Assembly: GCA_033344895.1 (NCBI GenBank)
Contig: JAWPMN010000001.1
Location: forward strand, 2,612,001 to 2,676,000
Direction of reading: 5' to 3'
Length of the DNA: 64,000 nt
From: Alphaproteobacteria bacterium
GTDB lineage: Bacteria > Pseudomonadota > Alphaproteobacteria > UBA8366 > Aestuariispiraceae
In this document: positions 1-64,000 of the stretch, in pieces
Layout: each line of letters opens with the position of its first letter
Numbering within the stretch: the first letter of the stretch is position 1
Translations under genes and position numbers: made by a program
The notes under the pieces: model-generated
The model's database searches: none
Told to the model about the DNA's origin: nothing
What the model saw: the letters and a program-made list of their open reading frames with translations, nothing else

Positions 1-591
1 GTCGAAGGTCTGGAATTCTACAAATCGCTCTATGACTGCTGCACGCCGCCGGGTTCGTCGGACTGGTACATGTCCGAGAACATCGATGCCTACAAGTCGG
101 GGCAGGTCGCCCTGCAGATGAACTTTGCCTTCATCTGGCCGGGCGTCCACGCGGATCCGAATGTCGGCGGTGACAAGTCGGGCTATTTCGCGAATCCGGC
201 CGGTCCGGCGGGGCACTTTGCCCAGCTCGGCGGGCAGGGCATTTCGGTCGTGTCCTACTCCGACAGTCAGGACGCGGCGCTGGAATACATCAAGTGGTTC
301 GCACAGCCTGAAATTCAGAAGCGATGGTGGGAGCTCGGCGGCTATTCCGCTCTGCGGGCGGTGGTCGAGGACCCGGGCTTCGCCTCCAGTCAGCCCTATG
401 CGCAGACCTTCCTCGACTCCATGGCGATCGTGAAGGATTTCTGGGCAGAGCCGGCCTATGCCTCGCTGCTGCTGTCGATGCAGGACCGAGTCCACAAATA
501 CGTGATCGCGGGTGAGGGCACCGCCAAGGAAGCCCTGGATGCCCTCGTCGAGGACTGGATCGAAGTCTTCGAAGACGAAGGCAAACTCTGA
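1..591 (+). CDS. ABC sugar/polyol-binding protein, C-terminal part
   Basis: This is the last 196 residues of a periplasmic family-1 extracellular solute-binding protein; the start lies outside the window and the frame is open from base 1. The stretch SGQVALQMNFAFIWPG, followed by GISVVSYSDSQDAALEYIKW and a PEIQKRWWELGG segment, is typical of the C-lobe of maltose/glycerol-type binding proteins. It heads a transport operon with two permeases, two ATPases and a dihydroxyacetone-type kinase, so the ligand is probably a polyol or short sugar. That substrate is inferred from context only. Two strong hairpins separate it from the first permease gene. Confidence 0.85.
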   Translation, partial: VEGLEFYKSLYDCCTPPGSSDWYMSENIDAYKSGQVALQMNFAFIWPGVHADPNVGGDKSGYFANPAGPAGHFAQLGGQGISVVSYSDSQDAALEYIKWFAQPEIQKRWWELGGYSALRAVVEDPGFASSQPYAQTFLDSMAIVKDFWAEPAYASLLLSMQDRVHKYVIAGEGTAKEALDALVEDWIEVFEDEGKL

Positions 592-602
592 TCCGACGCG
601 AA

Positions 603-671
603 TCGGCCCGATACTGCTGATCGGGCCGAAAGCGAACGCGCGGGGCTTTCGGGAAGCTCCCGGCCCCGCGC
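603..671 (+). promoter_or_regulatory. Two tandem stem-loops after the binding-protein gene
   Basis: Hairpin 1 pairs 603-612 with 620-629 as a perfect 10-bp stem (TCGGCCCGAT / ATCGGGCCGA). Hairpin 2 pairs 638-645 with 664-671 (GCGCGGGG / CCCCGCGC) and has an inner 5-bp stem at 650-654 / 658-662. Neither is followed by a T-run, so they look like mRNA-stability or attenuation structures that raise binding-protein mRNA over permease mRNA, a known arrangement in ABC operons. The function is inferred. Confidence 0.6.
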
Positions 672-705
672 ATTCTCCGGGAAACGCCTCGAGGAACGAC
701 CAGTC

Positions 706-1653
706 ATGTCCGAAAGCGCGATTGATCGCGTCGCAAAGGCGACGCCGCCCAGGGTGGCACGAAAGATCAAGGGCTATTCCGACCGGACCATCGCCTGGAT
801 GTTCGTGACGCCGACCGTCCTGCTGCTTCTGGCGATCAACATCTTCCCGCTGCTCTGGACGATCTGGCTCAGCTTCACGAACTATCGCGCCAACCGGCCG
901 AACGCCGATGTGAAATGGATCGGCCTGCGCAATTACGAGCGCATCCTGACCGACGCCGATATCTGGCTGACCATGCAGGCGACGGCGCATTTCCTGTTCT
1001 GGACGATTTTCATACAGGTGCTGATCGGCTTCGCCCTGGCCTGGCTGATCAACCGCAAATTCAAGGGCAACGATCTCTGGACCACGATCATCGTGTTGCC
1101 GATGATGCTGTCGCCCGCGGTGGTCGGGAACTTCTGGACCTTCCTCTATCAGCCGCAGATCGGCCTGTTCAACTATGCGGTCTCCTTCCTCACCGGGGTC
1201 GAGCCGACAAGCTTCACCATGATCGGCGAGGTCGCGCTGGCGCCCTGGGCGATCGTGATTGTCGATACCTGGATGTGGACCCCGTTCATCATGTTGATCT
1301 GTTTGGCCGGGCTGCGCTCGATTCCGGACACGATCTATGAGGCGGCGGAATGCGACCGCGCGTCGAAATGGCGCCAGTTCTGGACCATTACCGTGCCCAT
1401 GGTGCTGCCGTTTCTGATGCTGGCGGTCCTGTTCCGCGGCATCGAGAATTTCAAGATGTTCGATCTGGTCGTGCAACTGACCGGCGGCGGACCCGGCTCC
1501 ACGACGGAACTGACCTCCATCAACCTGAAGCGGGAAGCGTTTGAGAAGTGGCGGACCGGTTATTCCTCCGCCTATGCGATCATTCTCTTCGTCACCGTGT
1601 TCGGGCTCGCCTCGATCTATGTGAAGGCGTTGAACAAGGTGAAGGACCGATGA
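706..1653 (+). CDS. ABC transporter permease, MalF/UgpA type
   Basis: A 315-residue inner-membrane permease of the binding-protein-dependent sugar family. Transmembrane segments are visible from about residue 30 (MFVTPTVLLLLAINIFPLLW) to the C-terminus. The cytoplasmic EAA loop that docks onto the ATPase is present near residues 210-230 (EAAECDRASKWRQFWTITVP). It follows the binding-protein gene by 114 nt containing hairpins, and its TGA overlaps the next ATG. It should form a heterodimer with the downstream permease. Confidence 0.92.
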   Translation: MSESAIDRVAKATPPRVARKIKGYSDRTIAWMFVTPTVLLLLAINIFPLLWTIWLSFTNYRANRPNADVKWIGLRNYERILTDADIWLTMQATAHFLFWTIFIQVLIGFALAWLINRKFKGNDLWTTIIVLPMMLSPAVVGNFWTFLYQPQIGLFNYAVSFLTGVEPTSFTMIGEVALAPWAIVIVDTWMWTPFIMLICLAGLRSIPDTIYEAAECDRASKWRQFWTITVPMVLPFLMLAVLFRGIENFKMFDLVVQLTGGGPGSTTELTSINLKREAFEKWRTGYSSAYAIILFVTVFGLASIYVKALNKVKDR

Positions 1654-2588
1654 GCGGCTATTCGATCACCGAACCCTCCGCGCGGCAGAAATGGATCGCC
1701 GGGATCCTGGTCGTCGGCTATGCGCTGGTGACTCTCCTGCCGTTGCTCTGGATTCTGGCCACCGGCTTCAAATCGTCTTCGGATGCCATCGCCTATCCGC
1801 CGAAAGTGACGTTCGAACCGACCCTTGAAGGCTATGTGAACTTGTTCACGACGCAGACGCGCCAGACCGAGGATTACCTGGCGCAGAACCCGCCGGACAC
1901 CTGGTATGAGGAAATCGTCCATGCCAAGGGCATGGTGATTGCCGGGCCTTCCCGTTTCGGTGAGCGGTTTCTGAATTCCGTGATCATCGGTTTCGGATCG
2001 ACATTCCTGTCGGTCTTTCTCGGCACCCTCGCAGCCTATGCGTTTTCGCGCTTCCGGGTACCGATCAAGGACGATCTGTTGTTCTTCATCCTGTCGACCC
2101 GGATGATGCCGCCGATTGCGGTCGCGATTCCGATCTTCCTGATGTTCCGGTCGGTTGGTCTGTCGGACACCCATGCCGGAATGATCCTGCTGTATACGGC
2201 GGTCAACCTTTCGCTGTCGGTCTGGCTGCTGAAAGGGTTCATCGACGAGATCCCGCGCGAATACGAGGAAGCGGCCCTGATCGACGGCTATACCCGGTTC
2301 CAGGCCTTCTACAAGGTCGTGCTGCCGCAGGCGGCGACGGGCATCGCCTCGACGGCCATTTTCTGCCTGATTTTCGCCTGGAACGAATATGCCTTCGCCG
2401 TGTTGCTGACGTCCGGGACTGCGCAGACGGCGCCACCCTTCATCCCGACCATCATCGGGGTCGGCGGCCAGGACTGGCCCGCCGTGGCGGCCGGTGCCTC
2501 GATCTTCCTGCTGCCGGTGATGGTGTTCACGATCCTGCTTCGCAAGCACCTGCTGCGCGGCATCACCTTCGGAGCGGTCCGGAAATGA
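1650..2588 (+). CDS. ABC transporter permease, MalG/UgpE type
   Basis: A 312-residue second permease subunit. I chose the ATG at 1650, which overlaps the preceding stop (ATGA), because the protein then begins MSGYSITEPSARQKW directly before the first membrane span. The open frame extends further upstream only with non-family sequence. The EAA loop is visible near residues 200-220 (EYEEAALIDGYTRFQAFYKVVLP). An insert of about 60 residues after the first span (QTEDYLAQNPPDTWYEE region) is probably periplasmic. It overlaps the following small gene by 4 nt, which indicates translational coupling. Confidence 0.92.
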   Translation: MSGYSITEPSARQKWIAGILVVGYALVTLLPLLWILATGFKSSSDAIAYPPKVTFEPTLEGYVNLFTTQTRQTEDYLAQNPPDTWYEEIVHAKGMVIAGPSRFGERFLNSVIIGFGSTFLSVFLGTLAAYAFSRFRVPIKDDLLFFILSTRMMPPIAVAIPIFLMFRSVGLSDTHAGMILLYTAVNLSLSVWLLKGFIDEIPREYEEAALIDGYTRFQAFYKVVLPQAATGIASTAIFCLIFAWNEYAFAVLLTSGTAQTAPPFIPTIIGVGGQDWPAVAAGASIFLLPVMVFTILLRKHLLRGITFGAVRK

Positions 2589-2773
2589 GGAATTTTCTGA
2601 ACGGTCTGGCACGCCTGCGCCGCGGTCCCTGGGAGATGCTGGCATCGATCCTGATCGCGACCGGGGTGGTGATGCTGATGCAGCCATTCCTGCTGATCGC
2701 CTTCACCTATTCCTTCATCGTCACGCTGGTGGGCACCGTGATGTTCATCGTCGTCAGCCACTTCCCGGACTAG
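2585..2773 (+). CDS. Small membrane protein of the ABC operon
   Basis: A 62-residue protein starting inside the stop of the permease gene (ATGA overlap). It has a basic N-terminus (MRNFLNGLARLRRG) and two hydrophobic stretches, about residues 17-35 and 38-57, suggesting two membrane spans. I do not recognise a named family. Rhizobial glycerol ABC operons also carry a small membrane ORF next to the permeases, so an accessory or assembly role in the transporter is a reasonable guess. The overlap and position argue that it is a real gene. Confidence 0.75.
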   Translation: MRNFLNGLARLRRGPWEMLASILIATGVVMLMQPFLLIAFTYSFIVTLVGTVMFIVVSHFPD

Positions 2774-2814
2774 TGCGCTATGACCTTCTCTGATCCCAGA
2801 AATGCGGGCATGCC

Positions 2815-3912
2815 ATGGCTGAAATCGTAATCCGGAACTTGTGCAAGGAGTTCGGAGACTTTACCGCCGTGCAGTCATCCTCCTTCAAGGTGGAAGATGG
2901 CGAGTTCTTCATGCTGCTGGGGCCGTCCGGCTGCGGCAAGACGACGACCCTGCGCATGATCGCTGGCCTGGAACTGCCGACATCGGGCGAAATCTTTATC
3001 GGCGGCGAAGAGGTCGGCCAGATGCCGGCCAGCAAGCGGGACATCGCCTTCGTCTTTCAGATGTTTGCGCTCTATCCGCATATGAATGTGCGCAAGAACA
3101 TCAGCTATCCACTGATCAGTCAGGGAATGCGGCGCGACGAGGTCCGGCGCAAGGTCGCGGAAGTCGCGCGAATTCTGAGCATTGAGAAGATCCTGGACAG
3201 GCCTGTTGGCGGTCTGTCCGGCGGGGATCGGCAACGCGTCGCGCTGGGGCGTGCCATCGTGCGCAACCCGAAATGCTTCCTGATGGATGAGCCGCTCGGG
3301 GCGTTGGATGCGGAGTTCCGCGAACACATGGCCGAGGAACTGAAGAATCTGCACGACCGCATGAACGCGACGACGGTCTATGTCACCCATGACCAGTTGG
3401 AGGCGATGCAGATGGGCGACAAGATCGTGGTCATGAATCACGGCGTCATTGAGCAGTTCGGGACGCCGCAGGATATCTATGACAAGCCGGCTACGATGTT
3501 CGTGGCGGACTTCATCGGCTCGCCGCCGATGAACTTCCTGAAGTTCCACGCCAGCGTCGAGACCGGGGCGACCGCGGTGACCCTTCATCACCAGTCCTTC
3601 GGCATGCCCACCTTGCGGGAACCCTTCACGGGCGATCTGGTCTATGGCGTCCGGCCGGAGAACATCCGCTTCTCGGATGCCGCCGGATATCGCGGGGAAG
3701 TGCTCGCCAGCGAATATCTCGGGACCACACAGATCGTCACGCTGAAGACGCAGAACGGCTCGGTGAAGGCCCGCATCCCGTCCGATCAGCCGGCCCGGGT
3801 CGGTGAGACTGTCGGGCTGGATTTCGACGGATCGACCGTGACGCTGTTCGACAATCAGACCGGCCGGGCGATCCGGTCCGACCTGAACGCGGGGGTGCTG
3901 TCCCATGGCTGA
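2815..3912 (+). CDS. ABC transporter ATPase 1, MalK/UgpC family
   Basis: A 365-residue cytoplasmic ATPase. Visible motifs are Walker A GPSGCGKT (about residue 37), Q-loop FVFQMFALYPHM, signature LSGGDRQRVALGRA, Walker B CFLMDEP followed by LGALD, and the switch histidine in VTHDQLEAM. The C-terminal third is an OB/TOBE-type regulatory domain (GVRPENIRF). It overlaps the next ATPase gene by 8 nt. Two distinct ATPase genes in one operon suggest a heterodimeric motor as in rhizobial GlpS/GlpT, rather than a MalK homodimer. Confidence 0.93.
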   Translation: MAEIVIRNLCKEFGDFTAVQSSSFKVEDGEFFMLLGPSGCGKTTTLRMIAGLELPTSGEIFIGGEEVGQMPASKRDIAFVFQMFALYPHMNVRKNISYPLISQGMRRDEVRRKVAEVARILSIEKILDRPVGGLSGGDRQRVALGRAIVRNPKCFLMDEPLGALDAEFREHMAEELKNLHDRMNATTVYVTHDQLEAMQMGDKIVVMNHGVIEQFGTPQDIYDKPATMFVADFIGSPPMNFLKFHASVETGATAVTLHHQSFGMPTLREPFTGDLVYGVRPENIRFSDAAGYRGEVLASEYLGTTQIVTLKTQNGSVKARIPSDQPARVGETVGLDFDGSTVTLFDNQTGRAIRSDLNAGVLSHG

Positions 3913-4900
3913 TGTCGTTCTGGAGGGTGTGAGCAAGAGTTTCGGATCGACACGGGCGGTCGACGGTTTGAACCTGACCATCGAAGATGGCGGATTCGTC
4001 GTGCTGCTGGGCCCGACGGGGGCGGGGAAGACGACCACTCTGCGCCTGATATCGGGACTGGAACGGCCCGAGTCCGGCACCATTCGGATTGCTGGCCGGT
4101 CCGTCATCGACGAAACCCCGGCTCAGCGCGATGTGGCGATGGTGTTCCAGCAATACTCGCTCTATCCGCATATGACGGTCCGCGAGAACCTTGCCTTTCC
4201 GCTGCGCTCCCCGATCCTCAAGACGCCCGAGGATGAGATTAAGCGAAAGATCCGCGCGGTCGCGGAAGTACTGCATATCGAAGGTAAGCTGGACAACAAG
4301 GCAACGGCCTTGTCCGGCGGGGAGATGCAGCGCGTCTCCATCGGGCGTGCCCTGGTGCGCGACCCGTCGATCTATCTGATGGACGAACCGCTGAGTTCGC
4401 TCGACGCGAAACTGCGGGCTGATCTCAGGATCGAGCTGAAGCGCATCCATGCGACCCTGGGCGCGACCCTGCTCTATGTCACCCACGACCAGATCGAGGC
4501 GATGACCATGGCGACGCGCGTCGGCGTGCTGGACGAGGGGCGGCTGGTTCAGGTCGGCACACCGCGAGAGATATACGAGGACCCTGTCAGCCTGTATGTC
4601 GCGGGGCGCCTCGGTCTGCCCAGAATCAATGCCTTGCCGGCCGATCTGTTCGGCGGCGCGCCGACGGGCGCAAAGACCATCGGGCTTCGGCCGGAGCATG
4701 TCCGCCTGGGCGAGGGCAAACCCGCAGAGGTCGCGCGGATCGAACATCTCGGCGATCAGACGCGCCTCGTCGTCAAGCTCGACGGGCAGGAAGTCGTGAC
4801 GCTTACCGAGGCGCATACCGACCTGGAACCGGGGGACACCGTTCACGTGGAACCTCGTGACGCCCTTTACTTCGACAGCCTGGGCAATCGGATCCGTTAG
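3905..4900 (+). CDS. ABC transporter ATPase 2, MalK/UgpC family
   Basis: A 331-residue paralogue of the preceding ATPase. It has Walker A GPTGAGKTTT, Q-loop VFQQYSLYPHM, signature LSGGEMQRVSIGRA, Walker B IYLMDEPLSSLD and switch THDQIEAM. A shortened TOBE region (GLRPEHVRLGEG) follows. The start overlaps the upstream gene, and only 11 nt separate its stop from the kinase gene, whose ribosome-binding site (AGGGAGAG) lies over the junction. Both ATPases keep complete catalytic motifs, so neither looks degenerate. Confidence 0.93.
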   Translation: MADVVLEGVSKSFGSTRAVDGLNLTIEDGGFVVLLGPTGAGKTTTLRLISGLERPESGTIRIAGRSVIDETPAQRDVAMVFQQYSLYPHMTVRENLAFPLRSPILKTPEDEIKRKIRAVAEVLHIEGKLDNKATALSGGEMQRVSIGRALVRDPSIYLMDEPLSSLDAKLRADLRIELKRIHATLGATLLYVTHDQIEAMTMATRVGVLDEGRLVQVGTPREIYEDPVSLYVAGRLGLPRINALPADLFGGAPTGAKTIGLRPEHVRLGEGKPAEVARIEHLGDQTRLVVKLDGQEVVTLTEAHTDLEPGDTVHVEPRDALYFDSLGNRIR

Positions 4901-4911
4901 GGAGAGAAGCC

Positions 4912-6531
4912 ATGAGTCAGTTCATCAATTCAAAAGAGGCACTGGTTACCGAGGCCATCGACGGGTTGCTTCGGCATGCCGGCGGGCGGCTCGCGCGGCT
5001 GGATGGCTACCCCCATATCAAGGTCGTGGTTCGCAATGACTGGGACCGTTCCAAGGTCGCGCTGGTATCCGGCGGCGGGTCCGGGCATGAGCCGAGCCAT
5101 GCCGGGTTCGTGGGACAGGGCATGCTGACCGCGGCGGTCTGCGGCGACGTCTTCGCGTCACCGTCGGTCGACGCCGTTCTGGCGGGCATTCTCGCCGTGA
5201 CCGGGAAGGCCGGTTGCCTGCTGATCGTGAAGAACTACACCGGCGACCGTCTCAATTTCGGCCTTGCGGCGGAGCGGGCGCGGGCATTCGGCCTGAACGT
5301 GAACATGGTGATCGTCGATGACGACATCGCCCTGCCGGATCTGCCCCAGGCGCGCGGCGTGGCCGGAACCCTTTTCGTGCACAAGATCTGTGGCGCGCTG
5401 GCCGATCAGGGCGCCAGTCTGGAGACAGTGACGGCCGCGGCGAAAGACGTGATCGGCGGGGTTGCCTCGATCGGCATGTCCCTCCAGTCCTGCACCATAC
5501 CGGGCAATGCGGCGGATAACCGGATTCCCGAAGGCAAGGCCGAACTCGGCCTCGGCATCCACGGCGAGCCGGGGGTGGAGCAGGTTGAATTTTCCGGCGC
5601 GGCCGGGGCCATCGATATGGTGGTGGACCGGCTTTCGGGGACCATTGGCCCAGGCCCGCATGCGGCCCTGATCAACAATCTCGGCAGTGCCACGCCGCTG
5701 GAAATGTCGGTCCTCACCGAGGAACTGCTGAAGTCCAGGATCGCCAATCAGATCCGGTGGGTGATCGGACCGGCGCCGCTGATGACGTCTCTCGACATGC
5801 GCGGGTTCTCGATTTCGCTGCTTCCTGTCGGGAAAGATCAGGAAACGGCGCTGATTGCCCCAGTGGCCTGCGAGGCCTGGCCGGGCTGCCGTGCGGTCGG
5901 TGGGGTCGACGTCCTGCCGCTGCCGGACGGTCTGACGCCGATCGCGCCAATGCCGTCAAAGCATGCCGGCAACCGGGCGCTGATCGAGACCTGCTGCGAA
6001 TTGTTCATCGCAGCGGAGAAGGATCTGAACGCGTTGGACCTGCATTCGGGCGATGGTGATACCGGCAGCACCCTGGCCACGGCGGCCCGTGCCCTGATCG
6101 GTGCGCTGGACCGACTTCCGCAGGCCGATGTGACCCAGCTGTATCGGGCGATCGGCCTGGAATTGAGCCAGACCATGGGGGGATCCTCCGGCGTGTTGCT
6201 GGCAATTTTCTTTGCGGCGGCCGGCGATGCCTCGGCCAGCGGCGAGGACACGATCGGGTCGCTCAAAACGGCTCTGGATCGGGTGCAGGAGGTCGGTGGA
6301 GCCGGTCCTGGCGACCGGACCATGATCGACGCGCTGGCACCTGCGCTGGATGCGCTGCGGGACGGCATTCCGGCGGCGGCCGTCGCCGCGCGGGCCGGTG
6401 CTGATGCCACCGCCGGGATCGAACGTGCCCGCGCCGGCCGTGCCAGCTATATCGCCTCGGAAAACCTGGTTGGTCACAATGACCCCGGTGCAGAGGCGGT
6501 GGCCCGTCTGTTCGAGCATCTGGCGCGGTGA
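4912..6531 (+). CDS. Fused DhaK-DhaL-type dihydroxyacetone kinase
   Basis: A 539-residue ATP-dependent kinase with both DAK modules in one chain. The DhaK domain (about 1-330) shows GGGSGHEPSHAGFVGQGML and the substrate-binding histidine at residue 217 within GIHGEPG. The DhaL domain (about 345-539) shows the Mg-ATP aspartate motif HSGDGDTGSTL near residue 380 and TMGGSSGVL. The family phosphorylates dihydroxyacetone; some members act on glyceraldehyde or erythrulose. As the last gene of the ABC operon it probably phosphorylates the imported compound or its oxidation product. The exact triose or tetrose cannot be read from the sequence. Confidence 0.9.
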   Translation: MSQFINSKEALVTEAIDGLLRHAGGRLARLDGYPHIKVVVRNDWDRSKVALVSGGGSGHEPSHAGFVGQGMLTAAVCGDVFASPSVDAVLAGILAVTGKAGCLLIVKNYTGDRLNFGLAAERARAFGLNVNMVIVDDDIALPDLPQARGVAGTLFVHKICGALADQGASLETVTAAAKDVIGGVASIGMSLQSCTIPGNAADNRIPEGKAELGLGIHGEPGVEQVEFSGAAGAIDMVVDRLSGTIGPGPHAALINNLGSATPLEMSVLTEELLKSRIANQIRWVIGPAPLMTSLDMRGFSISLLPVGKDQETALIAPVACEAWPGCRAVGGVDVLPLPDGLTPIAPMPSKHAGNRALIETCCELFIAAEKDLNALDLHSGDGDTGSTLATAARALIGALDRLPQADVTQLYRAIGLELSQTMGGSSGVLLAIFFAAAGDASASGEDTIGSLKTALDRVQEVGGAGPGDRTMIDALAPALDALRDGIPAAAVAARAGADATAGIERARAGRASYIASENLVGHNDPGAEAVARLFEHLAR

Positions 6532-6565
6532 CAAGGAATGAATGGGGCCGGCGGAACGGGGCGCC

Positions 6566-7180
6566 CTACTGGCTGAAAGTCGCTGGATCGATGTAATAGA
6601 TGTCCAGATCGTCTCTATGGGCGGGTGAGTCCTTTTTGTGCCAATGACACGCCGTCAGCCCGAGAAATCCGTCAACAAGGTCGCCGGAATTGGAAAGCGG
6701 CAGGATCAATCGTTCCCCCAGGGCAAAACTGTCGAGGGTGCTGTAGACCAGCCCACGCATGTAGATGGCCGCTCTGTTTTCAACGAGAGGCCGCCAACGG
6801 TTGCGAATCATCTCGGCTTTGTCTGGAGGCAGGGAATCGCCGAGCTTGACGCCTGCCAGTCCCTTTTGACCGTTATAGCGATTGAAGACGGCAACGATCT
6901 CTTCACCGGCTAGGCGATAGGTATATTCCGGGCCTGCTGGATCAATGTCGCCTAGAAAGACATACGGAAGCAGTTTGGCGATATCCAGAGGGTCGATGTC
7001 GATCCGCGATGGAAATCGGCTCCCCTGGCAAATGTCTGACCAATAGTCGAAAAGGCGACCTACCTCCTTGCCCCAGAGCGGTCTCAGCTCTTCGGGATGT
7101 CCGGCATGAAATCGTGCCGGGTCACGGCCGTTCGCTACCGTGTAGGGGGCGACGCAGGGTTCGATGCTATCGCGAGGCAT
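6566..7180 (-). CDS. PAS_5-type PAS-domain protein
   Basis: A 204-residue soluble protein of the short stand-alone PAS family common in Rhodospirillales. After a 35-residue leader comes LRPLWGKEVGRLFDYWSDIC, then SRIDIDPLDIAKLLPYVFLGDID, YTYRLAGEEIVAVFNRYNGQKG and a C-terminal strand LILPLSNSGDLVDGFLGLT, which match the PAS_5 core. No output domain is attached. The molecular role is unknown; it may bind a ligand or a partner kinase. It is convergent with the dihydroxyacetone-kinase operon, with 34 nt between the stops. Confidence 0.75.
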   Translation of the reverse strand: MPRDSIEPCVAPYTVANGRDPARFHAGHPEELRPLWGKEVGRLFDYWSDICQGSRFPSRIDIDPLDIAKLLPYVFLGDIDPAGPEYTYRLAGEEIVAVFNRYNGQKGLAGVKLGDSLPPDKAEMIRNRWRPLVENRAAIYMRGLVYSTLDSFALGERLILPLSNSGDLVDGFLGLTACHWHKKDSPAHRDDLDIYYIDPATFSQ

Positions 7181-7334
7181 TCAGCGCGCTCATCCATTGA
7201 AGTTCAGGAATGGGAGTGTCGCACGAATGCCGTAAAGAATTGGTTATCAGGAACAATTTGATCAAGATTGCGTCGACAACGCGGATCGACCGAACATGAA
7301 CGGTCGATGGTCTCCATAGCAGACGACTGAGAGA

Positions 7335-7411
7335 TGGTGTCCCCGGCGGGATTCGAACCCACGGCCCCAGGATTAGGAATCCTGTGCTCTATCCAGCTGA
7401 GCTACGGGGAC
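7335..7411 (-). tRNA. tRNA-Arg (anticodon CCT)
   Basis: The reverse strand folds as a full cloverleaf. The acceptor stem is GTCCCCG/CGGGGAC, the D-stem GCTC/GAGC, the anticodon stem CAGGA/TCCTG with loop TTCCTAA (anticodon CCT, reading AGG), and the T-arm GTGGG-TTCGAAT-CCCGC. Discriminator A and an encoded CCA end at 7335-7338. It decodes a codon that is rare in GC-rich genomes. An 8-bp perfect inverted repeat (7285-7292 / 7301-7308) lies downstream, without a T-tract. No integrase or attachment duplication is seen beside it. Confidence 0.97.
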
Positions 7412-7445
7412 ACGCGACGCTGCCTATATCACGGTCCGGGTCGGG

Positions 7446-7892
7446 TTACCAAGTCCCGGTATTTCCCATCGACGCCCAGGGTTCCGCCTGGGGCAGGGCG
7501 TCGCCGCGCTGCAGCAGTTCGATCGAAATGTCATCCGGCGAGCGGATGAATGCCATGCGGCCGTCGCGGGGCGGACGGTTGATCGTGACGCCCTGATCCA
7601 TGAGGTCCTGGCAGGTCTCGTAGATGTTGTCGACGCGGAAGGCGAGATGGCCGAAATTTCGGCCGCCGGTATACTCTTCCGGATCCCAGTTATAGGTCAG
7701 TTCCAGCAGCGGCGCCTTCTCGGCATCGGCACTTTCCTTGTCGGCCGGCGCGCAGAGCATGACCAGGGTGAAGCGGCCCTGTTCACTGTCATAGCGGCTG
7801 TGTTCCTGCAGGCCCAGCTTGTTGCAGTAGAAGTCCAGGCTGGCATCGAGATCGGTCACACGGACCATGGTGTGCAGATACTGAAGTCCCAT
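7446..7892 (-). CDS. gloA: Lactoylglutathione lyase (glyoxalase I)
   Basis: A 148-residue single-VOC-fold enzyme that isomerises the methylglyoxal-glutathione hemithioacetal to S-lactoylglutathione. The start at 7892 ([12 protein letters not shown]) follows a GGAGGG ribosome site; the frame extends upstream but adds only non-family sequence. Metal ligands seen are His in LHTMVRV, Glu in LLELTYNW, His in GHLAFRV and Glu in ISIELLQRG, the H-E-H-E set of the Ni/Zn enzyme. It is a stand-alone gene. Confidence 0.9.
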
Positions 7893-8010
7893 AGGGCGTA
7901 CCCTCCGTCCGAAAGGATTGGCTGTGTCGCGATAACAGGTAGCGGGCACGTCTAGGCGCGGCAACCCCCGACGGCGGCTTCCGTCGGAACGGCACTTGTG
8001 ACCCTGTACC

Positions 8011-9333
8011 CTACGTCAGATGGCCGAACAGGAACAGGCAAGCGACGACCGCGGCCGTAATCCCGGCCGCATCGGCCAGCAGGGCCGCACACAGCGCGTG
8101 GCGCACCCGGCGAATCTGGACCGCACCAAAATATACCGCCAGGACATAGAAGGTCGTTTCGGTCGAGCCCTGCAGTGTGGTGACCAGATAGCCGACATAG
8201 GAATCGGGGCCGATGGCCGGGTCGCTGATGATGGACGCCATGATACCATAGGCCCCCGAGCCGCTGAGGGGCCGCATCAGGGCCATGGGCAGCGCCTCCG
8301 CCGGCAGGCCGAGGGGGCCGGTGATCAGTCCGATCGGTGCAATCAGCAGATCCATCGCACCGGAGGCCCGGAACATCCCGACCGCAACCAGGATCGCGAC
8401 CAGATAGGGGATGATGCGCACCGCGACGTTGAATCCGTCGCGCGCGCCTTCGACGAAGCTCTCATAGATCGGCACGCCCTTGGCAACGCCGAAAGTCAGA
8501 AATCCGACCATCAGGCCGGGGATGATCCATGGCGCGATGCTGGACCCATAGGCGACGGTGAGCGGGATGAAGCCGATCAGACATCCCAGCGCGATGGCGG
8601 ACACCCAGAGCGGATAGGCCTCGCCGGATTCCTGCGGCAGGGCCTCGCCGTCGTCCGTCTCCGTGCCGGCGGCGGCATCGGGATTGAAGTCCGCATCCGG
8701 CGGCGGTGCCCGGAAGTGACGCTGCAGCAGTTTCGCGCTGAGGATGGCGATCGCGGTCGAACAGATCGTCGCGATCAGGGTGGTCGGCACGATACCAGCC
8801 GGATCCGAGGACCCCGCGGCGGCACGGATCGCGATAACCCCGGTCGGCAGCAGCGTGACGGATGAGGTATTGATTGCCAGAAACAGCGCCATGGAATTGG
8901 TTGCCGTGCCCTTGTGCGGGTTCAGCTTGTCGAGTTCCTGCATGGCCCGGATGCCGAACGGCGTGGCCGCGTTGCCGAGCCCCAATGCGTTGGCGGAGAT
9001 GTTCATGATCATCGCACCCATGGCCGGATGCTCTGCCGGCACGTCGGGGAACAGGCGCACCAGAAGCGGTCTCAGCAGTTTGGCCACGATCCGCAGCAGA
9101 CCGCCATTTTCCGCGACCTTCATCAGGCCGAGGAACAGGGCCATGACACCGATCAGGCCGATGGCCAGCGTCACCGAGGCTTCGGCGGTGTCGATCATCG
9201 ACAGGCCGAGATGTTCCATCGGTGATTTCGGCAGCTCTTCGCCCGCCGCCGCGATCGGTGCGGTCCAGGTCACATGACGATAGGCCGCGACCACGAAGGC
9301 AATGGCGACCATGGCGAAGAAAATCACATTCAT
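8011..9333 (-). CDS. SpmA-SpmB-like fused membrane protein (Gate/nucleoside-recognition domains)
   Basis: A 440-residue polytopic membrane protein. The N-terminal half has an SpmA-like Gate domain ([20 protein letters not shown] near residue 115). The C-terminal half has an SpmB-like Gate domain ([15 protein letters not shown] and [12 protein letters not shown]). In Bacillus these are two proteins, spore maturation A and B; non-sporulating proteobacteria carry the fused form with unknown cargo. A charged, acidic linker near residue 215 joins the halves. I infer transport or membrane scaffolding, not sporulation. Confidence 0.85.
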
Positions 9334-9412
9334 GGCAGGCGATCCCGCTGGTTTCAGGCGGGGTTACTGCGCGGCGATTCGGGGACTCTGTCGATGGACT
9401 TGGGCGGTGGTG

Positions 9413-11986
9413 TTACTGGAATTGATCCAGCAGCCGGTCGATATAGTCCAGTTCCTCCGACGACCGGCTGCGCTGTCCGGCTCGACGGCGCAACTCGTCC
9501 CGGATCTGGCGGGAGCGTTCGAGGCTGCCCTCGTCCGGCACATCGACTTCGCCCTGCATCGGCCCGCGGAAGGTCTCGCTGGCCTGGCGCCCGAACGGGT
9601 CCATTGTCTGCTGCCCAGATTGACCCGGCATCTGCTGACCCAGCCCCATCTGACGGTCGAAACGTTCCATGAAGGCATCGCGGGCGGCCTCGGCGGCTTC
9701 CTGAAGCGCGTCCATGGCCTGACCCTGAGCCCCCAGCGCCTCGCCGGGATCGCCGGCGCCCAGCCGTTCGGACGATTCCGCCATGCCCTCGTCTGCACGG
9801 CCAAAGGGTTCCGGAATTTCCCCCATCATCTCGCCGAACTGCCGCATGATCTCGCCCAGCTGACGCCGCAACGCGTCCTGCAGCACCGCATCGGCCCCGC
9901 CCTGACCACTCTGGTCGCCCTGGCTGCCGTCGGCCTGGTTCTGGCTCTGCCCGTCCTGGGCGCCGTCACGCTGGTTCTGGCCCTGCTGTCCGTCTCGCTG
10001 CTGGGTCTGGCGGTGGGTGCGCTCCATCAACTCGCGCTGTCCCTCCATGATGTCCTTCATGTTTTCCAGCAGCTGCATCGCTTCCCTGTTGTCGGGCGAC
10101 ATCTGGGTCTGCATGCCGGCCTGCATGTTTTCCATCATGCGGCGCAGTTGCTCCAGCATCTGGGTCGCGCTCTCGGTCATGCCGTTGCGCATCATCTCGC
10201 GGATCTGGTCCATCATGTCGTTGATGTCGTCCGTCGAGACCATGTTGTCGCCCGGATTGAACTGCGGGACTTCCTCGCCATCCTGCATGCTCTGACGCAA
10301 CTGTTCCGTCATGGCGGACATGTAATCGTTCATGGCCGCCTGCAGCTCGTCCATCAGGCGGTCCAGTTCGGCATCGCTCGCGCCTTCGGCCATGGCTTCC
10401 ATCAGGGCCTGCTCCGCGGCGCGCAACCGGGCGAGTGCCAGGGACACGCCGCCATCCTCCAGATAGAGCGCGGTCTTCCACAACAGATCGACAACCTCGT
10501 CGACGGCGGCCCGGCCGTGTTCGTCGCCGCGCTTCGGACGGCGCAGGCGGGTAAACGCCTCCCGCAACGACAGGAAGACCGTCACGTCGTCACCGTAGTT
10601 TTCATGGCCCCATGCCAGGGCCTCCAGGGCATCGGCGACGGCCATGCGGCTACGGCCCGGGTCCCAGGCCAGCTCACGGCGCAGCTCGACGATGATCTGA
10701 GCCACGGGATGATTGAACTTGCGGGCCGGCAGGATCAGCGTCACCGGCTCCGAGCGGCCTTCCTGGCCGATGGCATCGGTTGCGACGAGGGTCAGCCGCA
10801 CCTCGCCGCCGGCCCACGGATGGGCGGTGTAGTCGCGGTAGACGCGGCGCTGTTTGCCGTATTTGGCGATGTCGGGGACCGGCAGGGGCGTCACGATGGC
10901 CATTGCCTCATCCCCGTCCGGGCTGGACTGGGCCGAACCGATCGGGCGGTCAGCGCGCTCGATCACCGCAACAAGGCTGGCGATGCCGTAATCGTCGGAA
11001 ACGGTATGCGTGATCGTCAGGGCCTGTTGCAGGCTGGGGACAGGGGCTTCGGGCAGGGTTACGACCGGTGCTTCGTCCGGAACGGTGTGGATGGTCCAAC
11101 CGGCAAGTTCCTGATCATCCGCAATCACCGTCACGTTGCCCGATTCCGTCAACTCGTGCTCCACGGCAAATCCGCCATCGGCGAAGGCGGAGAAGGGGAC
11201 CGGGCCGGCGGGTGTCATCAGTACCGCCTGCGGCAGGTCGCCGGTGACCTGAACCACCAGCCGGGAACCGACGGGCGCGGTATGATCCGGGCCCTTCAGC
11301 GCCGGGTCGTTCCTTCGGGCGGCATCGTCGCCGCTGCGGGCGATGAATTGCGGTGGCAGGCCGGTATAGTCCGGCGGGGCCAGCCAGGCATCGATGCCGA
11401 TGGCAAGACCGGCCACCGGGGTCGACGTGGCCGGAATCAGTGCCTCGCCGAGACGCACCGGCGCGTCGCGACCGGCCAGCCCGAGACCGACCACAAGCAG
11501 AACCAGGGCGCCGATGCGAAGCGCCATCGGATCGCGGCGGGCCAGTTGCGGGGCCGGGGCGCCGACGGAGAGGCCACGTATCCGCGCCTCCATTCTGCGG
11601 CGGTGTTCCTGCCATAGCGCCAATTGGACGGGGTCGTCGGTGCTGGGGTGGTCCGACAGGGTTTCAAGCGGACGATGATCCAACCGGTTCACGATCTCGA
11701 TCCGCCGACGGGCGGAGAGGCGATCGGGCCAGGAAAAATTGTGGACGCCGCGCCAGATCAGCCACAGCAGGTAGGCGCCAGACGCCGCCAGTATCGCGAT
11801 GTGCAGCCAGATTGGCAGTTCCGGCAGCAGGCCGGTCAGGGCGATGAACAGGAAGACCAGGGTGAAGGCGACCGGTTGCCAGAACGCGGCTTCCAGTTGT
11901 TCCCAGATCAAAACCGCGCGGGAGAGTCCGACAGGCCATCCGCCTGTCTGTCGATCCTGGCCCCCCCGAGCCGTTTTCTGGGTCAT
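9413..11986 (-). CDS. DUF4175 / TIGR02302 family membrane protein
   Basis: An 857-residue protein of an alphaproteobacterial family usually found next to lysA. Two or three hydrophobic spans occur in the first 70 residues (FWQPVAFTLVFLFIALTGLLP region), and another near residue 155. A large presumably periplasmic domain follows. Residues about 545-700 are extremely Met/Gln/Glu-rich (repeated MMDQIREMM, RMMENMQAGM) and become a low-complexity Gln/Gly/Asp stretch, probably coiled coil plus a disordered tail. Its start overlaps the lysA stop by 4 nt. The family has no assigned biochemical role; an envelope function is plausible. Confidence 0.85.
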   Translation of the reverse strand: MTQKTARGGQDRQTGGWPVGLSRAVLIWEQLEAAFWQPVAFTLVFLFIALTGLLPELPIWLHIAILAASGAYLLWLIWRGVHNFSWPDRLSARRRIEIVNRLDHRPLETLSDHPSTDDPVQLALWQEHRRRMEARIRGLSVGAPAPQLARRDPMALRIGALVLLVVGLGLAGRDAPVRLGEALIPATSTPVAGLAIGIDAWLAPPDYTGLPPQFIARSGDDAARRNDPALKGPDHTAPVGSRLVVQVTGDLPQAVLMTPAGPVPFSAFADGGFAVEHELTESGNVTVIADDQELAGWTIHTVPDEAPVVTLPEAPVPSLQQALTITHTVSDDYGIASLVAVIERADRPIGSAQSSPDGDEAMAIVTPLPVPDIAKYGKQRRVYRDYTAHPWAGGEVRLTLVATDAIGQEGRSEPVTLILPARKFNHPVAQIIVELRRELAWDPGRSRMAVADALEALAWGHENYGDDVTVFLSLREAFTRLRRPKRGDEHGRAAVDEVVDLLWKTALYLEDGGVSLALARLRAAEQALMEAMAEGASDAELDRLMDELQAAMNDYMSAMTEQLRQSMQDGEEVPQFNPGDNMVSTDDINDMMDQIREMMRNGMTESATQMLEQLRRMMENMQAGMQTQMSPDNREAMQLLENMKDIMEGQRELMERTHRQTQQRDGQQGQNQRDGAQDGQSQNQADGSQGDQSGQGGADAVLQDALRRQLGEIMRQFGEMMGEIPEPFGRADEGMAESSERLGAGDPGEALGAQGQAMDALQEAAEAARDAFMERFDRQMGLGQQMPGQSGQQTMDPFGRQASETFRGPMQGEVDVPDEGSLERSRQIRDELRRRAGQRSRSSEELDYIDRLLDQFQ

Positions 11987-13302
11987 CCTGTCGCTCCGAT
12001 CCTTCTCGGTTCGCCGGTGTCGCCGTCCCGGTCAGTGTGCAGCCAATCCGGAATGGAGTCCATGCCGATCAGGGCCTCGTAGGTCTGGCGCGGGCGCACC
12101 ACATCGTAGCGGTCGCCGTCGACCAGCACTTCCGGCACCAGCAATCTGGAATTATAGGTCGATGCCATCACCGCGCCATAGGCGCCGGCACTGCCGAAGG
12201 CGACCAGATCTCCCTCGGCGATCGGCGGCAGCATTCGGTCCTTGGCGAATGTGTCGCCGGATTCGCAGACCGGACCGACAACATCGACCGGGCCCAGTGT
12301 CGCATCCGGTGCCGCCTCCGCCACCGGGCGAATGCCGTGATGGCCGTTGTACAGCGCCGGGCGGATCAGGTCGTTCATGGCCGCATCCAGCACAAGGAAA
12401 TGCTTGGTTTCGCCCGGTTTCACCACAAGGGCACGGGACAGCAGGATACCGGCATTGCCGACGATCATCCGTCCGGGTTCCAGCATGACCGGGCAGTTCA
12501 GGCGCGCAATCTCGGAGGCCACCATCTCGGCATAGGCGTCGGGCAGGGGCGGTTCTTCGGCATCGTAGGGAATGCCCAGGCCGCCGCCCAGATCGACTCT
12601 CACAATGCCGTGACCGGCGGCACGCAGCCGCTCGACCAGATCGGCCACACGGCGGAAGGCCTGGCGATAGGGCTCAAGATCGGTCAGCTGGCTGCCGATA
12701 TGTACCGCCACCGACACCGGCTCGATCCCCGGCAGGGAAGCCGCCAGCGCGTAGATATCGTCGGCCTTGTCGATGTCGATGCCGAACTTGTTCTCCTTTT
12801 TGCCGGTGGAGATCTTCTCGTGGGTCTTGGCATCGACATCCGGGTTGATACGGATCGCGATCTCCGCCGTGCGCCCCAGATCGGTCGCCACCTTCGACAG
12901 AAGATGCAGCTCGCTTTCGGATTCCACATTGATTTCGTGGATGCCGGTTTCCAGCGCGAATCGCAGTTCGCTTTCCGCCTTCCCGACTCCGGAGAAGACG
13001 ATGCGCTCTGGCGGAATGCCGGCGGCCAGGGCTCGGCGCAGCTCGCCTTCCGACACGACATCGGCCCCGGCACCCAACCGACCCAGCAGGGCGATTACCG
13101 CCAGATTGCTGTTCGCCTTCACGGCATAGCAGATCGTGGCATCCAGACCGGCCTTCTTGAAGGCGTCGGCGAAGACGGTGTAGTGGCGCGTCAGGGTCGC
13201 GCGGGAATAGACATAGGCCGGGGTGCCGACCTCGTCCGCGATCCGGGTCAGGGGCACGTTCTCGGCATGCAGAACGCCGTCGCGGTATTCGAAATGGTTC
13301 AT
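11983..13302 (-). CDS. lysA: Diaminopimelate decarboxylase
   Basis: A 439-residue PLP-dependent fold-type III decarboxylase making L-lysine from meso-diaminopimelate, the last step of lysine synthesis. The start at 13302 (MNHFEYRDG) matches the family; an upstream in-frame extension is Arg-rich and not family-like. The PLP lysine lies in CYAVKANSNL (about residue 58). Other motifs are VHIGSQ, the glycine loop LGGGLGIPY, and CESGD near the dimer active site. It sits between the lipoprotein/argH pair upstream and the DUF4175 gene, with which it is translationally coupled. Confidence 0.95.
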   Translation of the reverse strand: MNHFEYRDGVLHAENVPLTRIADEVGTPAYVYSRATLTRHYTVFADAFKKAGLDATICYAVKANSNLAVIALLGRLGAGADVVSEGELRRALAAGIPPERIVFSGVGKAESELRFALETGIHEINVESESELHLLSKVATDLGRTAEIAIRINPDVDAKTHEKISTGKKENKFGIDIDKADDIYALAASLPGIEPVSVAVHIGSQLTDLEPYRQAFRRVADLVERLRAAGHGIVRVDLGGGLGIPYDAEEPPLPDAYAEMVASEIARLNCPVMLEPGRMIVGNAGILLSRALVVKPGETKHFLVLDAAMNDLIRPALYNGHHGIRPVAEAAPDATLGPVDVVGPVCESGDTFAKDRMLPPIAEGDLVAFGSAGAYGAVMASTYNSRLLVPEVLVDGDRYDVVRPRQTYEALIGMDSIPDWLHTDRDGDTGEPRRIGATG

Positions 13303-13354
13303 TCTTTGGCTGCTTTCATTCTGGGCCGATCGGCGAAGCGGATCGACCGGGCGG

Positions 13355-13516
13355 TCATTCCGGCGCCGGGTATTGCTGCGGATAGGGTGCCTGGTCTCCG
13401 GCCGGCGGTTTTGGCGGCGATTTCTTGCCACAGGCCGCAAGGGGCAGGGCCAGCGCCACGGCGATCAGCAATGCGGTCCCCGCGCGTCGCGTGATGCCTG
13501 TCCGTTCAGTTGCCAT
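13355..13516 (-). CDS. Small LptM-like lipoprotein
   Basis: A 53-residue lipoprotein. The N-terminus has basic residues (TGITRRAG), a hydrophobic core and a lipobox ending LAAC at residue 29, followed by GKKSPPKPP and a Pro/Gln-rich tail. Small lipoproteins of this form between argH and lysA resemble LptM (YifL), which assists disulfide maturation of the LPS translocon. I chose the ATG at 13516, 8-9 nt after AAGGA; an ATG five codons upstream is possible. The gene is short but has a clear signal and conserved context. Confidence 0.8.
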   Translation of the reverse strand: MATERTGITRRAGTALLIAVALALPLAACGKKSPPKPPAGDQAPYPQQYPAPE

Positions 13517-13566
13517 CGATCCGTCCTTCATTATCCGTCTTTTTCCGTCAAAGGCGTTGCCTTGCG

Positions 13567-14949
13567 TCAAAGATACTGCGCCCGCGCCGCCTGAACCGCC
13601 TCCCGCACGCGAACCGGTGCGGTGCCGCCGAAACTGGTGCGGCTCGCCACGGAGGCGGCCGGTGTGAGCACGGAGTATACATCGTCGGTGATGCGGTTTT
13701 CCACAGCTTGCATCTCGTCCAGCGACAGGTCGGCCAGATCGACATTGCGCGCCTCCGCCTTCGCAACCAGCGCGCCGGTCACGTGATGGGCGTCGCGGAA
13801 TGGCAGGCCCAGGACCCGAACCAGCCAGTCGGCCAGATCCGTTGCGGTCGGGAAGCCCTGTTTCAGTCCATCCTGCATGCGGTCCGGCCGGGCGGCCATG
13901 TCGTCGACCATGCCGGCGGTCGCCGCGACGGCCAGTGTCAGCGACTCCACCGCGTCGAACAGCGGCTCCTTGTCCTCCTGCATGTCCTTGCAGAAGGTCA
14001 TGGGCAGGCCCTTCATCATGGTCGAGACGCTGATGAAGGCGCCCAGAAGCCGGCCCGGCTTGGCCCGAACCAGTTCCGCCGCGTCCGGGTTCTTCTTCTG
14101 CGGCATGATGGAGGAACCCGTCGTGAAGGCGTCGCTGAGGCTGATGAAGGCGAACCGGTCGGACATCCACATCACGATCTCTTCCGCCAGCCGGCTCAGG
14201 TGAACGGCGTGGATCGATCCGGCGGCCAGGAACTCCAGAATGAAATCGCGGCTGCCGACACTGTCCATCGAGTTGCGGGTCGGACCGTCAAAGCCCAGCG
14301 CCTCCGCGGTGCGGTGCCGGTCGATGGGGAAGGACGTCCCGGCCAGGGCGGCGGCGCCCAGCGGGCATTCGTTCAGCCGCTTGCGGCAATCCGCCAGCCG
14401 GCCCCGGTCGCGGCCGACCATTTCCACATAGGCCATGAGATGGTGGCCGAAGGTCACCGGCTGTGCGCTCTGCAGATGGGTATAGCCCGGCATCAGCGTG
14501 GCGGCATATTTCTCCGCCTTGTCCAGCAGGGCCCGCTGCAGGTCGGCCATCAGCCCATCGATGCCGTCCAGCGCGTCGCGCAGCCACAGCCGGACATCGG
14601 TGATGACCTGGTCGTTCCGGCTGCGCCCGGTATGCAGGCGCGCGCCGGGATCGCCGATCTTCTCGCGCAGACGTGACTCCACATTCATGTGGATGTCCTC
14701 TAATTCCGTCTTGAAATCAAAGGTCCCGGCCTCGATTTCCTGTTCGATCTCTTTCAACCCGGCGTGGATTGCGTCGCGGTCTTCGGCACTGATGACGCCC
14801 TGGGCGGCCAACATGTCGGAATGCGCCAAAGAACCGCGGATGTCCTGCTTGTAGAGGGCCTTGTCGAAGCCGATGGAAGCATTGATCTTTTCCATGATTT
14901 CGGCCGGACCGCCGGAGAACCGGCCGCCCCACATATCGTTCTTGGACAT
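13567..14949 (-). CDS. argH: Argininosuccinate lyase
   Basis: A 460-residue enzyme cleaving argininosuccinate to arginine and fumarate. The family signature [12 protein letters not shown] occurs near residue 280, and GGRFSGGP and [10 protein letters not shown] lie in the N-terminal third. The catalytic His is in [10 protein letters not shown]. The ATG at 14949 has a GGGGCG upstream; a TTG five codons earlier is less likely. It is divergent from the thioredoxin gene with 48 nt between the start codons, so both promoters must lie in or overlap that gap. Confidence 0.95.
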
Positions 14950-14997
14950 CGCGTATCGCCCCAACCAGAAGTTCGTTCATCGAAAAGAGGTGACCCC

Positions 14998-15639
14998 GTG
15001 ACCGATCCCTCAGACCGCTCCTCACAGCCGACCCGCCGCGCTGTGGCCGCAGGCCTCGCCGCGACCGGGTTGCTCAGTGCCGGAATCACCGCCGCGCTGC
15101 CGGGAAATCCGGCCTTCGCGGGCGCGGACTATCCGCCGACGAACGGAGAGATGCAAGGGTTCGTTCTGCTGAAGGAACGGGCTCTGGCCCCGGACCAGCC
15201 CTTTTTCGACGGACGGGACAATGTGCGCCACTTCGCCGACTTCCGGGGGGAGGTGCTGCTGGTCAACTTCTGGGCGACTTGGTGCGCACCCTGCATCAAG
15301 GAAATGCCCAGCCTGGCGCGCCTCGATCGGGCCTTGAAGGACGAGCCCTTTCGCTTGCTGGCCGTGAGCCAGGACCGCGGGGGCAAAGATGTCGCAGAGC
15401 CCTTCATACGCGAGCGCCTGAATCTGCCAGACTTGCAGATCTTCTACGATCCGAAGCTGAAACTCGGCCGGTCGCTGGGCGTGCGCGGGTTGCCGTCAAC
15501 CTATCTGATCGATGCGAGGGGAAATCTCGTCGGCGGCCTGACCGGCCCCGCCGAATGGGACAGCGAGGACGCGCTGGCCCTGATCCGGTATGTGCTCGAG
15601 GAAGGTAACGGGCCGAAGCGTTCGGCGACGGAGACCTGA
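14998..15639 (+). CDS. TlpA/ResA-like thioredoxin
   Basis: A 213-residue exported thioredoxin-fold protein. The GTG at 14998 follows AGAGG. The N-terminus (SQPTRRAVAAGLAATG) has a twin-arginine-like pair and a hydrophobic core ending PAFAGA, consistent with export. The redox centre is FWATWCAPC near residue 95, and the cis-proline loop is GLPSTYLID. This family keeps periplasmic cysteines reduced, often for cytochrome c or cupredoxin maturation, and would fit the multiheme cytochrome in this window, though no direct link is shown. Confidence 0.9.
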   Translation: MTDPSDRSSQPTRRAVAAGLAATGLLSAGITAALPGNPAFAGADYPPTNGEMQGFVLLKERALAPDQPFFDGRDNVRHFADFRGEVLLVNFWATWCAPCIKEMPSLARLDRALKDEPFRLLAVSQDRGGKDVAEPFIRERLNLPDLQIFYDPKLKLGRSLGVRGLPSTYLIDARGNLVGGLTGPAEWDSEDALALIRYVLEEGNGPKRSATET

Positions 15640-15659
15640 TTTCCCGACCGTGGAACGGG

Positions 15660-16112
15660 TCAGCTCAGCGCCTGCTTGACGATCGGGGAGGCCTTGCCGA
15701 AATCCATTCGGCCGGCGAAGCGGGTGCGCAGCTCGCCCATGACGGCGCCCATTTCCTTGAGGCTGGAGGCGCCCATTTCGTCGATCAGGCTCCGGACCTC
15801 GGCTTCGATTTCGGCCTCGCTCATCTGCTTGGGCAGGAAGCGCTGGATCACATCGATTTCCGCCTGCTCGCCTTCCGCCAGTTCCAGACGGCCGCCCTTT
15901 TCGTACATGGCGATGGACTCCTTGCGCTGCTTCACCATGCTCTGCAGCATCTGAAGTACTTCGTCGTCGGAGATTCCGTCATTGTTGCCCTTGCTGCGGG
16001 CGGCGATGTCGCGGTCCTTCAGCGCCGCGAGGATGAGGCGAAGCGTCGATACGGCGCGGTCATCCTTCGCGCGCATGCCTTCCTTGAGCGCCTTGTTGAG
16101 TTCGTCGCGCAT
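15660..16112 (-). CDS. GatB/YqeY domain protein
   Basis: A 150-residue helical protein with the family's typical start (MRDELNKALKEGMRAKDDRAVSTLRLILAALKDRD in pieces) and the repeat region YEKGGRLELAEGEQAEI. It corresponds to the tRNA-binding tail of GatB as a free protein; its role in cells is unsettled. It is convergent with the thioredoxin gene (20 nt between stops) and divergent from carA. A promoter candidate facing this gene lies at 16182-16210. Confidence 0.9.
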   Translation of the reverse strand: MRDELNKALKEGMRAKDDRAVSTLRLILAALKDRDIAARSKGNNDGISDDEVLQMLQSMVKQRKESIAMYEKGGRLELAEGEQAEIDVIQRFLPKQMSEAEIEAEVRSLIDEMGASSLKEMGAVMGELRTRFAGRMDFGKASPIVKQALS

Positions 16113-16181
16113 GTTTTCCAGTCTCCCTTGTCCCGCCGCGCCGGATCATAACCCAAGGGGGCCGGCTTCGGGAAGGGCGGG

Positions 16182-16210
16182 ACAATACCCCAAGGGTTGG
16201 ATAGGGGCAA
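16182..16210 (-). promoter_or_regulatory. Candidate sigma-70 promoter for yqeY
   Basis: Read on the minus strand: -35 TTGCCC (16205-16210), a spacer of exactly 17 nt, and -10 TATTGT (16182-16187). It lies about 70 nt upstream of the YqeY start. Pattern match only. Confidence 0.45.
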
Positions 16211-16268
16211 CCGTTCGGAAATTTCCCAAGACATTGATAATAAAGGGATTTGCAAAAACCGGCATGGC

Positions 16269-16297
16269 TTGACCTTTCGGGGCGCCGGGCGTATTCA
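16269..16297 (+). promoter_or_regulatory. Candidate sigma-70 promoter for carA
   Basis: -35 TTGACC (16269-16274), a 17-nt spacer and -10 TATTCA (16292-16297) predict a transcript starting near 16304 with a leader of roughly 87 nt before the carA ATG. Pattern match only. The leader is GC-rich (repeated TCTCCGG/CCGGGG) and could fold, but I cannot assign an attenuator. Confidence 0.5.
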
Positions 16298-16390
16298 TCC
16301 CCGGGTCTCCGGCGAGTTCGTCTCCGGGGCCCAGGCGCCGCCCACCGGTGGAGACCGCCTAACCCTTTGACGAACGGGACGCTTTCGCCG

Positions 16391-17590
16391 ATGCCTGCTG
16401 AGACCGCCACGCTTTCCGCCAATGACACGCCCGAATTCGCGCCGCAGCCCGCCGGCGCCACTGCCGCCCTTGTGCTGGCGGATGGCACGGTTCTGTGGGG
16501 ACGCGGGGCCGGGGCGGAGGTCACGCGCGTCGGCGAGGTCTGCTTCAACACGGCCATCACCGGATACCAGGAAATCCTGACTGATCCGTCCTATGCCGGG
16601 CAGATGGTGACCTTCACCTTCCCGCATATCGGCAATGTCGGCGCCAATCTGGAAGACATCGAGACGACGACGCCGGCCGCCTGCGGCGCGATCCTGCGCG
16701 CGGACATTACCGAGCCGTCGAACTTCCGGGCGGTCAGCCATCTCGACGGCTGGCTGAAGGCGCATGATCTGCCCGCGCTGACCGGGGTCGACACCCGCCG
16801 GCTGAGCCGCCGGATCCGTGATGCCGGTGCCCCGAACGCGGTTCTGAGCCACAATGCCGAAGGTATCTTCGATCTGCCGGCCCTGTGGACCCAGGCGCGC
16901 GACTGGCCGGGCCTGGAGGGCATGGATCTGGCGAAGGACGTGTCCTGCACGCAAGCCTATCAATGGGAAGAAACCCGCTGGGTTCTGGATAGCGGCTATG
17001 GCCGTCTGGGCGAACCCAAGTTCAAGGTCGTCGCCATCGATTTCGGCATCAAGCGCAACATCCTGCGCTGTCTGGCGACCCTGGGCTGCGCGGTGACGGT
17101 GCTGCCCGCGACGGCGACGGCGGAAGAGGTCCTGGCGCACAAGCCGGACGGCGTCTTCCTGTCCAACGGCCCCGGTGATCCGGCGGCGACCGGCAAGTAT
17201 GCCGTGCCGATGATCCGCGGCGTGCTGGACGCCGACATACCGGTCTTCGGCATCTGCCTCGGCCACCAAATGCTGGCCCTTGCGCTGGGCGCGAAGACCA
17301 AGAAGATGCATCTGGGCCATCACGGCGCCAACCATCCGATCAAGGACCTGACCACCCAGAAGGTGGAGATCACCAGCCAGAACCATGGCTTCGTGGTCGA
17401 CAAGGACAGCTTGCCGGGCAATGTCGAGGCGACGCATTTCTCACTGTTCGACGGTTCTCTGGCGGGAATCCGGGTCAAGGACCGACCGGTCTTTTCGGTC
17501 CAGTACCACCCCGAGGCCTCTCCCGGTCCGCAGGACAGCCATTACCTGTTCCAGCGGTTCGTCGACCAGATGGCGGCGCGCAAGGGGTGA
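16391..17590 (+). CDS. carA: Carbamoyl-phosphate synthase small subunit
   Basis: A 399-residue glutaminase subunit that supplies ammonia to CarB for arginine and pyrimidine synthesis. The N-terminal domain shows LVLADGTVLWG and FNTAITGYQEILTDPSY. The class I amidotransferase domain has the nucleophile Cys in GICLGHQM (about residue 287), SQNHGF, and catalytic His-Glu in YHPEASPGP. The start at 16391 is slightly longer than the usual N-terminus (MPAETATLSANDTPEF leader). carB is not adjacent in this window. Confidence 0.96.
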   Translation: MPAETATLSANDTPEFAPQPAGATAALVLADGTVLWGRGAGAEVTRVGEVCFNTAITGYQEILTDPSYAGQMVTFTFPHIGNVGANLEDIETTTPAACGAILRADITEPSNFRAVSHLDGWLKAHDLPALTGVDTRRLSRRIRDAGAPNAVLSHNAEGIFDLPALWTQARDWPGLEGMDLAKDVSCTQAYQWEETRWVLDSGYGRLGEPKFKVVAIDFGIKRNILRCLATLGCAVTVLPATATAEEVLAHKPDGVFLSNGPGDPAATGKYAVPMIRGVLDADIPVFGICLGHQMLALALGAKTKKMHLGHHGANHPIKDLTTQKVEITSQNHGFVVDKDSLPGNVEATHFSLFDGSLAGIRVKDRPVFSVQYHPEASPGPQDSHYLFQRFVDQMAARKG

Positions 17591-17593
17591 GGA

Positions 17594-18277
17594 CTAGGCG
17601 CGGCGCTGGATGACTAGCGTAACGCCGAGGCGCTCCAACTCCGCCTTGTAGAGCAGGCCGTCCGGATCGAACCAGAGGGTCGCCCGCTCGTCCGGGGATT
17701 CGACGGTGTAGCCTTTCAGGTCCAGGACACCCTTGTCGGTCGAAATCCGCTCGCTGCCGATGGCGGAGACGCGGCGCTCAAACATCTCGCCGTCGATGAC
17801 ATGCAGGACGCGTTTGCGCTCCAGCATGCGTTCGCGCCAGAGCTGGGTCGACGGCACCAGATTCCTGTCCCCGGTCCCGACCTTTCCATTATGGGTGAAG
17901 TGGAAGAGCGAACCCTCCATCCGTCCGGTCATGCGGTTGTGCTGATCGTTTTCCCGGGCATCGACATCCAGGCCGAGGAGCACACCGTCGCCGTAGATTT
18001 CCGAGACCGACATGTGCAGGGAATAGATCGATATGCCACCGATCACCTCGACCTCGATCTTGGTTTCCATGCGGACTTCCCAATTGCCGTCTTCGGTCCG
18101 CAGGATTGTCCCTTGCGCATGGCCGGAGGGGTCGTCGTCGACGCTGATGTCGTAGGACAGCGTCGTCCCGGCCAGATCCCCGAACAGCGCGTCCACGTCC
18201 GCCATGGCAGGTGCTGCCCGGGTCAGGGCCAGAATGGCGGCGACGGCGAGCCAGGCGCCGGTTCGGGCTGCAGTCAC
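17594..18277 (-). CDS. DUF6134-type exported protein
   Basis: A 227-residue protein with an N-terminal signal peptide (TGAWLAVAAILALTRAAPAMA, cleavage after about residue 26). The mature part is rich in beta strands (LSYDISVDDDPSGH, VRMETKIEVEVIGG, LFHFTHNGKVG). This is the pattern of the DUF6134 family, whose role is unknown. It is convergent with carA with only 3 nt between stops, and overlaps the following aldolase gene by 4 nt, so those two share a transcript. Confidence 0.7.
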   Translation of the reverse strand: MTAARTGAWLAVAAILALTRAAPAMADVDALFGDLAGTTLSYDISVDDDPSGHAQGTILRTEDGNWEVRMETKIEVEVIGGISIYSLHMSVSEIYGDGVLLGLDVDARENDQHNRMTGRMEGSLFHFTHNGKVGTGDRNLVPSTQLWRERMLERKRVLHVIDGEMFERRVSAIGSERISTDKGVLDLKGYTVESPDERATLWFDPDGLLYKAELERLGVTLVIQRRA

Positions 18278-19335
18278 GCGACCAACGCCTGTGCAAAGGC
18301 GTCAATGGTGCGTTCGATACCGGCATCGTCGATGTCGCGATGAACGACCAGACGCATGAAGTCGTCGGAAAGCCCGGTCACGATACCCGCCTGTCGCAGG
18401 TCTTCCTGCACGGCCTGCGGGTTCGGCACGGTCAGGGTGACCAGAACCATGTTGGTCTGGTTCGGGGCCTGATCGACCGACAGGCCCGGCAGTTCCGAAA
18501 GCCCCTGACGCAGTCGGGCTGCCCGGGCATGATCCTCGGCGATGCGCGGGGCGTGATGATCCAGTGCGAAGATGCCGGCCGCCGCCAGAATACCGACCTG
18601 CCGCATGCCGCCCCCCAACATCTTGCGATATCGGCGGGCCCTTACGATCAGATCCTTCGGTCCGCAAAGAACCGTTCCGGCCGGCGTGCCGAGCCCCTTG
18701 GACAGGCAAACCGAGACACTGTCCGCGCAGCGCGCCAAAGTTTGCGCGTCGATCCCCAGTGCCTCGGCGGCGTTGAAGCCTCTGGCGGCGTCCAGGTGAA
18801 CGGCAAGGCCGAATTCCCGTGCGGCATCGGCTGCGGCCTCCTGCTTCTCAAGCGGCACGGCCTTGCCGGTCACGGTATTCTCCAGGCTCAGCAGCCGCGT
18901 AATCGGCAGATGCGGGTCGTCGGGTTTTACGGCAGCGCGTACGGATTGCGGATCGATGCTGTTGTCGGCCGCGACGTCCAGCGGGTCGAGCGCGATGCCA
19001 CCCAGTACGGAGGCACCATGTGCCTCGGCGCTGAAGACGTGATAGGGGCGACCGACCAGAATCTCCTCACCGCGTCCGCAATGGGCCAGCATCGCACACA
19101 GATTGCTCTGGGTTCCGGTCGACAGGAAGAGCGCGGCCTCCTTGCCGAACAGATATGCGGACTTTTCTTCCAGCGCGATGACCGTAGGGTCGTCGCCGAA
19201 GACATCGTCGCCGACCTCGGCCGCTGCCATCGCTGCCAGCATCCCGGGGGACGGTCGTGTCACCGTATCGCTGCGCAGATCGATCAGTGCGTTGCCCGTT
19301 TGGCCCAGACTAGCCTTTGCCGTCCCTACATACAT
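18274..19335 (-). CDS. ltaE: Low-specificity threonine aldolase
   Basis: A 353-residue PLP enzyme that cleaves threonine/allo-threonine to glycine and acetaldehyde. Family motifs are IDLRSDTVTRPSPGM at the N-terminus, EVGDDVFGDDPTV, and the PLP lysine in CLSKGLGTPAGTV (about residue 200). The ATG at 19335 lies 8 nt after a GGGAGCGG site; an upstream in-frame extension is not family-like. Downstream it is coupled to the DUF6134 gene by a 4-nt overlap. Confidence 0.92.
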   Translation of the reverse strand: MYVGTAKASLGQTGNALIDLRSDTVTRPSPGMLAAMAAAEVGDDVFGDDPTVIALEEKSAYLFGKEAALFLSTGTQSNLCAMLAHCGRGEEILVGRPYHVFSAEAHGASVLGGIALDPLDVAADNSIDPQSVRAAVKPDDPHLPITRLLSLENTVTGKAVPLEKQEAAADAAREFGLAVHLDAARGFNAAEALGIDAQTLARCADSVSVCLSKGLGTPAGTVLCGPKDLIVRARRYRKMLGGGMRQVGILAAAGIFALDHHAPRIAEDHARAARLRQGLSELPGLSVDQAPNQTNMVLVTLTVPNPQAVQEDLRQAGIVTGLSDDFMRLVVHRDIDDAGIERTIDAFAQALVA

Positions 19336-19412
19336 TGATGCCGCTCCCGAATGACTGTGAAGGACGACTTTAGGCTGACCGGCCGAAGTTGGAAACGGTC
19401 GCTTTCCGGATG

Positions 19413-20525
19413 TCAGTCCAGAAACATCTGGATCGCCTCTGTCCCCCACTCGGAAATCTTGTGCCGGGCGTGGCTTTCGTCGATGCGGACTTCGAACCGC
19501 CCACCGGCACCCAGGTCGGAGAGACGCTGAACGAGCGCCGGTTCATAGGCGCGGCCCTTCACGTTCCGGAAGCAGCATCTGTCGAAGCGGTTGAACAGAT
19601 GCATCTGGGCCCGGCCTTCGTCCGCAGCGCCCAGGATGAACAGATCCATCATGCTGACCAGGTCCAACAGCGGAGGATACTCCGCAATGCCGATCGGCGC
19701 ATCCTGTCCTTCCCGCAGATAGAGAGGCAAGATTCCAGCTGCCGCGACGGAACGGCGGATGCGCGTGTCCAGGGCGGCGCTGAGGGTGACCGTGGCGGCC
19801 CCGGCGGAAAACCCGACGGCGTCGACGCCGTCGAAGCCCAGTTCCTGCAGCAGATCGATTCCGGCCCTTACCGGCTCGACATGATATGCAAGGCCATTCT
19901 GCAGGTCCCGTAAACCGAACTGCAGACTGATTTCGCAGTCCGGGTCGGTTTCCCCTGGGCACTGAACCTCGCGGGAGTTTTCTCCATAGCCCAGCTGATT
20001 GAGCGCGACGATCGTGTAGCCTTGCGCAAGCATGCTTTCCAGGAACGGCCGCGCCTGCATGAAGTCGCCCGCGAACCCATGATGATAGACAAGGGCCTTG
20101 CCTGGCTGCGCCTGTTCGGGGGTCAGAAGGTACAGGAACGACAGTACCCCTGGTCCCGGTTCCACATAAAATCGATGGGCCGTGGCCAGATTGTCGAGCG
20201 TGGCGGCGTGGTCCGCAAGCATGCTCGGCACCGCGAAACGGTGATAGGTCGCGCCCCACCGAATGCCATTGCCGCCATAGACCAGACGCGACAATGCGGC
20301 GCGCCGGGACCGCAGTTCTGCCATGCTTTCGATCGTCAGGAATTCGCCGGCATCCTGCATGGCAAGCTCGGGTCGCAGCATCTCGAAAACATAAGGGTCG
20401 GTTTCCTTGTAGCGCTTGTAGAGCATGTTGCCGGTGTCGTTGACGCGGATCGCATAGAGGGCGGCTCCGGCAAGGGCTGCCAGGACGATGGTTGCGATGA
20501 TCAAGCGCTTCACGGGCCGGGTCAT
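19413..20525 (-). CDS. Membrane-anchored alpha/beta hydrolase
   Basis: A 370-residue protein with an N-terminal membrane anchor or uncleaved signal (RLIIATIVLAALAGAALYAI). A serine-hydrolase domain follows: oxyanion-type YHHGFAGD near residue 155, nucleophile elbow GFSAG near residue 245, and a C-terminal His in DESHARHK. The start at 20525 follows AAGGA. The substrate is unknown; an envelope ester or peptide is possible. It is divergent from the O-antigen-ligase-like gene (about 166 nt between starts). Confidence 0.75.
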   Translation of the reverse strand: MTRPVKRLIIATIVLAALAGAALYAIRVNDTGNMLYKRYKETDPYVFEMLRPELAMQDAGEFLTIESMAELRSRRAALSRLVYGGNGIRWGATYHRFAVPSMLADHAATLDNLATAHRFYVEPGPGVLSFLYLLTPEQAQPGKALVYHHGFAGDFMQARPFLESMLAQGYTIVALNQLGYGENSREVQCPGETDPDCEISLQFGLRDLQNGLAYHVEPVRAGIDLLQELGFDGVDAVGFSAGAATVTLSAALDTRIRRSVAAAGILPLYLREGQDAPIGIAEYPPLLDLVSMMDLFILGAADEGRAQMHLFNRFDRCCFRNVKGRAYEPALVQRLSDLGAGGRFEVRIDESHARHKISEWGTEAIQMFLD

Positions 20526-20691
20526 GGTCGGTGTCCTTGTCTCCGCATCCCTGTCTCCGCGTTGCGGGGCGGGGGCCGCCCCTGCGGTGCGCATCTTGCT
20601 GCGCTGTACGGAATTCGATAAGTCTTCGCCAACGCCAACCTTATGCCGCGCCGACCCGTCGGGTCGATACCGGATTGCCGGAGATTTTCTC

Positions 20692-21954
20692 TTGCCCGAC
20701 AACGCTACCAGGCCACCCGATCAGGGTTCGTTGCTGGCACGTATCTTCGGCTTGCTTCTGGGCCTGTCCGCGCCATTGACCGCCTTCGGCAATGCGGCTC
20801 TCGGCATTGCTTTCGGCCTCGCGGTGCTGCTCAGCCTCGTCGCGCTGCGCCGACCATCCGCCCGCAAGCTGTTCCTTCGGCCTTTGAGGACGCGGGCGGC
20901 AGGGCTGGTCGCGGCGACCGTCGCCTGGTGGTCATTGTCCGCCGTCTTTTCCATTGATCCGGCCGGGTCCTTTGAGGTCATCGCACGGGTTGTTTTCTTC
21001 GCGCTGGCATTCTGCGCGGTGCTTCAGGGGCTTGCCGAACTGCGCGGTGCGCAGGAAACGGCCGAGGGGGGCTTTGTCCTCGGATTGGCGTGTGTGGGCA
21101 TGCTGGCTGTCGTGGCCCTCACGGTGGACACAGCGCTACTGCGCCTGTTCAAGCCGCTGTCGGATGCACCGATTGCGCCGCACGACATGTTCAATTCCTA
21201 CAAGTCGCTGCTGGCGGTTGCGATGCCTGTTGTCGTCTGGATCGCTTGGCGGCGCCCGCAGGTATGGATTCGCGCGGCGGCGGTTCTGGCCGTCGTCACC
21301 GGGATGGCGCTGATCCTGGGTTTGAAGGGCCAGGCTTCCTTTGCGGCGCTCGGCGGCTTTGCCGGCGCCTTCGGTGCAATCGTCCTGCTGCTGGTTGCCG
21401 GCCGAATGGGCCGATTGGGACGCGCTGTCCTTGTCGCAGTCTTTCTTGTGACGTCGCTGGCCGGGGGGATTGCTGCCCTGTCGAACCTGCCGGAGGCACC
21501 GATCAGCGAAGCCGTGCGCGAAAATCCGCCCCTGCCGGCGGTCGATGTCCATCGCCAGGCAATCTGGGGCTTTGTGCTGGGGAAGGCGCTGGAGGCGCCG
21601 ATCCTGGGACACGGCATCAACGCCATCGACAAGGTGCCCGGCGCGAAGGAAGAGGTGCTGGATTTCAATCAGGAATATGTCCCGGCCCATCCGCATAACT
21701 GGTTTCTGGAAATCCTGTCTGAAACCGGATTTCCCGGTCTGACGCTGTTCGCTGTCGCCGTGGTGCTGAGCATGATCGCCGTCGGGCGGCTGGCTCTGCA
21801 GGGGCGGCGGGGCGGTTGGGCCGCCATCGCCGTAATGGGGGCATTCTGGACCAGCTCCCTGGCCAATTTCTCGATCTGGGCCGCCTGGTGGCAGATCGCC
21901 TATCTGGCCATTCTGGCTCTCCCCGCCGCGGCTCTGATGATCAAACGCCGATAG
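20692..21954 (+). CDS. O-antigen ligase/polymerase-like protein (Wzy/WaaL family)
   Basis: About 420 residues with 10 or more predicted membrane spans and the family's periplasmic loop: GHGINAIDKVPGAKEEV followed by PAHPHNWFLEILSETGFPG, the H-N-x-x-x-E-x-x-x-E-x-G pattern of WaaL/O-antigen polymerases. No ATG fits the N-terminus. I propose a TTG at 20692, preceded by GGAG at an 8-nt distance; a further-upstream start would add a poorly hydrophobic Arg/Pro/Ser-rich leader. It acts in surface polysaccharide ligation. No other LPS genes are adjacent. Confidence 0.82.
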   Translation: MPDNATRPPDQGSLLARIFGLLLGLSAPLTAFGNAALGIAFGLAVLLSLVALRRPSARKLFLRPLRTRAAGLVAATVAWWSLSAVFSIDPAGSFEVIARVVFFALAFCAVLQGLAELRGAQETAEGGFVLGLACVGMLAVVALTVDTALLRLFKPLSDAPIAPHDMFNSYKSLLAVAMPVVVWIAWRRPQVWIRAAAVLAVVTGMALILGLKGQASFAALGGFAGAFGAIVLLLVAGRMGRLGRAVLVAVFLVTSLAGGIAALSNLPEAPISEAVRENPPLPAVDVHRQAIWGFVLGKALEAPILGHGINAIDKVPGAKEEVLDFNQEYVPAHPHNWFLEILSETGFPGLTLFAVAVVLSMIAVGRLALQGRRGGWAAIAVMGAFWTSSLANFSIWAAWWQIAYLAILALPAAALMIKRR

Positions 21955-21966
21955 CACAAGGCGCCG

Positions 21967-24951
21967 TCAATCCGCCGCCGGGACGGCGACCTTGCCACTG
22001 TCGACCAGCTCGAACTTCCAGTCTTCCGCTGCCGTGCCGTCCAGGTTCAGGTGCCCTGCCAGGAAGTACAGGCGGTCACGATCCGGACCTGATGCCGTAC
22101 AGAAACGATCCTGCAGGTAGAAGGGCGGGGTCGCCTGATAGTTCAGCGTCGCCCGGACATGGGCCGGCCGACCCGGCAGGGTTTCGCGTGCAACCCGGAC
22201 TTCGAACCGGTCTCCGCCGCCGGTTTTGTAGTCGGGGTCGTCACCGACATGATGGGCCGCCGCTTCATGCGCCAGCACCTCTGTCGCCCCAATCGCTTCG
22301 GCCAGTTCGATGCGGTCCTGAAGCGGCAGATAGCCATGCGGCAGGATTCGGTTGTCCTTCACCTCGCCGCAGATCGACAGGAAACTGGTGGTCAGATTGC
22401 CGCCCGGTGCGGGATTGTCGCCGCACATGGGGTTGTCGACCGGCGCAGGAGAGACGACCAGTTCCTGGTAGATCTGTGCCTGATCCTGCCGGCTGATGGT
22501 CTGGTAATGCTGCTGGAATTTCGGGTTGCCGGGGTGGCGCAGGGCGGAGCAATCGTCCTGCCACCATAGTTCGCCGTCAATCGGCATTCCTTCGGCGTCC
22601 ACGATAACACCGGCCCCGTTTGTCCGCCCGGAGGCCCAAAGGACGGCGCCGCGTTCGTCGAGTATCTCGAAGGTCACAAAGGCCCGCCGGAACCCGACAC
22701 CGGACGGGAATTTGTGCCCGACCTTGCTGTCGATGGCGACTGTGGCGGTCAGGGCGTCCTTGCCGAGGCGGACATTCTCGACGGCGACGGTCGCCGTGTA
22801 ATGGTCCGCATTGTCCAGCATCTCCTGTTCCGTCCTGATCAGAGACGGTTCCCCCTTTGAAACCAGCATCGGGTCCTGGGTCGGAATGCCGAACACATCG
22901 GGGAATTGCTGTGCCATCTTGATCAGGAAAACGTTGAGACCGACCAATGTGTGCCGGGCGAAGCCGGACCGGGCAGGAATGTCGATTTCCTCGGGCGGCA
23001 GATTGTATTCTGCTTCGGGGAAGTTGGAGAATTCCTGGATCGAGGCGATCTGACTGACGATGGGCTGGCCGTCGACCTCGCTGACCATGTGGCAGTCGAG
23101 ACAGGATTGCGCCCGGTCACCGGGGCCCAGCGGCAGTTTGCCGTTCGGGGTGCTGCCGGTCCGGTACGCGCTGAACAGCCATTCGGGATAGGTCGTCTGC
23201 TCGTAGGTATAGCCCAGCGGCTCGTTGTCCCGCATGACCGGCAGATGCACCGTGTGGCAGGTGCCGCACAATTCTGACGAGGCGAACTGATCATCATGCA
23301 CGGGGTCGATCCCCATGGCATGTTTCATCGGCTGGATCCTGGGCTTCTCAAACGGGCCGCGCAGGGCATCCGGCGCGCCGACCCAGAAACTGCCCGTGAA
23401 TGTCCGGGCAAACCCCTTCAAACCGAGATGCTTCGGATTCAAAAGGTCCTGGCGCTTCTCGACGCAGCCATTCTCTGCCGCATGGCGGGCAGCCTCGATC
23501 TGATCCCTGGTTTGAACCATGCGGTGGCAGGACGTGCAGGAGATGCCGTCCCGCGCCAGAGCGCCGTAATTGGCATGCTCGGCGGAAGGGTTATCGGGCG
23601 GGTAGGGGATGGCCGAAACCATGGATCGGGTGAAATCCGCATCGCAGTTGCCGGTTGCCTTCCTGCTGTCGATGGCAAACTGGCGCTGGCCCATGATGCC
23701 GTGGCAGCCTAGGCAGATATTCTCGATCATGCCGGCGGAATCCGGATGGAAGGTCTGGGTCTCGCTGGCCAGTTGGGCAAAAAAGATCGGATCGCGCCCT
23801 GCCAGCCCCATCGGGGAGGTCCGCCAGGTACCGTAAGGTGAATAGTTGATCAGCTGGTCGGTATGCTTCTTCGGTTCCGTCATGGAGAATTGCAGGCCGG
23901 TCCCGCCTGCATCGTGACATCCCGCGCACTGATCGGAGGTCAGGAACTCGCTATGGGCCGTCACCTCACCGGCCGGAACCCAGACATTGTCGTAAGTCGC
24001 GGACGGAAAGCGGTCCACACTGTTCCAGGTCGGTGCCGTGGCCGTGGTTTTCCCGAACTGATTCAGGAAGGCGCTATCGTACTCGTAGAACGGTTGTCCC
24101 AGCCGGGGCGCCGGGTCGTCCGGCAGTACGACCAGACGGTGATGGGACGTCGGCGGATCGGCCAAGGTCCAGTTCTGGCTCAGGAAGACCAGCGGCCGGC
24201 CCGGTTCGTTCTCGATATTCTTCAGACTGGCGAAAGTCAGGTGTTCCTCTGACGAGGCGTGGCAGTTCATGCAGTACTGCCCGAACCCCTGTAGCGGTGC
24301 GCCATTGTCCGGGCCCGGCGGCCAGTCCGGCGCCCAGCCTTCGTAGCCGTACCAGCCCCAGAACCAGCCGTCATGGGACGCGTCATTGTCCCGGACCATG
24401 AAGGCGATGCCACTGGTCGGCAACAGGTAGTTCGTGTCGGGAACGTCGCAGCGTGATGCGGGCGCCGGATACATTTCCTTCGCCATGATCGCGCCGTCTG
24501 GAATTGCCGTGCGGGCCTTTGGTGCAATCGGCTCCCCCTCTGCGTCGATCGGCCGGTTTACCTTCAGCCATTCGTGCATCTCCTTTGAATACCAGATCAC
24601 CACCGGGGCGTGGGTGCCGTGATACTCGCCGACCCATTTCGCGTCCTGCAGGCGCTGGGTATAGGGGCCGGTGTCCCGCACGAACTTGTCTCGAACCCAG
24701 CCCTTGTCCGGGTTGCGATGACAGAAATTGCCGAAGAATTCCCCAACCACCGCTTCATACTCGTTCAGCGGTAGGGCGCTGGGGTCGCGCAGGGAATCCG
24801 CCAGCGAGTCGCAGAGCGCGGCATCCGTCGGAAGCAGGGGGCGATCCATCTTGGCGCTGCACTGGCCGTCCGCGAGGGCCGACACGGCGCTGCTTATGAT
24901 CATCCCCGTCGCAATACAGGCGCCGCACAACACCCTCATTCCGCTAATCAT
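21967..24951 (-). CDS. Exported hexaheme cytochrome with P460-like N-terminus
   Basis: A 994-residue periplasmic protein with signal peptide (CIATGMIISSAVSALA). Six CxxCH heme sites are visible: CMNCH (about residue 227), CAGCH (340), CLGCH (415), CTSCH (472), CGTCH (562) and CLDCH (617). Residues about 90-240 (VVIWYSKEMHEWL, PDGAIMAKEMY, WFWGWYGYEGW, first CxxCH) look like a cytochrome P460 domain. The middle resembles cytochrome c554-type multiheme folds, and the last 300 residues are heme-free. It is an orphan gene with no quinol-oxidase partner nearby. A redox enzyme acting on a small nitrogen or sulfur compound is possible; its substrate cannot be read. Confidence 0.8.
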   Translation of the reverse strand: MISGMRVLCGACIATGMIISSAVSALADGQCSAKMDRPLLPTDAALCDSLADSLRDPSALPLNEYEAVVGEFFGNFCHRNPDKGWVRDKFVRDTGPYTQRLQDAKWVGEYHGTHAPVVIWYSKEMHEWLKVNRPIDAEGEPIAPKARTAIPDGAIMAKEMYPAPASRCDVPDTNYLLPTSGIAFMVRDNDASHDGWFWGWYGYEGWAPDWPPGPDNGAPLQGFGQYCMNCHASSEEHLTFASLKNIENEPGRPLVFLSQNWTLADPPTSHHRLVVLPDDPAPRLGQPFYEYDSAFLNQFGKTTATAPTWNSVDRFPSATYDNVWVPAGEVTAHSEFLTSDQCAGCHDAGGTGLQFSMTEPKKHTDQLINYSPYGTWRTSPMGLAGRDPIFFAQLASETQTFHPDSAGMIENICLGCHGIMGQRQFAIDSRKATGNCDADFTRSMVSAIPYPPDNPSAEHANYGALARDGISCTSCHRMVQTRDQIEAARHAAENGCVEKRQDLLNPKHLGLKGFARTFTGSFWVGAPDALRGPFEKPRIQPMKHAMGIDPVHDDQFASSELCGTCHTVHLPVMRDNEPLGYTYEQTTYPEWLFSAYRTGSTPNGKLPLGPGDRAQSCLDCHMVSEVDGQPIVSQIASIQEFSNFPEAEYNLPPEEIDIPARSGFARHTLVGLNVFLIKMAQQFPDVFGIPTQDPMLVSKGEPSLIRTEQEMLDNADHYTATVAVENVRLGKDALTATVAIDSKVGHKFPSGVGFRRAFVTFEILDERGAVLWASGRTNGAGVIVDAEGMPIDGELWWQDDCSALRHPGNPKFQQHYQTISRQDQAQIYQELVVSPAPVDNPMCGDNPAPGGNLTTSFLSICGEVKDNRILPHGYLPLQDRIELAEAIGATEVLAHEAAAHHVGDDPDYKTGGGDRFEVRVARETLPGRPAHVRATLNYQATPPFYLQDRFCTASGPDRDRLYFLAGHLNLDGTAAEDWKFELVDSGKVAVPAAD

Positions 24952-25207
24952 GCCGGAAAATCCCCCAGAACAATCGTTATGGGAGAAGTTTTAGCACATC
25001 TAATGGTATATTATGTGAACTTTTTTAAATTCCTTGGTGGTGTTTGGATGCCGCTGCCCCCGCTCTTTCTTGACCGGTATGCCGTTTGTCCGTATCACCC
25101 CGCCATTACGCGGATGCCGGGGGCGGGACTATCCTTCCCGCTGGGGCGGTTCTTGAGTATGGACGATAAGACCCCGAACGCGCCCGGTACGAAAGGAGCA
25201 ACCAACC
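24952..25207. promoter_or_regulatory. Divergent intergenic region, cytochrome / queuosine operon
   Basis: This 256-nt gap contains an AT-rich island (TATATTAT at 25007-25014, then a T/A-rich run to 25030) that contrasts with the GC-rich surroundings and is the likely promoter zone for one or both genes. A start near 25020 would give yhhQ a leader of about 185 nt. I looked for a preQ1 riboswitch there and did not recognise one. The ribosome site AAGGAG precedes yhhQ. Confidence 0.4.
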
Positions 25208-25789
25208 ATGCAGGTGGGATCCATCTCCCTTGGCCGGCTCGTGCCCGCCGTTATCGCCATGGGCGTTATCATTCTGGCGTCCAATTTCCTCGTTGAGATT
25301 CCGGTACAGGGTCAGGTCGGCGGCATCGATCTGTCCCAATGGATCACCTATGGCGCCGTCACCTATCCGATCGCCTTCCTGGTGACCGACACGACCAACC
25401 GCCTGTTCGGCGCCGCCGCCGCCCGTGCCGTGGTCCTGTTCGGCTTCGTGGTCGGCGTCGTCCTGTCGCTGATCCTGGCCGATCCGCGCATTGCCGCCGC
25501 ATCGGGCAGCGCCTTCCTGATCGCGCAGCTTCTGGACGTCTTCGTTTTCGACAAGCTGCGCCGCCAGACCTGGTGGCAGGCGCCTTTCGTGTCGTCCTTC
25601 GTCGGGTCGGCCATCGACACGGCGCTGTTCTTCAGCATCGCCTTCTTCGGGACTGGATTGCCCTGGGTCACCTGGGCCCTGGGGGATTTCTGGATCAAGC
25701 TGGCGATGGCGACGCTGCTGCTGCCGGTCTTCCGGGTCCTGATGGCCCTGTTTCCGACAGCCCCGCGCAATGGCGAGGCGGCGGCCTGA
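25208..25789 (+). CDS. yhhQ: Queuosine precursor transporter
   Basis: A 193-residue integral membrane protein with about six spans that imports queuosine precursors (preQ0/preQ1). Family motifs are [22 protein letters not shown] (read in parts) near residue 45 and [17 protein letters not shown] near residue 105. First gene of the queuosine operon; the next start lies only 7 nt after its stop. Its presence with no queCDEF in this window fits either precursor salvage or synthesis genes elsewhere. Confidence 0.92.
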
Positions 25790-25796
25790 ATTCGGC

Positions 25797-27979
<2,183 letters not shown>

Positions 27980-27986
27980 CGGGACG

Positions 27987-29096
27987 ATGATGGACGATCC
28001 GAAATCGCGGATTCTGGCGAAAGCTCTGGAGGAGGGCTTTTGCGTCGCGGGCGTCGCCCCGGCTGCGATGGGGGATCGCGAACAGCGCCGTCTGGAGGAA
28101 TTCGTATCCCTGGGCCAGCACGGCGAGATGACCTGGATGGCCGACAAGCTGGATCGTCGTCGGTCGCCGCGAGACCTGTGGCCGGATGTGCGCAGCGTCG
28201 TCGTTCTGGGCACCAATTACGGGCCTGAAGACGATCCCCTGGATCTTCTCGACCGGCCCGATCTGGCCAACATCTCCTGCTATGCGCGGAATCGCGATTA
28301 TCACGACCTGGTCAAGAAGCGCCTGAAACGGGTTGCGCGCTGGATGGTGGAAAATTTCGGCGGCGATGTGAAGGTCTTCGTCGACACCGCGCCGGTCCTG
28401 GAGAAGCCGCTGGCCGCGATGGCCGGGATCGGCTGGCAGGGCAAGCACAGCAATCTGGTATCGCGCGATTTCGGGTCCTGGCTGTTTCTGGGGGAGATCT
28501 ATACCACGCTGGATCTATCCCCGGACGCGGTCGAGGGGGATCATTGCGGGGGCTGCCGCCGATGTCTGGACATCTGCCCGACCGATGCCTTTCCCGCACC
28601 CTATACCCTCGATGCGAGGCGCTGCATCAGCTACCTGACGATTGAGCACAAGGGGCCGATCCCGGTCGAATATCGCGCGGCGATGGGCAACCGGATCTAC
28701 GGTTGCGATGATTGCCTGGCTGTCTGTCCATGGAACAAGTTCGCGGTCCCGACGGGAGAGCCGTGGTTTCTGCCGCGGGAGGGCGTAAGAGATGCAACCT
28801 TGCGCGATTTTCTGGTTCTGGACGATGCCGGGTTTCGCACGCTGTTTACCGCCAGCCCGGTCAAGCGGATCGGCCGGGACCGGTTTCTGCGCAACGTTCT
28901 GATCGCTTGTGGCAACAGCGGCGACCCGACCCTGGCGGAATCAGTGGCTGCACTGCTGGAGGACCCCGATGCAACGGTGCGCGGCGCGGCGGTCTGGGCA
29001 CTGCGGCGGCTTGCCCCCGAAACCGCATCGGCCTGCCGGCAACGCCTGCGGGCCGGCGAGGCCGATCCGGGCGTTCTCGAGGAATGGGACCGGTGA
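27987..29096 (+). CDS. queG: Epoxyqueuosine reductase
   Basis: A 369-residue cobalamin and iron-sulfur enzyme that reduces epoxyqueuosine to queuosine in tRNA, the final step. The two 4Fe-4S motifs are CGGCRRCLDICP (about residue 190) and CDDCLAVCPWNKF (about 240). PVLEKPLAAMAGIGWQGKH is the family's active-site segment. The last 60 residues form HEAT-like helices (DATVRGAAVWALRRL). Tandem ATGs at 27987 and 27990 are both possible starts. The operon probably ends near 29100. Confidence 0.95.
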   Translation: MMDDPKSRILAKALEEGFCVAGVAPAAMGDREQRRLEEFVSLGQHGEMTWMADKLDRRRSPRDLWPDVRSVVVLGTNYGPEDDPLDLLDRPDLANISCYARNRDYHDLVKKRLKRVARWMVENFGGDVKVFVDTAPVLEKPLAAMAGIGWQGKHSNLVSRDFGSWLFLGEIYTTLDLSPDAVEGDHCGGCRRCLDICPTDAFPAPYTLDARRCISYLTIEHKGPIPVEYRAAMGNRIYGCDDCLAVCPWNKFAVPTGEPWFLPREGVRDATLRDFLVLDDAGFRTLFTASPVKRIGRDRFLRNVLIACGNSGDPTLAESVAALLEDPDATVRGAAVWALRRLAPETASACRQRLRAGEADPGVLEEWDR

Positions 29097-29103
29097 AATG
29101 AAA

Positions 29104-29127
29104 AGGCCCGCCGGGAAGGGCGGGCCT
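29104..29127 (-). terminator. Rho-independent terminator of rpmB
   Basis: A 9-bp perfect GC-rich stem, AGGCCCGCC (29104-29112) and GGCGGGCCT (29119-29127), with a 6-nt loop. On the minus strand it is followed by a short T-run (bases 29101-29104 are A on the plus strand), so it terminates rpmB. It may also stop queG transcripts from the other side. Confidence 0.75.
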
Positions 29128-29151
29128 GATCGGGTGTTGCTGGCGCGCGAT

Positions 29152-29445
29152 TTACGCGGCGATCGCAGCCTGACGCTTTTCGATGCGGCGCTTCAGCTTC
29201 TTCGCTTCGTCCGTCAGCTTGCGGTCCGGCGTGTTCAGCAGGAATTCGTCGATCCCGCCCTTCTTGTCGACCGTGCGCATGGCTCGGGTCGACAGGCGCA
29301 TCTTCACGCGTTCGCCCAGAATATCGCTCTGCAGGCGGACAACATGCAGGTTCGGCAGGAAGCGCCGACGGGAGTGGTTCATGGCGTGCGAGACGTTGTT
29401 ACCCGTCATCACACCCTTGCCGGAAATCTCGCAGCGACGAGACAT
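29152..29445 (-). CDS. rpmB: 50S ribosomal protein L28
   Basis: A 97-residue basic protein starting [21 protein letters not shown], the alphaproteobacterial L28 N-terminus, with [13 protein letters not shown] and the typical Lys/Arg-rich C-terminal helix. The ribosome site GAAAGGAA sits just upstream. It is a single-gene unit with its own terminator. Confidence 0.97.
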
Positions 29446-29763
29446 GGTTCATTCCTTTCAGTCTATCGAAAGTTCCGCACGATCCTTGAAAACCGCGCAT
29501 TCTTTCGCGTTATTGCTTGCTTATAAGCGGCTTTTCCGCACCCGCACGGCCCGGAAAGCGGCGCTATTTAGAGGATCGACCCCCGAAGCGTCAAGTCCGC
29601 AGGGCCGGAAACCCGCCACTGTTGCCGTTTCGCGACAGAGTGAACCGCCGAACGGCGGCCCAAACGGATTTTTCGCGTGAAATCAGGGTGCTTTTACGGC
29701 ATCGTCCGGTCGGTCCGCAAGAATGCGGCATCGGATTGGTTCGGTTTGGGGGTGTATGGCGGT
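29446..29763. other. 318-nt divergent gap rpmB / pagL-like
   Basis: This gap contains no gene that I can support. Features seen are an AT-rich patch (29512-29525, with TTATAA-like sequence facing rpmB), a small perfect hairpin CCGCCG-AA-CGGCGG at 29645-29658, and a poly-G/T stretch before the deacylase start. Promoters for both flanking genes must lie here, but no hexamer pair is convincing. Confidence 0.4.
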
Positions 29764-30279
29764 ATGCGCGGTACGAAATCCATCCTGGCGGCATTGGCCG
29801 TCGTTCTGGCTTCGGCGTTGCCGGCCGCTGCCGAAGAGGACGGCAAGGATCCGTCCTTCATCCGTTTCGGCGCAGGCTATTACGACGTGAACGACGATAT
29901 GGGTGCCGGTGAATTCCATATGGAATACATCTCCGGCTCCAAATGGTGGGTCTTCAACCCGTTTGTCGGGGTGATGGCGACTACGGACAGCGCCTTCTAC
30001 GGTTATGCGGGCGTTCGACTGGACATGTTCCTGGGGCGCCGATTCGTCGTGACCCCGTCCTTCGCGCCGGGCCTGTACCATGACGGGGACGGCAAGGATC
30101 TGGGCTATCCGATTGAATTCCGCTCCGCGATCGAGTTCGCCTACCGGTTCGACGACCGGTCACGGCTGGGGCTGAGCTTCTATCATCTGTCGAATGCCAG
30201 TCTGGATGACAACAATCCGGGTACCGAAGTGGCGACCATTCACTATTCCTATCCGTTCAACCGCCTGTTCAACGACTGA
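29764..30279 (+). CDS. PagL-like lipid A deacylase / acyloxyacyl hydrolase
   Basis: A 171-residue outer-membrane beta-barrel. The signal peptide is KSILAALAVVLASALPAAA. The strand pattern alternates aromatic and polar residues (FIRFGAGYYDVND, FHMEYISGSKWW). The catalytic motif SFYHLSNASL near residue 140 gives the His-x-Ser pair of PagL 3-O-deacylases. The enzyme removes an acyl chain from lipid A and alters LPS. The ATG at 29764 was chosen because it starts the signal peptide. A terminator follows directly. Confidence 0.82.
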   Translation: MRGTKSILAALAVVLASALPAAAEEDGKDPSFIRFGAGYYDVNDDMGAGEFHMEYISGSKWWVFNPFVGVMATTDSAFYGYAGVRLDMFLGRRFVVTPSFAPGLYHDGDGKDLGYPIEFRSAIEFAYRFDDRSRLGLSFYHLSNASLDDNNPGTEVATIHYSYPFNRLFND

Positions 30280-30302
30280 CCGGCGGGCGGCCCCCATTTC
30301 GA

Positions 30303-30332
30303 AAGGCCGGACCTTCGGGACCGGCCTTTTTT
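30303..30332 (+). terminator. Rho-independent terminator after pagL-like gene
   Basis: An 11-bp stem (AAGGCCGGACC / GGACCGGCCTT) with one A-A mismatch closes a TTCG tetraloop and is followed by six T residues (30327-30332). A textbook intrinsic terminator, 23 nt after the stop. Confidence 0.88.
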
Positions 30333-30462
30333 ATATCCGAATTGATATCGACGATTTAACTCAGCAGTATGCCGCGCAATGTTCGCCGGAACCGGCGAAG
30401 ACGGAATCGCGCCGTGTTGTATAGGGCGCGGGAAACAACGCTGTTGCTCAAGGGGAAATGGC

Positions 30463-31515
30463 ATGGCCTGGACGGAAGAGAAACTTGCTGCGCTGCGGGC
30501 GAAATTCGACGGCATGACCGGCGGCGACCTGATCAATCCGGACTATCAGGAAATCGCCGAATACATCTTTTCCCAGGGCGGCAATCGCCCGGCCCCCTAT
30601 GCCGGGTTCCCGACCCTGCTGGATGCCCAGGCCCGCAATGGCGAGGATGCGCTGGACGGGCTTCAGGTCGCGCTTTACGGCATGCCGATGGATCTGGGGG
30701 TGACCAACAGGACCGGTGCACGCTTCGGCCCGCGCGCCATCCGCGCGATAGAGCGGGTCGGCCCCTATAACGATTTTCATCACACGGCGCCGCTGCATCA
30801 GATGGCGGTGGCGGATATCGGCGACGTCCCTTTCCGCAGCCGTTTCGAACTGCACAAGAGTCTGGAGGATATCGAGACCTTCGTCGCCCGCATGGTGGCC
30901 GCCAATGTGATCCCCATGGGGGTCGGCGGTGACCATTCCGTAACCCATGCCGTGATGCGCGCCATCGGCAAGGACCGACCGGTCGGCATGGTGCATATCG
31001 ATGCCCATTGCGATACGGGCGGCGCCTATGAAGGGGAGAAGTTCCATCATGGCGGCCCATTCCGGAATGCGGTCATGGACGGGGTCCTGGACCCGGAGCG
31101 CTGTATCCAGATCGGCATTCGCGGAGCCGCGGGCTATATCTGGGAGTTTTCGGAAGAGGCCGGGATGACGGTGATCGAGGCGAAAGATATCGCGGAAATG
31201 GGCGTTGATGCCATCGTTGCCAAGGCCCGCGACGTGATCGGCGACGGGCCGGCCTATTTCACCTTCGACATAGACGGGCTGGACCCCGCCTTCGCGCCGG
31301 GTACGGGGACGCCGGAGATCGGCGGCCTCACCACTCGCGAAGCCATGGCGATCATCCGCGGGCTGAAGGGACTGAACTTCGTCGGCGGCGATGTCGTCGA
31401 AGTCGCGCCGTCCTATGACGCCACGGCAAACACGGCCCATGCCGGGGCGCAGATGCTGTTCGAAATCCTCAGTCTGATGCAGTTCAGCCCGTCACTGCCC
31501 CCTGCGAAGGCGTAA
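30463..31515 (+). CDS. Ureohydrolase (agmatinase/guanidinobutyrase-like)
   Basis: A 350-residue arginase-superfamily enzyme that hydrolyses a guanidino compound to urea plus an amine. Mn2+ site motifs are GVGGDHSVTH (about residue 150), VHIDAHCDTGG (about 175) and FDIDGLDPAFAPGTGTPE (about 270). The ATG at 30463 follows AAGGGGAAA. The protein has about 40 more N-terminal residues than classical agmatinases, as in guanidinobutyrase/guanidinopropionase relatives. The exact substrate is not decidable here. It lies downstream of a terminator and stands alone. Confidence 0.88.
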   Translation: MAWTEEKLAALRAKFDGMTGGDLINPDYQEIAEYIFSQGGNRPAPYAGFPTLLDAQARNGEDALDGLQVALYGMPMDLGVTNRTGARFGPRAIRAIERVGPYNDFHHTAPLHQMAVADIGDVPFRSRFELHKSLEDIETFVARMVAANVIPMGVGGDHSVTHAVMRAIGKDRPVGMVHIDAHCDTGGAYEGEKFHHGGPFRNAVMDGVLDPERCIQIGIRGAAGYIWEFSEEAGMTVIEAKDIAEMGVDAIVAKARDVIGDGPAYFTFDIDGLDPAFAPGTGTPEIGGLTTREAMAIIRGLKGLNFVGGDVVEVAPSYDATANTAHAGAQMLFEILSLMQFSPSLPPAKA

Positions 31516-31538
31516 CGGGGCGCGGGGCGGGCCGGGCG

Positions 31539-33251
31539 CTATGCCGTCTTGGTGCTGCCGAACGGTATCGTGCAGGTAAAATCGCTGCCCGTGCCCGGCA
31601 CCGACTCGACCTCAATCCGGCCGCCCATCAGTTCGACGAGCTGTTTCGATATGGCCAGACCGAGGCCCGAACCGCCGAACTTCCGGGCGATCGATTCATC
31701 GGCCTGACTGAAGGACCGGAAAAGCTTGGACATCTGTTCTTCCGTGATGCCGATTCCGGTATCCGATACTTGGAAGACAAGCGATACCGAGTGACCGTCG
31801 CGCTTCTGGACACCGATCCGCAAGCCGACCCGACCCGCATCGGTGAACTTGACGGCGTTTGCCAGAAGGTTGTTCAGAACCTGGCCTAGCCGCCATTCGT
31901 CCCCGATCAACTGCAGTGGGACTGCCGGGTCGATTGCCGCCTGATACTCGAGGCCTTTCTGCCGCGCCCGGGTGCCGATGATGGTCTCGACCCGGTCGAC
32001 CACGTCGTTGAGGTCGAAGCGCTCGTGCTCCAGTTCGATCCGTCCTGCCTCGATCCGGGAATAGTCCAGAATGTCATCCAGGATGCGCAGGAGCCCCTGC
32101 GCCGCGGTCAGGGAGCATTCCAGTTGCTCGCGCTGTTTCGGTGATAGATCCCCGGTAAGAACGAGGTCGGTAAAGCCCAGAATCGCGTTCATCGGGGTCC
32201 GAATCTCATGGCTCATCTGAGCCAGGAAGCGGGATTTGGCCAGATTGGCGATCTCGGCATTGCGTGCTGCGCGGGACAGGGCTTCGGACCAGGCGACGAA
32301 GAACCGGTATCCAAGATACCCGAAACACAGAAGTATGACCGCCATGACGGCGTAGACCACGGCGACCGATGCCGCCGCAATATCCGCTGCCGCCTGCCAG
32401 GTGTTGGGCTCGAACACGTCGACTGACCCGGAGACAAAGGCCCGGGTGAGGAAGTAGGAGACTACCAGAAACAGGAACACGCCGCCGATCAGTGTGGCGG
32501 CGGCGGCGACGATCCTCAGATTGCTTTTCTCGTTGTCGAAATCCGCCGGAAAATGACGGTGGCGCCAACGCAGCACCCGCGCGGTCAGAAGGAAGAGTAG
32601 CGGTCCGTTGATCAGGATTGTCTGAAGAAATCCGCCGAGCCACCATCCCTGCCAGATCGCGTAGACGTCGCGAATACCGACATCGTTGGTGTAGGTCCAG
32701 ATGAAGGACCCGGTTGAACCGAACATCGACCCGGCAAACGCCAGCATGACGAACAGGGCGAGGGACTCGAGGGATTTCAGATCGTAGCGGACCGGCAGAC
32801 CACGATAGGCGAGGGCCAGAATGGCGAGCCCCAGCGTGTCCGAAAAACCGAAGATAACGGCCCAGCCCACCGGCATGCCGGAGTAGAGCGCCAGCACAAG
32901 TGTCGAGATATATGCAGGAATGGCGCCCCACCAGTATCCGAACCACAGGACCCAGAGGGTCGATAGAACGAGTGGGGGATATACCGTGACATAGAGGCTG
33001 GCGCCGCCGAACACGATCGGAATTCCGGACCATTCGTATTCGATGGCCGCAATACCCAGCGCGGTGCTGACGACCAGGGTCAGAAGCCAGATCGCCAGAA
33101 GTGTGATCCCCTGTGCGGTGACGTCCTGGCACCGCAGCACCGAAAGCGGGACGGGACGATACAGGCCGTTCCGGTCAGCGGAGCGAATCCAGGGGGATGC
33201 GCCGACACGCGCCGCCAATCGGTGGACAAGTCCCCGGTATGGCGTGAACAT
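31539..33251 (-). CDS. MASE1-like membrane histidine kinase
   Basis: A 570-residue sensor kinase. Residues about 45-320 hold roughly eight membrane spans in a MASE1-like pattern (IWQGWWLGGFLQTILINGPLL). The HisKA phospho-acceptor is in AQMSHEIRTPMNAILGF (about residue 345). The ATPase domain has the N-box NNLLANAVKF, G1 DTGIGI, and G2 GGSGLGLAISKQL. No receiver domain is attached and no response regulator is adjacent. I chose ATG 33251, 5 nt after the upstream stop; ATG 33272 would overlap that gene. Coupling to an unknown secreted protein suggests a paired sensory function. Confidence 0.87.
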   Translation of the reverse strand: MFTPYRGLVHRLAARVGASPWIRSADRNGLYRPVPLSVLRCQDVTAQGITLLAIWLLTLVVSTALGIAAIEYEWSGIPIVFGGASLYVTVYPPLVLSTLWVLWFGYWWGAIPAYISTLVLALYSGMPVGWAVIFGFSDTLGLAILALAYRGLPVRYDLKSLESLALFVMLAFAGSMFGSTGSFIWTYTNDVGIRDVYAIWQGWWLGGFLQTILINGPLLFLLTARVLRWRHRHFPADFDNEKSNLRIVAAAATLIGGVFLFLVVSYFLTRAFVSGSVDVFEPNTWQAAADIAAASVAVVYAVMAVILLCFGYLGYRFFVAWSEALSRAARNAEIANLAKSRFLAQMSHEIRTPMNAILGFTDLVLTGDLSPKQREQLECSLTAAQGLLRILDDILDYSRIEAGRIELEHERFDLNDVVDRVETIIGTRARQKGLEYQAAIDPAVPLQLIGDEWRLGQVLNNLLANAVKFTDAGRVGLRIGVQKRDGHSVSLVFQVSDTGIGITEEQMSKLFRSFSQADESIARKFGGSGLGLAISKQLVELMGGRIEVESVPGTGSDFTCTIPFGSTKTA

Positions 33252-33256
33252 TGCCG

Positions 33257-34372
33257 TCACACCTGTGCGCATTTCTCCCTCGCCTTATCCGGGGACAACT
33301 CGCGGATCTTCGTATAGAACCGTTCACAGATGTCGGTTGGATGCGCGTCCCAGTAGCTTTCGCAGCCGCTCAATGTCGTCGACGCGTCGGCGGTCGGTGT
33401 CTCGCCCATCCTGGCCTGCCAGCACGCCGCTTTCAGGTCCTGCGTCATGACCTTGATTCCGGCGGCATCGGCCTTTTGCTCATTGCCGTCGTAGTTCTTC
33501 GGATCGGAGGCGTACCAGATGTCGCTCGGGTGATTGGAGCCGAGGACCGGGACGTCCAGGCCCGAAGGCAGGGTCACCGATGCGAGCCCCAGGACGCCGA
33601 TATCTGCGCCATAGGCGGTCTTGATCCATGCCCGAACCGGTGCGCCGAACGCGACCATCGGATAGGCGGTGTCGGCATCCTTGCGGGTCCAGAGTTCCAG
33701 GATGGCGGTGTGATAGCGGTCGAAATAGCTGTAGGTCCCCTCCAGCTCCTTGCCGGCGCTGGCCGGTGCGGCGATCGGGGCGATATCCACGATCGTCTGA
33801 TATTTGGGCGTGTCGTCCGCCTCGATGCCGTTGACGGTCAGCAGTTCCGCCCACCGGTCCGTCGTCGCGGACTGGAGGTAGTTCTGGGCCTGGGTCAGGG
33901 AGTAGTCCGGCGGGAAATGCAGCAACTCCACGCTTCGGTGATTTTCGACCGCCATGCCGAGCGGCAGGAAGAACAGCCAGTTGAACTTCCATTTCCCGGC
34001 CGCGTTGAGATCCTGTGCCCCCGCGAAGGCAAGGTCGCCGGCCTCCAGGAAGGACTGGATACGCTGACCGTAATCCGCGGGAAGGCCGTCGAAGGCAACT
34101 TCGATGCGTCCGTCCCGTTCACGGACGTCGACACTGGCATCGGCATAGCCGTCTCGCTGGACGCTCTGGCGCAGATAATGCGCGACTGTGTCCTCCAGCG
34201 ACCAGGGCAGGTAACAGATGACCGCGCAATTGTTCGGGAACGAGAAAAGGCGCTCAACCCTGTCCGTTGTTCCGATGTCAGTCACCTTGTCTTCAGCCGA
34301 GCCGGTCGGTGTCAAAAAGGCAATCTGTGCCAGCAGCAATGCCGGCAGCAGCGCGGACTTTTTCGGACGCAT
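33257..34372 (-). CDS. Unknown secreted protein paired with the histidine kinase
   Basis: A 371-residue protein with a signal peptide (SALLPALLLAQIAFLTPTGSA). I do not recognise the family. The mature part starts with DRVERLFSFPNNCAVICYLPW, contains a beta-like middle (YQTIVDIAPIAAPASAG) and ends in a Cys-containing region (KAACWQARMGET, SGCESYWDAHPTDICERFY) that could form disulfides. The start at 34372 has GGGAGGGG upstream. It is read just before the kinase gene with 5 nt between them. A ligand-binding or signal-relay role for the kinase is an inference from the pairing. Confidence 0.7.
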   Translation of the reverse strand: MRPKKSALLPALLLAQIAFLTPTGSAEDKVTDIGTTDRVERLFSFPNNCAVICYLPWSLEDTVAHYLRQSVQRDGYADASVDVRERDGRIEVAFDGLPADYGQRIQSFLEAGDLAFAGAQDLNAAGKWKFNWLFFLPLGMAVENHRSVELLHFPPDYSLTQAQNYLQSATTDRWAELLTVNGIEADDTPKYQTIVDIAPIAAPASAGKELEGTYSYFDRYHTAILELWTRKDADTAYPMVAFGAPVRAWIKTAYGADIGVLGLASVTLPSGLDVPVLGSNHPSDIWYASDPKNYDGNEQKADAAGIKVMTQDLKAACWQARMGETPTADASTTLSGCESYWDAHPTDICERFYTKIRELSPDKAREKCAQV

Positions 34373-34695
34373 CGTAACCCCTCCCTGGATCTCGCATGGC
34401 ACGCGCATCCGTGCTTTTCCTGTCCGCCGGCCTCCATCCGGCAGGACAGCCGCACGGCGTGCCGGCCCCTGATCGAAAGTGTTAGCAGCCAAAAGATTAA
34501 CAGATGATTAACTTTATCAACCAGTAATTGAATGGAATGCCTTCGCTTCGGGAGGCCGTGAACGGCTATGCCAAGTTCGGCCACGCCGGTGGGACGGGGA
34601 CACCAACGTCAACACTGGCTCGGAAATCGCTTCTCAGAGCAACGACCCGGGAGGCTCCGTCGAGACAGGTGGCGACATGCCGTCAGGGGCGTCGG
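34373..34695. other. 323-nt divergent-free gap upstream of the kinase operon
   Basis: No gene supported. It contains a bulged inverted repeat (CTGTCC-GCCGG / CCGGC-A-GGACAG, about 34417-34447) in the presumptive leader, an AT-rich block at 34490-34530 and the direct repeat described separately. Both flanking genes are on the minus strand, so this is also the tail of nothing visible on the plus strand. Confidence 0.4.
34495..34512 (-). promoter_or_regulatory. Direct repeat GATTAAC with 11-bp period
   Basis: GATTAAC occurs at 34495-34501 and again at 34506-34512, separated by AGAT, so the half-sites are 11 bp apart on the same DNA face. Response regulators of the OmpR/PhoB class bind such direct repeats. 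It lies 123-140 nt upstream of the secreted-protein/kinase operon, in an AT-rich patch. A regulatory role is inferred. Confidence 0.4.
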
Positions 34696-35247
34696 TCATT
34701 TCGCGGCCTGGATGTCTCGCTGCCGCTCCAGAAAAAGGGACTTTCGGTCGCCATACCGACCTAGCACATCGTTGCCGTAACCGACCTTTCTCGCGACCCG
34801 TATAGAGGCCGCATGTGCCGGATCGAACATGCAAACGGTTGTCGCGGACGTCAGGTGCTGGTCGGCCCAGAGCAGCATTCGAGACACTGCCTCCGTTGCA
34901 TATCCCCGGCCATGAGCACTTGTCCTGAAGACCCAGCCTGCTTCCGGCTTTCCATCCAGGTTGGGCTGCGTATCCCGCCGATAGTCAGCGAAGCCGACTT
35001 CGCCCAGAAACTCACCCGTTTCCCTGGACTCCACGACCCAGTATCCGAAACCGAGATAGGACCAGTGGCCGCGATAGCGCAGAAAACGTGCCCAGGACTG
35101 CTCCGCACTCAACGGCGTACCGGAAATATGGGCGACTACGTTCGGATCTGCCCACAATGCGGCTGTTTCCGGAAAATCGTCGATCCGATGCGGACGCAGA
35201 ATCAGGCGTTCCGATTCGAGCCGTACCGCTTCCATTTCAATAGTCAT
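34696..35247 (-). CDS. GNAT acetyltransferase (RimJ/RimL type)
   Basis: A 183-residue N-acetyltransferase of the RimJ-like GNAT_3 group. The start region is LESERLILRPHRIDDF. The acetyl-CoA loop region GWVFRTSAHGRGYATEA (about residue 110) carries the GNAT core, and the C-terminus has NxxS-like RVARKVGYG. The ATG at 35247 follows AAGGATCGGGA. The acceptor is unknown: a protein N-terminus, antibiotic or small amine are all possible. Confidence 0.88.
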   Translation of the reverse strand: MTIEMEAVRLESERLILRPHRIDDFPETAALWADPNVVAHISGTPLSAEQSWARFLRYRGHWSYLGFGYWVVESRETGEFLGEVGFADYRRDTQPNLDGKPEAGWVFRTSAHGRGYATEAVSRMLLWADQHLTSATTVCMFDPAHAASIRVARKVGYGNDVLGRYGDRKSLFLERQRDIQAAK

Positions 35248-35548
35248 TCCCGATCCTTTCAGAGATGCATCGGCAGCGTTCGGATGTCCGTTCCGCACCG
35301 CGCATGCCGGACATCGCCATGCGATCCCCCTAGCCGATTTTGGCTCGCTGGGAAATCTCAACGAATGCGTGTTCCGGGACAGTGCTAGCCAAGGGCGGGT
35401 GCCGCGCCTGCTGCCATCGTGACAGTTGCGACCCCCGCCTGTCCTGTTCTAGACAATCGATCCCAGCATCTTCTGGGTTGCCCGATAGCGCCGGCGACCG
35501 GCGGTGCATGGGCTAGGCTACTAACCGGATATTGGAACGATCCAAGCG
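35248..35548. other. 301-nt divergent gap GNAT / hydroxyacid oxidase
   Basis: No gene supported. It contains a small hairpin (CCCAG 35462-35466 / CTGGG 35473-35477), and a CTAG-containing stretch near 35450. The promoters of both neighbours must lie here, but no confident hexamers or operator palindromes were found. Confidence 0.4.
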
Positions 35549-36691
35549 ATGCGTCTGACGGACTGCCATAACTTTCACGACTTCCGCCGGCTTGCGAAAC
35601 GGCGTCTGCCGGGGCCGATCTTCAATTACATTGACGGCGCCGCGGATGACGAGGTCACCCATCGCCGGAACTCCAGCTGTTTCGACGACTGCGACCTAGT
35701 CCCCAATGTGCTCGCCGGGGTGGAGGAGGTGGATACCTCCGTCACCGTGATGGGGCATAAGCTTGACCTGCCGTTCTATTGCTCCCCGACGGCGCTGCAG
35801 CGACTGTTCCACCATGACGGGGAACGGGCCGTGGCGGCGGCGGCGGAGAAGTTCGGCACCATGTTCGGTGTGTCGTCGCTGGGCACGGTCAGCCTGCGCG
35901 AAGTTCGCAAGCACAAGAATCCGCAAGTCTATCAGTTCTATTTTCACAAGGATCGCGGCCTCAACAGGGCGATGCTGGAAGAGGCCAAGGATGCCGGCGT
36001 CGATATCATGATGCTGACCGTCGACAGCATCACCGGCGGCAACCGGGAACGCGACCTGCGAACGGGTTTCTCCATCCCCTTCCGCCTCACCCTTGGCGGG
36101 ATGATGCAGTTTGCGATGAAGCCGATGTGGGGCATCAACTATGTCACGCATGAAAGCTTCAAACTGCCGCAATTGGATAATCATGTGGACATGAGCGGCG
36201 GTGCCCTGTCGATCGGGCGTTACTTCACTGAAATGCTGGACCCGTGCATGAACTGGAAGCACGTTGAAGAGATGGTGAAGATCTGGGACGGTCAGTTCTG
36301 CCTCAAGGGTGTGATGAGCGTCGATGATGCGCGCAAGGCGGTGGATGTCGGCTGTACGGGCATCGTCCTGTCCAATCACGGCGGACGGCAGCTTGACGGT
36401 TCGCGCACGCCGTTCGACCAACTGGCCGAGGTGGTCGATGCGGTCGGGGACAAGATCGACGTTCTGATGGACAGCGGCGTGCAGCGCGGCACGCATGTCC
36501 TTAAGGCGCTATCCCTCGGCGCCAAGGCGGTCGGGGGCGGCCGGTTCTACCTGTTCCCGCTGGCGGCGGCCGGACAGCCCGGTGTCGAACGGGCGCTGGA
36601 ACTGATGCGGGCGGAAATCGTCCGCGACATGCGGCTGATGGGCTGCCGATCCGTCGCCGATCTTTCGCGGAAGAACCTGCGCTTCAGATAG
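35549..36691 (+). CDS. lldD: FMN-dependent alpha-hydroxyacid oxidase (L-lactate dehydrogenase type)
   Basis: A 380-residue TIM-barrel flavoenzyme of the LldD/glycolate-oxidase family. The N-terminal FNYIDGAADDEVTHRRN carries the active-site Tyr. The catalytic base is in VLSNHGGRQLDGSRTP (about residue 278), and phosphate binding follows in ALSLGAKAVGGGRFY. It oxidises L-lactate or a related 2-hydroxyacid to the keto acid. It stands alone, convergent with the PuuE-like gene. The symbol is a family-level assignment; the substrate may differ. Confidence 0.88.
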   Translation: MRLTDCHNFHDFRRLAKRRLPGPIFNYIDGAADDEVTHRRNSSCFDDCDLVPNVLAGVEEVDTSVTVMGHKLDLPFYCSPTALQRLFHHDGERAVAAAAEKFGTMFGVSSLGTVSLREVRKHKNPQVYQFYFHKDRGLNRAMLEEAKDAGVDIMMLTVDSITGGNRERDLRTGFSIPFRLTLGGMMQFAMKPMWGINYVTHESFKLPQLDNHVDMSGGALSIGRYFTEMLDPCMNWKHVEEMVKIWDGQFCLKGVMSVDDARKAVDVGCTGIVLSNHGGRQLDGSRTPFDQLAEVVDAVGDKIDVLMDSGVQRGTHVLKALSLGAKAVGGGRFYLFPLAAAGQPGVERALELMRAEIVRDMRLMGCRSVADLSRKNLRFR

Positions 36692-36740
36692 GCTGTACCG
36701 ATCCGGTGGTCCCCTTCGGCCTCGTCTCGCCGGCAGGCCT

Positions 36741-37673
36741 TCAGGTCTTGGGTCCCGCCGTACGCGGATCTGGATGCCGGGACGCCCAATGCCGGGCGAT
36801 GTCGTCACGCCGGGCAATCCAGACATGTTCGTGGGAAAGGACATAGTCGAAGATCCGGTGCAGGGCGCCGATCCGACCCGGCCGGCCCAGCAGGCGCGCA
36901 TGCAGCCCGACGGTCAGCATCTTGGGTCGTTCCGCGCCCTCCCGGTACAGCGTGTCGAATGTGTCGCGGAAATAGGTCACGAACTCGTCCCCAACGACAT
37001 AGCCCCCGCCGTCCCGGGCGAAACGGGAATCGTTGGTGTCCAGCGAGTAGGGTACCATCAGCAGCCCTGGATGGTCCGGCGACCAATAGGGCAGATCGTC
37101 ATTGTAGACATCGGATGTGTAGAGGAAGCTGCCGGCCTCAATCACCAGTGGGATCGTGTTCACTGACGGCAGCCCCGCATAATAGCCCAGCGGTTTTTCG
37201 CCGGTCAGGGCTTCGATCTGGGCGATGGACTTGGCGATGCAGGCGCGTTCCTCCTCGACTGTCAGCGTCGAGTAGTCGATCCAGCGCCAGCCGTGCGGAT
37301 GCAGGTCGAAGCCGGCATCGATCATCGCCTTCAGCGCCAGCGGATTATGTTCCGCCGCGCGTCCGACCAGATTCACCGTGCCTTTCAGACCGCGATCGGT
37401 GAAGGCGCGCAGGATGCGCCAATAGCCAACCCGGGCGCCGTATTCATAGGAATGTTCGATATTCAACTCACGTCCGCCGATCTTCGGCGAGACTGTAACG
37501 TCGGAAATCCGGGTTTCGGACTGGCTGTCGCCTTCCATGATCGAGCGTTCGCCGCCCTCCTCGTAGTTGAGGCAGAAGTTGACGGCGATGCGGGCGCCGC
37601 CCGGCCAGTCGGCGAAAGGGGGATCATCGGCATATCCGATGAAGTCGCGACTTTGTCCGAAGGTTTCCGTCAT
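36741..37673 (-). CDS. PuuE-like polysaccharide-deacetylase-fold amidase
   Basis: A 310-residue NodB-fold protein closely resembling PuuE allantoinases: YADDPPFADWPGGARIAVNFCLNYEEGGE (read in parts), ELNIEHSYEYGARVGYWRILR and GFDLHPHGWRWIDYSTL. PuuE enzymes open allantoin rings without the metal set of classical allantoinase; some homologues act on other cyclic amides. The ATG at 37673 has AAAGGTGAG; a GTG three codons earlier is possible. No other purine-degradation gene is adjacent, so allantoin is uncertain. Confidence 0.8.
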   Translation of the reverse strand: MTETFGQSRDFIGYADDPPFADWPGGARIAVNFCLNYEEGGERSIMEGDSQSETRISDVTVSPKIGGRELNIEHSYEYGARVGYWRILRAFTDRGLKGTVNLVGRAAEHNPLALKAMIDAGFDLHPHGWRWIDYSTLTVEEERACIAKSIAQIEALTGEKPLGYYAGLPSVNTIPLVIEAGSFLYTSDVYNDDLPYWSPDHPGLLMVPYSLDTNDSRFARDGGGYVVGDEFVTYFRDTFDTLYREGAERPKMLTVGLHARLLGRPGRIGALHRIFDYVLSHEHVWIARRDDIARHWASRHPDPRTAGPKT

Positions 37674-37759
37674 GCCACTCACCTTTTCGTTGTCCGGTAG
37701 ACTCTGGCCAAGGGCGCGCCGACTGGCAATGATCGCTGCGTCTGTCGGCGGAATTCGGC

Positions 37760-38251
37760 TCAGCCGCGATGCAGGATGACCTCGAACCCCTCGTCCGGGG
37801 TGGGCGGCGTGAAGTAACGCGTGATCTCGTCGAACATCGCGTCGGATACCTGAAAGTCGTGACTGCCCTCGGCATTGCGTTGCCGCAGGCGGTCGCGGCA
37901 GACATCGTCGGGAATGTCGAGCAGATGGAGCCGGTGCGACACACCGGAATCGCGGATCAGCCCGGCCATCCAGGCCCGCTGCTTCGGGGTGTTCGCCGCA
38001 AAATCCAGAATGACAGTCATACCCTGCCGCAGCAACGCAATCAGATGCGGCGTCATGGCCGTGCGCAGCCGGCGGGAAGTCCGGACATAGTCTTCAAGCC
38101 CATGAAGTTCTTCTGGGTAAAGGGCGGACAGCCAAGGGTCTTCAGCCACGACAATGCCCCCGGTTTCAACGGCCAGGCGCGACGCCAGGGTCGATTTTCC
38201 GGATGCGATCTTGCCGCAAAGGAGATGCAGGGCGGCGTTGTTATCGGTCAT
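37760..38251 (-). CDS. Small P-loop kinase-like ATPase
   Basis: A 163-residue AAA_33/zeta-toxin-like kinase fold. Walker A is CGKIASGKST (residues about 12-21). VILDFAANTPKQRAWM matches the region that usually precedes the lid, with CRDRLRQRN as the Arg-rich lid. These small kinases phosphorylate nucleosides, sugars or antibiotics; the substrate is unknown. Its ATG overlaps the LysR stop by 4 nt. Upstream in-frame codons read through the 12-bp repeat and are unlikely to be used. Confidence 0.75.
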   Translation of the reverse strand: MTDNNAALHLLCGKIASGKSTLASRLAVETGGIVVAEDPWLSALYPEELHGLEDYVRTSRRLRTAMTPHLIALLRQGMTVILDFAANTPKQRAWMAGLIRDSGVSHRLHLLDIPDDVCRDRLRQRNAEGSHDFQVSDAMFDEITRYFTPPTPDEGFEVILHRG

Positions 38252-39171
38252 GAGATTCGAGCTGCGGGCAGGGGACGGGGCAGGGGACGGGGCAGGGGAC
38301 GAGGCAGGGCGCATAGTGCCTCAGCCATGTCGCGCAACAGATCGCGGCGAGGGTCGTTCCTGCGGAAACAAATCCAGTAGCGGGACGGGCAATCGACCGG
38401 CTTCCCGACCGCGACCAACCGGCCCGCGGCGACGGCTGCGTCGGTCAGCAAGGGACGGCCCAATGCGGTACCGTGCCCGGCCAGGGCGGCCTGGATCGCC
38501 ATATCGGTACGGGTCACGGACATACGGGGGTTTTGGCTCAGGGACAGACCGCTGGCATCCTCGTACCGGTCCCAGCCGGATTGCGTGCCGTCCTGATCGC
38601 AGCTTCGATCCTGGATCAGAACCGCATCCGGATCCGCCAGTTCGAAGTCGTGTGTCGCGGCCATCGGCGTCAGTGTCACGGATGACAGTTCGATCGTCTC
38701 CAGTCCCTCATAGGGACCGATGCCGAACCGGATTGCCAGATCCGACGCGTTCAGGCCCAGATCGGACAGTCTTTCGTCGGCGATGATTTCCAGTCCCATC
38801 CCGTGCGGCGTGACGGCGGGCAATGCCGCCATGCCCCAAAGATTGGCCAGTGTCGCAGACATGGATACGGTCAGAACCTCCCGTGCGTCCCTTGCCGCCA
38901 GTTCGCGCAACGCCGCATCGACGCCCCGCAGGGTGCCGTTGCTCAAGGCGACAAGGCTGCGCCCGGCGGCGGTCGGGACGGCAACCCGTCCGTCGCGATC
39001 GAACAGTGCCGTTCCCAGCAGCGTCTCCAACTGCCGAATGCGATGCGATACCGCCGATTGATCAACCCCCAAGGCCGCGCCGGCGGCCGTGAAACTGCCG
39101 GTGCGGGCCAGGGCGGTCAGGAAGGGCATGGCCTGCAGGACGCGGGCGGCAATGTGATGGTCCGCTTTCAT
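38248..39171 (-). CDS. LysR-type transcriptional regulator
   Basis: A 307-residue regulator. The N-terminal winged helix is ALARTGSFTAAGAALGVDQSAVSHRIRQLE (read in parts), followed by the linker LFDRDGRVAVPTAAG. The C-terminal effector domain is complete until about residue 290. It then ends in an unusual PLPR tandem-repeat tail encoded by 12-bp repeats. It is divergent from phzF-like (93 nt between starts), which is its likely target. The downstream P-loop kinase is coupled by a 4-nt overlap. Confidence 0.9.
   Translation of the reverse strand: MKADHHIAARVLQAMPFLTALARTGSFTAAGAALGVDQSAVSHRIRQLETLLGTALFDRDGRVAVPTAAGRSLVALSNGTLRGVDAALRELAARDAREVLTVSMSATLANLWGMAALPAVTPHGMGLEIIADERLSDLGLNASDLAIRFGIGPYEGLETIELSSVTLTPMAATHDFELADPDAVLIQDRSCDQDGTQSGWDRYEDASGLSLSQNPRMSVTRTDMAIQAALAGHGTALGRPLLTDAAVAAGRLVAVGKPVDCPSRYWICFRRNDPRRDLLRDMAEALCALPRPLPRPLPRPLPAARIS
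38268..38309. repeat. 12-bp tandem microrepeat in the LysR 3' end
   Basis: Three 12-bp units (GCAGGGGACGGG, the third differing by one base) plus a partial fourth. The unit is four codons long, so copy-number change keeps frame and only lengthens a Pro-Leu-Pro-Arg tail of the LysR protein. The repeat also lies directly upstream of the kinase start codon. Confidence 0.85.
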
Positions 39172-39180
39172 GAAATCCGT

Positions 39181-39194
39181 TCATATCGGTATGA
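39181..39194. promoter_or_regulatory. Inverted repeat between LysR and phzF-like gene
   Basis: TCATA-TCGG-TATGA forms a 5-bp inverted repeat with a 4-nt spacer, 10 nt from the LysR start. It is a plausible LysR-family site in the divergent promoter. The spacing is not the exact T-N11-A, so confidence is low. Confidence 0.35.
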
Positions 39195-39264
39195 CGAGGC
39201 TCGCATTGGCGCGGTGCCGATCTTCCGTCATTAAGGTGAGGAACTTTGGCCTAGGGGAATCGCA

Positions 39265-40170
39265 ATGTCCAACATCGTCATGCCGGCGCAAAACAGCGTC
39301 ACCGTGAACATCGTCAACGCCTTCGTAAAAGACGGTGCCGGCGGCAATCCGGCCGGTGTCGTGCTGGACGCCGATGGCTTGGATGAATCCGCTATGCAGC
39401 GGATTGCGGCCGCCGCCGGCCTTTCCGAGACGGCCTTCGTGTCGACCTCCGCGACGGAGGCGTTCAAGCTCGACTTCTTCACGCCGACCCGACGCATCGC
39501 CCATTGCGGTCATGCGACGATTGGGACGTTTTCGATACTGGCCGCCCGGGGGCGTGTGATCGAGGGGGCAACCTCCAAGGAAACGGTGGACGGCCCAAGG
39601 GCAATCGAGATCATCGGCGGGGCGGCCTATATGGAGCGGCTTGCCCCGAAATATTCGGATCCCAAGGATTGGGACGGTGTCACCAAGGAAGCGGTTCTGG
39701 CATCCCTCGGCCTGTCGACCGATAGCCTGGTCGAAGGCGGGGCGCCGGTGGTGGTCGATACCGGGAACCGCTTCCTGCTGGTCGGCGTGACCGATGCGGC
39801 GACCCTCGCCGCGATAGAACCGGATCAGGCGGCAATCGAGGCGATCAGCGACAGGCTGGACTTGATCGGGTTCTATGTCTTCACGCCGGTGCGCGACGGA
39901 ACCGTGGCCGCGACAACACGGATGTTCGCCCCGCGCTACGGTATTGCGGAGGAATCGGCGACGGGCATGGCCGCGGGACCGCTGGGATGCCTGCTGTTTG
40001 ATCGCTTCGGGGTGAAGGGACCCTGGATGGATATCGAGCAGGGGACGCTGATGACGCCTTCCTCGCCAAGCCTGCTGAACGTCCGGCTGCAGATTGCCGA
40101 CGGTGCCGTTGCCGGATTGATGGTCGGCGGCTTCGGGCGGATTGTCGAAGAAAGGACGGTGACCTTCTGA
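39265..40170 (+). CDS. PhzF-family epimerase/isomerase-like protein
   Basis: A 301-residue protein of the two-domain PhzF superfamily. Motifs seen: NIVNAFVKDGAGGNPAGVVLDADGL (in parts, with the conserved GNPAGVV), the catalytic Glu region LSETAFVS, and FFTPTRRIAHCGHATIG. Later EESATGMAAGPLGCLL matches the second domain. The family includes DHHA isomerases and proline-like epimerases; most members have no known substrate. It is divergent from a LysR regulator that probably controls it. Confidence 0.9.
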   Translation: MSNIVMPAQNSVTVNIVNAFVKDGAGGNPAGVVLDADGLDESAMQRIAAAAGLSETAFVSTSATEAFKLDFFTPTRRIAHCGHATIGTFSILAARGRVIEGATSKETVDGPRAIEIIGGAAYMERLAPKYSDPKDWDGVTKEAVLASLGLSTDSLVEGGAPVVVDTGNRFLLVGVTDAATLAAIEPDQAAIEAISDRLDLIGFYVFTPVRDGTVAATTRMFAPRYGIAEESATGMAAGPLGCLLFDRFGVKGPWMDIEQGTLMTPSSPSLLNVRLQIADGAVAGLMVGGFGRIVEERTVTF

Positions 40171-40299
40171 AGTCGGGGGTCGTTTTCGGTCCAGATGCGG
40201 TTGTCCTGTTCCCGATACGGATTGGCACAGTTGAGAATGCGTTGCATTGACCGCTGTGCTATGGAGGCCTCATTCGCGCACTGAAAGAGGTCTCCGACC

Positions 40300-40950
40300 A
40301 TGCCGAACGACATTGCCACCGACTACGAAATCCGGACCGAAGCCGAACTGAGGCACCTGATCGGCCATCCATCCGGACTCGCCGCGAAGAAATCGCTGAC
40401 GCGGCTGGACAGGTATTGCCGCGAGTTCATCGCCCTGTCGCCCTTTCTGTGTATCGGCACGATGAGTGGGGACGGGCGCGCCGATGTTTCACCGCGCGGC
40501 GACCCTGCCGGCTTCGTGCAGGTGCTGGACGACAACACGATTGCCATTCCGGACCGGCCCGGCAATCACCGGCTGGACACGATGTCGAACATCCTGGCCA
40601 ATCCGTCGGTCGGTCTGATCTTCATGATTCCGGGATTCGAGGATACGTTGCGGATCAACGGCCGCGCGACATTGACCCGCGATCCGGACATCCTGGAGCG
40701 CGCAACGATCAAGAACAAGCGGCCGGAAATCGCCATCCGCGTCGCCGTGGAGGAGGCCTTCCTGCACTGTGCCAAGGCGCTGAAACGCTCCCGCCTGTGG
40801 GAGGAGGATGCCAAGGTCGACCGATCGGTCATGCCCAGTCTCGCCCGGATCATTCTGAATCAGACCAGCGAGGACGGGCCCATCGACGAGGACACCGCGA
40901 AAAGCGCCGACGAACGGCTGGAAGCAAGCTACCGCAATCACCTTTATTGA
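40300..40950 (+). CDS. PNPOx-fold FMN-binding protein
   Basis: A 216-residue pyridoxamine-5'-phosphate-oxidase-fold protein of the MSMEG_1061-like group. The split-barrel core is visible: SPFLCIGTMSGDGRADVSPRGDPAGFV (in parts), IAIPDRPGNHRLDTMSNILANP and VGLIFMIPG, then RINGRATLTRD. It binds FMN or F420 and acts as a small-molecule reductase. A helical C-terminal extension of about 50 residues follows (MPSLARIILNQTSEDGP). The 106-bp repeat array begins 13 nt after its stop. Confidence 0.85.
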   Translation: MPNDIATDYEIRTEAELRHLIGHPSGLAAKKSLTRLDRYCREFIALSPFLCIGTMSGDGRADVSPRGDPAGFVQVLDDNTIAIPDRPGNHRLDTMSNILANPSVGLIFMIPGFEDTLRINGRATLTRDPDILERATIKNKRPEIAIRVAVEEAFLHCAKALKRSRLWEEDAKVDRSVMPSLARIILNQTSEDGPIDEDTAKSADERLEASYRNHLY

Positions 40951-40962
40951 GGGATAACCGCC

Positions 40963-41834
40963 GTGTTCCTGCGGAAGCAGGAACCTTCCGCGACCCGGCA
41001 CCGAGTGATGTCTGAGAAGGTTCCTGCTTCCGCAGGAGCACTGCTGTTGTGGCGGCGACCTTTCCGGCGTGTTCCTGCGAAAGCAGGAACCTTCCGGGAC
41101 CCGGCACAGAGCGGTGTCTGAGGAGGCTCCTGCTTTCGCAGGAGCACTGCTGTTGGGGTAGCGACCTTTCCGGTGTGTTCCTGCGAAGGCAGGAACCTTC
41201 CGAAACCAGGCACCGAGCGGTGTCTGAGGAGGCTCCTGCTTCCGCAGGAGCACTGCTGTTGTGGGGGCGACCTTTCCGGTGTGTTCCTGCGAAAGCAGGA
41301 ACCCTCCGAGACCCGGCACCGAGCGATGTTTGAGAAGGCTCCTGCTTTCGCAGGAGCACTGCTGTTGTGGCGGCGACCTTTCCGCCGTGTTCCTGCGAAA
41401 GCAGGAACCTTCCGAGACCCGGCACAGAGCGGTGTCTGAGGAGGCTCCTGCTTTCGCAGGAGCACTGCTGTTGGGGTAGCGACCTTTCCGGTGTGTTCCT
41501 GCGAAGGCAGGAACCTTCCGAAACCAGGCACCGAGCGGTGTCTGAGGAGGCTCCTGCTTCCGCAGGAGCACTGCTGTTGTGGGGGCGACCTTTCCGGTGT
41601 GTTCCTGCGAAAGCAGGAACCCTCCGAGACCCGGCACCGAGCGATGTTTGAGAAGGCTCCTGCTTTCGCAGGAGCACTGCTGTTGTGGCGGCGACCTTTC
41701 CGCCGTGTTCCTGCGAAAACAGGAACCTTCCGAGACCCGGCACAGAGCAGTGTCTGAGGAGGCTCCTGCTTTCGCAGGAGCACTGCTGTTGTGGCGGCGG
41801 CCTTTCCGGCGTGTTCCTGCGGAAGCAGGAACCT
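40963..41834. repeat. 106-bp tandem array of paired inverted hairpins (REPIN-like)
   Basis: Units start at 40963, 41069, 41175, 41281, 41387, 41493, 41599 and 41705, always 106 bp apart, with a 24-bp partial ninth at 41811. Each has hairpin A (GTTCCTGC-GAAA-GCAGGAAC) and, about 55 bp on, hairpin B (GCTCCTGC-TTTC-GCAGGAGC), the same motif inverted. So each strand's RNA would carry one GNRA-loop hairpin per unit. Units 2-4 (41069-41386) and 5-7 (41387-41704) are near-identical, giving a 318-bp higher-order repeat. The array fills the gap between two convergent genes (13 nt from one stop, 26 from the other). 106 is not divisible by 3, so long open frames here are an artefact. Confidence 0.97.
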
Positions 41835-41859
41835 GCCGCCGAAAGAGCACGGATAGCGG

Positions 41860-42567
41860 TTACTCCGCCGTTTTCTCCCGCGCCGCGAGGGCGGCAGTGA
41901 CGGCGTCGGTCGTGCCCTGGATATGGGTTTCCATCACCGAAGCGGCGCGGTCGATATCGCGGTCGATGGCGGCTTCGAACAGGTCCCGGTGTTCCTGGCT
42001 GATGTCGCGGGTCCGGACGGTCTGTACCCGGGACAGACGACGGTAGCGCTCGTGCTGGTCGAACACCTGGCGGCGCAATCGGAACAGCCAGGGCGAGTTG
42101 CAGGCCGAGACCAGGGCGACATGAAATGCCTTGTTGCGGCGTTCCCATTCCGGCAGGTCGTCTATCCCCTGATTGATGCGGCGTTCGATGCTTTCCAGCC
42201 GGTGGAAGGCGGTGATGACGTTGGTCTCCCAGGTCTCGTCGCCTTGTATGATTGAGGCGCGTAGGGCTTCGATTTCCAGCATCTTGCGGACCTGACCGAC
42301 ATCGCGGGCATCCTCGGCGGACATGGCGACCACTTCACAGCCGCGCTGCCCTTCCAGCCGCACCAGATGGTCGCTTGACAGCCGCGCCAGCGCCTCGCGG
42401 ATCGGTGCCGCACCCAGCCCGTAACGCTGCCGCAGCATCTCGATCTTCAATTTCAGTCCCGGGGCCAGATTCCCGGAAATGATGTCGTTCCGCAGCAGCC
42501 GATAGGCGCGTTCGGAATTCGTCCGCTCCGGCGATTCGGCACCGGCCTCGATCACATTGGTCGTCAT
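41860..42567 (-). CDS. GntR/FCD-type regulator of the TRAP-catabolic cluster
   Basis: A 235-residue regulator. The winged helix is SERAYRLLRNDIISGNLAPGLKL (in parts) with GLGAAPIREALARLSSDHLV. The FCD domain follows, with metal-type residues in RNKAFHVALVSAC and QEHRDLFEAAIDRD. I chose ATG 42567 on family length; ATG 42615 is an alternative and neither has a strong ribosome site. It is divergent from the TRAP genes, and an AT-rich perfect palindrome lies between them. It probably represses the cluster until an aromatic or hydroxyacid intermediate binds. Confidence 0.88.
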   Translation of the reverse strand: MTTNVIEAGAESPERTNSERAYRLLRNDIISGNLAPGLKLKIEMLRQRYGLGAAPIREALARLSSDHLVRLEGQRGCEVVAMSAEDARDVGQVRKMLEIEALRASIIQGDETWETNVITAFHRLESIERRINQGIDDLPEWERRNKAFHVALVSACNSPWLFRLRRQVFDQHERYRRLSRVQTVRTRDISQEHRDLFEAAIDRDIDRAASVMETHIQGTTDAVTAALAAREKTAE

Positions 42568-42648
42568 TTGGCCCAATAACCTCGCGTCCCCCAGACGTCT
42601 TCTGCCGCTCTTCATAGCAGGACGTCGTTAGGATATCGAGATTTTCCG

Positions 42649-42664
42649 AAAATATCGATATTTT
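42649..42664. promoter_or_regulatory. Candidate GntR operator
   Basis: AAAATATCGATATTTT is a perfect 16-bp palindrome in an AT-rich island between the divergent GntR and TRAP genes. A related word (GGATATCGAG) sits 12 nt earlier, and a -35-like TTGACC starts at 42667, so a bound repressor would cover the TRAP promoter. The assignment is inferred. Confidence 0.55.
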
Positions 42665-42753
42665 TGTTGACCTATATTTAATTTCGATTTTTCATGCCGC
42701 CAATCAAGGAGGGCCGATGGTCGATCGACAACGGCTCCGGACAGGAGGAATGC

Positions 42754-43359
42754 GTGTCGAACGGGCAATCTGGACCGGGCGAGCCGGCGGTGACGATGGG
42801 GGTGTCCCCTGTCCCGGTGATCGGGCCACTTCAACGTTTCAGCGATCTGACCGTGGCCGTGGAGAAGGTGCTGGCCGGTTCGGCCGTGGCCGCGATCTTC
42901 CTGTTGTTGATCACGAATGTCATTACACGCGCCTTGGGAACCCCCTTGATCTGGATCGACGAACTGGCGGTTTATGTGATGATCGCCGGCGCCTTTGTCG
43001 GCGCGTCCATCGCCATCCGGGCGCGCGAGCATATCGCGGTGACGTTACTTGGTGATGTGCTGGGGGACAGGCCCCGTGCACTGCTGGGTATTGCGGTCGA
43101 TCTGGCGGTGATCCTGTTCTTCGTGATCCTTGCCGTGCTGCAATGGCTGTGGTGGGACCCGGTCGGTGTTCTGGGGGCGGAGAGCCTGGGGGCCTATAGC
43201 GCCGCGACGTTCAACTTCCTCTATGACGAGCCGACCACGACCATCGGCATTCGCAAGGCCTGGTTCTGGTCCGTGCTGCCGCTGTTCTGCCTGACGGCGC
43301 TGGTTCATGCGCTGGCCAACATGACGGCCAGTATCGCCCACTTGCGGGGGGCGGCCTGA
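42754..43359 (+). CDS. dctQ: TRAP transporter small permease (DctQ type)
   Basis: A 201-residue membrane protein with four spans and family pieces: IWIDELAVYVMIAGAFVGASIAIRAREHI (in parts), and the conserved RKAWFWSVLPL near the last span. The GTG at 42754 follows AGGAGG at 5 nt; an upstream ATG at 42694 is weaker. Its stop overlaps the DctM start by one base (TGATG). With DctM and DctP it forms a sodium-driven uptake system for organic acids. Confidence 0.9.
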   Translation: MSNGQSGPGEPAVTMGVSPVPVIGPLQRFSDLTVAVEKVLAGSAVAAIFLLLITNVITRALGTPLIWIDELAVYVMIAGAFVGASIAIRAREHIAVTLLGDVLGDRPRALLGIAVDLAVILFFVILAVLQWLWWDPVGVLGAESLGAYSAATFNFLYDEPTTTIGIRKAWFWSVLPLFCLTALVHALANMTASIAHLRGAA

Positions 43360-44633
43360 TGGCAGTTGCGGGGTGGTTTCTGGCCTTCCTGGCCGCCGGT
43401 CTGCCCATCGCCCTGGTTCTGGCGGCGACGGCCCTGGTCTTCATCGTGGTCAGCGGCAATACGGTCCTGCTGCAATCCTATGCCCAGCAGCTTTACGGCG
43501 GGCTGGAGAATTACGGCTTGCTGGCCCTGCCGCTGTTCATCCTGCTGGGCGAGTTCATGAATTCCGGCGGGATCGGCCGCCGCCTGATGGCGCTGTCGCT
43601 GTCGCTGCTTGGGTCGGTCAAGGGCGGGCTGGCCTATGTGAACCTGCTCGCCAACATGATGATGGCGTCGATCCTGGGCTCCGCCGTCGCGCAGATCACC
43701 ATCATGTCGAAGATCGCGGTGCCGGAGATGGAGAAGGCGGGCTATCCGCGCGACCTTTCCGTGGCGATCACGGCGGCGGGCGGGCTGCTGGCGCCCATCG
43801 TGCCGCCCTCCATGCTGTTCATCATCTTCGGCGTCATTGCCCAGATGCCGATCGGCGATCTGTTCATTTCCGGCATCGTGCCCGGCGCGATCCTGTTCGC
43901 CAGTTTCCTGGCCGCCATCGCGCTGCTGGGCCGCATCTACGGCTTCCCATCGACGGGCAAAGTCACGGTAGCGCAGCGGGCGCGCGCCTTCCTGGATGCG
44001 CTGCCGGCGCTGGCCATACCGGCAACCATCATCGGTGCGATCCTGGGCGGGTTGGCAACGCCGACCGAAGCCGCGGCAATCGCGACGTTGGCGGCGATCC
44101 TGATCGGCCTGTTCGTCTATCGCGAGATGACCTGGCGGGACATCTTCCCGGCCTGCGTCAACGCCGCGCGCAGTTCCGCCGTCGTCCTGTTCCTGATCGC
44201 GGCGGCGCAGGTCTTCAGCTGGGTCATCACATTCGAGAATCTGCCCGCCCTGGTCGCCGCCTGGCTGCAGCAGGTCACGACCTCACCGATCCTGTTCCTG
44301 TTGATGCTGAACGTGATCCTGCTGCTGCTGGGCACGGTCACCGATCCGATCCCGGCGATCATCCTGACCGTGCCGGTGCTGCTGCCGGTCGCGACCGGGG
44401 TCTACGGCATCGACCCGTTCCAGTTCGGCGTCATCATCTGCCTGAACCTGACCCTGGGCTTGCTGACCCCGCCGGTCGGGACGGGCCTGTTCACCGCCGC
44501 CCTGATGGGGCGGGTCCGGGCGGAGCGGATCGCCCGGCTGCTGCTGCCCTTCTTCTTCGCCTCGGCCGGGGTTCTGGTCCTGCTGGCCCTGTTCCCGTCG
44601 CTGACCACCGGCTTGAAGGAGGCGCTGTCGTGA
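43359..44633 (+). CDS. dctM: TRAP transporter large permease (DctM type)
   Basis: A 424-residue protein with about 12 spans. Conserved pieces are LPLFILLGEFMNSGGIGRRL, AITAAGGLLAPIVPPSMLFIIFG (in parts) and LTLGLLTPPVGTGLF, typical of DctM/YgiK ion-coupled carriers. It is coupled to DctQ at its start and to the dehydrogenase gene at its end (4-nt overlap). Confidence 0.95.
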   Translation: MAVAGWFLAFLAAGLPIALVLAATALVFIVVSGNTVLLQSYAQQLYGGLENYGLLALPLFILLGEFMNSGGIGRRLMALSLSLLGSVKGGLAYVNLLANMMMASILGSAVAQITIMSKIAVPEMEKAGYPRDLSVAITAAGGLLAPIVPPSMLFIIFGVIAQMPIGDLFISGIVPGAILFASFLAAIALLGRIYGFPSTGKVTVAQRARAFLDALPALAIPATIIGAILGGLATPTEAAAIATLAAILIGLFVYREMTWRDIFPACVNAARSSAVVLFLIAAAQVFSWVITFENLPALVAAWLQQVTTSPILFLLMLNVILLLLGTVTDPIPAIILTVPVLLPVATGVYGIDPFQFGVIICLNLTLGLLTPPVGTGLFTAALMGRVRAERIARLLLPFFFASAGVLVLLALFPSLTTGLKEALS

Positions 44634-45574
44634 CCTTGTCCGGAAAGACCATCCTGATCCTGGGCGGCGGCACGATCGGCGCCGGTTGGGCGGCGTGCTT
44701 CGCGGCGGCGGGCGCGCGGACCCTGGTCTGCGATCCCGACCCGGCGGCAGCCAGCCGGCTGGCCGCGATTCAGGACAAGGCGCACCCGGTCCTGCAAGCG
44801 CTGGGCCTGCCGTCTGCGCAGGACTCCGCGCCCGAAATCATCCCCGGTCTCGCCGACCTGAACATCTCCGTCGATTTCGTCGTCGAGGCGCTGCCGGAAC
44901 GCATGGCGTTGAAGACCGCTGCCCTGGCCGCGCTGGAAGACGTCATTCCGGCGGATACGGTCATCGCCTCCAGTTCCTCCGGCCTGTCGGTCAGCGACAT
45001 GCAGACCGGCATGCGCCATCCCGACCGTCTGGTTATCGGCCACCCCTGCAATCCCCCCTACCTCATGCCGGTGGTCGAACTTGTCGGCGGCGCGGCGACG
45101 GCGCCCTGGGCGCTGGACCGCGCCGCCGCGATTTTTCAGGCGCTGGGCAAGCGGGTGCTGCGGCTGAACCGGGAATTGCCCGGCCATCTGGTCAACCGGC
45201 TGCAGGCGGCGCTGTGGCGCGAGGCGGTGCATCTGGCGGCGGAAGGCGTGGCGTCGGTCGGTGACATCGAGGCCGCGATCACCAAGGGGCTGGGGCCGCG
45301 CTGGGCCGTGGTCGGCCCGACGGAGATCTTTCACCTGGCCGGCGGGCCGGGCGGGATCGCCAAATTTTTCGACGATCTGGGGGACGAGGTGGAGCGCTGG
45401 TGGGAGTCGCTGGGCGATCCCCGCCTGGATTCCGCGACCCGCGCGATCCTGACCGAAGGCATGGCGGCATCGAAGCCGCCGGAAGATCTGGCCGCCCATC
45501 GCGACGCGATGGTCCCGCGCGTCATCGCGGCGGCGGACCCCGATGCGTATCCGTTGAAGTCAAAACCACAATAG
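44630..45574 (+). CDS. 3-hydroxyacyl-CoA-dehydrogenase-like NAD enzyme
   Basis: A 314-residue two-domain dehydrogenase. GTG start at 44630 with AAGGAGG. The Rossmann NAD site is LILGGGTIGAGWAACFAAAG, and the family motif GHPCNPPYLMPVVELVGG contains the catalytic His. This subgroup (lambda-crystallin/L-gulonate/carnitine dehydrogenase-like) oxidises free 3-hydroxyacids rather than only CoA esters. In this operon it may oxidise the imported hydroxyacid or a pathway intermediate. The cysteine in place of the usual Phe in GHPFNP is a mild oddity. Confidence 0.83.
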   Translation: MTLSGKTILILGGGTIGAGWAACFAAAGARTLVCDPDPAAASRLAAIQDKAHPVLQALGLPSAQDSAPEIIPGLADLNISVDFVVEALPERMALKTAALAALEDVIPADTVIASSSSGLSVSDMQTGMRHPDRLVIGHPCNPPYLMPVVELVGGAATAPWALDRAAAIFQALGKRVLRLNRELPGHLVNRLQAALWREAVHLAAEGVASVGDIEAAITKGLGPRWAVVGPTEIFHLAGGPGGIAKFFDDLGDEVERWWESLGDPRLDSATRAILTEGMAASKPPEDLAAHRDAMVPRVIAAADPDAYPLKSKPQ

Positions 45575-45586
45575 GGAGGAAATGTT

Positions 45587-46564
45587 ATGTCCATATTGAA
45601 GTCCTGGGCGCGCGGCGCCCTGCTTTCCACCATCGCTTTCGCGGGCGTCCAGACCGCGGCGGCCGAGGAATTGCGCGTCGGCATGATCACCCCGCCGTCG
45701 CATAAATGGACGATCACGGCCAATGAAGTCGCGGCCGAGGTCAAGGAAAAGACCGACGGGCGGATCGACATGCTGATCTTCCCCAGCGGTCAGCTGGGCA
45801 ATGAGGCGCTGATGCTGCAACAGCTTCAGACCGGGGCGCTGGACGTCGCCTTCCTGACCCTGGGCGAATTCGCCAACCGCGATCCGAATTACGGCATCTT
45901 CCTGGCCCCCTATATCGTCCAGGACGTGGCGGGCGCGCGGGCGCTGCTGAAGGGCAAGACGGCGACGGAACTGCTGGACGGCGTGTCCAAGTTCGGCGTG
46001 GTCGGCCTGGGCTACGGCATGGCGGGCATGCGCCAGATCGTGATGCGCGGCGCGGTCGACAGCGTTGCCGATCTGGCGGGCAAGAAGGTCCGCACCATCC
46101 CGTTCAAGCCGGAACTCGACTTCTGGACCACGGTCGGTGCTACCCCGACGCCGATGCCGCTGCCGGCGCTGTATGACGCCTTCGCCAACGGTCAGGTCGA
46201 CGGCATGCAGATCGATTTCGAAGGCACCTGGAACACCAAGTATTACGAGCATGCGGGCGCCATCATGGAATCCAACCACATGATGTTCCCGATGATCGCC
46301 GTCGCCTCCGCCCGCCGCTGGGCCAGCCTGTCGGAAGAGGATCGCCAGACCCTCGACAGCGTGGTGAAGGCGCATCTGGACGAGCTGGTGCATTCCTATG
46401 CCCAGATCGACGCCGATTATCTGGACAAGCTCAAGACGACCGATGTCCCGGTCGTTAAGATCGACCGTGCCTTCTTCGGCGATGCGGTCGACGATTGGTA
46501 TGCGGATTGGCGCGAAAAGGCGCCGATGTTGAAGCAGCTCGAAGCGGAAGCGGCGGGCCTGTAA
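45587..46564 (+). CDS. dctP: TRAP transporter solute-binding protein (DctP type)
   Basis: A 325-residue periplasmic receptor with signal peptide (LLSTIAFAGVQTAAA). The family pattern is clear: VGMITPPSHKWTITANEVAAEVKEKTDGRI (in parts), PSGQLGNEALMLQQLQTGALDV, and the carboxylate-binding Arg in LAGKKVRTIPFKPE. Its position 13 nt after the dehydrogenase and after both permeases is unusual but still within one transcript. A hairpin follows at 46577. The ligand is probably a carboxylate linked to the aromatic pathway downstream. Confidence 0.93.
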   Translation: MSILKSWARGALLSTIAFAGVQTAAAEELRVGMITPPSHKWTITANEVAAEVKEKTDGRIDMLIFPSGQLGNEALMLQQLQTGALDVAFLTLGEFANRDPNYGIFLAPYIVQDVAGARALLKGKTATELLDGVSKFGVVGLGYGMAGMRQIVMRGAVDSVADLAGKKVRTIPFKPELDFWTTVGATPTPMPLPALYDAFANGQVDGMQIDFEGTWNTKYYEHAGAIMESNHMMFPMIAVASARRWASLSEEDRQTLDSVVKAHLDELVHSYAQIDADYLDKLKTTDVPVVKIDRAFFGDAVDDWYADWREKAPMLKQLEAEAAGL

Positions 46565-46576
46565 TCCGACGGGCGC

Positions 46577-46600
46577 GGCGGCCCGACGGACCGGGCCGCC
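46577..46600 (+). promoter_or_regulatory. GC-rich stem-loop after dctP
   Basis: GGCGGCCCG (46577-46585) and CGGGCCGCC (46592-46600) form a perfect 9-bp stem with a 6-nt loop. No T-run follows, so it is more likely a stability or processing structure that raises binding-protein mRNA than a terminator. Confidence 0.55.
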
Positions 46601-46624
46601 GTCGCCGACGGAAAGGATGAGAGA

Positions 46625-47479
46625 GTGACGGTACATTATCGCGATCTTCGTTATATCCGCCTGGCGGTGGACGATCTGGCCAGGGCGGAAGGCTTCGCCG
46701 GGGATGTCCTGGGCCTGCAGGCCTCGGGACGTCAGGACGGCATCGCCTGGTTCCGGTCGGATTCCCGCGCCTATTCGCTGTGCCTGTCCGATAGGGCGGA
46801 CAGCGCCGTGGCGTTGAGCGTCGCGGACCGGACCATGCTGGATGCGGTCGGCGCGCGGTTGCAGGCGGCGGGTGTCGCGGTGACGGAACTGTCGGACGAC
46901 GATTGCGCCGCGCGCTGGATCAAGGCCGGGCTGACCTGTACCGCGCCGAACGGTGTTCCCGTCGAGATCGTGATGCGGCCGCTGGAATCCGGCTGGCGTT
47001 ATCACGGGCCGCGCGATGCCGGGATCACCGGTCTGCAGGCGGTCTCGCTGGCCTGCACCGATATCGCGGCGAATGAAGATTTCTGGACCGGGGCCGTCGG
47101 CCTGACCGTGTCCGATTGGGCCGGCGACGCCTGCTATCTGCGGCTCGGCGACCGGCACCACGACATCGTGCTCTACCCGTCGGAGCGTGACGGCATCTTC
47201 GCCGTCGATTTCGCGGTCGAGGGCATCAACAACGTGATGCAGAACTTCTATCACCTGCAGGCGCGGCAATATCCCATCGTCCAGGGACCGGGGCGGCGTC
47301 CGGCCTCCAATGCGGTCTTCGTCGTGACGCGCGGGCCGGGCGGCGTGCTGTTCGGCTATGGCGCGGAGATGGCGGAAGGCGACGCGGTGACCGGCCGCGC
47401 GCCGCGCCAGTTCCCGGCCGCGCCGGGCAGTTTCTGCGCCTGGGGATCGCCGACGGAACAGAAGGAATTTCTGGGATGA
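46625..47479 (+). CDS. VOC/extradiol-dioxygenase-fold protein lacking metal ligands
   Basis: A 284-residue double-VOC protein (GTG start after AAGGATGAGA) with the same layout as the next gene. At the aligned positions of the Fe ligands and acid-base residues it carries Ala139, Arg225, Val234 and Gly244 where the neighbour has His140, His226, Tyr235 and Glu245. Only the His178/His179 pair is kept. It should therefore not be an active extradiol dioxygenase. A 4-nt overlap with the next gene points to equal expression, so it may be a structural partner of the active subunit, or a binder of the substrate. Family known, role inferred. Confidence 0.85.
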   Translation: MTVHYRDLRYIRLAVDDLARAEGFAGDVLGLQASGRQDGIAWFRSDSRAYSLCLSDRADSAVALSVADRTMLDAVGARLQAAGVAVTELSDDDCAARWIKAGLTCTAPNGVPVEIVMRPLESGWRYHGPRDAGITGLQAVSLACTDIAANEDFWTGAVGLTVSDWAGDACYLRLGDRHHDIVLYPSERDGIFAVDFAVEGINNVMQNFYHLQARQYPIVQGPGRRPASNAVFVVTRGPGGVLFGYGAEMAEGDAVTGRAPRQFPAAPGSFCAWGSPTEQKEFLG

Positions 47480-48333
47480 TCGACCTAAAGGACGTCGTCT
47501 ATTGCCGTCTGGGCACCGCCGATCTGGCGGAGGCCGAACGCTTCGCCGTCGATATCCTGGGCCTGGAAGTCGCCGACCGGTTCAAGGGCGAGATCCAGTT
47601 CAAATCCGACGACCGGGACTACACCCTGTCCTATTTCGAGGGCGACCTGGCGGATCAGGCCACGGCATTCCATCTGGCGAGCGCCGCCGAGCTGGAGGCC
47701 GCCGCCGCGACCCTGGAGAAATTGGGCCACAAGGTCGAACACGGCAGCGCCGACGCCTGCGCAATCCGCAAGGTGCGCGCCTTCATCGCCTTCAACGATC
47801 CGACCGGGAACCGCATCGAACTGGTCGTCCGCCCGGCCCATTCCGGCCGCCGCTATCACGGATCGCGCGATGCCGGGATCACCGGGTTCAGCCATGTCGG
47901 CCTGTGCAGCACCGACCCGGCGCGGGACGAAATCTTCTGGACCACGGTCTGCAACGCCCGCGTTTCGGACCGGATCGGCGATGCGCCGCTGATGCGCCTG
48001 AACACGATCCACCACACGATCGCGCTGTTCCCCTTCCACCAGGCGGGCATTCAGCACATCAACCATCAGGTCGCATCGACCGACGATATCCAACGCTCCT
48101 GGAACATGCTGCGGGAGCGCGGGGTGACGATCACCTTCGGGCCGGGGCGGCATCCGACCTCGTCGGCGCAGTTCCTGTATTTCAGCGGTCCGAACGGCCT
48201 GACCTTCGAATATTCCACCGGCGTGCGGGAAATCCATGACGAGCCGGGCTGGCGCGACCGCCAGTTCCCGTTCGAGCCCGTCGGCTTTTGCCAATGGGGC
48301 GCCAAACCCAACATCGCCGCCTTCAAGGATTGA
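47476..48333 (+). CDS. Type I extradiol dioxygenase-like protein with complete active site
   Basis: A 285-residue two-module VOC protein. The C-terminal module shows Fe(II) ligands of a BphC-like site: His140 in GFSHVGL, His179/His180 in IHHTIAL and Glu245 in TFEYSTG, with the acid-base pair His226 (GRHPTS) and Tyr235 (FLYF). Expected reaction: meta-cleavage of a catechol to a hydroxymuconic semialdehyde. Downstream semialdehyde dehydrogenase, hydratase and aldolase genes fit that. The catechol itself is unknown, and no ring hydroxylase lies in the cluster. Confidence 0.87.
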   Translation: MIDLKDVVYCRLGTADLAEAERFAVDILGLEVADRFKGEIQFKSDDRDYTLSYFEGDLADQATAFHLASAAELEAAAATLEKLGHKVEHGSADACAIRKVRAFIAFNDPTGNRIELVVRPAHSGRRYHGSRDAGITGFSHVGLCSTDPARDEIFWTTVCNARVSDRIGDAPLMRLNTIHHTIALFPFHQAGIQHINHQVASTDDIQRSWNMLRERGVTITFGPGRHPTSSAQFLYFSGPNGLTFEYSTGVREIHDEPGWRDRQFPFEPVGFCQWGAKPNIAAFKD

Positions 48334-48338
48334 GAGAG

Positions 48339-49028
48339 ATGACGGACAGACAAGACGAGGCCGCCCTGGCGCGGCAGGTGCGCATCGCCGCGCGGGCGCT
48401 GGGCCGCCACGGGCTGGTTCATGCCTATGGCCATTGCTCGGCCCGGCTGGATGCGGAGACCTTCCTGGTCTGTCCGCCCAAGCCGATGGGCCTGACCGAA
48501 CCGGGCGAGGCCTGTACCCGCGTGCCGGTCAACGGACCGCTGCCCGACGGCGTGTTGGGGGAGGTGCGCCTGCACCAGCATATCTATCGCCGCCGTCCGG
48601 ACGCGGGCGGGGTGGTGCGGTTCATGTCGCCGAACATGATGACCCTGGCCGCCCTGGGCCGGGTGCCAGCCGCGCGCAACGGCTTCGGCTGCTATTTCAG
48701 CCCCGGCGCCGGATTGTGGGACGACCCGCAGCTGATCCGCGATGACGAAAAGGCCGTCGGCGCCATCGATGCGATGGGCGACTCCGCCGCCGTTCTGATG
48801 CGCGGCAATGGCGCGGTCACGGCGGGGGACAGCCTGATCGAGGCGGTGGTCCTGGCCTGGTATCTGGAAGACGCCTGCCGCATCGAACTGGACGCCCTGC
48901 GCACCGGCCTGGCCGAAACCGCGCCGACCATCGGTCCGGAAGCCGCCAAGGCGCGCGCCACAAAGGCCGGTCAGATCTTCGAACGCATGTGGGCCCATCT
49001 GACCGCCGGCGACCCCGAACTGGCCTGA
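48339..49028 (+). CDS. Class II aldolase/adducin-family enzyme
   Basis: A 229-residue enzyme starting 5 nt after the dioxygenase stop (ATG 48339 after GAGAGAG). The metal-binding fold has HGLVHAYGHCSARL, LHQHIYRRRPDAGGVVRF (in parts) and LMRGNGAVTAG. Members cleave sugar phosphates or decarboxylate aromatic hydroxyacids. In this cluster a decarboxylase or aldolase step on a ring or ring-opened acid is plausible, replacing the HpaG-type isomerase/decarboxylase that is missing. The reaction cannot be read from sequence. Confidence 0.82.
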   Translation: MTDRQDEAALARQVRIAARALGRHGLVHAYGHCSARLDAETFLVCPPKPMGLTEPGEACTRVPVNGPLPDGVLGEVRLHQHIYRRRPDAGGVVRFMSPNMMTLAALGRVPAARNGFGCYFSPGAGLWDDPQLIRDDEKAVGAIDAMGDSAAVLMRGNGAVTAGDSLIEAVVLAWYLEDACRIELDALRTGLAETAPTIGPEAAKARATKAGQIFERMWAHLTAGDPELA

Positions 49029-49066
49029 CGCCCCCCCAAAGTTTTTGTTACGAGAGGACAGCAAAC

Positions 49067-50521
49067 GTGAACACGTTCCGCAATTTCATCGATGGCGACT
49101 TCGTCGACGGCTCCGGCGAGGCATTCGAGGACCGGTTTCCGACGACAGGTGAGGTGATCGCCAAGGTCGGCCATGCCGGTCAGGACGATGTCGACCGCGC
49201 CGTGACCGCCGCCAAACGCGCCCTGAACGGCCCCTGGGGCCAGCTGTCCCTGGCGGAACGCATCGGCCTGCTGCGCAAGCTGGCGGACGGGATCAATGCG
49301 CGGTTCGACGAATTCCTGGCGGCCGAGATCAAGGACACGGGCAAGCCGACCGGCATCGCCAGCCATATCGACATTCCGCGCGGCGCGGCGAACTTCAACG
49401 TCTTCGCCGACCAGATCGCAACCATCCCGACCGAGACCTTCGAGATGGCGACGCCGGACGGGGCAGGGGCGCTGAACTATGCCCTGCGGATGCCGCGCGG
49501 CGTCATCGGCGTGGTCTGTCCCTGGAACCTGCCGCTGCTGCTGATGACCTGGAAGGTCGCCCCGGCGCTGGCCTGCGGCAACACCGTTGTGGTCAAGCCG
49601 TCGGAGGAAACGCCCGCCACCGCGACCCTGCTGGGCGAGGTGATGAATGCCGTCGGTATTCCGAAGGGCGTCTACAATGTCGTGCATGGTTTCGGCGGCG
49701 GCGATACCGGCGAATTCTTGACCGGCCATCCGGATATCGACGCCGTCACCTTCACCGGCGAAACTGCGACGGGGGAGGCGATCATGGCCGCCGCGTCGAA
49801 AGGCGTACGCCCGGTCTCGCTCGAACTGGGCGGCAAGAATCCGGGCATTGTCTTCGACGACGCCGATATGGCGGCGACCCTGGAAGGCCTGGGCCGCGCC
49901 TGTTTCGCCAATACCGGCCAGGTCTGCCTGGGCACCGAACGGGTCTATGTCCAGCGCGGCATCTTCGATGAGCTGGCCGCGAAACTGGCGGAGAAGGCGC
50001 GGGCCTACCGCTTCGGCGATCCCTTCGACAAGGCGACGACCATGGGCCCGCTGATCAGCGCCGAACACCGCCGGAAAGTCCTGTCCTATTACGACAAGGC
50101 GCGTGAGGGCGGTGCGGAGATCCTGGCCGGTGGCGGCGTGCCGGATGTCGACGGCTATCCGGGAGGGTACTGGGTTCAGCCGACGGTCTGGACCGGCCTG
50201 GCCCAGGATCATCCCGTCGTGACCGACGAGATCTTCGGTCCCTGCACCCATCTGACGCCCTTCGATGACGAGGAGGAGGCCATCGCGCTCGCCAATGCCA
50301 GCCCCTATGGTCTGGCGGCGACGATCTGGACCACCAATCTGGGCCGCGCGCACCGGGTGGCGGCGAAGGTCGATGCCGGGATCACCTGGGTGAATTGCTG
50401 GTTCCTGCGCGATCTGCGCACACCCTTCGGCGGCTCCAAACGCTCCGGCATCGGGCGCGAAGGCGGGGTCCATTCGCTCGAATTCTACACAGAACTGCGC
50501 AACGTCTGCATCAAGCTCTAA
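49067..50521 (+). CDS. 2-Hydroxymuconic-semialdehyde dehydrogenase-like
   Basis: A 484-residue NAD-dependent aldehyde dehydrogenase; GTG start at 49067 after GAGAGGACA. The active-site Cys is in ANTGQVCLGTERVYVQ (about residue 285) and Glu in ELGGKNPGIVF. The C-terminal piece NCWFLRDLRTPFGGSKRSG plus GGVHSLEFYTELRN is characteristic of the XylG/DmpC/HpaE group, which oxidises the ring-cleavage semialdehyde to a dicarboxylate. It fits the extradiol dioxygenase upstream and the hydratase downstream. Confidence 0.92.
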   Translation: MNTFRNFIDGDFVDGSGEAFEDRFPTTGEVIAKVGHAGQDDVDRAVTAAKRALNGPWGQLSLAERIGLLRKLADGINARFDEFLAAEIKDTGKPTGIASHIDIPRGAANFNVFADQIATIPTETFEMATPDGAGALNYALRMPRGVIGVVCPWNLPLLLMTWKVAPALACGNTVVVKPSEETPATATLLGEVMNAVGIPKGVYNVVHGFGGGDTGEFLTGHPDIDAVTFTGETATGEAIMAAASKGVRPVSLELGGKNPGIVFDDADMAATLEGLGRACFANTGQVCLGTERVYVQRGIFDELAAKLAEKARAYRFGDPFDKATTMGPLISAEHRRKVLSYYDKAREGGAEILAGGGVPDVDGYPGGYWVQPTVWTGLAQDHPVVTDEIFGPCTHLTPFDDEEEAIALANASPYGLAATIWTTNLGRAHRVAAKVDAGITWVNCWFLRDLRTPFGGSKRSGIGREGGVHSLEFYTELRNVCIKL

Positions 50522-50536
50522 ATCGGGAAATAAACC

Positions 50537-51319
50537 ATGCTAAGCGAAGAACAGCGCCAACAGGCCATCGAAAACCTGCGTCAGGCGCACCGCACGAAGA
50601 AGCCCTGCACCCAGCTCTCAACCACCTTCCCGCAGATCGAGATCGCGGATTCCTATGCCATTTCCTCTGCCATCGCCAATGAGCGCATCGCCGAGGGCCG
50701 CCGGATCATCGGGCACAAGATTGGCCTGACGTCGAAGGCGATGCAGGCTTCGTCCCAGATCGACGAGCCGGATTACGGCTATATCTTCGACGACATGCTG
50801 TTGAATGACGGCGTGAAGGTGAACCATGCCGATTTCTGCGTCCCGCGCGTCGAACCGGAACTGACCTTCATCCTGAAGGAGCCGCTGAAGGGCCCGAATG
50901 TCGGTCTGGTCGACGTGATGCGGGCGACGGAATATGTCGTGCCGTCCATCGAGATCATCGATGCCCGCGTCCAGAACCCGCGCAAGATCACCGACACGGT
51001 GGCCGACAATGCGGCGGCGGCGGGTCTGGTCCTGGGCGGCCGCCCGGTGCGCCCGGACGATGTCGACCTGCGCTGGGTCGGTGCCGTTTTTTACCGCAAT
51101 TCGGAGATCGAGGAGACCGGCCTGGCGGCCGGTGTGCTGGGCCATCCGGCCATGGCCATCGCCTGGCTGGCGAACAAGCTGGCCCCCTTCGACGTGACAC
51201 TTGAGCCGGGACATATGATGCTGTCCGGGTCCTTCACGCGCCCGGTCTGGGCCGATAAGGGCGACACGCTGCATGCCGATTTCGGCCCGTTGGGCGGCGT
51301 CGCGGTTCAATTCGTTTAG
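50537..51319 (+). CDS. hpaH: 2-Oxo-hept-4-ene-1,7-dioate hydratase
   Basis: A 260-residue fumarylacetoacetase-fold hydratase. The stretch [20 protein letters not shown] with [12 protein letters not shown] is diagnostic of HpaH/MhpD-like hydratases. Metal ligands are in VEPELTFIL and [12 protein letters not shown]. It adds water to the unsaturated keto acid before aldol cleavage. It starts 15 nt after the dehydrogenase stop and ends 14 nt before the aldolase gene. HpaH rather than MhpD is favoured by these motifs and by the HpaI-like neighbour. Confidence 0.9.
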
Positions 51320-51333
51320 GGGAAGAAGCCTCC

Positions 51334-52098
51334 ATGGAATTGAAGAAAAACACGTTCAAGGCCGCCCTGAAGGAAGGCCGGCCGCAGCTCGGCATCTGGA
51401 GCAGCTTTTGCAGCCCCGTCGTGTCGGAGATGCTGGCCAATGCCGGTTTCGACTGGACCCTGATCGACGCCGAACATGCGCCGCTGGAGATCGCCGATCT
51501 GCTGCCGCTGTTGCAGGCGTCGGCCGCCGGTCCGGCCATGCCCGCCGTGCGCCCGCCCTGGAACGACAAGGTGCTGATCAAGCGCGTCCTGGATATCGGT
51601 GCCCAGACGATCCTGTTGCCCTTCGTGGAAAACCCGGAGGAAGCCGCCGCCGCCGTCCGGGCCTGCCGCTATCCGCCGGACGGTATCCGCGGCGTTGCGG
51701 GCGCGACCCGGGCCAGCGGCTATGGCAAGATCAAGGATTACCTGCACCGTGCCCAGGACGAGATCTGCATCCTGGTCCAGGTGGAAACCGGCGCGGCCCT
51801 GGCGCAGCTTTCCGAGATCGCGTCGACGGACGGCGTGGACGGCGTCTTCATCGGCCCGTCCGACCTGTCCGCCTCCCTGGGCCATCTGGGCAATCCCGGC
51901 CATCCGGATGTTCAGACGGCCATCAAACAGGCGGCCCAGACGATCCGCGCGGCGGGCAAGGCGCCCGGCATCCTGGCCGTCAGCGCCGACGATGCGCAGC
52001 GCTATCTCGACTGGGGCTACCTCTTCGTCGCCTGCGGCATCGACACCCGCATCCTCTCCGCCGGTCTCGACGACCTGGCGAAGAAATTGGGGCGGTAG
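51334..52098 (+). CDS. hpaI: HpaI/HpcH-family class II pyruvate aldolase
   Basis: A 254-residue TIM-barrel aldolase. The catalytic His is in DWTLIDAEHAPLEI (about residue 45), with Arg in VRPPWNDKVLIK. Metal ligands Glu and Asp are in ILVQVETGAA (about 150) and FIGPSDLSASLG (about 175). HpaI cleaves 2,4-dihydroxyhept-2-ene-1,7-dioate to pyruvate and succinic semialdehyde; this is the last step of the cluster. The start follows GGGAAGAA. The hydratase-aldolase order hpaHI matches homoprotocatechuate loci. Confidence 0.93.
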   Translation: MELKKNTFKAALKEGRPQLGIWSSFCSPVVSEMLANAGFDWTLIDAEHAPLEIADLLPLLQASAAGPAMPAVRPPWNDKVLIKRVLDIGAQTILLPFVENPEEAAAAVRACRYPPDGIRGVAGATRASGYGKIKDYLHRAQDEICILVQVETGAALAQLSEIASTDGVDGVFIGPSDLSASLGHLGNPGHPDVQTAIKQAAQTIRAAGKAPGILAVSADDAQRYLDWGYLFVACGIDTRILSAGLDDLAKKLGR

Positions 52099-52113
52099 GG
52101 GCAGGGCGCAACG

Positions 52114-52821
52114 TCAGTTCATCAGGCGCCAGGACCCGTCCGGCTGACGGCAGGCGGTGCCATACGTCTCCACGACTTCGCGACCGACCGTGGATGACAC
52201 CTGATACTCCCGGCAGTAGATGCCGCTGTTGGTCTGGTAGGTTTCCGCCGGGGTCACGGCATATTGGCCGCCTTCGCCGTTCCAGGTGACGGTGCGACCA
52301 TCCGGTGCATATTCCAGCACCTGGTCCGTGCACATAACGTCGGCTTGATCCATGCTGCGGCCGATCTCGCCGCCGATCTATATCCCGACGATGGAGCCGC
52401 CGATGATTGCGGCGATCCGGCCCTTTCCATCCCCAATTTGAGAGCCCGCAGCGGCGCCCGCCGCCCCGCCAAGGATTTGCCCGATCACATCGCGGTTGCA
52501 CCGACCCATGTCGAGGTTCAGCGGTGGCCCGTAACCGTCGTAGTATTCATAATCATAGGTCTGTCCATGGCCGTGCTTGTTCTTGTGCTTGCGGCGATAG
52601 CCATGTGCAGGCGCCCAGGGCGGCGGACCGCCGGCGACCTGATAGCCATCGGCCTGCGGATCGGAATTCGTTTCCTGAACCATGATTTCAGAAGGGGGGG
52701 CACCATACTGGCCGACGGGCTCGTAACCCGTTACATCCTGTGCCGCACCGCCGAGGCTGGGGGGCGCACCAGCCAGGGCCAGTGCAGCCACAACAGGGAT
52801 CGTCATCCGTGCTCTGCGCAT
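52114..52821 (-). pseudogene. Glycine-zipper surface-protein gene interrupted by an in-frame amber codon
   Basis: This frame encodes a signal peptide (RMTIPVVAALALAGAPPSLGG), a His/Lys/Tyr-rich middle (GYRRKHKNKHGHGQTYDYEYY), a glycine-zipper segment (GQILGGAAGAAAGSQIGDGKG), then an amber TAG at 52378-52380. The same frame continues as IGGEIGRSMDQADVM and the typical C-terminal domain (VTWNGEGGQYAVTPAETYQ) to 52114. Both halves form one RT0821/Lpp0805-like 17-kDa surface-antigen-like protein, so a single nonsense change (for example TGG to TAG) best explains it. Start ATG 52821 has GGAGGA upstream. Read-through or suppression cannot be excluded. Confidence 0.85.
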
Positions 52822-52922
52822 ATCCGAGGCTCCTCCGTTCATGCCACTCCCAGATAAATGACGCGCGACAGAGAGGAGGGGTTCCCGATAGCGCAGATTC
52901 TTTTTCGTCATCCCTTGAAATG

Positions 52923-52938
52923 TACCGACCGGTTGGTA
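52923..52938. promoter_or_regulatory. Candidate TetR operator
   Basis: TACCGACCGGTTGGTA is a 16-bp near-perfect palindrome (one mismatched pair) ending 26 nt before the TetR start, covering the probable promoter. The core GACCGGT matches operators of the NemR/AcuR-like TetR subfamily. Autorepression is likely. Confidence 0.65.
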
Positions 52939-52963
52939 TGTAGTGTTGTTGAAGGAGAGAAAC

Positions 52964-53608
52964 GTGCCTGATCGTGCCACCAAACGACCCGCCAAACCGA
53001 CAGCCAGAACGAAACTACTCAATGCCGCACTGTCGTTGATTCGGACCAAGGGGTATGCCGCCACGACGGTGGACGAGTTGTGCGCCGCCGCCGGCGTTAC
53101 CAAGGGCGCGTTCTTTCATCATTTCAAGAGCAAGGACGAACTGGGGGTTGCCGCGGCCGACTACTGGGCGGAGACGACGAGTGCGCTTTTCGCCGGCGCA
53201 CCGTATCACGATCATGCCGACCCTCTCGATCGTGTCCTTGGCTACATCGCCTTCCGGAAGATGCTGCTGCAGGGGGAGTTGCCCGAGTTTACCTGTCTGG
53301 TCGGCACGATGGTTCAGGAAACCTACGGCACCAGCCCGGATATCCGGGATGCCTGTGAAAGCAGTATCAGCGGGCATGCCGGGACTCTGGTGGCGGATAT
53401 CGAGGCGGCGATCCGCGATCGTGGAATGAAACCGGCATGGAGCGCGGAATCTCTTGCGCTGCATACCCAGGCGGTTCTTCAGGGCGCCTTCATCCTCGCC
53501 AAGGCAAAGGGCGGTCCCGAAATCGCCGCCGATAGCGTCGACCATTTGCGCCGCTATGTGGAACTTCTGTTCCGGGACGGGGGCGACGGAGGGAGCGTCA
53601 GGCAGTGA
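52964..53608 (+). CDS. TetR-family regulator
   Basis: A 214-residue repressor. GTG start at 52964 after AAGGAGAG. The HTH is TTVDELCAAAGVTKGAFFHHFKSKDEL in parts (residues about 30-55). The C-terminal ligand domain carries Cys residues in EFTCLVGTM and RDACESS, as seen in the electrophile-sensing NemR/AcuR-like group. Its stop overlaps the glutathione-transferase start (GTGA), and an operator palindrome precedes it, so it probably controls both genes in response to electrophiles. Confidence 0.9.
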   Translation: MPDRATKRPAKPTARTKLLNAALSLIRTKGYAATTVDELCAAAGVTKGAFFHHFKSKDELGVAAADYWAETTSALFAGAPYHDHADPLDRVLGYIAFRKMLLQGELPEFTCLVGTMVQETYGTSPDIRDACESSISGHAGTLVADIEAAIRDRGMKPAWSAESLALHTQAVLQGAFILAKAKGGPEIAADSVDHLRRYVELLFRDGGDGGSVRQ

Positions 53609-54270
53609 GGGGGCGCGATCGGCCCGTCATTACCGCTTTCCGGGCCTCGCCCGACGAAGGCCGTGGCATGGCCCGTGACATGCGGGTGCGCTGGGCGCTG
53701 GAGGAGGTGGGGCAGCCCTATGGCGTACGCCTCGTTTCCTTTGCGGAGATGAAACAGGCAGCCCATCTGGCGCTGCAGCCCTTCGGGCAGATCCCAACCT
53801 ATGAGGAACCGGGCGGACCGCTTCTGTTCGAGTCCGGTGCCATCGTCCTGCATCTGGCTCAGCACCATGCCGGCCTGCTGCCCGAAGGCCGTGCGGCCCG
53901 CGCCCGCGCCGTTACGTGGATCTTTGCCGCGCTCAACACCGTCGAACCGCCTATCGTTGAATGGGAGGCCGCGCATCTGTTGGAGCGCGACCGGCCCTGG
54001 CATGCCCAGCGCGTGGCGATGATGGAAGACCGAATCCGGGCCCGGCTTGGCGCCCTGTCCGCGAGGCTTGGCACGGCGGAGTGGCTCGAAGGCGATTTCA
54101 GTGCCGGCGACCTGATGATGGCCGAAGCCCTCTACCGTCTCGATGGCGCCCCGCTGCTCGAATTCTATCCGACCCTCGCCGCCTATATCGACCGCGCCCA
54201 TGCCCGCCCTGCCTACCGCCGTGCCTTCGCCGATCAGCTCGCGGTGTACGAGGCGTCGAAACGGGACTGA
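53605..54270 (+). CDS. Glutathione S-transferase family protein
   Basis: A 221-residue GST. The GTG start overlaps the TetR stop. The thioredoxin-like N-domain has MRVRWALEEVGQPYGVRLVSF and the cis-Pro turn FGQIPTYEE, with FESGAIVLHLAQHH as the gamma-Glu binding motif. The all-helical C-domain follows, with GDFSAGDLMMAEALYRL. It probably conjugates or isomerises an electrophile sensed by the TetR protein. No further gene follows on this strand until the next module. Confidence 0.9.
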   Translation: MRGRDRPVITAFRASPDEGRGMARDMRVRWALEEVGQPYGVRLVSFAEMKQAAHLALQPFGQIPTYEEPGGPLLFESGAIVLHLAQHHAGLLPEGRAARARAVTWIFAALNTVEPPIVEWEAAHLLERDRPWHAQRVAMMEDRIRARLGALSARLGTAEWLEGDFSAGDLMMAEALYRLDGAPLLEFYPTLAAYIDRAHARPAYRRAFADQLAVYEASKRD

Positions 54271-54456
54271 TGCTCCAGTGCCGGAAGCATGGCGCACCCA
54301 CGCTCTGCGCGCCGTCTATGCCCGCAAGAAAGGCAAGGCCAGCCGGATGACGGCAACCCGTCCGGGCGTTAGCGACCAGTCAATTGGTCACAAAGGGATG
54401 ATCCAAAGCCGACACACCTAGCCGACGCGGCTGGTCGGGCACATCCATATGTCCGA

Positions 54457-55059
54457 TCACACGAAATCCGGGCCGTGAATCCAGGCGACCAGGGACAGGC
54501 GATTTCCGGAGATGACCGGCGCGACACGGTGGATGGTATGGGATGCGAAGACAACCAGCGCACCCTGATCCCGGGGGGCCTGGAAGGGATGACCGTCGGC
54601 ATTGAGTTCCAACTCTCCGCCCAGGTAACCGGACGGGTCACTCAGCTGTACCGAAAGGGTCAGCTTGCGCCGTCCGGCAACCGCGCCGCGGCCCCGGTCG
54701 ATATGCCAATTGTAGAAATGTCCCGGCCCATAGGACGCGAGCTGCAACTGTTCCTCGAATCCGTCGAGCGCGTAGCGGAAGGCATCGCGGTTCACATCTC
54801 CGGTCAGGCGTGCCAACCGGTGCGCCACCCAGTCGAATTCGACTCCCTCGGGCAGCCAGACCAGGGACGATTGGCGGACGTCGGTATCGAACCGCCCGGC
54901 GACCAACCCGCCCTTCGCGGCATTCAGCGTGTGAAAAGTCCCGGCAAGCCGTTCGCATTCCTCTCTGGAAAAGGCATCCTTCACGATGACCCAATGACGG
55001 GGCCGCCGCCCACGACCCGGGCCGGACGGAACCCGGGACGCCGTTTCCATTTGAGACAT
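54457..55059 (-). CDS. 2OG-Fe(II) oxygenase, PKHD/prolyl-4-hydroxylase type
   Basis: A 200-residue dioxygenase. The iron motif HxD is in FYNWHIDRG (about residue 118); the distal His and 2OG-binding Arg are in HTIHRVAPVISGNRLSLV. This is the layout of P4H/PiuC-like hydroxylases, which act on protein, peptide or siderophore substrates. It is read last in a minus-strand group after the glycosyltransferase. The substrate is unknown. Confidence 0.83.
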   Translation of the reverse strand: MSQMETASRVPSGPGRGRRPRHWVIVKDAFSREECERLAGTFHTLNAAKGGLVAGRFDTDVRQSSLVWLPEGVEFDWVAHRLARLTGDVNRDAFRYALDGFEEQLQLASYGPGHFYNWHIDRGRGAVAGRRKLTLSVQLSDPSGYLGGELELNADGHPFQAPRDQGALVVFASHTIHRVAPVISGNRLSLVAWIHGPDFV

Positions 55060-55168
55060 TCAATGCGCTCACAGTCAGCCAAATTACGGTTGTGCGCCGC
55101 CCTATAGGCTCATTTGTGACGCTTGAATAGCAAAATCATGGACCCCTGGACGGAACTGCGGAGGGGTC

Positions 55169-56422
55169 TCAGTTCCCCGACTGACCGTCCCAGAACAGGT
55201 TTGACATGTGCGTCAGCAGCGTGTCCGCCCGATCGGTCCAGACATGGGTCCGCGCGTAGTGGTCTAGGGCGCGTTCACGGACGGCGTCCAGCTCCTGCGG
55301 TCCGCGATCCAGAACCTCCCGGATGGCGTCCTCGACTTTCGCGCTGTCGAAGGGGAGGAAGCCGACACCAAGGTCCTCCTCCACCTCCCGTGTGAGAAAA
55401 CGGGACGGCTCGGTCAGGACATGGGCCCCGCGGCTCAAGGCGTAGAAGACCCGCTCATGGGCGCCATTGCGGAAGCTGGGACTGACATCAATGACGATTT
55501 TTGCCTGCTGCATCAGGTTGAGGGCGTGGAGATACTGGATCGGGCCGTTCAGGGTCACGGCGGGGCCGGCGGTCTGGCTTCGGTGAATCTCACCCCCACC
55601 ATGAAACTCGGTCTTCACCGTGTGGATCGCGGCGAGGATGTCGCGCCGTCGAGCGGCGATCAGCTGCGTCTCGAGGGCGTTCACCAGGCGGGTCAGTTCG
55701 GGCAGGGCGGGCGGTGCACGGTCGGCCGCCTCATGCTCCGCCCGGATCACCTTCCAGAGGGCCTCCGTGCCGTTGCGGCAGCGTTCATAGGCTGCGTCCA
55801 GGATCGCGCGCAATCCGGTATCCGTGCCGGCAGCCTGTTCCAGCCAGGCATCCGTCGTCAGGTCGGAAGAGACGTTGCCGATCACCAGCACGTCGATCGG
55901 CCGGTCCGCCGTGCGGGCCTGTTCCCGTCGTGGCGGGGGGCCGGCATGGGGGAAGAAGAACGACCCCTTGCCGGGCAGGCCAAGTTCTTCGATCAGCGGT
56001 ACGAAATCCGCGTCGACCGTCCCGATCAGTCCCAGAGCCGGGAACTGCGCCAGATTGTCGAGCTTCCGGAACGGCGAGTCCGTCAGAAAGGTGAAGCGGG
56101 GCAGGGTCCACGCGTCGTAGAGCGATGCGCCGTTGACCTCATAATGATTGGCCGCGTTGACATCCATGACGAAGCGCCGGCCGGGATAATTGCCGATCGC
56201 GGCCATCTGATACTGCATCAGCTTCTGGTTCGGGAAATCGCTGCGCAGATGTTCGGAGACGATCACATCCCGGTCGCGCAGGGCCCAGCACAGGTCCGCC
56301 TGCATGTATTCCACCGACGCATAGGGCGTGAAATTGGTGATGGCGAAGCACTGAATCGCATCGCGGATGGTCACAACCTGCCTCCTGATCGCACGCAATC
56401 CCCAACCCTTCGGAAAGGGCAT
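55169..56422 (-). CDS. CgeB-like glycosyltransferase
   Basis: A 417-residue cytoplasmic protein. The C-terminal region (MQQAKIVIDVSPSFRNGAHERVFYALSRGAHVLTE, in parts) has the nucleotide-sugar-binding layout of GT4/CgeB-like transferases, with the conserved Glu in ERVFYAL. The N-terminal half is unusual and unassigned (FPNQKLMQYQMAAIGNYPG, PHAGPPPRREQ). The ATG at 56422 follows GGGGGAG. It lies between two different 2OG oxygenases on the same strand. The acceptor is unknown. Confidence 0.78.
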   Translation of the reverse strand: MPFPKGWGLRAIRRQVVTIRDAIQCFAITNFTPYASVEYMQADLCWALRDRDVIVSEHLRSDFPNQKLMQYQMAAIGNYPGRRFVMDVNAANHYEVNGASLYDAWTLPRFTFLTDSPFRKLDNLAQFPALGLIGTVDADFVPLIEELGLPGKGSFFFPHAGPPPRREQARTADRPIDVLVIGNVSSDLTTDAWLEQAAGTDTGLRAILDAAYERCRNGTEALWKVIRAEHEAADRAPPALPELTRLVNALETQLIAARRRDILAAIHTVKTEFHGGGEIHRSQTAGPAVTLNGPIQYLHALNLMQQAKIVIDVSPSFRNGAHERVFYALSRGAHVLTEPSRFLTREVEEDLGVGFLPFDSAKVEDAIREVLDRGPQELDAVRERALDHYARTHVWTDRADTLLTHMSNLFWDGQSGN

Positions 56423-56486
56423 CAGAGACTCCCCCGCTTCCCGGATCGGCACAACCGTTTTTGCGTATCCTGCAGGGCACCGCCCC

Positions 56487-57227
56487 TTACCGAGCGTCGT
56501 GAAAGATGATTCCCAGGGTGTGGCGACGGCCGCTGGTGACCTGAGAGACACCGTGGCGCATGGTGACCGCATAGTCGCCGCGCGTTCCGCGTACCGGACG
56601 TTTGTTGACGGCGAACAGGACGGCGTCGCCCTGACTGAGCGTCGCGACATGCGGCCGGCTCTGCATCCTTGGGCGCTGTTCGGTCAGCACGAATTCCCCG
56701 CCGGTGAAATCCCGACCTGGAGCAGACAGAAGGCAGGCGGCCTGAATCGGGAAAGACAGGTCGCCATAGAGATCCTGGTGCAGACAGTTGAAGTCACCCG
56801 GCCCGTATTGCAGCAGCAGCGGCGTCGGTCTGTGCTGACCGGATGCACGGCACTGCGCCACGAAGGCCGCATGGTCCGCCGGATATCGAGTATCGACGCG
56901 CAGACGTTCGGCCCATTCATTGGCCAGCGGCGCCAATCGCGGATAGAGCGCGCGGCGCAACCCGTCGATCAGACCGGGCAGGGGATAGGAGAAATACTTG
57001 TATTCCCCGCGGCCAAATCCGTGCCGTGCCATGTGGATATGGCTGCGGAACAAGTCGTCCGCCTCGAAAAGGGCGGCTGTCGTCCTGCAGTCGGTAGGCG
57101 CGATCAGACCCGGCAGAACTGCGTGCCCGGTATGGTTCAGCGCCCCCAGGATTGCGGACCAGTCGTAGCGGTCCAATCGGTCCGTTACTGAATGGGTGTC
57201 GAAGGCAGCCGGGCTGTGCTGGGGCAT
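56487..57227 (-). CDS. 2OG-Fe(II) oxygenase, PF09859-like
   Basis: A 246-residue dioxygenase. The HxD iron motif is in FNCLHQDLYGDLSFP (about residue 148), and the distal His/Arg pattern is in MRHGVSQVTSGRRHTLGIIFHDA. This pattern matches the bacterial oxygenase family PF09859, whose substrates are largely unknown. Start ATG 57227 was chosen on family fit; the ribosome site is weak. It lies 75 nt after the LysR stop on the same strand and may be co-transcribed with it. Confidence 0.83.
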   Translation of the reverse strand: MPQHSPAAFDTHSVTDRLDRYDWSAILGALNHTGHAVLPGLIAPTDCRTTAALFEADDLFRSHIHMARHGFGRGEYKYFSYPLPGLIDGLRRALYPRLAPLANEWAERLRVDTRYPADHAAFVAQCRASGQHRPTPLLLQYGPGDFNCLHQDLYGDLSFPIQAACLLSAPGRDFTGGEFVLTEQRPRMQSRPHVATLSQGDAVLFAVNKRPVRGTRGDYAVTMRHGVSQVTSGRRHTLGIIFHDAR

Positions 57228-57302
57228 GGTCGAATTCCGCTCGGATTGCAGAGGGGCTCTCAGATAGCGCGCCGATGCGCCACCCCCCACCCGATACTTG
57301 CG

Positions 57303-58202
57303 CTAGCCGTCGCGCCAGGCGGTCTGCGGCATGTCCAGCAGACTGTCGCGCAGCCATTGCCCCGCGGGGCCGAGGGCGTGGCGTTCGGTCCATACCACGT
57401 CGATGCCCTGCAGCAGATCGCTTTGCTGGAAGACGTAGGACATCAAGACCAGCGTGCCGTTCTCCAGATGGGCCGCGACGAGGGAGTTCGGCAGTTCCGC
57501 CCAGCCAAAACCGGCAATAACCAGATCCGCGATCAGGGCCGGGCTTTCCGCCTGCCAGATTTCCGCGCTCTTGCGGTCGCCGATCTGCGCCGGGCGAGTT
57601 CGTGACCGGCTGTGTGCGATCAACTGGCGATATCGGCGCAGGTCGCCATGGCTCACCTTGGGCAAGCGGGCCAGCGGGTGGTCCGGGGCACAGACCGGGA
57701 CGAGCTTCGAATGGCCGACACCGCGGAACTGAAAGCCGATGGGATAGGTTTCCTGCTCGATCATCAGGCCGATATCGGCGCGGCCCTCCGACAGAAGAGA
57801 GGCGGTATCGTTCGGTCCCGGTCGCAGCAGGTCCAGCGCGACATGGGGAAATCGATCCGCGAATTCGCGCAGAACCGGCATCAGCGGCGTCATGCCGATG
57901 CTCTGTTCCACCGCGAGGCACAACTCGGCCTCGACCCCTTCGCTCAATGTATTGGCCTTGGCGATGAACTCCTGATTGCCATAGAGAACGTTGCGGGCAT
58001 AGGGCAGCAAGGCGCGACCGTGTTCGGTCAGAACGGGATTGCGCCCGCCCCTGTCGAACAGGTCCACGCCGGCATCGATCTCGAGATTCGCAATGGCGGT
58101 CGAAACTGCGGATTGCGCCTTGCGCATCCGCCTTGCCGCGGCGGAGAAGGAGCCGGTTTCGGCGGCCAGGACGAAGGCTTCCAGACTGGTCAGATTGGGC
58201 AT
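57303..58202 (-). CDS. LysR-type regulator (PACE-associated)
   Basis: A 299-residue LysR protein: HTH FVLAAETGSFSAAARRMRKAQSAVSTAIANLE (in parts), linker LFDRGGRNPVLTEHG and a complete effector domain. It is divergent from the PACE efflux gene with 104 nt between starts and a T-N11-A box in between. LysR/PACE pairs are a recurrent arrangement in proteobacteria. It may also affect the oxygenase downstream. Confidence 0.92.
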   Translation of the reverse strand: MPNLTSLEAFVLAAETGSFSAAARRMRKAQSAVSTAIANLEIDAGVDLFDRGGRNPVLTEHGRALLPYARNVLYGNQEFIAKANTLSEGVEAELCLAVEQSIGMTPLMPVLREFADRFPHVALDLLRPGPNDTASLLSEGRADIGLMIEQETYPIGFQFRGVGHSKLVPVCAPDHPLARLPKVSHGDLRRYRQLIAHSRSRTRPAQIGDRKSAEIWQAESPALIADLVIAGFGWAELPNSLVAAHLENGTLVLMSYVFQQSDLLQGIDVVWTERHALGPAGQWLRDSLLDMPQTAWRDG

Positions 58203-58224
58203 CGGTCATCCATCTTAAAAACAG

Positions 58225-58239
58225 ATAGGTTCTAACTAT
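58225..58239. promoter_or_regulatory. LysR box (T-N11-A) between LysR and PACE genes
   Basis: ATAGGTTCTAACTAT has inverted arms ATAG/CTAT with the exact T-N11-A spacing (T58226, A58238). It lies 23 nt upstream of the LysR start and 68 nt upstream of the efflux start. A classic LysR recognition layout. Confidence 0.6.
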
Positions 58240-58306
58240 AAACTTCCGGTAAATCGGTTAAAAGGGCCCCGGTTTCGGTACAGCATCTTTAAGGTCGGAT
58301 ACAGCC

Positions 58307-58756
58307 ATGTCGGAGAGAGTCGCCCTGCGGTCGGGCAAGGATCGCCTGCGCTATGCCATCGCTTTCGAAGGATCTCTGCTTTTGTTCCTCGTGCCCGTCG
58401 GCGCGGCCTTTTTCGATAAGGGATTGGCCAGTATCGGACTGCTTGGCGTCGTGCTGTCGCTGAAGGCGCTGGCCGTCAGCGTGATCTACAACTGGGTCTT
58501 TGACCGGGTCGACGCTCGGCGTGGCCGGGTTGCTTCCGACCGGTCGACCTTCGGGCGCATTCTGCATGCGGTCGGGTTCGAATTCTGCCTCGTTGTCACG
58601 TCGCTGCCGATCTATTGCTGGTGGCTGGATCTGACGATCCTTCAGGCGCTGACCATGGACATCATCGTGACCGCCTTTGTCGTCGCCTATACCTATGTCT
58701 TCACCCTGATCTACGACCGGCTGTTCCCGGTGCGCGCGCAGGCGATGGCCCGCTAA
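58307..58756 (+). CDS. PACE-family efflux transporter (AceI-like)
   Basis: A 149-residue membrane protein with four spans built from two tandem BTP repeats. Repeat 1 has RLRYAIAFEGSLLL and VIYNWVFDRVDARRG; repeat 2 has RILHAVGFEFCLVV and YTYVFTLIYDRLFP. The membrane acidic residue (Glu in AFEG) and FDR/YDR ends are the family marks. Members export biocides such as chlorhexidine or short polyamines. The divergent LysR gene probably controls it. Confidence 0.92.
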   Translation: MSERVALRSGKDRLRYAIAFEGSLLLFLVPVGAAFFDKGLASIGLLGVVLSLKALAVSVIYNWVFDRVDARRGRVASDRSTFGRILHAVGFEFCLVVTSLPIYCWWLDLTILQALTMDIIVTAFVVAYTYVFTLIYDRLFPVRAQAMAR

Positions 58757-58844
58757 GGCCAGCCAGCAGGCGACATCATGCCGGAGCCGCGCCGCTGATG
58801 CGCCTGCGGAAAGGCTTTACAAACTTTTTAATACGGATAATAAA

Positions 58845-58853
58845 TATCCTCAT
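58845..58853 (+). promoter_or_regulatory. TATCCTCAT word upstream of the AhpD-like gene
   Basis: TATCCTCAT lies in an AT-rich promoter region 33 nt upstream of the AhpD-like start, inside a longer inverted repeat ACGGATA (58833-58839) / TATCCGT. The same word, inverted, occurs upstream of the Rrf2 gene at 60440-60448. A shared Rrf2 site is inferred. Confidence 0.4.
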
Positions 58854-58885
58854 AGATAAATGATATCCGTAAAAGGGTGAAGAGC

Positions 58886-59365
58886 ATGACCGAACGACTG
58901 GATTACATCCAACATTCCCCCGACCTGTTTCAGAAGGTGATGGAGCTGAGCGACACCTCCCGCAGCACCGATCTGGACCCGAAGCTGCGGCATCTGGTCG
59001 ACATTCGCGCTTCGCAGCTCAACGGCTGCGCCTTCTGCGTCGACATGCATGTGAAGGAGGCCAAGATCGACGGCGAGTCGGAACTGCGCCTGTATCATGT
59101 AGCGATCTGGTGGGAGTCGCCGCTGTTCAGCGAGCGGGAACGCGCGGCCCTGGCATGGACCGAGGTGGTGACACGGCTGCCTGCCGACGGCATCCCGGAC
59201 GCCGCCTATGATCGGGTGCGGGCGCATTTCTCCGACAAGGAAGTGTCCGACCTGACCTTCGCGATCATGACCATCAATGCCTGGAATCGCCTGTCGGTTG
59301 CGTTCCGCCGCGTCCCCGGCAGCGCCGACAAGTTCCTTGGGTTGGACAAGGCCGGGCTGAGCTGA
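58886..59365 (+). CDS. Carboxymuconolactone-decarboxylase-fold, AhpD-like protein
   Basis: A 159-residue protein. The ATG at 58886 follows AAAGGGTGAAGAG. The all-helical AhpD fold is clear with the redox CxxC in LNGCAFCVDMHVKEA (about residue 50), and WTEVVTRLPADGIPD later. Members of this group reduce peroxides or alkyl peroxiredoxins. A cupin gene follows with one-base overlap, and an Rrf2 regulator is convergent; together they look like an oxidative-stress module. Confidence 0.9.
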   Translation: MTERLDYIQHSPDLFQKVMELSDTSRSTDLDPKLRHLVDIRASQLNGCAFCVDMHVKEAKIDGESELRLYHVAIWWESPLFSERERAALAWTEVVTRLPADGIPDAAYDRVRAHFSDKEVSDLTFAIMTINAWNRLSVAFRRVPGSADKFLGLDKAGLS

Positions 59366-59820
59366 TGTCGGATGGTCTGCAGAAGGAAAGGTCGGTGTTG
59401 CGCGGGCTTCTGACGGGCTTGCCGATCGCTGCTCTCCTGTCCCTGACCTTGGCCGCTGGGGTGGCAGGGGCCGGGGACAAGCCCGCCAGAGTGATCCCAG
59501 TCTATGAACATGATCTGCCGGGTGTGCCGGGAAAAGTGGTGCGTGGCGTGCTGGTGGAATACGAACCGGGCGGAAAATCGCCTGGGCATCGCCATGCGCC
59601 CTCCGCCTTCATCTATGCCACCGTACTGGAAGGGGCGGTGCGCAGCGCCGTCAATGACGGTCCGGTGCGCGTCTACCACGCCGGCGAGAACTTCACGGAA
59701 CTCCCCGGCGACATTCACCGCATCAGCGAAAATGCCAGCGATACCGAACCGGCCCGACTGCTGGCAGTCTTCGTGGTCGATGCGGACGAAACCCGACTGA
59801 CCACCCCGCTGGATCAGTAA
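59365..59820 (+). CDS. Exported cupin protein
   Basis: A 151-residue protein with an N-terminal signal or anchor (RGLLTGLPIAALLSLTLAAG) and one cupin domain: YEPGGKSPGHRHAPSAF carries two of the His ligands, AVRSAVNDGPVRVY and ELPGDIHRI the next. It starts inside the stop of the AhpD-like gene. Its substrate is unknown; a secreted metal-binding cupin paired with an AhpD homologue suggests reactive-species detoxification. Confidence 0.85.
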   Translation: MSDGLQKERSVLRGLLTGLPIAALLSLTLAAGVAGAGDKPARVIPVYEHDLPGVPGKVVRGVLVEYEPGGKSPGHRHAPSAFIYATVLEGAVRSAVNDGPVRVYHAGENFTELPGDIHRISENASDTEPARLLAVFVVDADETRLTTPLDQ

Positions 59821-59911
59821 GGGCAGCCGCGTCGTCCGATCCCGGCATTGCGTCCGCAACATTCCCCCTGCGGGCGTACCCCACGGGATCTCGGACGGCG
59901 CGGCATTGCTT

Positions 59912-60409
59912 TCACTCCTGCCCGCCGGCACGGGCCATCAGCCACGCCGCCGTTGCATTATAGATTTCCGGCTCCAGTTCCTGGCTCAGTGTTTCGGCCA
60001 GGTCCGACAGGCTGGTCCCTTTCAGCGACTGGCGCCAGGCCAGGTCCGCCTGCCACATGACCCGCGCGATGGCACAATGGTCCTTGTTGCAGTATCCCTT
60101 CGGCAGGCAGGGATTGTTGCCGCGGATTTCGGAACAGCGGAAGGTCGGTTCCTTCCCCTCAACCGCTTCGACAATGTCCAGAAAGGTGATTTCCGCGGCC
60201 GGCCGTGCCAGGCGATACCCGCCGCGCGGCCCCAATGTGGTTTCCACCAGCCCGGCCTGCGACAGGCTTTGCAATGCCTTCGACAGATACTCCTTCGGAA
60301 CGCCGTGGAACTCCGCCAGTGTCTTTGTGGAAATGAACCGCCCATCCGGAAGTCCGGACAGGATGGCGCAGCAATGCAAAGCCCATTCTACCTGGTTGCG
60401 CAAAATCAT
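59912..60409 (-). CDS. Rrf2-family regulator
   Basis: A 165-residue regulator. The winged helix is FISTKTLAEFHGVPKEYLSKALQSL (in parts), with LGPRGGYRLAR as the wing. Four cysteines are near residues 90-113 (FRCSE, NNPCLP, GYCNKDHC), enough to bind an iron-sulfur cluster or to sense oxidants. It faces the AhpD-like/cupin pair convergently and shares a TATCCTCAT word with their promoter. Confidence 0.9.
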   Translation of the reverse strand: MILRNQVEWALHCCAILSGLPDGRFISTKTLAEFHGVPKEYLSKALQSLSQAGLVETTLGPRGGYRLARPAAEITFLDIVEAVEGKEPTFRCSEIRGNNPCLPKGYCNKDHCAIARVMWQADLAWRQSLKGTSLSDLAETLSQELEPEIYNATAAWLMARAGGQE

Positions 60410-60439
60410 GAACCGGCGTCATCCTATTGATTTTGTTTG

Positions 60440-60448
60440 ATGAGGATA
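60440..60448 (-). promoter_or_regulatory. Inverted copy of TATCCTCAT upstream of Rrf2
   Basis: ATGAGGATA on the plus strand is TATCCTCAT on the coding strand of the Rrf2 gene, about 30 nt upstream of its start; ATCCTAT at 60421-60427 gives a facing half-site. A possible autoregulatory site. Confidence 0.4.
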
Positions 60449-60595
60449 GGGTACGGCAAGGGCCCGGTCCATACCGGAATGGCAGTGACTTTCAGCAAGG
60501 CTGCGCTTGAACTTCGGCCGGAAAGCCGCCAGAAATCGCAGGGAGGGCAGGGGGCATCAGTTTCACCTATCCGAAGACGGGCCGGGCAGAGCAAC

Positions 60596-60853
60596 GTGAA
60601 TCTTCAGCAGCTTGAAACATTCCTGACGGTCGTTGAACTGGGGTCCTTTACCAAAACGGCCCAGCGGCTCAGTCCCACTCAATCCAAGGTTTCCATATGC
60701 GTTGCGGAACTGGAACAGGAATTGGCCGTGCATTTGCCGGATCGATCGCAGCGGCACATCCGCCCGACGTCAACGGGGCGGGGTTTGCCGCAAAGCCTCG
60801 GTGATCGTCGGTCCCGGGCGTTCCTCTCAGGACGGCAGTATCAATGGCAGTGA
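60596..60853 (+). pseudogene. Truncated LysR remnant
   Basis: From the GTG at 60596 the first about 60 codons give a good LysR winged helix (NLQQLETFLTVVELGSFTKT, RLSPTQSKVSICVAELEQEL, DRSQRHIRPTSTGRGL). The frame then loses family character (PQSLGDRRSRAFLSGRQYQWQ) and ends at 60853, within the MFS start. The effector domain is absent. A deletion or frameshift remnant is most likely; a short DNA-binding peptide cannot be ruled out. Confidence 0.75.
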
Positions 60854-62067
60854 CATGGGGTGAGGCTAATCGGTGGGGGGTGCTGGCAACGGCCGGCATC
60901 GCCGTGATCCTGAGTCTCAGCACCTGGTTTTCGACAACGGCGATTACCGCGGATCTGGTGCGGGTCTGGGCCATCGACGCGACGGAGTCGGGCTGGCTGA
61001 CCAATGCGGTACAGATCGGCTTCGTCTGCGGTGCGCTGACCTCTTCGGTTCTGGCGCTCGCGGACCGGTTCCGGCCGCAGCGAATCATGGCGGCGGCAGC
61101 GGTTGTTTGTGCCGCATCGAATGCCGGTTTGCTGATTGCGCAGGGGCTGGAGTCCGCCCTGATCCTGCGCTTTCTGACGGGGGCGGCCCTGGCGGGCGTC
61201 TATCCGCCGGCCATGAAGTTCGTGGCAACCTGGTTCAGGTCCGGACGGGGGCTGGCCCTGGGGGCTATGGTCGGGGCGCTGACGGTCGGATCCGCATCGC
61301 CGCATCTGCTTCGGGGGCTGGGACAGGGCCTCGACTGGCAACTGGTCATAGCGGCATCGTCAGCGGCCAGCCTCATCGCCGCCCTGATGATGCTGCTGGC
61401 GCTGCCGGACGGCCCCTATCCGTTTCAAAGTGCCCGCATCCGACTTCGCCATGTCGGCCGCATCTTCGCCAACAGACCGGCAATGCTCGCCAATTTCGGC
61501 TATTTCGGACATATGTGGGAACTGTACGCCATGTGGGGCTGGTTCATGGCCTACGCGGCTGCCAGTACCGAAGCCGGCGCGTCGGTTCTGGGAGGCAATG
61601 CGTCCATCCTGGCCTTCATGGCCATCGCGCTCGGCGGGCCGGGATGCGTTCTGGCGGGGGCCCTGTCTGACCGGATCGGACGCTGCCTGACGACATCGAT
61701 CATGATGGCGGTCTCCGGTGGTTGCGCGCTGGCAATCGGGTTCGTCTTTGACGGTCCGGGCTGGCTCTTTACCGGCATCGCGATGCTTTGGGGACTGACG
61801 ATCGTTGCGGATTCGGCCCAGTTCTCCACCGCCGTCACGGAATTGTCGGAACCCGAAACCGTCGGTTCGATGTTGGCCTTCCAGATGGGGGTCGGGTTCT
61901 CGATCACGGTTCTGACCATCTGGCTCGTGCCTCACATCGCCGACTGGCTGGGCGGGTGGCAATGGGCATTTCTCATCCTGGTGCCGGGCCCCATACTGGG
62001 GATCGCTGCCATGATGTCTCTGCGCCGACTGCCGGAGGCCCGGCGAATGGCATCGGGCCGGCGCTGA
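60844..62067 (+). CDS. MFS transporter
   Basis: A 407-residue protein with about 12 spans. The N-terminal MFS pattern ADRFRPQRIMAAAAVVCA lies near residue 75, and the mid-protein repeat is LAGALSDRIGRCLTTS. The cargo is unknown. Its start overlaps the LysR remnant by 10 nt, suggesting it was once controlled by that regulator. An acetyltransferase follows 37 nt later. Confidence 0.9.
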   Translation: MAVTWGEANRWGVLATAGIAVILSLSTWFSTTAITADLVRVWAIDATESGWLTNAVQIGFVCGALTSSVLALADRFRPQRIMAAAAVVCAASNAGLLIAQGLESALILRFLTGAALAGVYPPAMKFVATWFRSGRGLALGAMVGALTVGSASPHLLRGLGQGLDWQLVIAASSAASLIAALMMLLALPDGPYPFQSARIRLRHVGRIFANRPAMLANFGYFGHMWELYAMWGWFMAYAAASTEAGASVLGGNASILAFMAIALGGPGCVLAGALSDRIGRCLTTSIMMAVSGGCALAIGFVFDGPGWLFTGIAMLWGLTIVADSAQFSTAVTELSEPETVGSMLAFQMGVGFSITVLTIWLVPHIADWLGGWQWAFLILVPGPILGIAAMMSLRRLPEARRMASGRR

Positions 62068-62104
62068 CCGGGGGCGGCCCGTCCCCGCCATCCGGCGAGA
62101 AGCC

Positions 62105-62620
62105 ATGAAAAGGAAGACCGTGAACCCCGACCCCGCCGCCATAGAATTCAGGGATTTCCGTGTCGCGGACCGCGAATGGGTCGAGACGCAGAACATCCAT
62201 CATTACACACAGGTCGAGGGGTTCGATCCATCCTTTGCGGCGGCGGTCACCGCGGCCCTCGACGGGCTTCAGGATGCGATGGGGGAAAGGGGCAGCAAGT
62301 TTCTGATCGTCGAGACGCGCCAGGGGCGGCAGCCCGTCGGCTGCGTCTTCTTCACCGCCGAAACCCCGGCCTCCGGCCGACTTCGCTTGTTCTATCTCGA
62401 CCGGGCCTATCGCGGTTCCGGGCTTGGCCGGCTCATGCTCGATCGCATCGTCGAGCATGCGCGCGGGCAGATGATGGAGACGATCCGGGTTTCGACCTTC
62501 GACCGTCACACCGCCGCCTGCCGCCTGTATCAGTCGGCGGGGTTTCTGTGCGAGGCGCAGGAACCGTCATGCGCCTTCGGTCAGGTCATGCGGCAACTCG
62601 ATTTCGAGAAACGACTTTAG
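62105..62620 (+). CDS. GNAT acetyltransferase
   Basis: A 171-residue N-acetyltransferase. The acetyl-CoA loop LDRAYRGSGLGRLMLDRIVEHA is visible (in parts) near residue 100, followed by VSTFDRHTAACRLYQSAGF. The ATG at 62105 is preceded by GAGAAGCC; a GTG five codons later is possible. It may be co-transcribed with the MFS gene. The acceptor is unknown. Confidence 0.87.
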   Translation: MKRKTVNPDPAAIEFRDFRVADREWVETQNIHHYTQVEGFDPSFAAAVTAALDGLQDAMGERGSKFLIVETRQGRQPVGCVFFTAETPASGRLRLFYLDRAYRGSGLGRLMLDRIVEHARGQMMETIRVSTFDRHTAACRLYQSAGFLCEAQEPSCAFGQVMRQLDFEKRL

Positions 62621-62651
62621 CGGCGGCCCCGCCCGCAGCGATTGCGGACCC

Positions 62652-63347
62652 TTAGGCCACATCCTCCGCATAGATCCGCGCGATGGCATTCTGAACCTGC
62701 AGCCGCACCTCGTCGGCGGAGCGGTTCAGGTGGCCTTCCATCAGCGACAAGGCGCTGTCGGTTTCCCTTGCCGCGATGTGATCGAGCAGCCGCGCGTGTT
62801 CGTCGAGCGTACTGCCCCGGCGCTGGTCGGTCTCAAGGTTGAGGCGGCGCACGAAGCGGATGCGGGCGTTGATGTTGCGCAGGAAATCCTGCCGGATCGG
62901 GTTGTCCGCCAGTCCGGCAAGGGCGAGGTGAAAGTCCTCATCCAGTGCCACGAGGCGGTCCAGATTGGAAGGGCGCTCGCCGGAAAGGGTTCTGCGCCAT
63001 GCGGCGACGAACGCGTCGAGTTCCTCCTGCGGGGCTTCCGCAAGCGCCGCCTTCAGCGCGCCCAGTTCCAGATCGCGGCGCACGGCATAAAGCTCGGTCG
63101 TCTCGCGGATGCTGAGGCGGCGGCAGAAGAATCCGCGGCGCGCCTCGAAATGGACGAGCCCGTCCGCAATCAGGCGGTTCAGCGCCTCGCGGATCGGTGC
63201 CCGGCTCATGCCCAGATCGACGGCCAGTTCGCTTTCGTTCAACCGCTCGCCGGGCTTGGTTCGAAAGGTGATCAGCCGGTCACGGATCTGCTCATAGGCC
63301 AGTTCGACCGCATTCGCCCGTCCGGTCATGTCTTTCGTTCCCGTCAT
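62652..63347 (-). CDS. GntR/FCD-type regulator
   Basis: A 231-residue regulator. The winged helix is AYEQIRDRLITFRTKPGERL plus DLGMSRAPIREALNRLIADGLV (in parts), followed by an FCD domain with DEDFHLALAGLADNP and DEHARLLDHIAARE. The start at 63347 follows GAGGG; ATG 63329 is an alternative. It is divergent from the PhyH-like gene, with a perfect palindrome between them, and probably represses it. Confidence 0.91.
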   Translation of the reverse strand: MTGTKDMTGRANAVELAYEQIRDRLITFRTKPGERLNESELAVDLGMSRAPIREALNRLIADGLVHFEARRGFFCRRLSIRETTELYAVRRDLELGALKAALAEAPQEELDAFVAAWRRTLSGERPSNLDRLVALDEDFHLALAGLADNPIRQDFLRNINARIRFVRRLNLETDQRRGSTLDEHARLLDHIAARETDSALSLMEGHLNRSADEVRLQVQNAIARIYAEDVA

Positions 63348-63435
63348 TCCCGTCGTCCCTCGACAGCCCGCCCGTCAGAAGCCTTCCCCTGGCATCCTTG
63401 ACAGGCCTTCGTCTTGCCGTCAACGTTGCCGACAT

Positions 63436-63449
63436 AATTGTCGACAATT
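63436..63449. promoter_or_regulatory. Candidate GntR operator
   Basis: AATTGTCGACAATT is a perfect 14-bp palindrome between the divergent GntR and PhyH-like genes, 36 nt before the PhyH start. TTGTCGACAA resembles sites bound by FCD-type GntR proteins. Confidence 0.65.
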
Positions 63450-63485
63450 TGGTGGCCCGCGATGTCACCGCCAGGGAGACAGGCC

Positions 63486-64000
63486 ATGACCGCAGCGCAG
63501 ACCAAAGCCGCCGCTGAAAAACATCTGTCCGAAGCAGAACAGGCGCAGTTTCACGACAAGGGCTGGATCGTCCCGCGCTGGGAACTGCCGGCGGAGCTGA
63601 TCGCGGAGATGCGGCGCGAATACGCTGACCTGCTGGCGCGGAACAGCCATGTGGAATCCGACATCATCCTGGCCCCGCATCAGACCAATGGCGGCTCCAT
63701 GGGGATCAAGGGGTCGGAAAAATGGCTGGAATTCGCGACCCATCCGAAGATCGTCGAGACGGCGCGGGAACTGATCGGCGAGGACATCATCCTGTGGGGC
63801 ACGACCCTGTTCGGCAAACCGGCGCGAAAGGGAAAGGAAACGCCCTGGCACCAGGACGGGGAATATTATCCGATCCGCCCGCTGGAGACGCTGACGGTGT
63901 GGATCCCGCTGGAGGATGTGACGCCGGAAAACGGGCCGATGCGCTTCATCCCCGGCTCCCACAAGAAGCATGAACTCTACAGCCATTCCTGGGTCGAGGG
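63486..64000 (+). CDS. Phytanoyl-CoA dioxygenase-family protein (N-terminal part)
   Basis: The first 171 residues of a 2OG-Fe(II) oxygenase; the gene continues beyond the window. ATG 63486 follows AGGGAGA. The HxD motif is in TPWHQDGEYYPI (about residue 120). VWIPLEDVTPENGPMRFIPGSH is the PhyH-family segment. Members hydroxylate CoA thioesters, free acids, or secondary-metabolite precursors. It is divergent from a GntR gene. Confidence 0.88.
   Translation, partial: MTAAQTKAAAEKHLSEAEQAQFHDKGWIVPRWELPAELIAEMRREYADLLARNSHVESDIILAPHQTNGGSMGIKGSEKWLEFATHPKIVETARELIGEDIILWGTTLFGKPARKGKETPWHQDGEYYPIRPLETLTVWIPLEDVTPENGPMRFIPGSHKKHELYSHSWVE

Follow-up and report, generated by a model that had tools for sequence, protein, structure and literature searches.

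What built a regularly phased array of hairpins between two convergent genes, and is it kept there for a function? The array lies in the 64-kb stretch of alphaproteobacterial DNA analysed here (the window), in a gap of 909 bp (40951-41859). The left neighbour is a gene for a PNPOx_N-domain protein (40300-40950, plus strand; Pfam PF01243, E 2e-18), whose named relatives are Hwanghaeella, Dongia and Rhodospirillum; the right neighbour, convergent with it, is a GntR/FCD regulator gene (41860-42615, minus strand; Pfam PF07729 and PF00392). First to last hairpin span 40963-41834, or 872 of the 909 bp, and the earlier note was right that nearly the whole gap is occupied. Only 12 bp separate the array from the PNPOx stop codon, and 25 bp separate it from the GntR/FCD gene.

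Starting at 40963, the array consists of eight units of exactly 106 bp each plus one terminal hairpin. TRF reports a period of 106, 8.3 copies and 0% indels at 40958-41838; the other places that it reports in the window are five of 43-60 bp, making this the sole long tandem array reported. Each unit is composed of a 23-bp REP (hairpin A), 33 bp of inner spacer, a second 23-bp REP (hairpin B) and a 27-bp outer spacer; in other words, a 79-bp inverted REP pair, of that length in all eight units, with 27 bp of local DNA added. Hairpin A reads GTTCCTGC, a 4-nt loop and GCAGGAAC, hairpin B reads GCTCCTGC, a 4-nt loop and GCAGGAGC, and the A and B loops have opposite orientations within each unit. 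All 8 stem pairs are present in 15 of the 17 hairpins, the exceptions, with 7 of 8, being hairpin B in unit 1 and hairpin A in unit 8. A search of the window for the core TCCTGC-N4-GCAGGA gives 16 sites, every one inside the array, against 0 in 100 shuffles. Cut from 40963, the eight units match each other pairwise at 94-106 of 106 positions, while a ninth block matches them only through its first hairpin. TRF, the unit alignment and the full stems thus confirm the eight 106-bp units with paired, opposite 8-bp-stem hairpins that had been described from the sequence, although that description lacked a 318-bp three-unit repeat and the additional A hairpin with which the array closes on the right.

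These two features are seen when the units are followed along the plus strand. Unit 1 (40963-41068; A REP 40963-40985, B REP 41019-41041, then the 27-bp spacer) precedes two copies of the higher-order repeat, formed by units 2-4 (41069-41386) and units 5-7 (41387-41704). The copies differ at 1 of 318 bases (317/318 identical); units 3 and 6 are identical, as are 4 and 7, and the single difference lies between 2 and 5. Unit 8 (41705-41810) is followed by a terminal partial unit (41811-41834), a single A hairpin with no B partner. Within 41811-41859, GAGCACGGAT stands after this last hairpin and, by eye, is also found 3' of the B hairpin in some units of the sister genome described below; it may be what is left of the B half that the last REPIN has lost.

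The mean match between units is 102.8/106 at a lag of three, against 95.0-98.0 at other lags. This peak, together with two 318-bp copies one base apart, argues for stepwise growth, in which single units would have been added first and the three-unit duplication would be recent. Varying columns among the eight units number 2/28 in the core stem, 3/8 in the loop, 10/33 in the inner spacer and 6/27 in the outer spacer. The 27-bp outer spacer, searched with up to 3 mismatches, is present in the genome only within the array (a tolerance that takes in 6 of its 8 copies), which points to local duplication rather than repeated insertion. Two copies so nearly identical, in a count taken from the assembly, could also mean that the copy number is an assembly artefact. 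We consider this improbable, given the distinct variants in units 1, 2, 3, 4 and 8 and the array that a separate genome has at the same place.

Could the repeat instead encode protein? All three minus-strand frames are free of stops over the 872 bp, with overlapping ORFs of 279, 432 and 453 aa. However, a period of 106 is not divisible by 3, so the frame shifts between successive units, and all six frames have negative codon-usage scores (-0.53 to -0.72 bits per codon), against +0.49 for a likely gene outside the training set (about 44630-45574). The same REPs also lie between predicted genes at other loci, and a minus-strand coding repeat is almost certainly not the explanation. A CRISPR array was likewise rejected, since the spacers are copies of one sequence and not unique.

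The earlier note had proposed looking for the same hairpin elsewhere in the genome (4.64 Mb, one contig), and it is there: YTCCTGC-N4-GCAGGAR occurs at 65 exact sites, 16 in the array and 49 outside it, against 0 for the reversed control. We examined 40 loci, 20 from this genome and 20 from the genome of a sister species (G011). Lying outside these loci are two exact core sites of the window's genome (1042999 and 1400106), the sister sites 1704431, 1783553, 1813995, 1903034, 1921410 and 3254812, which are beyond the stretches taken, and degenerate copies. The 40 loci contain 58 inverted dimers (18 in the window's genome and 40 in the sister's, including its copy of the array locus), and 49 of the 58 are 79-80 bp long. 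Fifty pair one T-type with one C-type REP, three are C/C, none is T/T and five include an untyped REP, though dimers that stand in tandem are not independent cases in such a tally. REPs outside a dimer as defined make up 22/58 in the window's genome and 12/92 in the sister genome. The inverted REP pair in each unit, and dispersed copies that are often inverted dimers, uphold the proposed REPIN-like layout, with only partial conservation in the dispersed dimers between the REPs and their short tails. Tandem clusters of two or more copies are found at other sites of both genomes, eight units being the most seen.

The genomic context is typical of REPs: outside the window, 51 REP clusters divide into 27 with convergent neighbours, 22 with unidirectional and 2 with divergent ones. 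These gene calls are approximate, coming from a codon-usage caller trained on seven window genes, which in a trial on the window missed the likely gene at about 44630-45574. The context fits insertions tolerated past stop codons and a role at 3' ends alike, and does not decide between them.

The family is narrowly distributed. It is found in two of 43 genomes of the order (21 of the 43 being at least 90% complete and at most 5% contaminated) and in one of 385 genomes drawn from the class, namely the window's own, the sister genome being outside that draw. Exact matches to the canonical GTCATTCCCGC-type REP number 34 in the sister genome and one in the window's genome; two other genomes of the genus carry 14 and 9. 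The REPIN view had led the earlier note to expect a RAYT gene, but a search with Pfam Y1_Tnp (PF01797) gave no hit in the window's genome or in five other genomes of the genus, the sister included. The same search was positive in 5 of 14 known genomes used as a control, E. coli and Caulobacter among them, and a Y1_Tnp gene is present in 2 of 14 genomes of the family. The elements are therefore best called REPIN-like in layout and not RAYT-driven REPINs, and the missing transposase, which could have accounted for their initial spread, counts against the account favoured below. A search of the open-library literature, where most subscription papers fall outside coverage, gave nothing on this organism's repeats.

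Among known repeats, the closest comparison is with CGTC-1 REPs, described as common in Alphaproteobacteria and as having no known transposase (Di Nocera et al. 2013, PMC3733652). As that paper describes them, they share with the array family an 8-bp stem, a 4-nt loop, frequent inverted dimers, positions near stop codons of convergent or unidirectional genes, and the lack of a known dedicated transposase. They differ in several respects (PMC3733652). Most copies of the array family have no CGTC tag (or TGTC, CCTC) and carry GTG before the core stem, although a minority read GTATTCC or GCATTCC and one (G011 2060832) stands directly after CCGTC. The first and second stem pairs, A-T in CGTC-1, are mostly G-C and then T-A or C-G here, and the stem is TTCCTGC, compared to TTCCCGC in the canonical copies of the sister genome. 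Homodimers are said to predominate in CGTC-1 (PMC3733652), unlike the T-type/C-type heterodimers that predominate here. Grouped CGTC elements are described in the same source as rare outside Neisseria and Wolbachia. In PMC6006769, CGTC is named only inside a reference.

Tandem expansion of a REPIN had been put forward as exceptional, which does not hold. Tandem clusters that include flanking DNA are reported from P. fluorescens SBW25 and E. coli (PMC3116915, PMC8049555), and clusters recur in both sister genomes. The largest REPIN cluster reported for SBW25 has four REPINs and one REP, alongside tandem REP arrays of twelve (PMC3116915), and one E. coli line is reported to have lost five of six tandem REPINs (PMC3116915, PMC8049555). 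As in those accounts, our unit is a dispersed pair of inverted REPs that forms tandem clusters together with flanking DNA; unlike them, the window's genome has no RAYT gene that we found, eight units and a three-unit higher-order repeat. What is already known is thus the existence of tandem clusters of such repeats; this locus adds the largest case seen in this family, the three-unit repeat and a different array in the sister species, with an MFS gene. Neisserial NIME/dRS3 arrays, in which 20-bp hairpin repeats alternate with short intergenic spacers (PMC3898611), are similar in design, but their dRS3 pattern ATTCCC-N8-GGGAAT occurs 0 times in the window.

The sister species has the same gap with different contents. 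At the DNA level, the window's genome and G011 share 85% identity in the PNPOx and FCD genes; G011 and CP051228.1 have the same coordinates at the array locus, and their stated lengths differ by 100 bases. (CP051228.1 is titled Mesoflavibacter, of the Flavobacteriaceae, yet is counted in the genus of the window's genome, whose proteins have mostly alphaproteobacterial named relatives; the label looks wrong.) Read from the PNPOx side, the G011 gap (locus G011:573000-580500) holds three composite units and a partial REPIN, an MFS-type gene, and three more composite units before the FCD gene. Within each set of three, the REPINs are 278-298 bp apart. A composite unit is a REPIN joined to a canonical CGTC-type REPIN, whose exact pattern is present in 5 of the 6 and looks degenerate in the last. 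The array that adjoins the PNPOx gene ends in an A hairpin whose B partner is lost, as the window's array does.

Between the arrays of the two species, the consensus inner REPIN spacers are 85% identical, whereas identity to the inner spacers of 27 other 79-bp REPINs is at most 67% (median 55%). An identity like that of the flanking genes, and well above the values elsewhere, suggests one old insertion, and the REPIN in the G011 gap is apparently orthologous to that of the window's array. The 27-bp spacer was not found in the sister genome (up to 3 mismatches), and so amplification, or replacement, of the present 106-bp unit probably followed the species split. Whole REPINs match at 92% within the window's array, 94% within that of G011 and 89% between the two, with fixed differences at 1 of 79 positions; the claim of separate amplification therefore rests mainly on the differing spacers, and the array may instead be old and shared, and have been homogenised afterwards in each of the two lineages.

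The MFS-type gene, named from the annotation of its plasmid relatives, encodes 396 aa, faces the PNPOx gene and is absent from the window's gap. Among 13 other genomes of the family, searched at E 0.001, none has a relative of it above 28% identity, but a gene on a Paracoccus denitrificans plasmid, whose surroundings were covered as a gene table, matches 91% of the length of the MFS-type gene at 76.5% identity. A plasmid relative and no close relative in the family favour gain in G011 over loss in the window's genome, so the gene was probably acquired, although its G+C content (66%) is ordinary for the locus and lends no support to a recent transfer. By eye, degenerate CGTC-like REPs stand at both ends of the insert, from which a clean insertion site is not derivable. 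The suggestion that this is a recombination-prone locus gains support from the different array and the MFS gene in the same gap, and the comparison suggests that the gap is prone to rearrangement.

Long flanks allow ten of the 20 G011 loci to be aligned with REPIN loci examined in the window's genome. Since two genomes carry the family, this comparison is between species, not within one. The number of tandem units differs at four of the ten sites, the array included: the window's genome and G011 have 2 and 1 units at 167018, 1 and 3 at 3136582, and about 1.5 and 2.5 at 1917504. The number of whole units is the same at the other six, although at one of these, 259268, G011 shows an additional recognisable REP. 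Tandem REPIN pairs also occupy two more sites of G011, within 480 and 504 bp, where the window's genome has 36 and 60 bp; gain and loss are unpolarised here, and the sequence was inspected for the first site only. Tandem change is thus frequent in the family, and the eight-unit array, although the largest example seen, is not an isolated one. We also observed about 6 kb of the sister genome (G011:3211928-3218000) with REPIN clusters, for which the syntenic place in the window's genome has 51 bp.

These filled and empty sites, and the dispersal of REPINs in general, would suit an array assembled by repeated REPIN insertion through an unknown transposase, without tandem duplication. Yet the exact 106-bp phasing, the spacer confined to the array and the three-unit repeat require duplication of flanking DNA, and we regard this origin as very improbable. 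Most probably, the array is a clade-specific, CGTC-1-like REPIN that was locally amplified in each lineage, giving a recombination-prone spacer. By orthology, one REPIN would have lain between the two convergent genes before the species split, and a tandem duplication would then have taken in neighbouring DNA. Repeated unequal exchange between near-identical units could have enlarged the array, first one unit at a time and most recently by three units together. The site would have grown in the sister species too, but with a different unit, and its array now brackets the probably acquired MFS gene. On this account the array is presumably a structured, recombination-prone intergenic spacer with a drifting copy number, tolerated perhaps on account of its position immediately beyond two stop codons.

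Alternatively, the array may be under selection, either as a two-way transcription barrier or as a stabiliser of mRNA 3' ends for both convergent genes, which we think possible but rather unlikely. Its closeness to the ends of both genes would fit, and a transcript would be very structured: the 909-nt RNA exceeds 20 shuffles (z -14.6). Yet shuffling destroys inverted repeats, so that any inverted-repeat array is expected to give a strong z. Folded singly, three REPIN strands each form one long hairpin (DNA z -6.0 to -7.0), but B of one unit also folds with A of the next (z -5.4), and pairing is thus possible between as well as within units. The core stems vary less than the inner spacers, as selection might require, but this may only reflect the origin of the repeat, as stems are conserved in the dispersed copies too. 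No intrinsic terminator was predicted in the array, where shuffles average 1.2 T-tract terminators, and no sigma-70 promoter was predicted there either. Neither unit number nor length is conserved, and the corresponding gap of the sister genome has the MFS gene inside it. The array may affect mRNA 3' ends, and termination of transcripts from both sides or binding of gyrase or a nucleoid protein, as the earlier note proposed, would be further candidate roles. Matches to Rfam were all below gathering scores and mostly to microRNA models, and we read them as chance hits on hairpins.

The two sister genomes offer a private, countable family of repeats similar to the CGTC type, sites that are filled in one and empty in the other, and differences in unit number at shared sites, making the spread and growth of such repeats testable by comparing strains. 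More speculatively, and with considerable doubt, REPIN arrays without a known transposase could be recombination sites in this lineage, at which units turn over and foreign genes enter or leave between the two halves of an array; the sister MFS gene would be such a case. If that case were general, REPIN arrays would be places of gene gain, as has been suggested for Neisseria, where arrays flank pilC1 in one strain but not in another and dRS3 is described as a possible site of integration or deletion (PMC3898611).

Two other repeats were noted along the way. A short stretch is 84% identical between the two genomes (L123 4112-4207 and G000:C1:259118-259215) although the places do not correspond, and two further places match it more weakly; this appears to be a different dispersed repeat. 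Within the window, a 12-bp repeat (38266-38309, 3.7 copies) at the 3' end of a minus-strand gene, LysR-type by eye, encodes the gene's C-terminal Pro-Leu-Pro-Arg run.
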